IMG/VR virus record: IMGVR_UViG_3300043395_000918
Coordinates: 1 to 34,978 of that record
From: a virus
Reading direction: 5' to 3' (one strand)
Length of the DNA stretch: 34,978 bases
Position numbers and translations under genes: made by a program. Positions 1 to 34,978 of the stretch are shown here, in pieces. Each line of letters starts with the position of its first letter. Within the stretch, counting starts at the first letter, position 1. Below the pieces are notes generated by a model. The model worked only from the letters and a program-made list of their open reading frames with translations. It was not told the origin of the DNA and searched no databases.

Positions 1-127
1 ACAAATGGAACAAACGGCACAAATGGCGCATCAGGTATTTCTGGCTATTCTGGTTTTTCTGGCACAAATGGAACAAACGGCACAAATGGCGCATCAGGTA
101 TTTCTGGCTATTCTGGTTTTTCTGGCA
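1..127 (+). repeat. Terminal direct repeat, left copy (circular-assembly overlap)
   Basis: Bases 1-127 are identical to 34852-34978. The overlap comprises two exact 63-bp units plus one base. 127 is a commonly used maximum k-mer in de Bruijn assemblers, so the duplication is best read as the seam of a circular contig rather than a biological terminal repeat. Because the seam lies in tandem repeats, the true number of 63-bp units cannot be read from this sequence. Confidence 0.9.
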
Positions 128-606
128 CAAATGGAACAAATGGCACAAATGGCGCATCTGGAATTAGCGGATTTTCTGGAATAAGCGGATATTCAGGATT
201 TTCTGGTCGTTCAGGATTTTCTGGCGCATCTGGTCCAACTGTTTATCCTGGGGCTGGCGTTGCTATTTCAACTGGTAGCGCATGGGACACATCCGCATCT
301 ACATCACAACTTGCAAAAGCATGGGTAAACTTTGATGGAAGCACAGCCACACGGCGTGGAAATTACAATGTGGGCAGTATCACTAAAAATGGAACAGGCG
401 ATTGGACAGTAAATTTTTCATCTGCTCTTGCTGATGCAAATTATTCTGTTTTGACAACAAATGGCAACTCAGATGGTGGTTTTACAATTCAAATTATTGC
501 ATTTGGTCAATCTAGTCTTTCAACATCTTCTGTTCGCACAATTTCTAAAGGAACAAACGGCGTAAATTATGATCGTGATTATGTTGGGGTTGCAGTATTT
601 AGATAA
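1..606 (+). CDS. Collagen-like tail fibre, C-terminal part (continues from right edge)
   Basis: The frame is open from base 1 to a TAA at 604-606. It is the in-frame continuation of the gene that starts at 32371; joining the circle at the 127-bp terminal repeat gives one ORF of about 1028 codons. Here the first 79 or so codons are Gly-X-Ser/Asn triplets, including two exact 21-residue units built from TNG, ASG, ISG, YSG and FSG. They lead into a C-terminal globular domain of about 120 residues containing AWVNFDG, KNGTGDWTVNFSS and the terminal DRDYVGVAVFR. The same domain closes the protein at 31209-31784, so it is probably the receptor-binding or trimerisation tip. Copy number of the repeat at the contig join is uncertain. 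Confidence 0.9.
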   Translation, partial: TNGTNGTNGASGISGYSGFSGTNGTNGTNGASGISGYSGFSGTNGTNGTNGASGISGFSGISGYSGFSGRSGFSGASGPTVYPGAGVAISTGSAWDTSASTSQLAKAWVNFDGSTATRRGNYNVGSITKNGTGDWTVNFSSALADANYSVLTTNGNSDGGFTIQIIAFGQSSLSTSSVRTISKGTNGVNYDRDYVGVAVFR

Positions 607-609
607 GGA

Positions 610-1023
610 ATGAAAATGGAACAAGTGATTGTTTATACAAATGAATTTGGGGGCGTTTCTGTTTGCTTCCCTACTGGTGAAATTCCAATTGATCAGGTAA
701 AAAAAGAACATATCCCAGTTGGAGTTGAATCATTTATTATTGATAAACAAACATTGCCAGATATAAATTATTTTTTTGATGCGTGGGAACAATTAAATGG
801 CGTTATTTCTATCAATTTTGAGAAAGCAAAAAACATAACCAAAAACAGATTGCGAATAGAAAGATCAGAATTGTTGCAACAACAAGATATTGCTTTTCAA
901 CGAGCATTGGAAAACGGACAGCCAACAGATCAAATTGTTGCTGAAAAGCAAAGATTGCGTGATCTTCCATTGTTGGCAGATTCATGCACAACACTTGATC
1001 AACTTAAAAACCTAAAGCCGTAA
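610..1023 (+). CDS. Tail fibre assembly chaperone-like protein
   Basis: 137 residues, starting 4 bp after the fibre stop; ATG 610 or 616 are both possible, and AAGGA just upstream serves as ribosome binding site. The N-terminal two-thirds look like a small beta-rich domain. The C-terminal third is a charged helix with the spacing AKNITKNRLR...LLQQQD...RLRDLPLLAD, which recurs in phage tail-fibre assembly or tail chaperone proteins located just downstream of fibre genes. Known members help fold or trimerise the fibre and are not part of the virion. The position directly after a roughly 1000-residue trimeric-type fibre supports this. The family call rests on the C-terminal pattern and on context, not on a full-length match. 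Confidence 0.6.
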   Translation: MKMEQVIVYTNEFGGVSVCFPTGEIPIDQVKKEHIPVGVESFIIDKQTLPDINYFFDAWEQLNGVISINFEKAKNITKNRLRIERSELLQQQDIAFQRALENGQPTDQIVAEKQRLRDLPLLADSCTTLDQLKNLKP

Positions 1024-1067
1024 AAAACATATAAAATAATTTAATACAAGACAAGATAGGACAAGAA

Positions 1068-2357
1068 ATGAAATACAGCGTGGTCATTCCGACCTATAAC
1101 AATTGTGATCAATATCTGAAGCCATGTTTAGATTCCATCTTTCGGTGGACTAACATGGCTGATGTTGAAATCATTGTTTCTGCCAATGGTTGTTATGATA
1201 ATTCCTATTGGTATCTGCATTCGCTGAAAAACCAATTTGCTTCATTGGGATTTGGTGATCATTTCAAGGTTGTTTGGAATGACAAGCCTTTGGGTTATGC
1301 CAAAGCCACCAATGAAGGCATCAAAGTCAGCACCTGTCAAAAGATTGTGTTATTGAACAATGACACAATTTTGCTTGAGCAAAATAAAAACCAATGGCTA
1401 GACATGATGGATGCGGCATTTGCCAATCCTGATGTTGGAATTTCTGCGCCTGTTGTTCAGCGTTGCGAAGCCGCCAATTCTGATTTTGCTGTGTTCTTTT
1501 GTGTGATGGTGGACAGGAAGGTTTTTGACCGAATTGGCTTGCTGAATGAAGAATATGGTGTGGGTAGCGGTGAAGATGTTGAGTTTTGCGTAGAAGCAAA
1601 CAAGGCTGGCTTTGTAATTGCTGAAGCCACCCCTAAATTTTACAACGGCGATATATACACAGGTGGTTTCCCCATTTATCACGCTGGTGAAGGAACAGTA
1701 TTAAACCCTGAACTGGTGCAAAATTGGAATCAAATTTTCCATGAAAATGAACTGCGCCTGTCCAAAAAATACAACCCTGACTATTACCGATGGTTGTTGA
1801 CAAACAATTTTGAAAGGGCTGTATTCCTGAAGGGCGACCCTGTTTTTGTTCGTGAGTTTGCTAGATATACATGGGCAAGCCAGCACATTGTTGGCAAAAG
1901 CATTTTTGAACTTGGTTGCACCACAGGCTATGGCAGACAGTTTTTCCCCGATGATGTTCAGTATCTTGGTCTTGACTATGACCCGATCATCATTGATGTT
2001 GCTAAAGAGCAAGGTTGGAATGGCAACAACACATTTGTAAATGGTGATATCAACCATTATGAACTTGGTCAATATGACACCATCATTGCGTTTGAAGTCA
2101 TTGAGCATTTAGACAATGGGATTGAAATTGTCGAAAAGTTAAAGAAGCATTGCAAACGATTGCTGATTACTGTGCCGATGAATGAGCCTAAAGGGTTTTG
2201 GGGTGAACATCACAAATTGCATGGGTTGAATGAATCGCATTTCCTAGGCTTTAAATTCAACTATATTGATGAAAATGGACAGATAACAGACACGCCAAAG
2301 CCTGTTGACCAATCAAACAATTGCAACCTGATGATTTGTTGGTGGGACAATGAATAA
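1068..2357 (+). CDS. Bifunctional GT2 glycosyltransferase / SAM methyltransferase
   Basis: 429 residues with two domains. Residues 1-230 are a family 2 glycosyltransferase: the N-terminal strand SVVIPTYNN, the metal/nucleotide-sugar site LLNNDT at 95-100 (DxD-like) and GSGEDVEFC at about 167-174, where the acidic pair resembles the catalytic ED of GT-A enzymes. Residues 270-429 are a class I methyltransferase: motif I FELGCTTGYG at 280-289, an acidic motif II near GLDYD, and EVIEHL at 343-348. Such fusions modify surface sugars by adding and methylating a residue. RBS AGGA lies at about 1057-1060. The gene overlaps the next one by 8 bp. Possible targets are host O-antigen, or the Ser-rich virion fibre encoded just upstream; the sequence does not say which. 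Confidence 0.85.
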   Translation: MKYSVVIPTYNNCDQYLKPCLDSIFRWTNMADVEIIVSANGCYDNSYWYLHSLKNQFASLGFGDHFKVVWNDKPLGYAKATNEGIKVSTCQKIVLLNNDTILLEQNKNQWLDMMDAAFANPDVGISAPVVQRCEAANSDFAVFFCVMVDRKVFDRIGLLNEEYGVGSGEDVEFCVEANKAGFVIAEATPKFYNGDIYTGGFPIYHAGEGTVLNPELVQNWNQIFHENELRLSKKYNPDYYRWLLTNNFERAVFLKGDPVFVREFARYTWASQHIVGKSIFELGCTTGYGRQFFPDDVQYLGLDYDPIIIDVAKEQGWNGNNTFVNGDINHYELGQYDTIIAFEVIEHLDNGIEIVEKLKKHCKRLLITVPMNEPKGFWGEHHKLHGLNESHFLGFKFNYIDENGQITDTPKPVDQSNNCNLMICWWDNE

Positions 2358-3318
2358 GATTCTGTGTTCTATTTCAACAAGGGGCAGATATCACACGACA
2401 CTACCCCTTGCGTTACAAGCCATCATTAATCAAACAAGGCAGGTTGATAAGTTGGTCATTTTTGATGACAACGATGAGCCGCAAGATATGCGAAAGGAAT
2501 TGATCTATTCGCATTTCTTTCAGATCATGGATGCAAAGGGAATCCCTTGGGAATGGCAATTTGCAGGTAAAAAAGGGCAACACCATAACCATCAGATTGC
2601 AAACCGCATGGGCTACGATTGGGTTTGGCGCATTGATGATGATGCGATACCTGAACCTAATGTGCTTGAAACATTATGCAAATACATTAGTCATGATGTT
2701 GGTGCTATTGGCAGTTCTGTGCTGACAATGCCATGCGATACAAAACCAAATAACGCATCAGGCAAGATTGATCTGATTGATCAAGAGCCGAACATTCAAT
2801 GGGGTCAAATTACAGCCCCCCAAATGGTTGAGCATTTGCATTGCACTTTCCTGTATCGTGCTGGCATCCATGACTACAACACAGGTCTATCTAGGGTTGC
2901 CCATAGGGAAGAAACTTTGTTTACCTATGGCTTGCATCAAAAAGGCTACAAAATTTGGGCTGTGCCCAATGCTGTGACATGGCACATGAAAAACCCGCAA
3001 GGTGGCATTCGATCTGAAACCAATCAAGCCCTGTTTGAGCATGACGAAAGAATTTTTAGGAATATCCTTGCCGCTAGGGACAAGACCATTGTGGTGCTGA
3101 ATTGTGGAATGGGTGATCATGTCGTTTTTAGCCATGTGTTGCCCAAAATTAAAAACCCTTGGGTATTTACTTGCTACCCTGATTTGGTGGCTGGCGAACC
3201 CATAGCCAAGGCAGAATCCCTGTTTGGCAGTCTTGAGCAATTTAGCGTGTATTCTTGGATGGACAAACACAAATGGAAGCAAAGCCTTCAATCTGCGTTT
3301 GAAAGGATGTATCTGTGA
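2350..3318 (+). CDS. GT2-like glycosyltransferase with C-terminal GT9-like segment
   Basis: 322 residues. The first 230 or so form a GT-A glycosyltransferase: KILCSISTRGR start, IFDDND at about 37-42, and WRIDDDAIPEPN at 93-104 holding the DxD metal motif. Residues 245-322 change character: the stretch VVLNCGMGDHVVFSHVL, with GMGDH at 253-257, resembles the glycine-rich N-terminal start of family 9 (ADP-heptose-type) glycosyltransferases. The matching C-terminal half of such an enzyme is encoded by the next gene, so one GT9-type fold appears split across two polypeptides. The 8-bp overlap upstream and the 4-bp GTGA overlap downstream imply translational coupling. Substrate unknown. Confidence 0.8.
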   Translation: MNKILCSISTRGRYHTTLPLALQAIINQTRQVDKLVIFDDNDEPQDMRKELIYSHFFQIMDAKGIPWEWQFAGKKGQHHNHQIANRMGYDWVWRIDDDAIPEPNVLETLCKYISHDVGAIGSSVLTMPCDTKPNNASGKIDLIDQEPNIQWGQITAPQMVEHLHCTFLYRAGIHDYNTGLSRVAHREETLFTYGLHQKGYKIWAVPNAVTWHMKNPQGGIRSETNQALFEHDERIFRNILAARDKTIVVLNCGMGDHVVFSHVLPKIKNPWVFTCYPDLVAGEPIAKAESLFGSLEQFSVYSWMDKHKWKQSLQSAFERMYL

Positions 3319-3755
3319 TCATCATTGCCCCTTTTGCCCAAAAACTGCACAGCGGCAAAGAAAACCCTAAAAATTACCCTTTTTGGAAAAAGTTAGTTGA
3401 TTCCATTGAATGCCCAATTGTTCAGGTTGGTCGGTCTGGTGAACAAGAGTTGGTTCAAGATTGTCGGTTTGATTTGACCATTCCTGAACTGCGCCAATTG
3501 ATCAGGGAATGCAAAACATGGATTGGTGTTGATAGTTTCTTTCAGCACCTAGCCTGGGATGAAGAAAAGCCAGGAATTGTGCTTTGGTCGGTTTCTGACC
3601 CGCTAATTTTTGGGCATCCAGAGAATGTCAACCTGCTTAAACATAGGGATTATCTGGCTGGAAACCAATTCTTACATTGGGATTACACAAAGCACAATCC
3701 AGATGCATTTGTTGAGCCACAAGAAGTTGTTAAACACCTGACCAAATTTCTATAA
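3315..3755 (+). CDS. GT9-like glycosyltransferase, C-terminal-half protein
   Basis: 146 residues from a GTG start at 3315 overlapping the previous stop (GTGA); AAGGA at 3303-3307 is well placed for it. The protein opens with the strand IIIAPFAQ, has QVGRSGE near 37-43, and carries GVDSFFQHLAW at 71-81 followed by GIVLWSVSDP, the pattern of the nucleotide-sugar-binding half of heptosyltransferase-like GT9 enzymes (family normally above 300 residues). It lacks the N-terminal Rossmann half, which seems to be the tail of the preceding protein. The two products probably act as one enzyme on surface carbohydrate. No frameshift motif obvious at the junction was found, so a stable split is the simpler reading. 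Confidence 0.65.
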   Translation: MIIIAPFAQKLHSGKENPKNYPFWKKLVDSIECPIVQVGRSGEQELVQDCRFDLTIPELRQLIRECKTWIGVDSFFQHLAWDEEKPGIVLWSVSDPLIFGHPENVNLLKHRDYLAGNQFLHWDYTKHNPDAFVEPQEVVKHLTKFL

Positions 3756-3756
3756 A
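3727..3756 (+). promoter_or_regulatory. Possible sigma70-type promoter for lysis cassette
   Basis: TTGTTA (3727-3732), an 18-bp gap and TATAAA (3751-3756) precede the lysis genes at 3797. Four of six and five of six positions match the consensus. It overlaps the end of the GT9-like gene, so it is only a candidate. Confidence 0.3.
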
Positions 3757-3796
3757 AAATTACAATCCTATATACCTTTTTTTTGAGGTTTGTAGG

Positions 3797-3979
3797 ATGG
3801 CATCAATCAATGAAACCGAAGCAAGATTAAACAGTCATGAGGCTGTTTGTGCTTTGCGCTATGAGCAAATAAACGCTAGATTAAAGCGACTAGAAGGCAT
3901 CATTATCAAATCTGCTGGCGTTATGCTGGTGGGTATGGCGGGGGTAATTTGGGTTTTTATGACCCAAATTAATAGGTAA
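3797..3979 (+). CDS. XhlA-like small membrane protein (lysis cassette)
   Basis: 60 residues. Residues 1-35 form an amphipathic helix with the hE/RL spacing (EARLNSHEAVCALRYEQINARLKRLE) seen in haemolysin XhlA-type phage proteins; residues 38-57 are one hydrophobic transmembrane segment (SAGVMLVGMAGVIWVFM). XhlA-type proteins assist holin/endolysin lysis. The RBS is GAGG at 3785-3788 or TAGG at 3793-3796. It overlaps the next start by one base (TAATG) and heads a four-gene cassette ending in a lysozyme. Role by context plus resemblance. Confidence 0.6.
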   Translation: MASINETEARLNSHEAVCALRYEQINARLKRLEGIIIKSAGVMLVGMAGVIWVFMTQINR

Positions 3980-4467
3980 TGGACCCGATTACAACCGCAA
4001 TGGCGGCATTCGCCGCTGTCCAAAAGACTGTTCAGGTCATCAAGGCGGCGCAAAAGACTGTCAATGATGTAGGCAGTCTTGGACCATTGCTAGGGCAATA
4101 TTTTGGGGCTAAACAGCAAACAGTAAAGGCTTTGGATGAAGCCAAAAAAAAGGGCGGTTCTAGTCTTGCCCAGGCTATCCAAATTGAAATGGAATTGCTG
4201 TCTCAAAAGAAGTTTGAAGATGAACTAAAAATGATTTTCTTTCAAACTGGTCATGCCGATGTTTGGGAAAACATACAAAAGCGGGTTCAAGAAGGCGAAC
4301 AAGCCGAGCGTGAAGCAAGACGCAGGGCTAACGATGCCGCCAAAGTTAAGGCTAGAAAAATGGCTGAATTGGTTAACATGATTATTGGCGTTGTGCTGGT
4401 AGTTTTGTTAGTGCCGCCGCTAATTTGGTTGGTCATTCAAGGCATTATGTTTGCCAAAGATAAATGA
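3979..4467 (+). CDS. Single-pass membrane protein of lysis cassette
   Basis: 162 residues. The N-terminal 60 residues are alanine-rich and helical, residues 60-130 are charged coiled-coil-like (a run of EGEQAEREARRRAND), and about 132-156 is a strong transmembrane helix (MIIGVVLVVLLVPPLIWLVI) followed by a short basic tail. I do not recognise a named family. The position between the XhlA-like gene and the 3-TM holin candidate, with a one-base overlap upstream, suggests a spanin-, holin- or antiholin-type role, but no spanin lipobox is present. Function inferred from position only. Confidence 0.6.
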   Translation: MDPITTAMAAFAAVQKTVQVIKAAQKTVNDVGSLGPLLGQYFGAKQQTVKALDEAKKKGGSSLAQAIQIEMELLSQKKFEDELKMIFFQTGHADVWENIQKRVQEGEQAEREARRRANDAAKVKARKMAELVNMIIGVVLVVLLVPPLIWLVIQGIMFAKDK

Positions 4468-4477
4468 AAGGGTCATC

Positions 4478-5014
4478 ATGTTAACTTTACTTTCCACATT
4501 GCTTTCTTTTCTAATGGGTGGTTTGCCCAAGTTGCTAGATTTCTTTCAAGATAAGGCTGATAAAAAGCATGAACTTGAATTAGCCAGAATGCAAGTTGAG
4601 CGTGAATTGCAAATGCTTGAGCGTGGTTATGTTGCCCAAGCAAAGATAGAAGAAATCAAACTAGAAGAATTAAAAGTGCAATCTGATGCTGATAAATACA
4701 TGGCTGATGCAAAAACCAAAACAGCCGTGATTGATGCACAAAAGGCTGAAATGGAAGCCGTTTACAAGCATGATGAAAGCCTGAATGAAGGCACAAGCCA
4801 ATGGGTGAAAAATCTGCGTGGTGCAACCCGATCATTGATCACTATGGGTTTCTTTGGGTTGTTGTGCTTTATTGACTTTGGATTGATTGTTTATGGTTTC
4901 TGGCACAAGGTTGACTTTATTCAAATGGCTGAAATGCTTTGGGATACCAACACAGCCGCATTGTTTGCCAGCATCATTGCGTTTCATTTTGGTGGTCGGG
5001 CTTTTGGCAAATGA
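4478..5014 (+). CDS. Three-transmembrane holin candidate
   Basis: 178 residues from ATG 4478, chosen over an upstream TTG (4451) because GAAAGG at 4466-4471 is well spaced and the TTG lies inside the preceding gene. A short hydrophobic N-terminus (LTLLSTLLSFLMGG) is followed by a long charged coiled coil (about 20-95) and two C-terminal helices (SLITMGFFGLLCFIDFGLIVYGF and AALFASIIAFHFGG). This arrangement, with a WVKNLRGATRS linker before the last pair, resembles the GTA-type holin of 3 TMs family, which permeabilises the inner membrane for endolysin access. Its stop overlaps the lysozyme start by 4 bp (ATGA). Confidence 0.6.
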   Translation: MLTLLSTLLSFLMGGLPKLLDFFQDKADKKHELELARMQVERELQMLERGYVAQAKIEEIKLEELKVQSDADKYMADAKTKTAVIDAQKAEMEAVYKHDESLNEGTSQWVKNLRGATRSLITMGFFGLLCFIDFGLIVYGFWHKVDFIQMAEMLWDTNTAALFASIIAFHFGGRAFGK

Positions 5015-5490
5015 TCAGCAAAAAAGCCATTGAAATGATCAAACACCATGAAGGTGTTAGGTTGTTGCCCTATCGTTGTCCCGCAAGATTGTGGACTGTT
5101 GGGGTCGGTCATGTGATTGATCCCAATCATGCCAAAGTGCCTTTTGATCAGCGTTTGGATTTATCTATTCCTATTGGATGGAATAGAAAACTAACAATGG
5201 ATGAAGTCGATGCTATCCTTGCTAAAGACCTTGAACGATTTGAGATTGGCGTGGTTCGATTGTGTCCTGGTTCTGTTGATAAGCAAAACCATCTGGATGC
5301 AATGGTCAGTTTTGCATTCAATGTGGGATTAGGCAATTTACAAAAATCCACCCTAAGAATGAAATATAACAGGGGTGATTATGATGGTGCAAGTGAAGCA
5401 TTTTTAGATTGGACAAAAGCCGCTGGCAAAATATTGCCAGGGCTTGTCAAACGCAGAAAAGATGAACAGGCTTTGTTTTTAGGTCAATAG
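5011..5490 (+). CDS. Endolysin, T4-type lysozyme (GH24)
   Basis: 159 residues from ATG 5011, which overlaps the previous stop (ATGA). The catalytic pattern is complete: E14 (KHHEG), then C23, then T29 (W-T-V-G-V-G-H), matching E-8aa-D/C-5aa-T of GH24 muramidases, with Cys in the place of the usual Asp as in P1 Lyz. LDAMVSFAFNVGLG and LVKRRKDEQALFL are family landmarks further on. It cleaves the glycan strand of peptidoglycan. No SAR or signal peptide is seen at the N-terminus, so it should need a holin, in keeping with the membrane proteins upstream. Its end overlaps the convergent minus-strand gene by 7 bp. Confidence 0.92.
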   Translation: MISKKAIEMIKHHEGVRLLPYRCPARLWTVGVGHVIDPNHAKVPFDQRLDLSIPIGWNRKLTMDEVDAILAKDLERFEIGVVRLCPGSVDKQNHLDAMVSFAFNVGLGNLQKSTLRMKYNRGDYDGASEAFLDWTKAAGKILPGLVKRRKDEQALFLGQ

Positions 5491-5789
5491 CCTAATTTTT
5501 TATTGAGCCTTGCAGTTTCTGCTCTGTCTATTGCTTCATCCATCAAATCTTGTTGTTGATTGGCATAAAGTTTTTCCCAAGACAATTTCTTAATTTCAAT
5601 ATATTCCTTATGAGGAATATCCCATGTGACTTCTTCATTTTTTTTATTGAAAATGGAAATGTCTAAGTTTTCTTCTATACCAATATCATTTTCTGCTGGA
5701 ATGTAGCAAACTGCTACTTCAAAATCATCAGTTTCAAATGTGTAATCTGCCGCATTAATGATGTTGTTGTAGTAATCAATTTTGCTCAT
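5484..5789 (-). CDS. Hypothetical acidic protein, last gene of leftward operon
   Basis: 101 residues, strongly acidic in the middle (ETDDFEVAVCYIPAENDIG), ending in a helical basic tail. The opening MSKIDYYNNIINAADYTFETDDF and the phrase KKLSWEKLY...DLMDEAIDRAE suggest a small alpha/beta fold, but I recognise no family. Start ATG at 5789 overlaps the upstream stop by 4 bp, so it is translated with its neighbours. It ends against the lysozyme gene coming the other way. Confidence 0.7.
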   Translation of the reverse strand: MSKIDYYNNIINAADYTFETDDFEVAVCYIPAENDIGIEENLDISIFNKKNEEVTWDIPHKEYIEIKKLSWEKLYANQQQDLMDEAIDRAETARLNKKLGY

Positions 5790-6130
5790 GAATACATCCT
5801 CAAAATTTGATCGGTTTCAGCCTTTGTTGCCCTGCGATACTCAAACAAGTCTTTGTGTTCAGGATACATCAATGCAAACAATCTAGCCAAATAAGGGCTG
5901 ATGTTGTTATTGATTTTCCAGATAGAACCATTTTCTTGCATTGCGCTGTGATGCCGCAATACATGGATAATTGTTCTCGCTGAATAATGCTTAAATCCCT
6001 TGTTGATCACTTTTGATGTTTCGCTAAGAAATGCAACCCAAATGTGATTGTTTTCAGGAATCCAGGCAACAAATTCATCAGAAAATTCACCCCTGTTTTC
6101 TTTGATAATTTGATCAATGGTTTTCATCAT
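5786..6130 (-). CDS. Hypothetical phage protein (conserved type)
   Basis: 114 residues. The core HYSARTIIHVLRHHSAM...WKINNNISPYLARLFALMYPEHKDLFEYR is a helix-rich motif I recall from other uncharacterised phage early regions, often annotated as unknown. ATG ATG at 6130/6127 overlaps the upstream stop. No catalytic or metal motif stands out. Co-translation with recombination genes suggests an early DNA-metabolism or host-modifying role, without direct evidence. Confidence 0.7.
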   Translation of the reverse strand: MMKTIDQIIKENRGEFSDEFVAWIPENNHIWVAFLSETSKVINKGFKHYSARTIIHVLRHHSAMQENGSIWKINNNISPYLARLFALMYPEHKDLFEYRRATKAETDQILRMYS

Positions 6131-6471
6131 GACACCCGAATCACATCAATGCTTTGATCGTCTTTGTTTCTGGATGTGATGCAAGACCCATTACCAAAAA
6201 CTCTGCATACATAACTTGATGTAACTGATTGCAACCCATCCATATCGAAATTTTCAAATGGAATAGAAACCGATTGACCAATTTGTAAATCTTTGGCGTA
6301 TTTTTTAATATGTTCTGTTAAAACACCATAACCATATTTTGCCCCTCTTTTGGGTTTTTGACTAATAGGTTCACCGAATTCTTGTCCATCAATTGCAATG
6401 TGATATTCACAACCAACAGCATCCAGCATAGCAAGTGCTTTTTTCAATGTGACTTCTTGAATGTGTTTCAT
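6127..6471 (-). CDS. Hypothetical early protein
   Basis: 114 residues, start ATG 6471 with a good AGGA ribosome site 6 bp upstream on the minus strand. The N-terminal helix KALAMLDAVGCEYHIAIDG is followed by a basic stretch (SQKPKRGAKYGYG) and an alpha/beta C-terminus. The KRGAKYGYGVLTEHIKKY segment could bind nucleic acid. No family recognised. Confidence 0.7.
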   Translation of the reverse strand: MKHIQEVTLKKALAMLDAVGCEYHIAIDGQEFGEPISQKPKRGAKYGYGVLTEHIKKYAKDLQIGQSVSIPFENFDMDGLQSVTSSYVCRVFGNGSCITSRNKDDQSIDVIRVS

Positions 6472-6525
6472 ATTTTTTCCTGTTTTAAAAATGGTGGGTT
6501 AATTGCTTGTGCTTTAATCTTTTGA

Positions 6526-6675
6526 TTAAAAACAATTGGTAGTGCAACTTCCACCATAACAGCAAGTGGTGCAAGTGACCATGCGCCCACCAGATGTAAT
6601 TGTGTGAGTCGAACAACTTGCCCAAACCATAGATGCAACTGTTGCAAGCCAAATTCCGATTAGTGCCTTTTTCAT
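6526..6675 (-). CDS. Tiny cysteine-rich exported protein
   Basis: 49 residues encoded between two larger genes. ATG 6675 is preceded by AAGGAA at 6686-6681 with 5-bp spacing; TAA at 6528-6526. Residues 1-19 are a clear Sec signal peptide (MKK, hydrophobic core IGIWLATVASMVW, then A-S). The mature part carries six cysteines in 30 residues, among them the cluster CTTCCYGGSC and a CTTNC end. W-A-S-C at 18-21 is a poor lipobox, so periplasmic disulphide-bonded protein is likelier than lipoprotein. I recall similar CTTCC-type tiny proteins in other phages but know no function. Spacing and codon structure support a true gene. Confidence 0.7.
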   Translation of the reverse strand: MKKALIGIWLATVASMVWASCSTHTITSGGRMVTCTTCCYGGSCTTNCF

Positions 6676-6693
6676 ATCATTTCCTTTGGTTGA

Positions 6694-6939
6694 TTAGTAG
6701 GGGATTTCATCGTCATCTTTGAGATAACCATGATTGGGGCTTTCTTTAGGTTTTGGAACATTAAGATAAGCCCAACCAGACCAGCCCCCTTCAAAAACTG
6801 GCATCTGATCTAATTTCATCATCAACCCATTTTTGGTTTCAATGACTGAACCAATGCGTTGATAACGAGTTTTTTGCTCACCTGTTTGATTGGTATATTT
6901 ACCAACTGATGCGGTGATTTCATAAACTGTTTTGCTCAT
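6694..6939 (-). CDS. Small protein with SSB-like acidic C-terminal tip
   Basis: 81 residues. The body (VYEITASVGKYTNQTGEQKTRYQRIGSVIETKNG...GGWSGWAYLNVPKP) is a predicted small beta barrel, and the protein ends in D-D-D-E-I-P-Y, close to the DDDIPF tip by which bacterial SSB recruits partner enzymes. It lies directly after the exonuclease and annealase genes with a 4-bp overlap, the usual slot for a phage single-strand binding protein. It is shorter than typical SSB (about 110-180 residues), so I call it SSB-like by tip and context, not by a proven OB fold. Confidence 0.65.
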   Translation of the reverse strand: MSKTVYEITASVGKYTNQTGEQKTRYQRIGSVIETKNGLMMKLDQMPVFEGGWSGWAYLNVPKPKESPNHGYLKDDDEIPY

Positions 6940-7541
6940 AGACTTTTAATCCTTTCAATTGTTTTGTCTACTTCTATCAAAAAATTAGTTACTTCTTTTT
7001 CAAGTGTCTGGATAATGGCATCATCCCTTTTTACATGAATGATTTTCATTTGATGTTTTTCTGGCATTCTTGGGTCAAATGAAACAAAGTCTGTCCAGGT
7101 TCTGCCTGTGCAAGCCATTTGCCATTGCATTTGAGTTTTGTATTCTGATTTGATTGTGTCATTCAATAGCGTTTCAATGTGTGTTGCTGTATTGGGACAT
7201 TTGATTTCAATTAAACCATCAGCACCAACTAAGCCATCAGGTGATGCGCCAGCCATTTCAATGCTTGGGTGATCTACAAAACCCACTTCATCAACCATTA
7301 GATCGTTGGCAATTTCATAAGCCGCCCTAGCAAGCGGTTCTGTATCTGTGCCCCATTGCATAGCCGAATTGGTAAAAGTTTCTGTGGGTTTTTGGGTCAT
7401 GCGTTCGACTACCAATTGAGCAAGGTAGTTTTGGCGACTGGTGCTGTAACCTGATTTTGTCTTGGCAATAATGTCTGAAACCCTGCTGGCTGTGACTTTG
7501 CCAAGTCGAGCCATAAACCATTCTGTTGTGCCTTGTTGCAT
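6936..7541 (-). CDS. YqaJ-type viral recombinase/exonuclease
   Basis: 201 residues with the full lambda-exonuclease-fold signature: QGTTEWFMARLGKVTAS at the N-terminus with R12, GTDTEPLAR around E68, GASPDGL with D102, E112-I-K114 in IEIKCP, and a QMQWQMACTG helix. It digests the 5' strand of double-stranded ends, producing 3' overhangs for the annealase. The start codon overlaps the annealase stop by one base, so exonuclease and annealase are made together like lambda Red alpha/beta. Length and motifs are normal for the PF09588 family. Confidence 0.93.
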   Translation of the reverse strand: MQQGTTEWFMARLGKVTASRVSDIIAKTKSGYSTSRQNYLAQLVVERMTQKPTETFTNSAMQWGTDTEPLARAAYEIANDLMVDEVGFVDHPSIEMAGASPDGLVGADGLIEIKCPNTATHIETLLNDTIKSEYKTQMQWQMACTGRTWTDFVSFDPRMPEKHQMKIIHVKRDDAIIQTLEKEVTNFLIEVDKTIERIKSL

Positions 7542-8104
7542 TACAGTTTTTCCTTTACTGTGTTTTTAGCGGCAATGATTACTTTTTGCCATTTGGCATC
7601 AGATTCACAAGCCTTATAAGCCAGCGTAAAAACCTTTTTCAATTCATCTTCTGTGGTTGCGGCGGCAATTTTTTCTAAATGGTCAGACATAACATTTTCA
7701 TCAATGGCTGAATCTTTTGGTGTTGCCCTACCACCATCGTCATCTTCTGGTGCAAGCCCAAGGCTTGTCAGAAGCGAATAGCGTCTTGCATAACTCAAAG
7801 CCGAACCAAACGACACAGCATCATTCTTTGGGCTAGGAATAAACAACTCACCCAAAAACAAAGACTGACCAGAAATGTGCAATAGGCTTGTATTAACTCT
7901 AATTCCATCCCTATCAGGGAATGTGTGTTGAGTTAAAGCAAAGCCATTTTTATGCAACGCATCAATGACCGCATCAATCACAGATGAAAGGTTTGCATAT
8001 TTGTTTTTGAAATGTGGATTGACCGAATTCTTGATAACTGGTCTAAAAGCCCTTTGAGCCTTTAAAAACGCTGAATAAATTTCAGGATTTGTCTCAGGGT
8101 TCAT
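7541..8104 (-). CDS. erf: ERF-family single-strand annealing protein
   Basis: 187 residues. Diagnostic ERF (PF04404) segments are present: NPHFKNKYANLSSVIDAV near 28-45, then HISGQSLFLGE, and GSALSYARRYSLLTSLGLAPEDDDGG near 98-123. The C-terminal third (about 130-187) is the variable helical tail. Annealases pair complementary single strands exposed by the partner exonuclease and support circularisation or recombination-dependent growth. Overlaps the preceding gene by 4 bp (ATGA) and the exonuclease by 1 bp. Confidence 0.92.
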   Translation of the reverse strand: MNPETNPEIYSAFLKAQRAFRPVIKNSVNPHFKNKYANLSSVIDAVIDALHKNGFALTQHTFPDRDGIRVNTSLLHISGQSLFLGELFIPSPKNDAVSFGSALSYARRYSLLTSLGLAPEDDDGGRATPKDSAIDENVMSDHLEKIAAATTEDELKKVFTLAYKACESDAKWQKVIIAAKNTVKEKL

Positions 8105-8298
8105 TTCAGCAAAGCCTTTTCATAATTGTTGATTGTTTGCTGTGCCTGAATCCAAGTTGCCAACATGGTCAGGTCAGAATGAATGCTCACAATGTCAGCC
8201 ATAAAGCCATCGTATTTTTTGTGTAGGCATTTGTCGTGCAAGTCTTTGGTCTTGCGTTCAATGTCCATAAGCAAGGTGCTGTAATCAATGAATGACAT
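8101..8298 (-). CDS. Hypothetical small helical protein upstream of ERF
   Basis: 65 residues from ATG 8298, preferred to a TTG further upstream because AAAGGAAAC lies just before it. The whole chain is helical and charged (LLMDIERKTKDLHDKCLHKKYDGFMADIVSIHSDLTMLATWI), like the short coiled-coil proteins often found beside ERF genes. No function known to me. Coupled to ERF by a 4-bp overlap. Confidence 0.7.
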   Translation of the reverse strand: MSFIDYSTLLMDIERKTKDLHDKCLHKKYDGFMADIVSIHSDLTMLATWIQAQQTINNYEKALLK

Positions 8299-8452
8299 TT
8301 TGTTTCCTTTCAATGTTTTTTGCTAAAAGCCATTTGTCGCCAAGTCTGCGAATTGAGCGAATCCATTTACGCTGGTTTGCCCTGTTGATCTCTTGGGGCA
8401 TATAGTCCACAGAAAACAACTCTCTGGCTTTGGTCAACATTTTGGTGTTCAT
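8285..8452 (-). CDS. Small basic conserved phage protein
   Basis: 55 residues if translation starts at ATG 8452, which follows GAAAGGG on the minus strand; ATGs further upstream at 8476 and 8485 have no such site. The sequence ARELFSVDYMPQEINRANQRKWIRSIRRLGDKWLLAK is a motif I have seen in uncharacterised phage early genes; it is basic and helical and may bind DNA or another protein. Overlaps the next gene by 14 bp. Confidence 0.65.
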   Translation of the reverse strand: MNTKMLTKARELFSVDYMPQEINRANQRKWIRSIRRLGDKWLLAKNIERKQNVIH

Positions 8453-8462
8453 TACAACCCTT

Positions 8463-8594
8463 TCAAAATGGTGCATCAGGCGCATTTTGACGCATAAATT
8501 TTTGGTAAGCCTTTATTTGTCGGCTAGTCCAGGGCACAGGTTTGCCATTGGGGGGAAATGGAAATGCTGGTGTAGGTGGGAATGATGGTTTCAT
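8463..8594 (-). CDS. Short proline-rich leader gene of leftward operon
   Basis: 43 residues from ATG 8594 (MKPSFPPTPAFPFPP...). The first half is proline-rich; the second half SRQIKAYQKFMRQNAPDAPF is helical and basic. The frame is open further upstream, but those codons lie in the divergent promoter region with no ribosome site, so the short start is chosen. AAGAAAG upstream is a weak ribosome site. First gene of the leftward early operon; no function recognised. Confidence 0.5.
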   Translation of the reverse strand: MKPSFPPTPAFPFPPNGKPVPWTSRQIKAYQKFMRQNAPDAPF

Positions 8595-8642
8595 CTCAAT
8601 CTTTCTTAAAGACCCTGTGCGAAGTGCTGTGGGCATGGCGCA

Positions 8643-8671
8643 AGTATAAACCAGATTTTCATTCATGCAAA
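8643..8671 (-). promoter_or_regulatory. Leftward early promoter candidate
   Basis: On the minus strand TTTGCA (8671-8666), 17 bp and TATACT (8648-8643) form a sigma70-type promoter pointing at the ERF/exonuclease operon. The predicted start near 8636 leaves a leader of about 40 bases before ATG 8594. It is divergent from the Cro promoter and touches the 19-bp shared box at 8671-8689. Confidence 0.5.
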
Positions 8672-8725
8672 CAATACTTGACATAAATAAAGGGGCTTTA
8701 CATAAAGCCAGATTTGCATTAAGAT
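8671..8725 (+). promoter_or_regulatory. Rightward early promoter with 19-bp shared box
   Basis: TTTACA (8697-8702), 17 bp, TAAGAT (8720-8725) place the start near base 8732, the A of the Cro-like ATG, so the message may be leaderless. TTGACA (8678-8683) with CATAAA at 17 bp is an overlapping alternative. ACAATACTTGACATAAATA at 8671-8689 matches 18 of 19 bases of a box at 12921-12903 on the minus strand, and CTTKACATA is repeated at 8677-8685 and 8696-8704. These look like operator sites. Confidence 0.5.
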
Positions 8726-8731
8726 ATAAAG

Positions 8732-8905
8732 ATGAAAACCAAACAAGCAATCCAATTGGCTGGTAGCGTCATCAAATTGGCTACCCTTCTAGGCATCAGC
8801 CGTATGGCTATTTACCAATGGGGCGAAGATGTGCCCCAGGCTAGGCTGTGGCAGATGAAGGTCATTAAGCCAGAGTGGTTTGCAACTGAAACTGAATCGG
8901 TTTAA
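8732..8905 (+). CDS. Cro-like transcriptional regulator
   Basis: 57 residues, just below common ORF cut-offs. The helix-turn-helix is clear: VIKLATLLGISRMAIYQWGEDVPQARLW at about 13-40, with the Cro/P22-type ending KPEWF. The start codon is ATG 8732; there is no Shine-Dalgarno site, and the predicted transcription start coincides with the ATG. It sits at the divergent promoter region, where Cro-type proteins repress early promoters. No CI-type partner gene is recognisable anywhere in the genome, so it may time early transcription in a phage that does not form lysogens. Boxes with CTTKACATA directly upstream are its most likely targets. Confidence 0.85.
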   Translation: MKTKQAIQLAGSVIKLATLLGISRMAIYQWGEDVPQARLWQMKVIKPEWFATETESV

Positions 8906-9009
8906 GATTGTGCGAAACAGGGCTAGGTGGGGATTGATCCCCCTGCCGAAAAGGGTTACTTGTCCCCCTGCCCATGTTTCCTTCTGACAAGTGCTGACAA
9001 GGAAAATTC

Positions 9010-9711
9010 ATGCAGATAAAAAACTGGCATAAATTCCAGCATTTCAAAGACCGCCGACCCCCTTGGGTAAAACTTTATCGGGATTTGTTGGATGACATTG
9101 AATGGCATCAACTGGATGCAACATCAGCCAAAGTGCTTGTCATGTTGTGGTTGATCGCTAGTGAAGATGGCGGCAAACTTCCAAACATAAAAACATTGGC
9201 TTTTCGGTTGAGAATGACTGAAAAGCAAACTAATGATTCAATTATTAGCCTATCACATTGGTTGGAACAAGATGATATTGAAGTGATATCACAGCAATAT
9301 CAAGATGATGCACCAGAGACAGAGACAGAGACAGAGATAGAGACAGATAAAGATGCTAAAGCATCTTTGTCAGGAACTGCGTTCCCGACCTGTCCACATC
9401 AGAAAATTTTGACCCTTTACAGTAAACACCTTGGGCATCTACAACAGCCTAGGGTCTGGGATGGCAATAGAGCCACCATGTTGCGTCAAAGATGGTTACA
9501 GGCATCTAAACCATCATCCTTTTCGCCAGAAGGCTACAAAACCGAATCTGATGGCTTGGTGTGGTGGGATTCATTCTTTGCTTACATAGCCAATGACACC
9601 AAACTGTCCAATGGCTTTCAATCGCAGGGTCGATTATGGCGACCTGATTTGCCTTGGATTGTGAATGCCACAAATTTTGCAAAAATCATTGATGGAAAGT
9701 ATGACAAATGA
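9010..9711 (+). CDS. Phage replication protein (O-like, winged helix N-terminus)
   Basis: 233 residues, ATG 9010 with AAGGAA 6 bp upstream. The N-terminal domain (10-90: WVKLYRDLLDDIEW...LVMLWLIASEDGGKLPNIKTLAFRLRMTE) is the winged-helix module common to phage replication initiators. A Glu/Thr linker (ETETETEIETD, about 103-113) joins a C-terminal domain with WWDSFFAYIANDTKLSNGF and WRPDLPWIVNATNFAKIIDGKY, the part that usually contacts helicase or loader. The linker is coded by a GAGACA hexamer run at about 9317-9349. No helicase gene is present, so host DnaB is probably recruited. Confidence 0.75.
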   Translation: MQIKNWHKFQHFKDRRPPWVKLYRDLLDDIEWHQLDATSAKVLVMLWLIASEDGGKLPNIKTLAFRLRMTEKQTNDSIISLSHWLEQDDIEVISQQYQDDAPETETETEIETDKDAKASLSGTAFPTCPHQKILTLYSKHLGHLQQPRVWDGNRATMLRQRWLQASKPSSFSPEGYKTESDGLVWWDSFFAYIANDTKLSNGFQSQGRLWRPDLPWIVNATNFAKIIDGKYDK

Positions 9712-10010
9712 CTTTTAAGAAAACTGAAAAAACCCAAGATTTTGCTGATAACAGCCTTCAATGTGCATCTGCTGGATGCACAAACAGATGGTCGGTTCAA
9801 TTGGATGGCAGACCCAAATGCTCATTTCATCAATGGTATGGGTCAAAGCCAATTGAGTATGGCGGCATGGCAAGCATGATTGGCGAACACCAAGGCGACA
9901 AAAAAGGGTGGGCTAAACGAATCATTGACAGGCATAACAATGGTTTTGAAGTTTCCAGATTAAGCCTTCAATTTGCTATGCAAGCATTGAAGATTACTGG
10001 AAATGATTAA
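9708..10010 (+). CDS. Small zinc-finger-like protein
   Basis: 100 residues, coupled to the replication gene by ATGA. C19, C24, C38 and H41 form a CX4C-X13-CX2H cluster suited to one zinc ion (CASAGCTNRWSVQLDGRPKCSFH). The remainder is helical and basic (KKGWAKRIIDRHNNGFEV). Similar small proteins recur beside phage replication genes. Function unknown; DNA or protein binding is plausible. Confidence 0.75.
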   Translation: MTFKKTEKTQDFADNSLQCASAGCTNRWSVQLDGRPKCSFHQWYGSKPIEYGGMASMIGEHQGDKKGWAKRIIDRHNNGFEVSRLSLQFAMQALKITGND

Positions 10011-10203
10011 AGCAAATATGAAAAAACAAGAAGCGCATAAATTGCTTGATAAGCAAAAAGCAAATGAACCTGTCCCACAATTTTTAATTAACTATGCCCT
10101 TCAATCCACAGGCGACTTATCAGGAAATTTTAAAATGGAATTTAAAGATGGCGAATCATCCTGGTTGGAAGGCATACATTTGGCAAAACATTCAAGAAAT
10201 TGA
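10003..10203 (+). CDS. Small hypothetical protein with extended C-terminus
   Basis: 66 residues; the start may be ATG 10003 (8-bp overlap) or ATG 10018. The part up to YALQSTGDL (about residue 39) resembles short phage proteins (AHKLLDKQKANEPVPQFLINYALQSTGDL) that usually end just after the TGDL motif. Here the next codon is TCA, one substitution from a stop, and the frame continues 27 residues through the next gene in another frame. The extension is probably a lost stop. Confidence 0.55.
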   Translation: MIKANMKKQEAHKLLDKQKANEPVPQFLINYALQSTGDLSGNFKMEFKDGESSWLEGIHLAKHSRN

Positions 10204-10312
10204 CAATGACACTTCTGGATTGTTTAAAGGAATCAAAGACGATTTTTTAAAAGAAATTAATGCACAAAAGTCACAGCAAACACATTCGACAAGTTTTAAA
10301 AAACGAAATTAA
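10094..10312 (+). CDS. Small hypothetical protein (HPGWKAYIW type)
   Basis: 72 residues starting inside the previous gene in another frame (110-bp overlap). The block ILKWNLKMANHPGWKAYIWQNIQEIDNDTSGLFKGIKDDFLKEI matches a pattern I recall in small proteins next to phage HTH/nuclease genes, so this frame is judged real despite the long overlap. No ribosome site is evident before ATG 10094, so translation is probably coupled. Function unknown. Confidence 0.6.
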   Translation: MPFNPQATYQEILKWNLKMANHPGWKAYIWQNIQEIDNDTSGLFKGIKDDFLKEINAQKSQQTHSTSFKKRN

Positions 10313-10559
10313 TGGATTAACAATTAATGAAATACATGAAAGGTTGCCGCATATTGTTAATAAAAAAAGCATTAGACGAGCCTTGTCATTTATGCCTGAT
10401 GTTTACATTGATAGATGGAAAGACCCAAAAAGGGGTCAATATCAAGCCGTTTATTGCGTAGTTATAAAACCAGAAGATTGCCCACATCCAAATTCCAGAT
10501 ATGAACAGCCGAAAACTAGATGGATCAGTCCTTACCCAACGACAGGCGCAAATTGTTGA
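10260..10559 (+). CDS. Winged-helix-like small protein
   Basis: 99 residues. Residues 8-45 (IRQVLKNEINGLTINEIHERLPHIVNKKSIRRALSFM) read as a winged helix-turn-helix, followed by the conserved-looking DVYIDRWK...YQAVYCVVIKPEDCPHP. The last 20 or so residues overlap the start of the next gene by 59 bp. Homologs I recall usually end soon after the CPHP-type motif, so this C-terminus may be an extension. Possible early regulator; no known target. Confidence 0.6.
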   Translation: MHKSHSKHIRQVLKNEINGLTINEIHERLPHIVNKKSIRRALSFMPDVYIDRWKDPKRGQYQAVYCVVIKPEDCPHPNSRYEQPKTRWISPYPTTGANC

Positions 10560-10980
10560 CTTGGTTTGTGAAGGGAAGTCTAATAAGGAAATTGCCAGAA
10601 TTGTGAAACTTGACGATACAACAATCAAAGGTCACATGACAAATATTTTGGCAATTTATAAACTGTCCAACAGAAAACAATTAATTGCTATGCGTAAATA
10701 TGGAAAACTTGATGCTAACCATAATGAAATTGTTAATGCTTTGCGTAGTTGTGGTGCTACTGTTATCAGTTTGGCTAGTGTCGGCAATGGCATACCTGAT
10801 TTATTGGTTGGTTTTAATGGGCGAACTTGTTTATTGGAAGTCAAGGATGGTAGCAAGCCACCTTCACACCAAACTCTTACTGATGCCCAACTTGATTTCA
10901 TATCAAAATGGCGTGGTTCTAGCATTGCTATCGTTAACAGCGTGGATTCTGCTATTAGAGTTTTGGGGGTTATGAAATGA
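10501..10980 (+). CDS. LuxR-type HTH fused to PD-(D/E)XK nuclease
   Basis: 159 residues. Residues 11-64 are a GerE/LuxR-type helix-turn-helix (LTQRQAQIVDLVCEGKSNKEIARI...TTIKGHMTNILAIYKLSNRKQLI). Residues 72-150 are a small PD-(D/E)XK nuclease: HNEIVNALR with E76, GIPDLLVGFNG with P99-D100, and E113-V-K115 in LLEVKDGSKPPS, close to phage VRR-NUC-type or resolvase-like endonucleases. These modules usually occur as separate genes; here one continuous frame joins them. The product could cut branched or incoming DNA at HTH-selected sites. ATG 10501 is the only start that includes the HTH. Confidence 0.7.
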   Translation: MNSRKLDGSVLTQRQAQIVDLVCEGKSNKEIARIVKLDDTTIKGHMTNILAIYKLSNRKQLIAMRKYGKLDANHNEIVNALRSCGATVISLASVGNGIPDLLVGFNGRTCLLEVKDGSKPPSHQTLTDAQLDFISKWRGSSIAIVNSVDSAIRVLGVMK

Positions 10981-11381
10981 CTGTTCTTTACGATGTAAAG
11001 CAAGCCCATGCGGTTGTAATGGAACTATGGGGCAAAATTAAACCAGCCTTGGAATCAGGCAAACAATTGGAAATATCGGTTAAATCGGTTAGTAAAACCA
11101 GAGAACAAGAAAAAAAATATCATGCAATCATTAATGAAATTGCATCACAAGCAAGTCATGTGGGGTCTAAATGGTCTGCTGATGATTGGAAACGATTGCT
11201 GGTAGATAAATTTATCAGGGACACAGGCAATGTCAATGCGCCTGTTGTGCCTAACCTTGATCAATCGGGTATAGTCCAATTAGGGTTTCAGACACGAAAC
11301 TTTACAAAAGAACAAGGTGCGGAATTTATTGAGTTTTTGCATCAATGGGCGGCTGATAATGGGGTTGAATTGAGTGAATAA
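10977..11381 (+). CDS. ninB: NinB/Orf-type recombination mediator
   Basis: 134 residues, coupled by ATGA to the nuclease. The diagnostic part is VKSVSKTREQEKKYHAIINEIASQASHVGSKWSADDWKRLLVDKFIRD (about 36-82), followed by a C-terminal helix for dimer formation (KEQGAEFIEFLHQWAADNGVEL). Lambda NinB (Orf) binds single-stranded DNA and can replace RecFOR in loading recombinase. With ERF, exonuclease and HNH nuclease it completes a nin-like recombination set. Confidence 0.85.
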   Translation: MTVLYDVKQAHAVVMELWGKIKPALESGKQLEISVKSVSKTREQEKKYHAIINEIASQASHVGSKWSADDWKRLLVDKFIRDTGNVNAPVVPNLDQSGIVQLGFQTRNFTKEQGAEFIEFLHQWAADNGVELSE

Positions 11382-11634
11382 CAAACTGACCGAAAAAGAA
11401 AGGCGGCATCTGTTTAATGTAAAGAGCCAGCCTTGTTCGGTTTGTGATGCACCTGGACCTAGCGAAGCACACCATGTAAAGCAGGGTAATCAATACACCT
11501 GTGTTGCCCTGTGTAAAGACTGCCATACACACCCTAGGCTTGGTTGGCATGGCGAAAAGGCTATATGGCGCATCAAAAAGATGGATGAGTTGGATGCCTT
11601 GAATGTCACAATTAAACGATTGCTGGAATTGTGA
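11374..11634 (+). CDS. HNH-type zinc nuclease, Ref/DUF968-like
   Basis: 86 residues from a GTG at 11374 overlapping NinB by 8 bp. Metal ligands are well formed: C21-x-x-C24, H33-H34, C47-x-x-C50-H51, and H53/H59 (EAHHVKQGN, ALCKDCHTHPRLGWHG). The helix at the end (IWRIKKMDELDALNVTIKRLL) is typical of P1 Ref-like RecA-dependent nucleases. Neighbouring NinB suggests a role in processing recombination intermediates or host DNA. A GTG start is chosen because no ATG precedes the first cysteine pair. Confidence 0.75.
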   Translation: MNNKLTEKERRHLFNVKSQPCSVCDAPGPSEAHHVKQGNQYTCVALCKDCHTHPRLGWHGEKAIWRIKKMDELDALNVTIKRLLEL

Positions 11635-11728
11635 TGGTGTGCCAAAATCAAGGTGCTAGGTGATTTATAAGACAGTTGCCATTTGACCTAGTGGGTTGGG
11701 TAACTGACCCTTTTTTTTGAGGAATGTC

Positions 11729-12139
11729 ATGGTCAAATTTACAGCCAAAATCAACACAGAAGCCATTAAAACTTCTGATCCTGTGATGGACTTTGTGACT
11801 TGTCTAAACGCAAGCCGAACCTATGCACACATTCATCATTGGCAGACCCCTAGCCGTAGTGACCACATGGCTTTAAATACCTACTATGATGAAATTCCAG
11901 ATTTGGTAGATGCATTTGTTGAGCCGTTCCAAGGCATTTTTGGCAAATTGCATGATTACAACCTGACCTATGATTTGCCTGATGTTCAGCCCATTGAATA
12001 TTTCCAAGGGCTTTATGATGAAGTGCAAACCTTGCGTAAATTGCCCCGATTCCCACAAGAATCATGGTTGCAAAATCAGGTGGATGAAATTGCCAAACTG
12101 ATTGCCAGCACTCTTTATCAACTCAAAAATTTGAAATGA
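11729..12139 (+). CDS. DUF5856-like four-helix protein (Dps-like)
   Basis: 136 residues from ATG 11729, preceded by GAGGA at 11719-11723; an upstream TTG in the same frame lies within this ribosome site and is rejected. The segment SRTYAHIHHWQTPSRSDHMALNTYYDEIPDLVDAFVEPFQG is a ferritin-like helix pair rich in His and Asp, as in Dps-related phage proteins. Helices continue to the C-terminus. Family members might bind iron or DNA, but no phage function is established to my knowledge. A T8 run precedes the ribosome site. Confidence 0.7.
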   Translation: MVKFTAKINTEAIKTSDPVMDFVTCLNASRTYAHIHHWQTPSRSDHMALNTYYDEIPDLVDAFVEPFQGIFGKLHDYNLTYDLPDVQPIEYFQGLYDEVQTLRKLPRFPQESWLQNQVDEIAKLIASTLYQLKNLK

Positions 12140-12342
12140 CTTTGACCATGCCATTGACCCACAAAAAGGATGGATGGTATTGGGGTTCAAAAGGACCATT
12201 TGACAGCAAGGCTAAAGCCCTAGCCGTATCTAGGGCGGCATTTGCTCATGGCTATAAAGGCGAATCTAACAGTCAATTGTTGGATGTTCTGGAACAAAAG
12301 AAAATTCCAGCCCTGTTCAAAAAGTTTGATCAGCCCCGATAA
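12136..12342 (+). CDS. Small hypothetical protein (GWYWGSKGPF type)
   Basis: 68 residues, ATGA overlap with the gene before. HKKDGWYWGSKGPFDSKAKALAVSRAAFAHGYK is a compact motif found in small phage proteins of unknown role, with an aromatic beta hairpin and one helix. It ends the rightward early operon; its last 13 bp overlap a tiny minus-strand ORF. Confidence 0.65.
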   Translation: MTLTMPLTHKKDGWYWGSKGPFDSKAKALAVSRAAFAHGYKGESNSQLLDVLEQKKIPALFKKFDQPR

Positions 12343-12410
12343 GCCAACAATACGCCAATAAAAGCGTAGGTCACAATACAGACAATTGCCCAAATTGTTT
12401 CTTTGTTCAT
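12330..12410 (-). CDS. Tiny single-pass membrane protein (26 aa)
   Basis: ATG 12410 to TGA 12330. Apart from MNKET and a closing YRG the chain is one transmembrane helix (IWAIVCIVTYAFIGVLLA). GAAAGAAAAC upstream is a fair ribosome site, and the ORF follows the minus-strand gene at 12826-12431 by 20 bp. Too short to be certain; membrane insertion is the only prediction. Confidence 0.4.
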   Translation of the reverse strand: MNKETIWAIVCIVTYAFIGVLLAYRG

Positions 12411-12430
12411 GATGTTTTCTTTCAATTGTT

Positions 12431-12826
12431 TTACTGTTTAACCCAATAGCCATAAACCATTTTGTGAGTGCAATCCCAAATATCGTTTGCTACCCCATCT
12501 ATTACAGCCACAACATGATGGGCTTGTTTGGCAATTACAATTCCATTAGGCATATCTGAACATCTAGCCTTGCGACCAACAAATTTAGGTGCTGGTGTCC
12601 ATTCCCAACCATATTGCTTTAAAATATTTGAATAGACTTCTTTACAAATTCCATTTCTTGCTGATTTACTACGACCAAAATCTTTGTTTGCTTGAGCAAG
12701 TTGTTTATAGATTGTTTTGTAATCAATACCTAAAGCAATTGACATTGCCCTTGCCACGCAATCGCCAGCCGTTCCTTTGTAACCAGCATTTTTTCTGCCA
12801 CCATCATTGAATTTAAAATTTGTCAT
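12431..12826 (-). CDS. Papain-fold-like phage protein (putative cysteine protease)
   Basis: 131 residues, ATG 12826 with AAAGGA upstream. FNDGGRKNAGYKGTAGDCVARAMSIALG places C23 at the start of a helix, as in papain/C39-like folds; QAHHVVAVIDG supplies H103/H104 and D110, and DCTHKMVYGYW closes the fold. Similar proteins are frequent in phages and are annotated as cysteine protease-like; the substrate is unknown. It has its own strong promoter (TTGACA-17-TATCAT), facing the early operon, which marks it as an independent early gene, perhaps directed at a host protein. Confidence 0.7.
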   Translation of the reverse strand: MTNFKFNDGGRKNAGYKGTAGDCVARAMSIALGIDYKTIYKQLAQANKDFGRSKSARNGICKEVYSNILKQYGWEWTPAPKFVGRKARCSDMPNGIVIAKQAHHVVAVIDGVANDIWDCTHKMVYGYWVKQ

Positions 12827-12870
12827 GTCATGTCCTTTCTTGATTACTAGATTGTTTATCTAGTGTTTTA

Positions 12871-12921
12871 ATGATAAGCCATCTTTACAGGTATGTCAAG
12901 GGTATTTATGTAAAGTATTGT
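12871..12921 (-). promoter_or_regulatory. Strong leftward promoter with 19-bp shared box
   Basis: On the minus strand TTGACA (12899-12894), 17 bp, TATCAT (12876-12871): full -35 and near-consensus -10. Just upstream lies ACAATACTTTACATAAATA (12921-12903), which matches the box at 8671-8689 at 18 of 19 positions. CTTKACATA occurs twice (12915-12907 and 12900-12892). It drives the papain-like gene at 12826. Confidence 0.6.
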
Positions 12922-12960
12922 AAAGTTGGTTTATCAAATGTAGTGGGGTAGACTAGATTA

Positions 12961-13398
12961 ATGCCTTCAATCCCATCATTTACTAAGTGCGCCCAATTGG
13001 GTTGCCATGCGCCAAAGATTAAAGGGCAAGCCTACTGTGCTGATCATGGGTCTAAAAGTTTTTCGATAACTGATGACCGCAAGGCTTTTAACGCTATGTA
13101 TAACAACAAATCCTGGTCATCTATGCGTATAGGTCAATTAAGTAGGCATCCTTTATGTGCGTCATGTTTAACGCAGGGAATTGTGACCCAAGGGGTTCAT
13201 GTAGACCATTTATTTCCTTGGGCAAGCATAGGCAAGGAAGCCTTTACACGAAACATTTTGCAAACCCTTTGTGCCCCATGCCATAGCCTTAAAACAAGCA
13301 AAGAACAGAAGGATGAGATATTGCATTTCACATCTGATGGCATCAAGACTTATAGACTGCATGACTATGCTTATGTAGTTTCACAAAGTCTTGAGTAG
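12961..13398 (+). CDS. HNH endonuclease of the packaging region
   Basis: 145 residues. The N-terminus has a zinc pair (C10...C15...C26-x-x-H29). The HNH motif proper is VDHLFPWASIGKEAFTRNILQTLCAPCHSLK at about 81-111, with a further C-x-x-C at 66-69 (LCASCLTQG). HNH proteins beside terminase genes, such as HK97 gp74, assist terminase in cutting cos ends. This gene ends 188 bp before a tRNA and about 120 bp before palindromes that may be cos. No Shine-Dalgarno precedes ATG 12961; TAGACT at 12949-12954 would give a nearly leaderless message. Confidence 0.85.
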   Translation: MPSIPSFTKCAQLGCHAPKIKGQAYCADHGSKSFSITDDRKAFNAMYNNKSWSSMRIGQLSRHPLCASCLTQGIVTQGVHVDHLFPWASIGKEAFTRNILQTLCAPCHSLKTSKEQKDEILHFTSDGIKTYRLHDYAYVVSQSLE

Positions 13399-13585
13399 TC
13401 ATTGCGTAAAGGCTTTGTAATGCTAAAATTTTCATTTAAAACTTAAAAATTGGGTAAATGGAAAAGAGCAAGCGCGGGGTCAATTTCGTGTCGGGGATGG
13501 TTTTTGAGGGGGATTAGCAGGGAATTCCCATGGGAAATCCTCTAGGGAATTCCCCTTGCGTAAGTCATGATAAGATGCGTTTAAT
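13399..13585 (+). other. Candidate cos region with clustered palindromes
   Basis: This non-coding stretch between the HNH and terminase genes holds two exact 10-bp palindromes GGGAATTCCC (13520-13529 and 13545-13554) with a related GGGAAATCC at 13532-13540; spacings are 12 and 13 bp. The first merges into a second perfect palindrome TTCCCATGGGAA (13525-13536). Such dyads beside HNH and TerS genes are where cos cleavage sites lie in HK97-type phages. The actual cut positions cannot be read from sequence alone. Confidence 0.4.
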
Positions 13586-13661
13586 GCTGGCATAGCGCAA
13601 CTGGTAGCGCAACTGATTTGTAATCAGTAGGTTGTGGGTTCAAGTCCTACTGTCAGCACCA
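13586..13661 (+). tRNA. tRNA-Thr (anticodon UGU)
   Basis: 76 bases fold into a full cloverleaf: acceptor GCTGGCA with TGTCAGC (one G-T pair), D arm GCGC/GCGC, anticodon stem ACTGA/TCAGT with loop TTTGTAA giving anticodon TGT, T arm GTGGG/CCTAC with TTCAAGT loop. Discriminator A and a genome-encoded CCA close it at 13661. It reads ACA codons, which are frequent in the fibre and tail genes of this phage. It lies between the HNH gene and the terminase small subunit. Confidence 0.95.
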
Positions 13662-13734
13662 ATTGATAAGTGGGTTGCCCTAAATCTTGGTTGCCCGATC
13701 ATGTGCTTGGGAAAAACAGCCCACTTTTCAATTG
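13660..13734 (+). repeat. 15-bp inverted repeat downstream of tRNA
   Basis: CAATTGATAAGTGGG (13660-13674) pairs with CCCACTTTTCAATTG (13720-13734), one mismatch, with 45 bases between. The loop contains GGTTGCCC twice (13673-13680, 13689-13696). The right arm overlaps the candidate terminase promoter. It may be a packaging-protein site or an RNA structure that ends tRNA transcription; no T-run follows. Confidence 0.5.
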
Positions 13735-13753
13735 TTGTAAATCTGGTTAATAT
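13725..13753 (+). promoter_or_regulatory. Late promoter candidate upstream of terminase
   Basis: TTTTCA (13725-13730), 17 bp, TAATAT (13748-13753), with the terminase small-subunit ATG at 13760. If used, the message would start at or next to the ATG. Elements are below consensus at -35, so this is tentative. Confidence 0.35.
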
Positions 13754-13759
13754 AGAGTT

Positions 13760-14119
13760 ATGAAAAAAGCACCTAAACAGATTTTGGCTTTTATTAGCAA
13801 GCCAGAAACATATGACAGCAAAGCCTTTGAAACTGCTATCCGAAGTGAATTGGAATTAATTAAAGGCGAAATGACTGCCAGCGAAGAATTATTGGTGGGA
13901 ATGCTGGTCATGACTGTTGACACCCTTATTGACGCACAACTGACAATATTGGAATCAGGCATTGTTCACCATTACAACGCTGGACCATCCATGTCGCCCT
14001 ATTTAAAAATCAGGACAGAATGTTTGGATAAGGCTGTAAAGATTATTAAAGAATTGGGCATTGTGGGTAAAACCAATAAACAACCTTCTGATGTAGATGA
14101 GTTATTCGATACTGCTTGA
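13760..14119 (+). CDS. Terminase small subunit (P27-like)
   Basis: 119 residues, all helical. The central part YDSKAFETAIRSELELIKGEMTASEELLVGMLVMTVDTLIDAQL and the later GPSMSPYLKIRTECLDKAVKIIKELGIVGK match the layout of P27-type small terminase subunits, which bind the packaging site and hand DNA to TerL. The stop lies 23 bp inside the large-subunit gene. The position next to tRNA, palindromes and HNH gene fits a cos-type recognition protein. Confidence 0.8.
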   Translation: MKKAPKQILAFISKPETYDSKAFETAIRSELELIKGEMTASEELLVGMLVMTVDTLIDAQLTILESGIVHHYNAGPSMSPYLKIRTECLDKAVKIIKELGIVGKTNKQPSDVDELFDTA

Positions 14120-15770
14120 GCCAGGATTTAAATATGCCATAGGTGTTGTTCGTGGCGATATAGTTGCTTGTGAAGATGTAAAAATAGCCTGTCAAAGATT
14201 TCTTGACATGGTTGAGCGCAAAGATGCGCCATTTGAGTTTGTCCCTGCCAAAGCAGAACACATCCTTAAATTCAGCAAATTTTGCAAACACATTAAAGGT
14301 CCAGATGCAGGGAAGCCCATTGAACTTGAGGGTTTCCAAGTCATGTTTCTTGCCGCCATTTATGGTTTTAGGGACAAGAAAGATCATGACAAAAGATGGG
14401 TAACTGATGTTATTTTGTTTGTGCCCCGAAAGTCAGGCAAAACAACATTGGCATCTATCATTGCCCTTTATGAATTGCAATTTGGCGAAATGGGTTCAGA
14501 AGTGTTTACGCTGGCTACTAGCCGTGAACAATCATCCATTTGTTTTGATTCATCCAAGGCTATTTTGGATGGCATGGATGCCAAACTAAAAGCCAAATAT
14601 GAACCCTATCGACATGAAATAAAAAAGCGTGGCGATATTACTTCTACCTATCGTGCGCTATCTAGGGAAAACAGAAAAACAGGCGATGGTAAAAACCCAT
14701 CATGCGCCCTGATTGATGAGGCGGCGCAAATTGTTGAACGCACTAGCATTGAAGTTTTGCATTCGGGTATGGGTGCTAGGAAAAACCCATTGCGTTTGTA
14801 TTTAACTACAGCAAGTTTCACGAAAGAAACCAAATTCTTTGAAGATTTAAGTCATTACAGGGCTGTCTTGCGTGGGGCGGCGCACGACAACTTTAGGTGG
14901 TTTGGGCTGTGTTATTCAATTGACCCAGGCGACAATTGGCAAGACGAATCCACTTGGTATAAAGCCAACCCTATGCTTGGCATATCGGTGACTGTGGAAG
15001 CCATTAGGCACATGGCAGATGAAGCCATGAGCAAGCCAGCCAGCCTTAACGAATTCCTGTGCAAGCAATTGAACATCTATGTGTCAGCAAATGCCGCATG
15101 GGTTGATCGTAGGCATTGGGATGAATCAATTAGACCCAAACCAAAAGACAAGCCAGAAGCCACATTCCTTGCTTTTGACTTGGCGCACAGCCGTGACCTT
15201 AATGCTGTGGTGACTTTACATAGGTATGGTGAAGAAGATTTGTGGGCTAAATTCCAGTTTTTCTTGCCAGAAGATTCATTGGATTTGATTCCCAATCATT
15301 ACAAAAGCATATTTAGCCAAGCCTATCAATCTGGCATATTAAGGTTAACCCCAGGTAATGTGACCGATTTAAATGAAATTGAGCAATACATTAAAAACGA
15401 ATGTATTGAACACAATATCAAAGAAATTGGGTATGACCCATACAATGCCGCCGCATTGGTGGCAAATTTATATGCCGATGGATTGCCTGTTAAAAAGGTC
15501 GGTCAGGGCATGGCGGTGCTGTCAAACCCATCAAAAACTGCCGAACAATTGATATTGAAACATGGCATTGGGCATGATGGAAACCCATTTGTGGGATGGC
15601 AATTGGGTAACTGTGAAGTTTATACAGATGTAAACGGCAATGTAAAAGTGCGTAAAAATGAGGCAGACCCATCAGCAAAAGTAGATGGAATTATTGCTTT
15701 AATCATGGCTTTACATTGCCATTTGGACAATGTTTTTGTGTCAGATTCCTATGGACTTAGATTATTTTGA
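14097..15770 (+). CDS. terL: Terminase large subunit (HK97-type, Terminase_1)
   Basis: 557 residues. ATPase domain: Walker A PRKSGKTT at 110-117 after VILFV, Walker B ALIDEAA with D207-E208. Nuclease domain (RNase H fold): D361 in FLAFDLAHSRDLNA, D447 in IGYDPYN and D530 in KVDGIIALIMA, the three metal acids. It powers DNA entry into the prohead and cuts concatemers. The start ATG 14097 overlaps the small subunit by 23 bp in another frame. All active-site residues are present, so it should be functional. Confidence 0.97.
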   Translation: MSYSILLEPGFKYAIGVVRGDIVACEDVKIACQRFLDMVERKDAPFEFVPAKAEHILKFSKFCKHIKGPDAGKPIELEGFQVMFLAAIYGFRDKKDHDKRWVTDVILFVPRKSGKTTLASIIALYELQFGEMGSEVFTLATSREQSSICFDSSKAILDGMDAKLKAKYEPYRHEIKKRGDITSTYRALSRENRKTGDGKNPSCALIDEAAQIVERTSIEVLHSGMGARKNPLRLYLTTASFTKETKFFEDLSHYRAVLRGAAHDNFRWFGLCYSIDPGDNWQDESTWYKANPMLGISVTVEAIRHMADEAMSKPASLNEFLCKQLNIYVSANAAWVDRRHWDESIRPKPKDKPEATFLAFDLAHSRDLNAVVTLHRYGEEDLWAKFQFFLPEDSLDLIPNHYKSIFSQAYQSGILRLTPGNVTDLNEIEQYIKNECIEHNIKEIGYDPYNAAALVANLYADGLPVKKVGQGMAVLSNPSKTAEQLILKHGIGHDGNPFVGWQLGNCEVYTDVNGNVKVRKNEADPSAKVDGIIALIMALHCHLDNVFVSDSYGLRLF

Positions 15771-15800
15771 CGCATAAAATAGCGAAAACTTGGGGGATTT

Positions 15801-17198
15801 ATGGGCATTCTTGATATTTTTAAGCGCACAAACACGCAACAGGAAAGCAATGCCCTGTTTGGTCAAACTGCCCTTGGTAATAATGTTATTTACCAAGGTG
15901 GACAGAAAAAACCGACAGTATCGACACAAATTTTATATGTCACCACAGGTAGCACCACAAATGCTGGTCGCCCTGTGGATGTTTCGGTTCTTTCACGCAA
16001 TTCAACAGTTATGTCTTGCGTTGGCATTAAAGCAAGAGCATTGGCGCAATTGCCTATTCGTGTCATGGCGCAAGCAGAAGATGGCACTTATGTAGATGCC
16101 TTGAAATCCAATAAAGTTGGAACAAGAGATAAAACCAAAGCCAAACAGGTTCATAACCTGTTAAACAGCCCTAACCATTTTCAAACAACTTATGAATTTT
16201 GGTATCAATGGTTGATGTGGCATGAATTGCTTGGCGAAGCCTTTACTTTGTGGTGGAGGAAAGACCAAGACAATCCGACACAAACACCTTTGGAAATGTA
16301 TGTGCTAGATAGCACATTGATTGCTGTAACGATTACAGATTTGCGTTATCCATCTTATCGCCTGTCTACTCCTAGTTATGGTTTTAGCAAAGACCAGCAA
16401 TTAGCCGCCCATCAAGTCATGCACATCAAGGAAATGGGCTGGCAGGGTTCGTCAGGTTTCAACAAAGGCGTGTTGATGGCTGAATTGGTTGGACTTGATC
16501 AGGACATTGACCTGTATGCCAACTATGTGATGCAAAATGGCGCAAAACCTAGTGGTATGTTTACAACAGAGCAAGTTATTCCTGATGCCAAATATAAGGA
16601 AATTGCTAGTCGATTGAAAGAAGCATGGTCGAACATGGTGGGCAGTCGCACAAGTGACCCATCTAAACCTGGACAGGGTATGTTGTTAGATCAAGGCATG
16701 AAATACACGCCTTTACAAATGTTGACAATGCAAGATACCCAAACAGCCGAATTAAAAATGCAAACCATGAAGCGGATTTGCGGTTTGTTTGGCGTTCCTC
16801 ATTCAATGTTGAATATTGGTGAAAGCAAATTCAATAATACTCAAACCATGATGGATGAATTTTATAAATCCACCATGTCGCCGCTAATTGTTAATGTTCA
16901 GCAAAAGTTAAAACAACATCTTTTCCCAGGATTTCCAAATCTTTGCATTGAATTTGATACACGCAATTTCCTCAAAGGCGCACCCTTAGACCAGATGAAT
17001 TTTGCGACTGCTGGCGTTAAAAATGGCATTATGACCCCTAATGAAGCCAGAGAATATCTAGGGATGGCTGAAAAAGAAGGGGCTGACGATTTGCTTGATA
17101 TTGATGGCAAAGATAAGCCTATTCCTGGTTCAAGTCCACAAGATACAGGGGGTGGCGGGGGCAATCAAACCAAAAAGATGAATATCGGCGCAAAATAA
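15801..17198 (+). CDS. Portal protein (HK97 family)
   Basis: 465 residues, ATG 15801 with GGGGGA upstream. Landmarks of the PF04860 portal: VLSRNSTVMSCVGIKARALAQLPIRVMA near 60-87, LLNSPNHFQTTYEFWYQWLMWHELLGEAFTLW, HQVMHIKEMGWQG, and the clip/stem region MKRICGLFGVPHSMLNIGESKFNNTQTM near 315-342. The C-terminus is Gly-rich. Twelve copies form the DNA channel at one capsid vertex and dock the terminase. Confidence 0.95.
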   Translation: MGILDIFKRTNTQQESNALFGQTALGNNVIYQGGQKKPTVSTQILYVTTGSTTNAGRPVDVSVLSRNSTVMSCVGIKARALAQLPIRVMAQAEDGTYVDALKSNKVGTRDKTKAKQVHNLLNSPNHFQTTYEFWYQWLMWHELLGEAFTLWWRKDQDNPTQTPLEMYVLDSTLIAVTITDLRYPSYRLSTPSYGFSKDQQLAAHQVMHIKEMGWQGSSGFNKGVLMAELVGLDQDIDLYANYVMQNGAKPSGMFTTEQVIPDAKYKEIASRLKEAWSNMVGSRTSDPSKPGQGMLLDQGMKYTPLQMLTMQDTQTAELKMQTMKRICGLFGVPHSMLNIGESKFNNTQTMMDEFYKSTMSPLIVNVQQKLKQHLFPGFPNLCIEFDTRNFLKGAPLDQMNFATAGVKNGIMTPNEAREYLGMAEKEGADDLLDIDGKDKPIPGSSPQDTGGGGGNQTKKMNIGAK

Positions 17199-17199
17199 A

Positions 17200-17418
17200 G
17201 TGTCCATTATTTTTAAAATAGTGGTAGCATCCTTGGCAACATACAAGCCAAATGGCGAACCCCCTAAAAAAAGGGGTCGCCCACCTAAAACAATATATGA
17301 CATTGACCAATCAAAAGGCAATGGGGTTATTTATGACCAAACAATTGATAATGCTTTGCGAAGCGAAAATGGCAATCGAAAGCCAAGACGCAAGCAAAGA
17401 GCCGACAGGCAAGATTAG
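17200..17418 (+). CDS. Small AT-hook-like protein between portal and protease
   Basis: 72 residues from a GTG at 17200, one base after the portal stop. It carries K-K-R-G-R-P-P-K, an AT-hook-like DNA-minor-groove motif, then a short acidic section and a basic end. Its 3' part overlaps the protease gene in another frame. Ribosome site is poor, and translation would depend on coupling to the portal. Small KRGRPPK proteins at this position occur in other phages as I recall; function unknown. Confidence 0.5.
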   Translation: MSIIFKIVVASLATYKPNGEPPKKRGRPPKTIYDIDQSKGNGVIYDQTIDNALRSENGNRKPRRKQRADRQD

Positions 17419-18139
17419 CGCAAAAGTCACCACATGGGGCGCAAGAGAAGGCGCAGATGGGCGCAAATTCTTTTATAAGCCTGAAGGTTTTATGGAATGG
17501 GCAAAAGAGTTTGCCGATCAAGGCAGACCCCTTCCAATGTATGTGAATCATGAATCGCAAATGATGCCTGTCGGTGAATGGACAGAGTTTGAATTTGACG
17601 ATGATGGCATGACAGCAAGTGGTAGGCTGTATATGAACACCACAACAGGTTCTGACCTGTATCAAATTATGTGTGAATCGCCGAATATGTTTGGCGGTGT
17701 TTCTGTTGGCGCATACGCTGAACAATATCAATGGGTCAAAGAAGATGGCGAACCAATGACTGTTGGTAGCGACAATCCTTATGAAGATGGATATTTCCAG
17801 ATTACTAAAGGTGGTCTGCGTGAAGTCTCTGTCGTGATTCACCCAAATAATCCGCAAGCCGAAGTTAAAAGCCTTGAATATTTCAGGGAAGATGGCACAG
17901 CGGATTTAAAAGTTTTGGAAAAAGCCCTGCGTGATGTTGGACTGTCCAAGAAGGATGCGGTTGCCGCCGCATCTGTGTTTAAGCAAGTAATCGAACAGCG
18001 TGATGTTGTTCAAACTACTGCTGAAACTGCGCCAGATCAGCGTGATGCCGATGTGGAGGCAACCGAAAAGACTGACTTGCTTGCGTTGCTTGAACAGCGT
18101 GAACTGGTCAAAATCCTAAACCAACGAATCAAAGGTTAA
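17369..18139 (+). CDS. Prohead maturation protease (HK97 type, S78)
   Basis: 256 residues if started at ATG 17369. Longer starts (17333, 17252) exist but lie within the AT-hook-like ORF. The domain begins at GKISAKVTTWGAREGADGRKFFYKPEGFMEW; catalytic residues by family pattern are H61 (PMYVNHES) and S112 (GGVSVGAYAE), with GLREVSVVIHP later. After about residue 170 the chain becomes helical and charged (scaffold-like). It cleaves the capsid N-terminal delta domain. It precedes the first capsid gene by 2 bp. Confidence 0.88.
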   Translation: MAIESQDASKEPTGKISAKVTTWGAREGADGRKFFYKPEGFMEWAKEFADQGRPLPMYVNHESQMMPVGEWTEFEFDDDGMTASGRLYMNTTTGSDLYQIMCESPNMFGGVSVGAYAEQYQWVKEDGEPMTVGSDNPYEDGYFQITKGGLREVSVVIHPNNPQAEVKSLEYFREDGTADLKVLEKALRDVGLSKKDAVAAASVFKQVIEQRDVVQTTAETAPDQRDADVEATEKTDLLALLEQRELVKILNQRIKG

Positions 18140-18141
18140 TC

Positions 18142-19482
18142 ATGAAAGAAATCATTGAAAAACTGGATGCAATCGAAGCCGCTAATGTGGAAAAGATTGC
18201 CGAAGTGACCACTCAGGTCAAAACCGAAATCGAAACTGTCAAAGGTGAACTGACTGAACAAGTCGCCGCCCTAGAAGCCAAGATTTCTACTCTTGCCGCC
18301 CCCGAAATCATCAAGCCTATCGCTAAAACTGTGCGTCAGGATGTGAATCGTTCGGTGCGTGAGCAACTGACTTCCTTCTACAAAGAAGGCAAGCAGATGG
18401 ACAAAGAAATTAAGATGTTTGCTGATGAAAGCCAATATCAGGCTTACATGAATGAAGCATCTGCCCTGACTGCTGGTGGTTATAACCAAGGTGGTCGCAC
18501 AACATACGATCCCACATTTGTTGCTTTGCGTCTGATGAACCCCTTGCGTGGTGTTTCTCGCACAGTTGCAACCGATGGTTCTGCTTATCAATTCCGAGTG
18601 AAAACAGGTAATGCTGGCGCACAATGGGGTTATGGCATTCAGAACAACGGCACACCCACCACAGAAAACACTTCCATTTGGCAGTTGATTTTGAAAGATA
18701 TTAATGTGCAATTCCCGATCCGCACAGCGGCTTTGGATGACATTGATGGTTTGGAAGCCAATGTGGTTGACGATATGCTGGCTGAATTCAGTCAGTCGGA
18801 AGGTCTGTCCATGATTCGCAACAACGATCAGTCGGGCACAGGCACTTCTGTGACTACTGGCGGTGCTGATGGTCTGCGTGGTTTGGATCAATACGGCGGT
18901 GCTAATGGTTCTTACACAGGCGGCACAACCAGCGTGTCTGCGTTTGGCACATCTGGCACAGCCACAACGAATGGTCTGCATTCGCTGGCTACCTATGACC
19001 AGTTGACCACCAACGGCAATGGTTCTGCTAACAATGTCACTTTTGACGATGTTATCAACCTGATTTATGCCCTGCCGCAACAATACTGGACACCTAATGC
19101 CAAATTCATGATCAGTCCTCTGATGCTGTCGGCTATTCGTGGTCTGAAAGATGACAATGGCACTCCTGTGTTTGAGCGTATGTCGCCTCTGGTGTATGAA
19201 GGCATTGTCGGTAAACTGTTGGGCTTTGATGTGGTTGTTAACAACTATGTTGATGCCCCCACAGGTGCGGCTGGTTCTCCTGGCACTACCAGCCTTTATC
19301 CGATGTGGTTTGCCGATTGGAGTCGCTATCACACCATCATTGATCGTCTGAACATGATTGTTCGCCGCTACGATCAAACATTGCCTGGCTACATCACTTT
19401 CTATGGTGAGAAGCGTTTGGCAACATCGGTGCGTGACCCCTTTGCTGGCGTTCGCTATCGTTCTACGGCTACTGCCGCCTAA
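18142..19482 (+). CDS. Major capsid protein, paralog 1 (HK97 fold, with delta domain)
   Basis: 446 residues. Residues 1-55 form a coiled coil (delta/scaffold domain), then a linker up to about 115, then the HK97 core from TYDPTFVALRLMNPLRGVS. Core landmarks are NTSIWQL, FPIRTAALDDIDGLEANVVDDMLAEFSQSEG, GGADGLRGLDQY, and the closing GEKRLATSVRDPFAGVRYRS. Codons are markedly richer in CTG, CGT and other favoured forms than in neighbours, as expected for the most abundant virion protein. A terminator follows directly, separating it from a second, clearly related capsid gene. Confidence 0.95.
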   Translation: MKEIIEKLDAIEAANVEKIAEVTTQVKTEIETVKGELTEQVAALEAKISTLAAPEIIKPIAKTVRQDVNRSVREQLTSFYKEGKQMDKEIKMFADESQYQAYMNEASALTAGGYNQGGRTTYDPTFVALRLMNPLRGVSRTVATDGSAYQFRVKTGNAGAQWGYGIQNNGTPTTENTSIWQLILKDINVQFPIRTAALDDIDGLEANVVDDMLAEFSQSEGLSMIRNNDQSGTGTSVTTGGADGLRGLDQYGGANGSYTGGTTSVSAFGTSGTATTNGLHSLATYDQLTTNGNGSANNVTFDDVINLIYALPQQYWTPNAKFMISPLMLSAIRGLKDDNGTPVFERMSPLVYEGIVGKLLGFDVVVNNYVDAPTGAAGSPGTTSLYPMWFADWSRYHTIIDRLNMIVRRYDQTLPGYITFYGEKRLATSVRDPFAGVRYRSTATAA

Positions 19483-19483
19483 G

Positions 19484-19514
19484 AAGGGTCGGGGGGAAAC
19501 CCCCACCCTTTTTT
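19484..19514 (+). terminator. Intrinsic terminator between the two capsid genes
   Basis: AAGGGT-C-GGGGG pairs with CCCCC-ACCCTT (one bulged C) around a small GAAA-type loop, followed by T6 (19509-19514). It starts 2 bp after the stop of capsid paralog 1. It should cut downstream transcription partly, as no strong promoter is seen before the second capsid gene, and so set the ratio of the two proteins. Confidence 0.85.
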
Positions 19515-19541
19515 AACTCTTGAATTTTTTGGAATATTGCC

Positions 19542-20558
19542 ATGAACATTACCGAAACAATCCTTGAAGGTATCAAAAAAGCCATTCATGAAGGTGGCAA
19601 ACAAACGATTGATTTGCGTGAAGCAAGCAACCTGACAGGTTCTGGTTCTGGCATTGGTGGTAATGTTGTTTTTGATGATGCCTTTGCCGCATTGCGTTCT
19701 GCAAATCCTTTGCGTCAAGGTTCACGCCAAATTACTGTTAGTGGTTCTGATATTCAGTTTGTTGCTAAAACTGGTAATGCCGCTAACTCTACAAATCCTT
19801 GGACTTATGCTGTTGTGCCTGATTCGGGTTCGCCCAATGTGAACACAAGCATTTGGCAATTGCCTGTGCGTGTGATTACTGCACAGTTGCCTATCCGCAC
19901 AGCCGCTATGTCCGACATTAATGGATTGCAACCAACATTGGTTGATGACCTTATGCTTGAATTTAGCCAGTTAGAAGGTCAATCCATGATTGTCAATAAT
20001 GATCAGGCTGGTTCGACTACCACATCTACTGGTGGCACAGATGGTTTGCGTGGCTTAGATTCCTACACAAGTGGTGCGGCTAGTGCTTATGGCACTTCTG
20101 GCACAGCCATTACTGCTGGTATCCATACAATTGCCACAGTTAGCCTTGGCGGGTCTGCTGTGACCTATAACAAGATTGTGGATACGGCTAAAGCGTTGCC
20201 GCCTGTGTATTGGTCGTTGCCTGGAACTGCATGGCACATGAGTCCTGACTTCATTCTTGCTTTGCGTGAATTGAAAGACAGTCAAGGCTTGCCGCTGTTC
20301 TTGGAAATTGGCGAAAAAGATGGTGCGGCTGTTGGTAATGTGTTTGGTTTCCCTGTAATTCCCAACCCTTACCTGACCAGCGCATTCCCTGCTTATTTGG
20401 CTAATTGGGAACAATTCTTGACCATTGGCGACACAGAAACATTCAATGTTCAAATGTTTGAACAAACACAACCAGGCTTTGTGACGCTATACGCTGAAAA
20501 GCGGGTGGTTTCATCTGTTCGCAATCCATTTGCGGGTGTTCGTATCTCTGCCGCCTAA
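19542..20558 (+). CDS. Major capsid protein, paralog 2 (HK97 fold, no delta domain)
   Basis: 338 residues. The core aligns along its length with the preceding capsid protein: NPLRQGSRQITV, NTSIWQL, LPIRTAAMSDINGLQPTLVDDLMLEFSQLEGQSMIVNNDQ, GGTDGLRGLDSY, and a shared end YAEKRVVSSVRNPFAGVR. The N-terminal coiled-coil delta domain is missing, leaving only about 45 residues before the core. Codon use is less biased. A terminator lies upstream and only a weak GGAA ribosome site precedes the ATG, so expression is probably lower. A vertex or minor-shell role like T4 gp24 beside gp23 is a reasonable but untested guess. Confidence 0.9.
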   Translation: MNITETILEGIKKAIHEGGKQTIDLREASNLTGSGSGIGGNVVFDDAFAALRSANPLRQGSRQITVSGSDIQFVAKTGNAANSTNPWTYAVVPDSGSPNVNTSIWQLPVRVITAQLPIRTAAMSDINGLQPTLVDDLMLEFSQLEGQSMIVNNDQAGSTTTSTGGTDGLRGLDSYTSGAASAYGTSGTAITAGIHTIATVSLGGSAVTYNKIVDTAKALPPVYWSLPGTAWHMSPDFILALRELKDSQGLPLFLEIGEKDGAAVGNVFGFPVIPNPYLTSAFPAYLANWEQFLTIGDTETFNVQMFEQTQPGFVTLYAEKRVVSSVRNPFAGVRISAA

Positions 20559-20569
20559 AGGGGTCAACA

Positions 20570-21235
20570 ATGCCAGTAAATCAGGATATTGCTGGCTTGC
20601 CCTTTGGGGCACAGACCCGCAATCCATTCAACTATCAAAAGTTTGAACAGATTGAGCGTGATGTATCTACATCATGGCTAACCCTGACCCAAATCACCAA
20701 TCAGTTAAATCTGTTTGATGATGAATCGCAAGATACATATTTAGAAGGTCTTGAATTGGCTGTGCGAATGGCAATTGAAGATTATCTAGGTCTGTCGATT
20801 TTTTCGGTGAAATATCGGGTTTACTATGGTCCTGAATCATTTGGCTTGCAACCAGCCAGCCTTGATTTGCCAGAAGTAAGCCAAAACGCATTTCCCTTAC
20901 AGCCAAATATCGTTATTGATTCGGTTGGTTACTACAATAGTAGTGGCGTATTTACAACACTTGATCCAAATGGTTATATTTACGATAACTCAGGCAATAA
21001 GATCATTGTCAACAATCTGCCGACAGATATTGACACTAATCGCACAGCCCCGATTGTGGCGATCTACACCACAGCACAAAGTGTTTTGGCTACCTACCCT
21101 GTGATTCAACAGGCTGGTCTATTGTTGTTGACCCACCTTTACAACAATCGTGATGCCGCAACAGATGTAAAGCAAAATAAAATTCCTTATGGAATTGAAA
21201 TGTTGCTCAGACCTTACAAACCTTTGGTGATGTAA
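20570..21235 (+). CDS. Head-tail connector (HK97 gp6-like adaptor)
   Basis: 221 residues. The N-terminal helix bundle (SWLTLTQITNQLNLFDDESQDTYLEGLELAVRMAIEDYLGLSI) is the PF05135 connector signature; a middle beta domain follows, then the C-terminal helix (AGLLLLTHLYNNRDAAT) that contacts the portal. It forms a ring under the portal. Ends at the start of the next gene (TAATG, one-base overlap). Confidence 0.85.
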   Translation: MPVNQDIAGLPFGAQTRNPFNYQKFEQIERDVSTSWLTLTQITNQLNLFDDESQDTYLEGLELAVRMAIEDYLGLSIFSVKYRVYYGPESFGLQPASLDLPEVSQNAFPLQPNIVIDSVGYYNSSGVFTTLDPNGYIYDNSGNKIIVNNLPTDIDTNRTAPIVAIYTTAQSVLATYPVIQQAGLLLLTHLYNNRDAATDVKQNKIPYGIEMLLRPYKPLVM

Positions 21236-21579
21236 TGGCAATTGCAAGATTTGAAAACATCACAATTAATAAACTCACTTTTAGCAAAGATGCGTTTGGT
21301 GAGCAAAGCACAACTATTACCCGATGGTTTCAAACTAGGGCTAGGGTGCGTGATGTTGCAAATAGTGTGAAAATCAGCGAAAAATATCGTTTGTATCAAG
21401 ATTTGGTTAATTTAACAGTCAATTACACCCCAAATATGAAAAAGATTGTTGATGATCAAAATCTTTATTCAATTATTTGGCGCAATCAAGATTGGCGAAT
21501 TACAGACGCTAGAGAATCAAATGATCGCATGAATATCACATTCATGTGTTATCGTTCTGACCCATCAACGGCGGTTTAA
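21235..21579 (+). CDS. Head closure protein (SPP1 gp16/HK97 gp7-like)
   Basis: 114 residues of mainly beta structure. ARFENITINKLTFSKDAFGEQSTTITRWFQTRARVRDVAN and IIWRNQDWRITDARESNDRMNITFMCYR are the two halves of the Phage_H_T_join fold: a barrel that caps the connector ring after packaging. Position between connector and tail terminator is standard. Confidence 0.8.
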   Translation: MAIARFENITINKLTFSKDAFGEQSTTITRWFQTRARVRDVANSVKISEKYRLYQDLVNLTVNYTPNMKKIVDDQNLYSIIWRNQDWRITDARESNDRMNITFMCYRSDPSTAV

Positions 21580-21999
21580 ATGGCAACACAAAATAATGTC
21601 GTTCAATATGGACAAGCGATACAGGCGCAATTGCAAAGCATTGTGACCCCTATTCCTGTCTATGCGGCATTTAACCGAAACTTTGCCACAGAGCCAAAAT
21701 TCATTGTTTGGATGTTAAGAAATGTCCATCAGCCTGTTTATACAGGTCAAATCCAAAACAATAAAGGCATTGATACGCCAACATTTCAAATATCTATTTT
21801 TACCCAAAAAATAGAAGATGGTTTCACAATTTCCAATCAAATATTACAATCATTGCATGGTTATGCGGGATTGTTTGGTGGCGCAACATACGGCTTTAAT
21901 ATAAGTAAAGCCGATGTGTTTTGGCTATACAACAGTTACGATAACACAGAAAAATTGGCGCAAATCTTTTTGGATTGCACCTTGTATATTCCAGCATAA
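21580..21999 (+). CDS. Tail terminator / tail completion protein (DUF3168-like)
   Basis: 139 residues, ATG immediately after the previous stop. Helix, then beta sheet: VVQYGQAIQAQLQS, PVYAAFNRNFATEPKFIVWML, and TPTFQISIFTQKIEDGFTISNQILQSLHG, as in gpU-type or DUF3168 proteins that stop tail-tube growth and join tail to head. The identification is by fold pattern plus place before the major tail protein. Confidence 0.7.
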   Translation: MATQNNVVQYGQAIQAQLQSIVTPIPVYAAFNRNFATEPKFIVWMLRNVHQPVYTGQIQNNKGIDTPTFQISIFTQKIEDGFTISNQILQSLHGYAGLFGGATYGFNISKADVFWLYNSYDNTEKLAQIFLDCTLYIPA

Positions 22000-22035
22000 G
22001 ACAGGACTCTTTCAACTCTTGTAAAGGAAACCAAA

Positions 22036-22560
22036 ATGGCTTTAATCAATAAGGTAATGCCTGGATACGCCGCAACGCTGTGGTGTCAAGATGATGCAAC
22101 CCCTACCCCTTTGACCGATGCGCAACTGTCAACTTGGACAGCCCAAGTTGCTGACATTATTGGAACTGCGGCTGGTGGAACAGGCACAGGTGGAACACTT
22201 ATCCCTGTTGAAAACATCCCTCCGTTTGGTGCAGATGACGCATTTGCGGCTTATGCTGTGGCTGGTGCAAGAACTGGTGCAAAAATCACCACTCAAAACC
22301 AGGTTACTAGCATGACCATTACAGCGGCTTGGAATCCCGCTGATGCGGCTTTGTTGCTGATTCGTGCTGATGGTTACAGCGGTTCTATCATTCGCACCTA
22401 TGTGGTCGCTGTCTATGATGGCACAAACACAGTTGCTTATGCGTTCAATGCTAGAGTTGGTGGAATGCAATGGGATATGAATACTGCCGCAGAAGGCAAA
22501 TTCACATTTACTTTGCACCCTGTCGGTGGCAATTCTTACGGCTGGACTACCAACCCCTAA
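22036..22560 (+). CDS. Major tail protein
   Basis: 174 residues, AAAGGAA 8 bp before ATG. Beta-rich with Gly/Thr/Ala composition (TGAKITTQNQVTSMTITAAWNPADAALLLIRADGYSG...GGMQWDMNTAAEGKFTFTLHPVGG), single core domain plus a loop of GTGTGG. Its clean leader and position before the chaperone and tape-measure genes mark it as the tube subunit. No extra Ig-like domain. Confidence 0.8.
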   Translation: MALINKVMPGYAATLWCQDDATPTPLTDAQLSTWTAQVADIIGTAAGGTGTGGTLIPVENIPPFGADDAFAAYAVAGARTGAKITTQNQVTSMTITAAWNPADAALLLIRADGYSGSIIRTYVVAVYDGTNTVAYAFNARVGGMQWDMNTAAEGKFTFTLHPVGGNSYGWTTNP

Positions 22561-22561
22561 G

Positions 22562-22837
22562 ATGACCACCAAGACAATACAAAATAGCGATGACTTGCTT
22601 GATTGGGTTCTCAATCAGGCAGTCATCAAAAATGACATTCTGAATTATTTAGTCGCCCAATCCGAAGTTCGAAAGGATTGGTTTGGCTATACACAGCAAA
22701 AAATGACCGCTATTGCGACAGCACATCTGATCGCACAGCATCATGCCGATAAGATTTCCCCTGCACAAGCGGTTCAATACTCAATTGAATTGAATGAGGA
22801 AATTTTCAAACGCATCATAAAACAGGGGTCATCATGA
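22562..22837 (+). CDS. Small helical tail-module protein
   Basis: 91 residues from ATG 22562; a longer frame reaching 22526 would run into the tail protein and is not used. It reads as three helices (DDLLDWVLNQAVIKNDILNYLVAQSEVRKDWFG, AIATAHLIAQHHADKI, VQYSIELNEEIFKRII). No family recognised. The stop overlaps the gp10-like start by 4 bp (ATGA), so it is probably needed in tail-neck assembly. Confidence 0.65.
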   Translation: MTTKTIQNSDDLLDWVLNQAVIKNDILNYLVAQSEVRKDWFGYTQQKMTAIATAHLIAQHHADKISPAQAVQYSIELNEEIFKRIIKQGSS

Positions 22838-23313
22838 GCATTTCTATCAAACTTGAAGGCATTGGGTCTGTTGATCAAGCCCTAAAAGAACTTGAGCGAG
22901 AATTTGGCGACAAAATGGCACAAAGTAAAGTGCTTGTCCCTGCTGTGCGTGAAGCCATGAAACCTGTTTTAACAGCGGCAAAACTAAATGCACCTAAAGA
23001 TACAGGTGATCTTGCCAGATCATTGATTATTGAAGCAAGGCGACCCAATAAGCGAGATCGTAGAAGCAAATATATTACACAAACTGACACAGTTATTGCG
23101 GCTGTAACAACTGCATCTGGCAAAAAATTAAAAAAAATGGGCATTAAAAGTGATGCAAGGGCAATTGCACAAGAATTTGGAACTGCTAAAAATCCAGCAC
23201 AACCATATTTGCGCCCTGCCCTTGAATCAAATGCTCAAAGCACAGTAAATAGATTGGCAGATATTCTGGCAAGAAGGATTACTGAATTCAGAGCAAAAAA
23301 CACAAAAGGATAA
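22834..23313 (+). CDS. HK97 gp10-like tail component
   Basis: 159 residues. SIKLEGIGSVDQALKELEREFG, VREAMKPVLTAAKLNAPKDTGDLARSLIIE and AIAQEFGTAKNPAQPYLRPALESN are the three blocks of the PF04883 (HK97 gp10) family of neck/tail-completion proteins. In most siphophages this gene lies between head closure and tail terminator; here it comes after the major tail protein. Confidence 0.85.
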   Translation: MSISIKLEGIGSVDQALKELEREFGDKMAQSKVLVPAVREAMKPVLTAAKLNAPKDTGDLARSLIIEARRPNKRDRRSKYITQTDTVIAAVTTASGKKLKKMGIKSDARAIAQEFGTAKNPAQPYLRPALESNAQSTVNRLADILARRITEFRAKNTKG

Positions 23314-23316
23314 AAC

Positions 23317-23799
23317 ATGACACGGCTATCAGAAATGCTTGGTGACAATTACAAAGCCAAGCGGGAAATGATCTTTACACGCCAGTTTGAACTTGGTGGG
23401 CATACATTTAAGGTTCGTGTGCCCAATGTTTCAGAAACTGACATGATTTTTGAAAAGGTTTTAAATCCTGACGAAAGTGCAATTGATCAGGTTTATCAGC
23501 GCATGGCTGAACCTTTGTTGAAATTTAAAAATGAGCCATCAGAAGGGCTTGAATTTAAAGATAATGATATTTTGGTTAATGGCAAATCTATGCGTGAAGC
23601 CGCTAGAAATAAAGTTATTACAGAAACCAAAATTACCGAATACATTAGGTTGCTTTGCCCTGCTAATCCTAATGACACAATGGCTGATATTACCTATGCA
23701 GACATTGAAGCAGAATTTCCCTTGCCTATCCAATTGAGTCTGATTGAAAAGATAAGCGAAGTTATTTCCCCTACTTATAAGGAATCAAGGGGAAACTAA
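23317..23799 (+). CDS. Tail assembly chaperone, short form (gpG-like)
   Basis: 160 residues. The core is FELGGHTFKVRVPNVSETDMIFEKVL, followed by helical MREAARNKVITETKITEYIRLL and LPLPIQLSLIEKISEVI. It lies just before the tape-measure gene, where lambda G sits. The last codons are AGG GGA AAC TAA, containing the slippery heptamer G-GGA-AAC. Ribosomes that slip back by one base bypass the stop and read into the next ORF, giving a G-T type fusion. Chaperones of this kind coat the tape measure during tail assembly. Confidence 0.8.
   Translation: MTRLSEMLGDNYKAKREMIFTRQFELGGHTFKVRVPNVSETDMIFEKVLNPDESAIDQVYQRMAEPLLKFKNEPSEGLEFKDNDILVNGKSMREAARNKVITETKITEYIRLLCPANPNDTMADITYADIEAEFPLPIQLSLIEKISEVISPTYKESRGN
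23790..23796 (+). promoter_or_regulatory. Programmed -1 ribosomal frameshift site GGGAAAC
   Basis: In the zero frame the last codons read AGG GGA AAC TAA. The heptamer G GGA AAC (X XXY YYZ) permits both tRNAs to re-pair one base back. The -1 frame then continues CTA ATT GGC TCA and stays open to 24161. Lambda uses GGGAAAG at the same place between G and T. No downstream hairpin was confirmed by eye. Confidence 0.75.
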
Positions 23800-23831
23800 T
23801 TGGCTCATTAAGGTCGCAAGTTGAATGCGCC

Positions 23832-24161
23832 ATGATCTTTAATGGGCACACAAAACAATCTTTGGCGCAAATTGATGAAATTACCATGAAACGATTACAA
23901 ACCATGTATGCCGATGGTTTGATAGGTAATCATCAAATTTTGACTGTTTTGGGTCAATTGACCGCTGGCGTGTTTAATTACATGAGGGCGGCAAATACTC
24001 CTGATTACAAACTATCCAACATTTTAGGTAGTGCGTATGATTACATATATCCACCATTGCCCGATGAGGGTAAAGCGGAAAAAGTCAATGATGCGTTAAA
24101 AACATTTATGACGATTGCGCCTGGCTTTAACCCAGAAATGTTCAAGGTAAAAAATGGCTAA
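23832..24161 (+). CDS. Tail assembly chaperone, T-like extension (made by frameshift)
   Basis: The free-standing reading gives 109 residues from ATG 23832, but that ATG has no ribosome site, and the frame is open back to the slip site at 23796. The likely product is the 160-residue upstream protein fused to 121 more residues, about 281 in all. The extension is helical (SLAQIDEITMKRLQTMYADGLIGNHQILTVLGQLTAGVFNYMRA) with a Pro-rich segment (YIYPPLPDEG). The T domain links chaperone to tube proteins in lambda. It overlaps the tape-measure start by 8 bp. Confidence 0.75.
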   Translation: MIFNGHTKQSLAQIDEITMKRLQTMYADGLIGNHQILTVLGQLTAGVFNYMRAANTPDYKLSNILGSAYDYIYPPLPDEGKAEKVNDALKTFMTIAPGFNPEMFKVKNG

Positions 24162-26163
24162 CTTTATTGGAAGATTGGGAGTTTTGCTAGGTCTGGATAG
24201 TGCCGAATTTAGAAAAGGCATTGAACAGGCAAGCCGACAACTTGATCAATTTGTTGAGAAAGCCCGAACATCATCTATGGTTGGTGCGGCGGCTTTGTCG
24301 GCAATGACAGCACAAGCCTTTGCCTATGCAGATCAAATTTCTGACACAGCAAAAGCCAATGATCTTGCAATTGATAGCGTTTTAAAATTAAGAAATGCTT
24401 TAGCCTTAAATGGTGGTGAAGCAGAAAACGCAAGCAAATTTCTTGCGTCTTTTACAAATTCAATTGAAAAAGCGGCAGAGGGGTCATTCGAAACCCAACA
24501 AAAATTTGCCAAACTTGGTGTAAGTCTTGGTGATATTGCAACCTTGGATACACAAGGACTAATTGATAAGACTCTTGAAGGCTTGTCAAAAATGTCTGAT
24601 CCATTAACACGCAATGCCTATGCAATGGATTTGTTTGGCAAAGCGGCAAAAAATGTAGATTTTGCTGGACTTAACAACGATATAAAAGCCAATGCTGGCG
24701 CTACTGATGAACAAGCCAACGCAATTAAGATTGCTGGTGATTTATTTGATAAATTTGAGCAACACGCAAGGGATGTTCAATTAACACTTGTTACTTTGGT
24801 TGCCCCTGCTTTAAGTGAAGTCATTGACTACATGAAAAAGTTTGGAACAGAAAGTGGCACAGGTGCAAAGATTTTTACAACAGCATTTCAAGCGGTGGCT
24901 GTTGTAGGTGCTAATGTGGCTTTTGTTGTTCGTGGAATTGTTGAAGAAATTGGCGCAATGTTCAATTTCGTTAAGAATGCAACAACTGTAAGCATTGCGT
25001 ATGCCATTGCTGAAAATGAAAAATACATTGAATGGACAAAGCAAGCCAGAAAAGACCTAGATGATTTTGAAAAAAAGATTTTGGGGATTGGTTCTGCTGT
25101 TGAATCAGTAACTAATAAGGGTGGTGAAAGTGGTTCTTCTGGTGGGGCTGTTGGCATTCGCAGAGAAGTTAAACCAGGTATTGATCCAGAAGCCTTGCGC
25201 CGATTGCAATTGTATTTAAAAGGGCAAGCCGAACTTGCAAGACAACAAGAAGAAAGCGCATCCCAATTAGGTCAATTTTATAAAGCATCTGCTGATGCAT
25301 TGACTAATCAAGCATCAAGAATTCGATTGGCTGATAAAGAATTGGATCGGGAAAAAGAAATGTTGCAACTGGTTTTTAAAGGTCGCAACATGAGGGTTGA
25401 AGATTTGCAATATCAACAAGAATTACTTGAGATTGAATATAAACGGCGTGACAACATTGAAAAGATTATGGAAGATACTAATCTTGATGCTGACGCTAAA
25501 GAATATGCATTGCGTAGAGAAAATGAATTGGCTGAAAAAGGCAATGAATTAGCCCGAACAAGATTGCGCTTAACCCAAGAAACCCGCATGGGAACTTTTG
25601 AAGAAGGTTTTTATAATGCAATGGAAAAGTCTGCTAGGACAATTTCCACAGAGTTTCAGCGTGGGCAACAGATGTTTGAAGCGGTTATGAGCAATATGGA
25701 AAATGCTTTAAACCAATTTGTCCGAACAGGTAAATTGTCATTTAAAGATTTTGCTAGGTCTGTGATTCAAGATTTGATCATGATTCAAATGAGAGCACAG
25801 ATGATGTCAATGTTTACAGGTTTTAAAACCTTGTTTGGTGGTGGATTTTTAAATGAGCGTGGCGGTATTGAACCCGCTGGCGCACTAGGATTTGCCGATG
25901 GTGGCGAACCTCCTGTGGGGGTCGCTAGTCTTGTTGGTGAGCGTGGTCCAGAATTGTTTGTGCCTAAAGTGCCTGGAACAATCATCCCAAACAATCAACT
26001 AACAAACATGATCGGTGGGCAAACTGTAAATTACAATGGTCCATACATTCAGAGTATGCAAGCAATTGATACTCAATCTGCCACTCAATTCCTAGCCAGA
26101 AACAAACAAGCGGTGTTTGCGGCTAATTTGAGTGCCCAAAGGTCTTTGCCTGTGAATAAATAA
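24154..26163 (+). CDS. Tail tape measure protein
   Basis: 669 residues. N-terminus LGVLLGLDSAEFRKGIEQASRQLDQF is the usual tape-measure opening. Residues about 225-290 are hydrophobic (FTTAFQAVAVVGANVAFVVRGI and following), then a long charged coiled coil (350-520). The C-terminal FADGGEPPVGVASLVGERGPELFVPKVPGTIIPNN is the motif shared by many siphophage tape measures. At roughly 1.5 angstrom per residue the tail should be about 100 nm, if the family rule holds. Confidence 0.93.
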   Translation: MANFIGRLGVLLGLDSAEFRKGIEQASRQLDQFVEKARTSSMVGAAALSAMTAQAFAYADQISDTAKANDLAIDSVLKLRNALALNGGEAENASKFLASFTNSIEKAAEGSFETQQKFAKLGVSLGDIATLDTQGLIDKTLEGLSKMSDPLTRNAYAMDLFGKAAKNVDFAGLNNDIKANAGATDEQANAIKIAGDLFDKFEQHARDVQLTLVTLVAPALSEVIDYMKKFGTESGTGAKIFTTAFQAVAVVGANVAFVVRGIVEEIGAMFNFVKNATTVSIAYAIAENEKYIEWTKQARKDLDDFEKKILGIGSAVESVTNKGGESGSSGGAVGIRREVKPGIDPEALRRLQLYLKGQAELARQQEESASQLGQFYKASADALTNQASRIRLADKELDREKEMLQLVFKGRNMRVEDLQYQQELLEIEYKRRDNIEKIMEDTNLDADAKEYALRRENELAEKGNELARTRLRLTQETRMGTFEEGFYNAMEKSARTISTEFQRGQQMFEAVMSNMENALNQFVRTGKLSFKDFARSVIQDLIMIQMRAQMMSMFTGFKTLFGGGFLNERGGIEPAGALGFADGGEPPVGVASLVGERGPELFVPKVPGTIIPNNQLTNMIGGQTVNYNGPYIQSMQAIDTQSATQFLARNKQAVFAANLSAQRSLPVNK

Positions 26164-26165
26164 TC

Positions 26166-26846
26166 ATGAGCCTGACAAACATCCTATCTATTTGCGAATC
26201 GGTCGGCATTAATGACCAGCGGTTTGTTGGGCAAACGATCAGTCGCAACCAGAAAATCATCACATCAGAAGTGCTGACTGTTGTGCCTTTTGTGTTTGAA
26301 ATGCGACCAATGAATTATTTGCTGTATTCGCAAAGTCGCACCATTCTTAATTCCTTGCGTATTGCTGACAAATCACTAGAACAATATTTGAATTTTGCCA
26401 GCACAGGATGGGTCAATTACATTAAGTATCAGGGTCAAATGACTTCTGTGCAGATTGCCGCCTGTCAATGGCAAACCAGTAGCGCAAACAAAACCTTAGT
26501 GCTTGGGTCGTTGCCTAGCGTTTCAAGCGGAATATATCTTTTTAAGATTGGTGATTTTGTCCAAGTTGATCGCTATGCTTACATTGTTACAGCCGATGTT
26601 TTGCGTGGTTCAGGATCAACAGTCAATGTGCCTGTGCATAGAAATTTGATTGCCACTTTGGTTTCGCCTGTGGCGTGTGTTGCGGGTGAATATGGAACAA
26701 CAATTAGCATGGGTGGATTAACTTATACAGGTGTTACATTTCCTGTCATTCTTAGGGATTACCCTACATATAATTTAGTCCCAATGACCAATGACAGTTT
26801 TGTGCAATGGACAGGCGCATTTAAAGCCTTTGAAAGTGTTTTATGA
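26166..26846 (+). CDS. Minor tail / distal tail-type protein 1
   Basis: 226 residues, mostly beta. No classic catalytic motif. VLTVVPFVFEMRPMNYLLYSQSRTILNSLRIADKSLEQYLNF at the N-terminus and QIAACQWQTSSANKTLVLGSLPSVSSGIYLFKIGDFVQVD in the middle recall the structural proteins placed between tape measure and hub in metagenomic siphophages. Position suggests a ring at the tail tip. Couples to the next gene by ATGA. Confidence 0.65.
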   Translation: MSLTNILSICESVGINDQRFVGQTISRNQKIITSEVLTVVPFVFEMRPMNYLLYSQSRTILNSLRIADKSLEQYLNFASTGWVNYIKYQGQMTSVQIAACQWQTSSANKTLVLGSLPSVSSGIYLFKIGDFVQVDRYAYIVTADVLRGSGSTVNVPVHRNLIATLVSPVACVAGEYGTTISMGGLTYTGVTFPVILRDYPTYNLVPMTNDSFVQWTGAFKAFESVL

Positions 26847-27448
26847 ACATTATTGCGCCTGTTGATGGAACAAATAATATTCGATACGCTGATTTTGTGC
26901 GTATTACAGTTAATGGAACAGTATATCGTTTTACCACAGCGCCTAATGATATAACTGTTTCCGCCGTTGATGCTGGTCCATTTTCTGCTGTTGGTGTATT
27001 GGTTAAAGTTAATGATGTTCAGCGTGACATTAAATCAACAGCCAATGAAACTACAGTAACCATGACAGGCATTGATACAAGTGTGCTTGGTTGGGTTTTG
27101 TCGCAAAACCTAAAAGGTAGCGCAATTCAAATGTGGCATGGCTTTTTTGATACAAATGGGGCTTTGATTACAACTGGCGGCACAGGCGGCTTGTATCAAT
27201 TTTTTAATGGTTTTGTAAATAGTTTTGCCATTACTGAACAATGGATGGAAGAAATTAAAACCTATGTTGGCACAGTAACAATTTCTGCCGCATCCATTCA
27301 ACTTGTTTTACAAAATAGAGTGGCTGGTCGCTATACAAACAATAATAGTTGGCAATTTTTTACCCCAGGCGACACTTCCATGAATCGAGTTAGTTTTGTG
27401 GAAACCATTAATTACCAGTTTGGAAAAGATGCACCCGCAAATTCGTAA
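26843..27448 (+). CDS. Minor tail / distal tail-type protein 2
   Basis: 201 residues, beta-rich. NIRYADFVRITVNGTVYRFTTAPNDITVSAVDAG is followed by a central barrel (GWVLSQNLKGSAIQMWHGFFDTNGALI) and YNQFFNGFV-like hydrophobic strands, resembling DUF2163-type baseplate-hub proteins. The C-terminus ends NYQFGKDAPANS. Between the distal tail protein and the J-like tip protein, it is likely part of the hub. Family call is by context and general pattern. Confidence 0.6.
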   Translation: MNIIAPVDGTNNIRYADFVRITVNGTVYRFTTAPNDITVSAVDAGPFSAVGVLVKVNDVQRDIKSTANETTVTMTGIDTSVLGWVLSQNLKGSAIQMWHGFFDTNGALITTGGTGGLYQFFNGFVNSFAITEQWMEEIKTYVGTVTISAASIQLVLQNRVAGRYTNNNSWQFFTPGDTSMNRVSFVETINYQFGKDAPANS

Positions 27449-27884
27449 AGTGTCGCCATACGACATTCCACAAATACTAGACCTATTAAGGGAATACAGG
27501 TCTAATATGCCCTATGGCTTTTTGCAAGATGCTGATGATGCCGAATACATCACAGCAATGCTGGCTGAAATCATGGCTGGAAAGGGCATTCTTTTGGTGG
27601 CTGAATGCGATCAGGAAATTGTTGGTTTGATCATGGCTATTGTGATGCCTAGCATTTGGTCGCCCAAGCATTTCTTTTTGACCGAACTGGCTTACTATGT
27701 CAAGCAAGAACATAGGATGGGAACTGCTGGACATAGGTTGTTAAGCCGTTATCTTGAAGAAGCCATACAGATGAAAGAAGATGGTCGAATCAATCATTTT
27801 TTTATCAGCAAAATGGTCAATAGTCCAAATTTGAATTATGGCAAGTTTGGATTTCAAAAATTAGAAGAATTTTGGGTGATGTAA
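27429..27884 (+). CDS. GNAT-family acetyltransferase in tail module
   Basis: 151 residues from ATG 27429 (20-bp overlap with the previous gene). IRKVSPYDIPQILDLLREYRSNMPYGF, then GILLVAECDQEIVGLIMAIVMPS, LTELAYYVKQEHRMGTAGHRLLSRYLEEA (with R-x-G-T-A-G acetyl-CoA loop) and YGKFGFQKLEEFWV are GNAT landmarks. It could acetylate a virion protein or a host target; similar genes recur in tail modules of freshwater phages. Start at 27396 lacks an ATG and is not used. Confidence 0.8.
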   Translation: MHPQIRKVSPYDIPQILDLLREYRSNMPYGFLQDADDAEYITAMLAEIMAGKGILLVAECDQEIVGLIMAIVMPSIWSPKHFFLTELAYYVKQEHRMGTAGHRLLSRYLEEAIQMKEDGRINHFFISKMVNSPNLNYGKFGFQKLEEFWVM

Positions 27885-30800
27885 ATGCCAGGAACAATCA
27901 TTGCAACTCAAATTTTTGGTGCTGTTGCAACTTGGGGTATTGGCGCATACGCAACTGCATTTGCTATCAACATGGTGGCAAGCACAATTATTGCCAAAGC
28001 ATTTGCGCCATCAATGCCTGGGTCTAGCGTAGATCAAACGCCAAACCCAGGAAATTCTGCTCAGTTGCCCCCTAATGGTTCAAACAAAGTGCCTGTGATT
28101 TATGGCACAGCCTACACAGGTGGAATCATTACTGACTTGAGCATTACAAGCGACAATCAAAAACTTTATTATGTTTTGACGCTGGCTGAAGTTACCAACA
28201 CCAACACAGGGCAAACGCCTGATACCTATACATTTGGCAATGTGTATTGGGGTGGCAAGCGTTGTATTTTTGACGGAACAGATCAATACAAAGTCATTGG
28301 TCTTTATGACGAATCAAATGGAACAACAGATAGCACAGTTTCTGGCAAACTGAATATTTATCTGTTTAAAAATGGTTCATATTCTGGTGTTAACACAACA
28401 CAAAGTGCTGTTGACATTATGAATTCTGCTGGTCTTGTTTACACATGGAATGGCACAAAATTAATGACCAATGTGGCTTTTGCCATCATTGAAATGACAT
28501 ATAGCGTTTCTGCTAACTTGCAAGGAATCCAGCAAACACGATTCCAATTGACAAATAGCAGATACAAGCCTGGGGATTGCATTTCTGATTATTTGGTCAA
28601 TGAAAGATATGGTGCGGCAATTCCTTCTGCCAATATTGATTCAACATCATTAACTGCGCTAAACACATATTGCAATGCCAATATGGTTTATACAACATAT
28701 TCTGGTAGCACATCAACAATTACAAGATTTAGGTTTGATGGAGTTGTGCAGACTGATCAAACCATTATGACCAACTTGCAGATCATGGCGGCTTGCTGTG
28801 ATTGTTTGATTCGTTACAACGAAATTACAGGCAAGTGGGGTGTTGTTGTTCAGTCGCCCACATATTCGATTGCTATGGCTATCAACGATAGCAACATGGT
28901 TTCAGCCATTCAGGTTACACCTATTGACTTGTCCAGCACATTTAATGTGGCTGAAGTCAAATTTACTGATGGAACTCAAAAGGATAGTTTTAGTAGCGCA
29001 ACATTTGATTTGGCAGATGTTAACCCTTCATTGCTTTACCCCAATGAGCCTGTTAACAAACAGACCATCAACCTGAATCTTGTTAACAATGATGTTCGGG
29101 CGCAATATTTGGCTAACCGATTCCTTGAATCTGTGCGTGAAGATTTGCAGATCAAGGTTGATATCAACTATTCTGGCATTCAGTTAGAAGCGGGTGATAT
29201 TGTTTCTGTCACTAATTCCAATTATGGTTGGTCTGCCAAATTGTTTAGGATTGGGCAAGTGGTAGAAAAATATGGTGACGATGGAAGCATGACTGCATCG
29301 TTGACCTTGATGGAATACAACCCAACTGTGTATGACGATGTTAATGTTACACAGTTTACGCCAGCACCCAATAGCGGCATTGGTTCGCCTTTAGGGTTCG
29401 GCACAATTCCTGTTCCTGTTGTAACTACGCAATTTCCAAATGCGGCAATTCCCTATTTTGGTGTTGCAGTTACAGCCCCACCTAACGGCATTGTGCAATA
29501 TGCTGAAATTTATTATTCAGCCTATGCATCACCAACTGATTCGCAAAGGATTTTTGCTGGCACGACACCAGTAAACCCAGGCGGCAATCCATACACCCCA
29601 GGCGCATCAATGGGGACTGTTGCTTTAACAAATATTCCACAGGGGGATTGGTATTTCTCTGTGAAAATGGTTAATGCTATTGGCACAAGTGTGTTTAGTG
29701 CATCTAGTAGCGTTTTCCGTTGGCGACCAACCACTTTCCAATTTACCAATCGTTATATTGTTGTTGCTTATGCTGACAGCATTACAGGCACAGGCATTTC
29801 AAATAGCCCAACAAACAAATCCTATTATGGTTTGTGGAATGTGGCATCTAGTCCAGCCTATTCATCTAATCCAGCAAATTACACATGGTATTTGGCACAG
29901 CCAACTTTTGGAACAAACATCTATCTTGCATTCTGCAATCGAAGCAATCGCAAGTTTAGTTTTGCCACAGACTATGCTGGCTATGCCGCTGGAACAGGCG
30001 CATTTGTTCCAACAACAACGACCCAATATGATTCGTCTATTTGGTCGGCATTGCCTGGGAATTCAAACATCATTGATCTTGATGCCCGAACAGGTCAGTT
30101 GCTAACCACAGGCACGACACAAACAGGATCTGGTGCTGGTGAATTAAACATTATCAATTCTCCTGATGGTCGAGTAGTGGCGCAATTGGCTACATTGCTT
30201 GATTTTGGAACTGGTGTTTATTCTAAAACTTCATCTGTTGCCACTTTGACCATTGATAAATATGGTCGAGTTTTGGGTTTCCAATCTCCTGATTCTTTTG
30301 GATATACGCTAACTGAATTTGTTGCCACTTCTGGTCAAACTGTATTTACGCCAACATCAAGAAGTGCCGCATATTTTGCGGGTCAATGTTTGGTTTTCAG
30401 AAATGGTTGCTTGCTTGATGAAACTGAATACACTGATACAACGACCACAGTTACATTGGGAACTGGCGCACTTTTGAATGATCGTATTTCAATCATTAGC
30501 ATGAGTGCGATATCAAACAGCACAAATTATTCAAGCACACAATTGATTGTGGCATCTGTTGCAACAAATGTTGTAACTTATTCTGCTACATATTTGCCAA
30601 GTCAAAAAATTGTTGCTGGCGACATAATGACATTTGCCAATAGTGGTTCACCAACACAATACACAGTTTCATCTGTTAATTACACGACACGCCAAATTAC
30701 ATTTTCGACAACTGTAACAGGTGTAACTGCTGGTGCAATCATTTATCAATATCGTGCGCCAGCATCTGCCTATCGACCAATGAGCCGATGGACAACGACA

Positions 30801-31208
30801 TTGACCAACACAAACACTTATACGCCTACTGAATGGGCTTTCATGTCGGGCGCAGAAAAGATTTTCTTAAATGGAACTGCTGTTAACGATCAAGATTACG
30901 ATTTGACCAATACATTGACTTTTATTCAGAATGTTTCTGGATTGGCAACAATCATTCAGTTTGCACCCAATATTTTGACAACACCTATTGGTTCATCGGC
31001 AAGTGTGGCGACAAATACAGTTGTAGGTCAAACAAACTATAACTATAACTTTGACATTAATGCTTTTGAATTGTATTTCAATGGTTCATTGTTGGATAAT
31101 GGTGGTGATTACACTTCTGGTAGTGGTTCATATACTTTGTCTATCACACCAACAACATCAACATCAACAATGCAACAAGTTTCATATCAACGAACTGGAG
31201 GCGCATAA
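27885..31208 (+). CDS. J-like tail tip / host-specificity protein
   Basis: 1107 residues, the largest single ORF lying wholly inside the window. N-terminal 45 residues are hydrophobic (IFGAVATWGIGAYATAFAINMVASTIIAKAF), as in other J-type proteins. Next come the VPVIYGTAYTGG block, YVLTLAEV, and ACCDCLIRYNEITGKWGVVVQSP near 305-327, which are hub-domain features. From about 510 on there are fibronectin-like repeats and beta-rich Ser/Thr/Gly domains (attachment part). It follows the GNAT by zero bases. Lambda J-like proteins form the central tip that contacts the host receptor. Confidence 0.85.
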   Translation: MPGTIIATQIFGAVATWGIGAYATAFAINMVASTIIAKAFAPSMPGSSVDQTPNPGNSAQLPPNGSNKVPVIYGTAYTGGIITDLSITSDNQKLYYVLTLAEVTNTNTGQTPDTYTFGNVYWGGKRCIFDGTDQYKVIGLYDESNGTTDSTVSGKLNIYLFKNGSYSGVNTTQSAVDIMNSAGLVYTWNGTKLMTNVAFAIIEMTYSVSANLQGIQQTRFQLTNSRYKPGDCISDYLVNERYGAAIPSANIDSTSLTALNTYCNANMVYTTYSGSTSTITRFRFDGVVQTDQTIMTNLQIMAACCDCLIRYNEITGKWGVVVQSPTYSIAMAINDSNMVSAIQVTPIDLSSTFNVAEVKFTDGTQKDSFSSATFDLADVNPSLLYPNEPVNKQTINLNLVNNDVRAQYLANRFLESVREDLQIKVDINYSGIQLEAGDIVSVTNSNYGWSAKLFRIGQVVEKYGDDGSMTASLTLMEYNPTVYDDVNVTQFTPAPNSGIGSPLGFGTIPVPVVTTQFPNAAIPYFGVAVTAPPNGIVQYAEIYYSAYASPTDSQRIFAGTTPVNPGGNPYTPGASMGTVALTNIPQGDWYFSVKMVNAIGTSVFSASSSVFRWRPTTFQFTNRYIVVAYADSITGTGISNSPTNKSYYGLWNVASSPAYSSNPANYTWYLAQPTFGTNIYLAFCNRSNRKFSFATDYAGYAAGTGAFVPTTTTQYDSSIWSALPGNSNIIDLDARTGQLLTTGTTQTGSGAGELNIINSPDGRVVAQLATLLDFGTGVYSKTSSVATLTIDKYGRVLGFQSPDSFGYTLTEFVATSGQTVFTPTSRSAAYFAGQCLVFRNGCLLDETEYTDTTTTVTLGTGALLNDRISIISMSAISNSTNYSSTQLIVASVATNVVTYSATYLPSQKIVAGDIMTFANSGSPTQYTVSSVNYTTRQITFSTTVTGVTAGAIIYQYRAPASAYRPMSRWTTTLTNTNTYTPTEWAFMSGAEKIFLNGTAVNDQDYDLTNTLTFIQNVSGLATIIQFAPNILTTPIGSSASVATNTVVGQTNYNYNFDINAFELYFNGSLLDNGGDYTSGSGSYTLSITPTTSTSTMQQVSYQRTGGA

Positions 31209-31784
31209 ATGACGCAAGCACTAAATCTTGGATTGCTTGGCAACAATGTAAACACATCTGGACAACTTTCTTTAACTGCTGGTGTTGCTGGAACATTGCC
31301 TATTGCCAATGGAGGCACAAACGCAACAACAGCCGCAACTGCCCTTGCTAATTTGGGCGGCATTGGTTCTTCATCCCCTACTATTACCACCCCGACAATT
31401 GCAACTATCAAATCTGCCAGTAGTGGTGTTGCAACTGTATTTCAAGATTCTGGTGGCACTCAAATGGGCACATTGTGCCGAGCCTGGGTAAACTTTAATG
31501 GCACAGGCACATCAGGTGCAAACCAAACTATTCGTGGACAATTTAACATTGCCAGCGTCTATAAAAACGGCACAGGCGATTACACGATCAATTTTACAAA
31601 CAATATGCCTGATATCAATTATTGTTTTGTTGCAACAGTTGGTAACTCTGACAATGGTTTTGTATTCGTTTCTGCCTATACAGGTCAAAGTGGTCTATCA
31701 ACAAGTAATTTCCGAATAATCATTCAGGGAACAAACGGCATTCTTTTTGATCGAGACTACATTGGAATTTCTGTGTTCAGATAA
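31209..31784 (+). CDS. Short tail fibre protein with shared C-terminal tip domain
   Basis: 191 residues, ATG directly after the J-like stop. N-terminal part GTLPIANGGTNATTAATALANLGG is the trimerising repeat seen in many tail fibres. The C-terminal 100 residues (AWVNFNGTGTSG...KNGTGDYTINFTNNMPDINY...LFDRDYIGISVFR) match the C-terminal tip of the giant collagen-like fibre. So two virion proteins share one receptor-binding-type domain. TAA at 31782 is followed by a weak AT-rich hairpin. Confidence 0.8.
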   Translation: MTQALNLGLLGNNVNTSGQLSLTAGVAGTLPIANGGTNATTAATALANLGGIGSSSPTITTPTIATIKSASSGVATVFQDSGGTQMGTLCRAWVNFNGTGTSGANQTIRGQFNIASVYKNGTGDYTINFTNNMPDINYCFVATVGNSDNGFVFVSAYTGQSGLSTSNFRIIIQGTNGILFDRDYIGISVFR

Positions 31785-31806
31785 TTCAAATGTTGATTGA
31801 ATTTTT
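31783..31806 (+). terminator. Weak AT-rich terminator candidate
   Basis: AATTCAA (31783-31789) pairs with TTGAATT (31797-31803) over a 7-base loop, with a T-run to 31806. Only A-T and two G-C pairs, so stability is low; the position just after the short-fibre stop is the main support. Confidence 0.3.
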
Positions 31807-31879
31807 GATATTTGGGACAATTAAAGGGTCGTGACCTGTAAGGGTATGGGTTGCGTTAGACCCTAGAAAGGGGAACATC

Positions 31880-32368
31880 ATGGCTGTGTTTAACAAAAAC
31901 ACCCTAACGCAAGTTAGCGGGTTCGACAATCCTATTATTGCTGGCGAATTGGTTTGGGAACAACAAACCTATTGGAATCTGGCGATTAAAGGGACAGATG
32001 ATGTTACCCCTGTTGATCTAACAACCGCAACGATTGATGCACAGATCATTCGCAGGGAAGTCACAAACATTGAAGATACCCGCAATGGTTTGACTTTTGA
32101 TATCGGTAACTATGAGCCGACCCCCGAACCCATCCCTTTGACCATCACCAATCGACATGACTTGCTTGGCGAATTTACGCTGGTGATTGATGCGGGTGCT
32201 TGGGGCTTGATGGCAACAGACCCTGAATTGGATATCAACGCTGTTGATTGTGTTGGCTACTCTGGTCGCATTAAAATCAGTTTCCCCACAGATGGCACTA
32301 ACCCTGCCAATGACTACATCATCTTTTTGCTGTTCTTGGTTCGTTCTGATGGCATCATTGTGGAGTGA
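31880..32368 (+). CDS. Hypothetical tail-associated beta protein
   Basis: 162 residues, ATG with AAAGGGG 7 bp before. Beta-rich with acidic stretches: ELVWEQQTYWNLAIKGTDDVTPVDLTTATIDAQIIRREV, then FTLVIDAGAWGLMA and NDYIIFLLFLVRSDG. Similar proteins often precede collagen-like fibres in phage genomes. It may be a fibre attachment collar. Ends 2 bp before the fibre start. Confidence 0.65.
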   Translation: MAVFNKNTLTQVSGFDNPIIAGELVWEQQTYWNLAIKGTDDVTPVDLTTATIDAQIIRREVTNIEDTRNGLTFDIGNYEPTPEPIPLTITNRHDLLGEFTLVIDAGAWGLMATDPELDINAVDCVGYSGRIKISFPTDGTNPANDYIIFLLFLVRSDGIIVE

Positions 32369-32370
32369 TC

Positions 32371-34978
32371 ATGGGAAACATAAAAGTTGATGTGGTTGAT
32401 CAAAACAACCTGAATGTTTCCATTCATCCCCCGACACGCAATGTCATCAATGTTCAGCCCCCTGCACAGCAAAACATAAACATCAATCGGGGGCTATATG
32501 GTCCAAGCGGAACATCTGGTTACTCTGGTTATAGTGGGTATTCTGGCGTTGGTCTGCCTGGGGCTAGTGGTTATTCTGGCTTTAGTGGCACTTCTGGTTT
32601 TTCAGGATTTAGTGGCGCAACAGGAACATCTGGCGCATCTGGTGAATCAGGCTATTCTGGATTTTCAGGTGAGTCTGGATTCTCTGGATTTTCGGGTCAA
32701 ACTGGCGCATCTGGTCTAAGCGGTTTTAGCGGATTCAGCGGTTATTCTGGATTGGATGGGCAATCTGGAATTTCTGGATTTAGTGGCTATTCAGGCTTTA
32801 GCGGTGAGTCAGGCGCAACAGGCGCAACAGGAACATCTGGATATAGCGGTGTATCTGGCTATTCAGGCTTTTCTGGCGAATCTGGATTTAGCGGTTATTC
32901 AGGTGAATCGGGTGCGTCTGGTTTTTCTGGTCTAAGCGGATTCTCTGGTCAATCTGGTTTTAGCGGTTACTCTGGCGAATCTGGCACAAGTGGCTGGTCT
33001 GGCTTTAGCGGATATTCTGGCTGGTCTGGTGAAGTAGGTATTTCTGGATTCTCTGGCGAATCTGGATATTCTGGCTTTTCTGGTCAATCTGGTTATTCAG
33101 GTTTTAGTGGTGAATCTGGTTGGTCAGGGCAATCTGGTTATAGCGGTTGGTCTGGTGAGTCTGGTCAAAGTGGTTGGTCAGGCATCAGCGGATTTTCTGG
33201 CTATTCGGGTGAAGTTGGCGCATCTGGGTTCAGCGGTTATTCGGGTGAATCAGGCGCATCTGGAATTAGTGGTTTTAGCGGCGATTCTGGTATTTCTGGC
33301 TATTCTGGACTGAATGGCGAATCGGGCATTTCTGGCTATTCTGGATTTAGTGGTGAGTCTGGAACATCGGGATATTCGGGTTCTGGTGTAAGTGGTTATT
33401 CTGGATTCTCTGGCTATTCAGGCGAACAAGGCATTTCTGGCTTTAGCGGATATTCTGGCGATTCTGGCTTTAGCGGCATCAGCGGTTACAGCGGTGATTC
33501 TGGTTTGTCTGGATTCTCTGGTCAGTCAGGTTTTAGCGGCTATTCTGGTTCTGGCATTTCGGGCTATTCAGGCGCATCAGGATTTAGCGGTTACTCTGGT
33601 CTTGGCTTGAGTGGCTATTCGGGTATTTCTGGCTATTCTGGTTACAGCGGTGCGCCTGGGGCTGGTGGTGCTATTGGCAATTGGGGTTCTTTTTGGGACA
33701 CAACAGATCAGGTTGCCACATCTGCCAATACTGCATATTCAATCACTTTGAATAGTGCAGATTCAAACAACACAGGTGTTAATGTTGTATCTGGTAGCAG
33801 AGTAACATTTTCAAATGCTGGTGTTTATAGCCTGACTTTTTCAATTCAATTCGTTAACACAGATACACAAATTCATGATGTTAATGTTTGGTTGAGAAAA
33901 AATGATAGCGGTAGCACAGGCGATATTCCTGATAGCGACACCAAATTAAGTATTCAATCCAAACATGGTAGCGTTAATGGCTATGGATTGATGACTGTTA
34001 ACTATGTGTTAAAAGTTGTTGCCAATGATTACATTGAAATGATCTGGTCAACAACTGACACACAAGTTTCAATTCAATCTGACCCTGCTGGCACATCACC
34101 AGTTTCGCCATCTGTCCCTGGTGTTATTTTTACGGCTACACAAGTAATGTATACCCAAAGCGGGTATAGCGGTGTATCTGGTTATAGCGGCTTTTCTGGT
34201 ATTTCTGGATTTAGCGGTGATTCTGGAATTTCTGGTTTTTCTGGATATTCAGGAATTGATGGCGCATCAGGAATTTCTGGTTTTTCTGGTTGGTCTGGTT
34301 GGTCTGGTGCTATTGGAAATTCGGGGATTAGCGGTTATTCTGGATTTTCTGGAATAAATGGTGTTTCTGGAATCAGCGGTTATTCTGGTTTTAGTGGTAT
34401 CTCTGGTTTTAGTGGCACAAATGGCGCATCTGGAATTTCTGGCTATTCTGGTTTTTCTGGAATCTCTGGCTATTCTGGGTTTAGTGGTATTTCTGGTTTT
34501 AGTGGTCGGTCTGGATTTTCTGGAAGTGGTGTTAGTGGCTATTCTGGTTTTAGCGGTATCTCTGGTTATTCTGGTTTTTCTGGAAGTGGTGTTTCTGGAT
34601 ATTCTGGATTTAGTGGCATCAGCGGGTATTCAGGATTTAGCGGAATTTCTGGTTATAGCGGAACAAACGGCACATCAGGAATTTCTGGATATTCAGGATT
34701 TAGTGGAATAAGCGGTTATTCTGGTTTTAGCGGGATTTCTGGTTATAGCGGAACAAATGGTGCATCAGGCATCAGCGGTTATTCTGGCTTTAGCGGAACA
34801 AATGGAACAAATGGTGCATCAGGTATTTCTGGCTATTCTGGTTTCAGCGGAACAAATGGAACAAACGGCACAAATGGCGCATCAGGTATTTCTGGCTATT
34901 CTGGTTTTTCTGGCACAAATGGAACAAACGGCACAAATGGCGCATCAGGTATTTCTGGCTATTCTGGTTTTTCTGGCA
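32371..34978 (+). CDS. Collagen-like tail fibre, N-terminal and middle part (runs off edge)
   Basis: From ATG 32371 the frame stays open to the window end and continues at base 1, for about 1028 residues in total. Residues 1-40 are an attachment segment. About 41-430 is a collagen-like arm of Gly-X-Ser triplets where X is Tyr, Phe, Ile, Glu, Gln, Ala or Trp and proline is nearly absent. Residues 431-597 are a globular domain (SFWDTTDQVATS, SSRVTFSNAGVYSLTFSIQF-type strands, ending MYTQSG), resembling a C1q/TNF jelly-roll. A second triplet arm then leads to the tip at the left edge. Short G-S-G-V-S or G-L-G-L-S breaks give kinks. Likely trimeric side fibre for host attachment. Confidence 0.92.
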   Translation, partial: MGNIKVDVVDQNNLNVSIHPPTRNVINVQPPAQQNININRGLYGPSGTSGYSGYSGYSGVGLPGASGYSGFSGTSGFSGFSGATGTSGASGESGYSGFSGESGFSGFSGQTGASGLSGFSGFSGYSGLDGQSGISGFSGYSGFSGESGATGATGTSGYSGVSGYSGFSGESGFSGYSGESGASGFSGLSGFSGQSGFSGYSGESGTSGWSGFSGYSGWSGEVGISGFSGESGYSGFSGQSGYSGFSGESGWSGQSGYSGWSGESGQSGWSGISGFSGYSGEVGASGFSGYSGESGASGISGFSGDSGISGYSGLNGESGISGYSGFSGESGTSGYSGSGVSGYSGFSGYSGEQGISGFSGYSGDSGFSGISGYSGDSGLSGFSGQSGFSGYSGSGISGYSGASGFSGYSGLGLSGYSGISGYSGYSGAPGAGGAIGNWGSFWDTTDQVATSANTAYSITLNSADSNNTGVNVVSGSRVTFSNAGVYSLTFSIQFVNTDTQIHDVNVWLRKNDSGSTGDIPDSDTKLSIQSKHGSVNGYGLMTVNYVLKVVANDYIEMIWSTTDTQVSIQSDPAGTSPVSPSVPGVIFTATQVMYTQSGYSGVSGYSGFSGISGFSGDSGISGFSGYSGIDGASGISGFSGWSGWSGAIGNSGISGYSGFSGINGVSGISGYSGFSGISGFSGTNGASGISGYSGFSGISGYSGFSGISGFSGRSGFSGSGVSGYSGFSGISGYSGFSGSGVSGYSGFSGISGYSGFSGISGYSGTNGTSGISGYSGFSGISGYSGFSGISGYSGTNGASGISGYSGFSGTNGTNGASGISGYSGFSGTNGTNGTNGASGISGYSGFSGTNGTNGTNGASGISGYSGFSG
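34852..34978 (+). repeat. Terminal direct repeat, right copy, with two exact 63-bp units
   Basis: Identical to bases 1-127. Comprises 34852-34914 and 34915-34977, each the same 63 bases coding TNG-TNG-TNG-ASG-ISG-YSG-FSG, plus the first base of a further unit. Related, shortened units precede it from about 34650. It should be removed from one end when the circle is closed. Confidence 0.9.

Follow-up and report, generated by a model that had tools for sequence, protein, structure and literature searches.

Judging from its DNA sequence, a freshwater-type phage is likely to have a Cro regulon that includes a promoter distant from the cro-like gene. The explanation that probably accounts best for the observations as a whole is that Cro-type palindromes control the two divergent early promoters (PL and PR) and the promoter of a papain-like accessory gene, and that a 19-bp box repeated in the two control regions is not the main operator. 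The window (the whole stretch of DNA analysed, 34,978 nucleotides) is positions 1-34,978 of IMGVR_UViG_3300043395_000918, a viral record in IMG/VR, and its relevant features are listed in Table 1.

Table 1. Features of the cro and papain-like control regions, with positions in the window.
Feature	Position	Strand	Remarks
Leader hairpin downstream of PL	8600..8642	-	CAUGCCC..GGGUCUUU; common to relatives
PL-like promoter of leftward early operon	8643..8671	-	TTTGCA-17-TATACT; prediction; leader downstream common to relatives
O_L, predicted Cro-type site	8644..8661	+	GTATAAACCAGATTTTCA; PL spacer/-10; core of O_R repeated; 8.4 bits, rank 8
Box A	8671..8689	+	ACAATACTTGACATAAATA; about -61 to -43 of PR; adjoins -35 of leftward promoter
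O_M, predicted Cro-type site	8685..8702	+	AAATAAAGGGGCTTTACA; over PR -35; 10.2 bits, rank 5
PR-like promoter of cro-like gene	8697..8725	+	TTTACA-17-TAAGAT; sigma-70 prediction
O_R, predicted Cro-type site	8701..8718	+	CATAAAGCCAGATTTGCA; PR spacer; 9.7 bits, rank 7
Cro-like repressor gene	8732..8905	+	57 aa; P22_Cro family (PF14549, E 3.5e-13; phrog_409)
Papain-like (unproven) accessory gene	12431..12826	-	131 aa; Cys23 and His104 invariant, Asp118 nearly so
Papain-like gene promoter	12871..12899	-	TTGACA-17-TATCAT (11/12); sigma-70 prediction
O_P1, predicted Cro-type operator	12872..12889	+	TGATAAGCCATCTTTACA; spacer/-10 of papain-like promoter; 15.9 bits, rank 1 in window
Box B	12903..12921	-	ACAATACTTTACATAAATA; about -57 to -39 of papain-like gene promoter
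O_P2, predicted Cro-type operator	12919..12936	-	TGATAAACCAACTTTACA; inverted, 16/18 identical to O_P1; 14.7 bits, rank 2
HNH endonuclease gene	12961..13398	+	divergent to papain-like gene; PF01844, E 2.3e-06

The Cro-like protein and its relatives

The cro-like gene is located directly downstream of the divergent early promoter pair PL/PR, with ERF and YqaJ recombination genes in the leftward operon (identified by Pfam and PHROGs profile searches) and a replication gene on its rightward side. Its small helix-turn-helix product matches PF14549 over residues 2-45 with 49.6 bits (cut-off 30.2), and P22 Cro (1rzs) and N15 Cro (2hin) are structural relatives found by weak matches. Scans with PHROGs and Pfam, which covered the ORFs other than the structural genes and a few tiny ones on a contig of unproven completeness, recognised neither a CI-like prophage repressor nor an integrase; nor, among the same ORFs, was there the cI gene divergent from cro that belongs to a lambda-type lysis/lysogeny switch. 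Just 3' of the cro-like gene (8916-8992, plus strand) there is a weak Rfam match to int-alpA RNA, at 28.2 bits with a gathering threshold of 35.8; 13 relatives contained no int-alpA RNA above threshold. Another ORF (10501-10980, plus strand) fuses a helix-turn-helix of the LuxR type (GerE) to a C-terminal part that resembles endonucleases (phrog_93). The contig ends (1-150 and about 32400-34978) consist of 63-bp tandem repeats and are identical over 127 bp within a repetitive region; because the end overlap sits in a repeat array, circularity of the contig is not proven.

The Cro protein of PY54, which is about 50% identical to that of the window over 44 aa, binds a 16-bp palindrome, does not bind operator half-sites and binds only one site in its own genome (PMC4488713), so that action of a Cro protein at multiple sites is not to be assumed. 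The sequence GTATAGCTGGCTATAC in the cI-cro interval of PY54 fits this published palindrome. About 110 distinct cro upstream regions of relatives were gathered, and most of them are built alike: the leftward promoter precedes a short leader hairpin (CAUGCCC...GGGUCUUU), cro has a rightward promoter, and both promoters carry a 16-18-bp palindrome in the spacer/-10. The palindrome varies with the recognition helix of Cro, being TGTTAAGCtaGCTTAACA for the helices SRAAISQWG and KRAAVYQWG and TGTAnAGTnnACTnTACA for RGA helices, in agreement with the published PY54 Cro operator (PMC4488713). The leader hairpin follows immediately after the leftward Cro-controlled promoters of the window and of many relatives (e.g. 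L206, L213, L270, L280); it consists of a CAUGCCC/CAUGCCG stem, a variable loop and GGGUCUUU or CGGUCUUU, followed by the ribosome-binding site, its stem bases co-vary (CCC/GGG to CCG/CGG), and it has no match in Rfam. The papain-like gene, too, has a hairpin in its 5' leader (12844-12864, minus strand), with a 7-bp stem and a z-score of -2.1; its sequence is unlike that of the PL leader.

Close counterparts of the window are scarce. There are no direct DNA relatives in the phage collection and no relative was found that combines both genes with an identical recognition helix; a search of genome contigs for Cro returned nothing with a first query and four distant matches with an alignment query. 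Relatives found through the terminase, at 99% and about 84% identity, were set aside, as they either end before the region, as does the 99% identical contig L115, or carry a Cro protein with the helix TKGAVSHWG and other operators. The papain-like gene, which takes its label from conserved Cys, His and Asp alone and has no Pfam or PDB profile match as a peptidase, has 19 relatives in IMG/VR that are 59-77% identical. The sequences upstream of the gene in these 19 other contigs are varied and unrelated, so the papain-like promoter of the window appears to have been acquired or changed locally. In L022-L026 a relative of the papain-like gene sits next to a different cro-like gene (helix SRQAV..W) and is transcribed away from it.

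Predicted Cro operators at PL, PR and the papain-like promoter

The palindromic operator motif TGTTAAGCtaGCTTAACA was trained only on the cro upstream regions of the ten relatives with recognition helices nearest to that of the window (SRMAIYQWG), and the whole window was scanned with it. The two best sites, O_P1 and O_P2, are both in the papain-like/HNH intergenic region. Both are palindromic sites that fit the motif of the relatives, and O_P1 sits in the spacer/-10 of the papain-like promoter, the register that operators take in relatives; O_M, O_R and O_L, at the cro control region, are weaker, and O_M is identical at 15 of 18 positions to the -64 site of the relative L213 (TGTAAAGCCCCCTTAACT). 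Thus five of the top eight sites fall in the intergenic regions next to cro and to the papain-like gene. This placement is non-random: column-permuted palindromic motifs placed at least four of their top eight sites in these two regions in 0 of 2000 cases (mean 0.09), and none of 3000 shuffles of the papain-like region reached the top score. A motif from 31 relatives gave the same two top sites at widths of 16 and 18; with a motif from the RGA-helix relatives, O_P1 and O_P2 were not the top two in the window.

The best score in the window was also reached in 2 of 40 whole-window shuffles and is nothing out of the ordinary for 35 kb of sequence, so that the argument for a regulon draws on the joint placement of the sites. 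The scores of the sites in the cro region, 8-10 bits, are within the range of matches in coding sequence (7614, 10851, 21126). The third best site in the window (7614-7631, 13.4 bits) is inside erf, where it precedes the YqaJ start by about 75 bp. A consensus of O_P1 and O_P2 was found in 12 contigs of IMG/VR, which is about chance level, none of them with a cro-like gene. Two other candidates were discarded: GGCTTTACATAAAGCC (8694-8709) as the sole operator, which overlaps O_M and O_R and as such finds no support among the relatives, and miRNA-like Rfam matches at 12868-12942, which reflect the inverted O_P1/O_P2 pair.

Distal operators are also predicted in relatives. With a motif trained on cro upstream regions alone, a match at +3.2 to +5.8 kb from cro was found in nine loci, representing few lineages, of the 16 RGA-helix loci that have at least 3.2 kb of downstream sequence. 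Most of these distal sites separate a small leftward gene from a gene running rightward, and they are often accompanied by the same leader and by AGGG-N5-CCCT palindromes resembling those between PL and PR; the papain-like promoter of the window is at +4.1 kb from cro (same strand). All six loci of the SRAAISQWG group have an extra PL-type leftward promoter at about -1.3 kb, and the distal matches in this group are inside a long ORF and were discounted as coding. Of 112 distinct cro regions, at least 26 (e.g. L086, L062, L270) have a TAGGG-N5-CCCTA palindrome some 49-52 bp before cro, in the interval that separates PL from PR, and AGGG-N5-CCCT recurs near the distal operator, often as pairs 24 bp apart, in the six loci named below.

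The 19-bp boxes and their possible roles

The first-pass annotation had noted that box A matches box B at 18 of 19 bases and that a second CTTKACATA follows 15-19 bp away, at the -35 of the cro and papain-like promoters. A search confirmed both: a single base differs between the boxes, exact copies of CTTKACATA are present at 8677 and 8696 (plus strand) and at 12915 and 12900 (minus strand), with spacings of 19 and 15 bp, and the predicted -35 elements are inside the second copies. The boxes are the sole matches to each other within three mismatches in a scan of the window and within two in the whole record. CTTKACATA itself is not enriched, with 23 occurrences in the window at no more than one mismatch and 17.4 expected. 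Whole-window dinucleotide shuffles contained a mean of 3.7 counted 19-mer pairs with at least 18 of 19 bases identical (each pair being counted about twice), so the match alone is unremarkable genome-wide; one or two such pairs are expected by chance per window-sized shuffle because every position is compared with every other, and the real window has further 18/19 pairs within coding sequence. What makes the match unusual is only that both copies are in short divergent intergenic regions: between these two regions the best 19-mer in 2000 shuffles reached 16/19 and none exceeded it, versus the 18/19 observed, and the best among all intergenic regions was 17 in 150 shuffles. The match is probably not accidental. 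Chance resemblance of two AT-rich sigma-70 -35 regions, with TTKACA constrained by the -35 consensus, is quite improbable in view of the intergenic shuffles, even if whole-window shuffles readily yield such pairs. By themselves the shuffles do not distinguish an operator from a common promoter segment.

The same annotation proposed that the box, or the CTTKACATA pairs, form the Cro operator common to both promoters of a small regulon. The regulon itself is upheld by the motif, which was derived from relatives only and placed its two best sites at the papain-like region; the box as the shared element is not. Box A scores -7.6 bits and box B -13.0 bits with the operator motif of the relatives, far below background, and the box is non-palindromic, with no convincing dyad. 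No counterpart was found in relatives; an exact search of IMG/VR found two contigs only, each with one identical copy and no sign of a common system, and the box together with the second CTTKACATA had no match there. The failure of PY54 Cro to bind operator half-sites (PMC4488713) also counts against this proposal. The box is probably not the operator of Cro, and this reading is very improbable despite the identity of the two copies and the repetition of GCTTTACTT/GCTTGACT in the cro promoter of Acinetobacter-type prophage contigs whose Cro helix has the core SRMAI. CTTTACA is also the right half of predicted operators, and the strings coincide in part with operator halves at the ends of 8685-8702 and 12919-12936, which is probably why they were linked to Cro.

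The box is best read as a promoter-upstream/-35 sequence common to the two promoters or as the site of a second regulator. At its simplest, the box may be a promoter-upstream element, a segment copied from one promoter to the other, or a second-regulator site. The box has the same orientation at both promoters, and the likeness continues, with a 4-base indel, through the next CTTKACATA, so that box and CTTKACATA form a common block of upstream sequence and -35. Such a block would be expected if a segment had been copied from PR to the accessory promoter or in the reverse direction, with no regulator of its own, and the unrelated sequences upstream of other papain-like genes fit this; the stretch would be short, however, and the spacer and -10 core are not common to both promoters, and a copy is on balance rather unlikely. 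That a phage or host regulator binds the box beside Cro is unlikely in its turn: the box is between two Cro-type sites in both control regions, and relatives have a different common element in the same place, AGGG-N5-CCCT, which may serve such a regulator and which in L269, L270, L272, L278, L280 and L285 is about 49 bp upstream of cro and again beside the distal operator, but no candidate protein is at hand and the box of the window is non-palindromic and unique to this genome.

A mechanism in which Cro palindromes are the operators may be proposed, with binding, repression, its timing and any role of the box all deduced from sequence features. The 57-aa P22-type Cro protein would most likely bind as a dimer to 16-18-bp palindromes, with a half-site near TGATAAG/CTTTACA, that are within the cores of three promoters: PL, PR and that of the papain-like gene. 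Once enough Cro had accumulated, it would repress all three promoters and possibly the divergent HNH promoter too. On this view the boxes fall within the divergent control regions of an early regulon of the Cro type. Immediately ahead of the -35, in PR as in the papain-like promoter, the box would be upstream sequence common to both and would probably raise promoter strength or mark a copied promoter segment.

Comparison with known switches

The Cro lytic repressors of the P22 type and of N15, PY54 and phiKO2 resemble the Cro-like protein of the window in belonging to the PF14549 family, in its predicted palindromic operators of similar length within the control region of cro, and in the presumption that Cro is a repressor. 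PY54 and phiKO2 Cro each have a single operator beside the prophage repressor gene (PMC4488713, PMC4997575). The window differs from these two phages in having no detected prophage repressor gene among the scanned ORFs and in having its predicted sites in promoter spacers, the best of them at a distant accessory promoter. In lambda, the OL and OR operators are in the cores of divergent early promoters, leftward for recombination and rightward for cro and replication. The window has the same divergent arrangement with predicted operators in promoter cores, but its PL and PR are packed into a single short interval next to cro, neither cI nor integrase was detected among the scanned ORFs, and there is an additional predicted operator pair 4.1 kb downstream. 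Single phage repressors with several scattered sites are exemplified by P1 C1 and by gp71 of mycobacteriophage L5; these are prophage (lysogeny) repressors with many sites, whereas the proposal here concerns a protein of the Cro type and few sites.

An ordinary genetic switch thus appears to reach a distant accessory gene. It is tentatively suggested, with somewhat less than even confidence, that in a freshwater phage group with no detectable prophage repressor a Cro-type protein serves as the general governor of early transcription, its control being spread by a repeated promoter cassette (a Cro operator, often joined by a second element upstream and by a leader hairpin) placed before accessory genes kilobases away. 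If so, Cro would not be just a local part of a switch but would set the level of far-off accessory genes, and its operators would offer a sequence-based route to accessory genes under early phage control. With the many natural variants of the helix-operator pair among the relatives, the rules of Cro-DNA recognition could then be tested.
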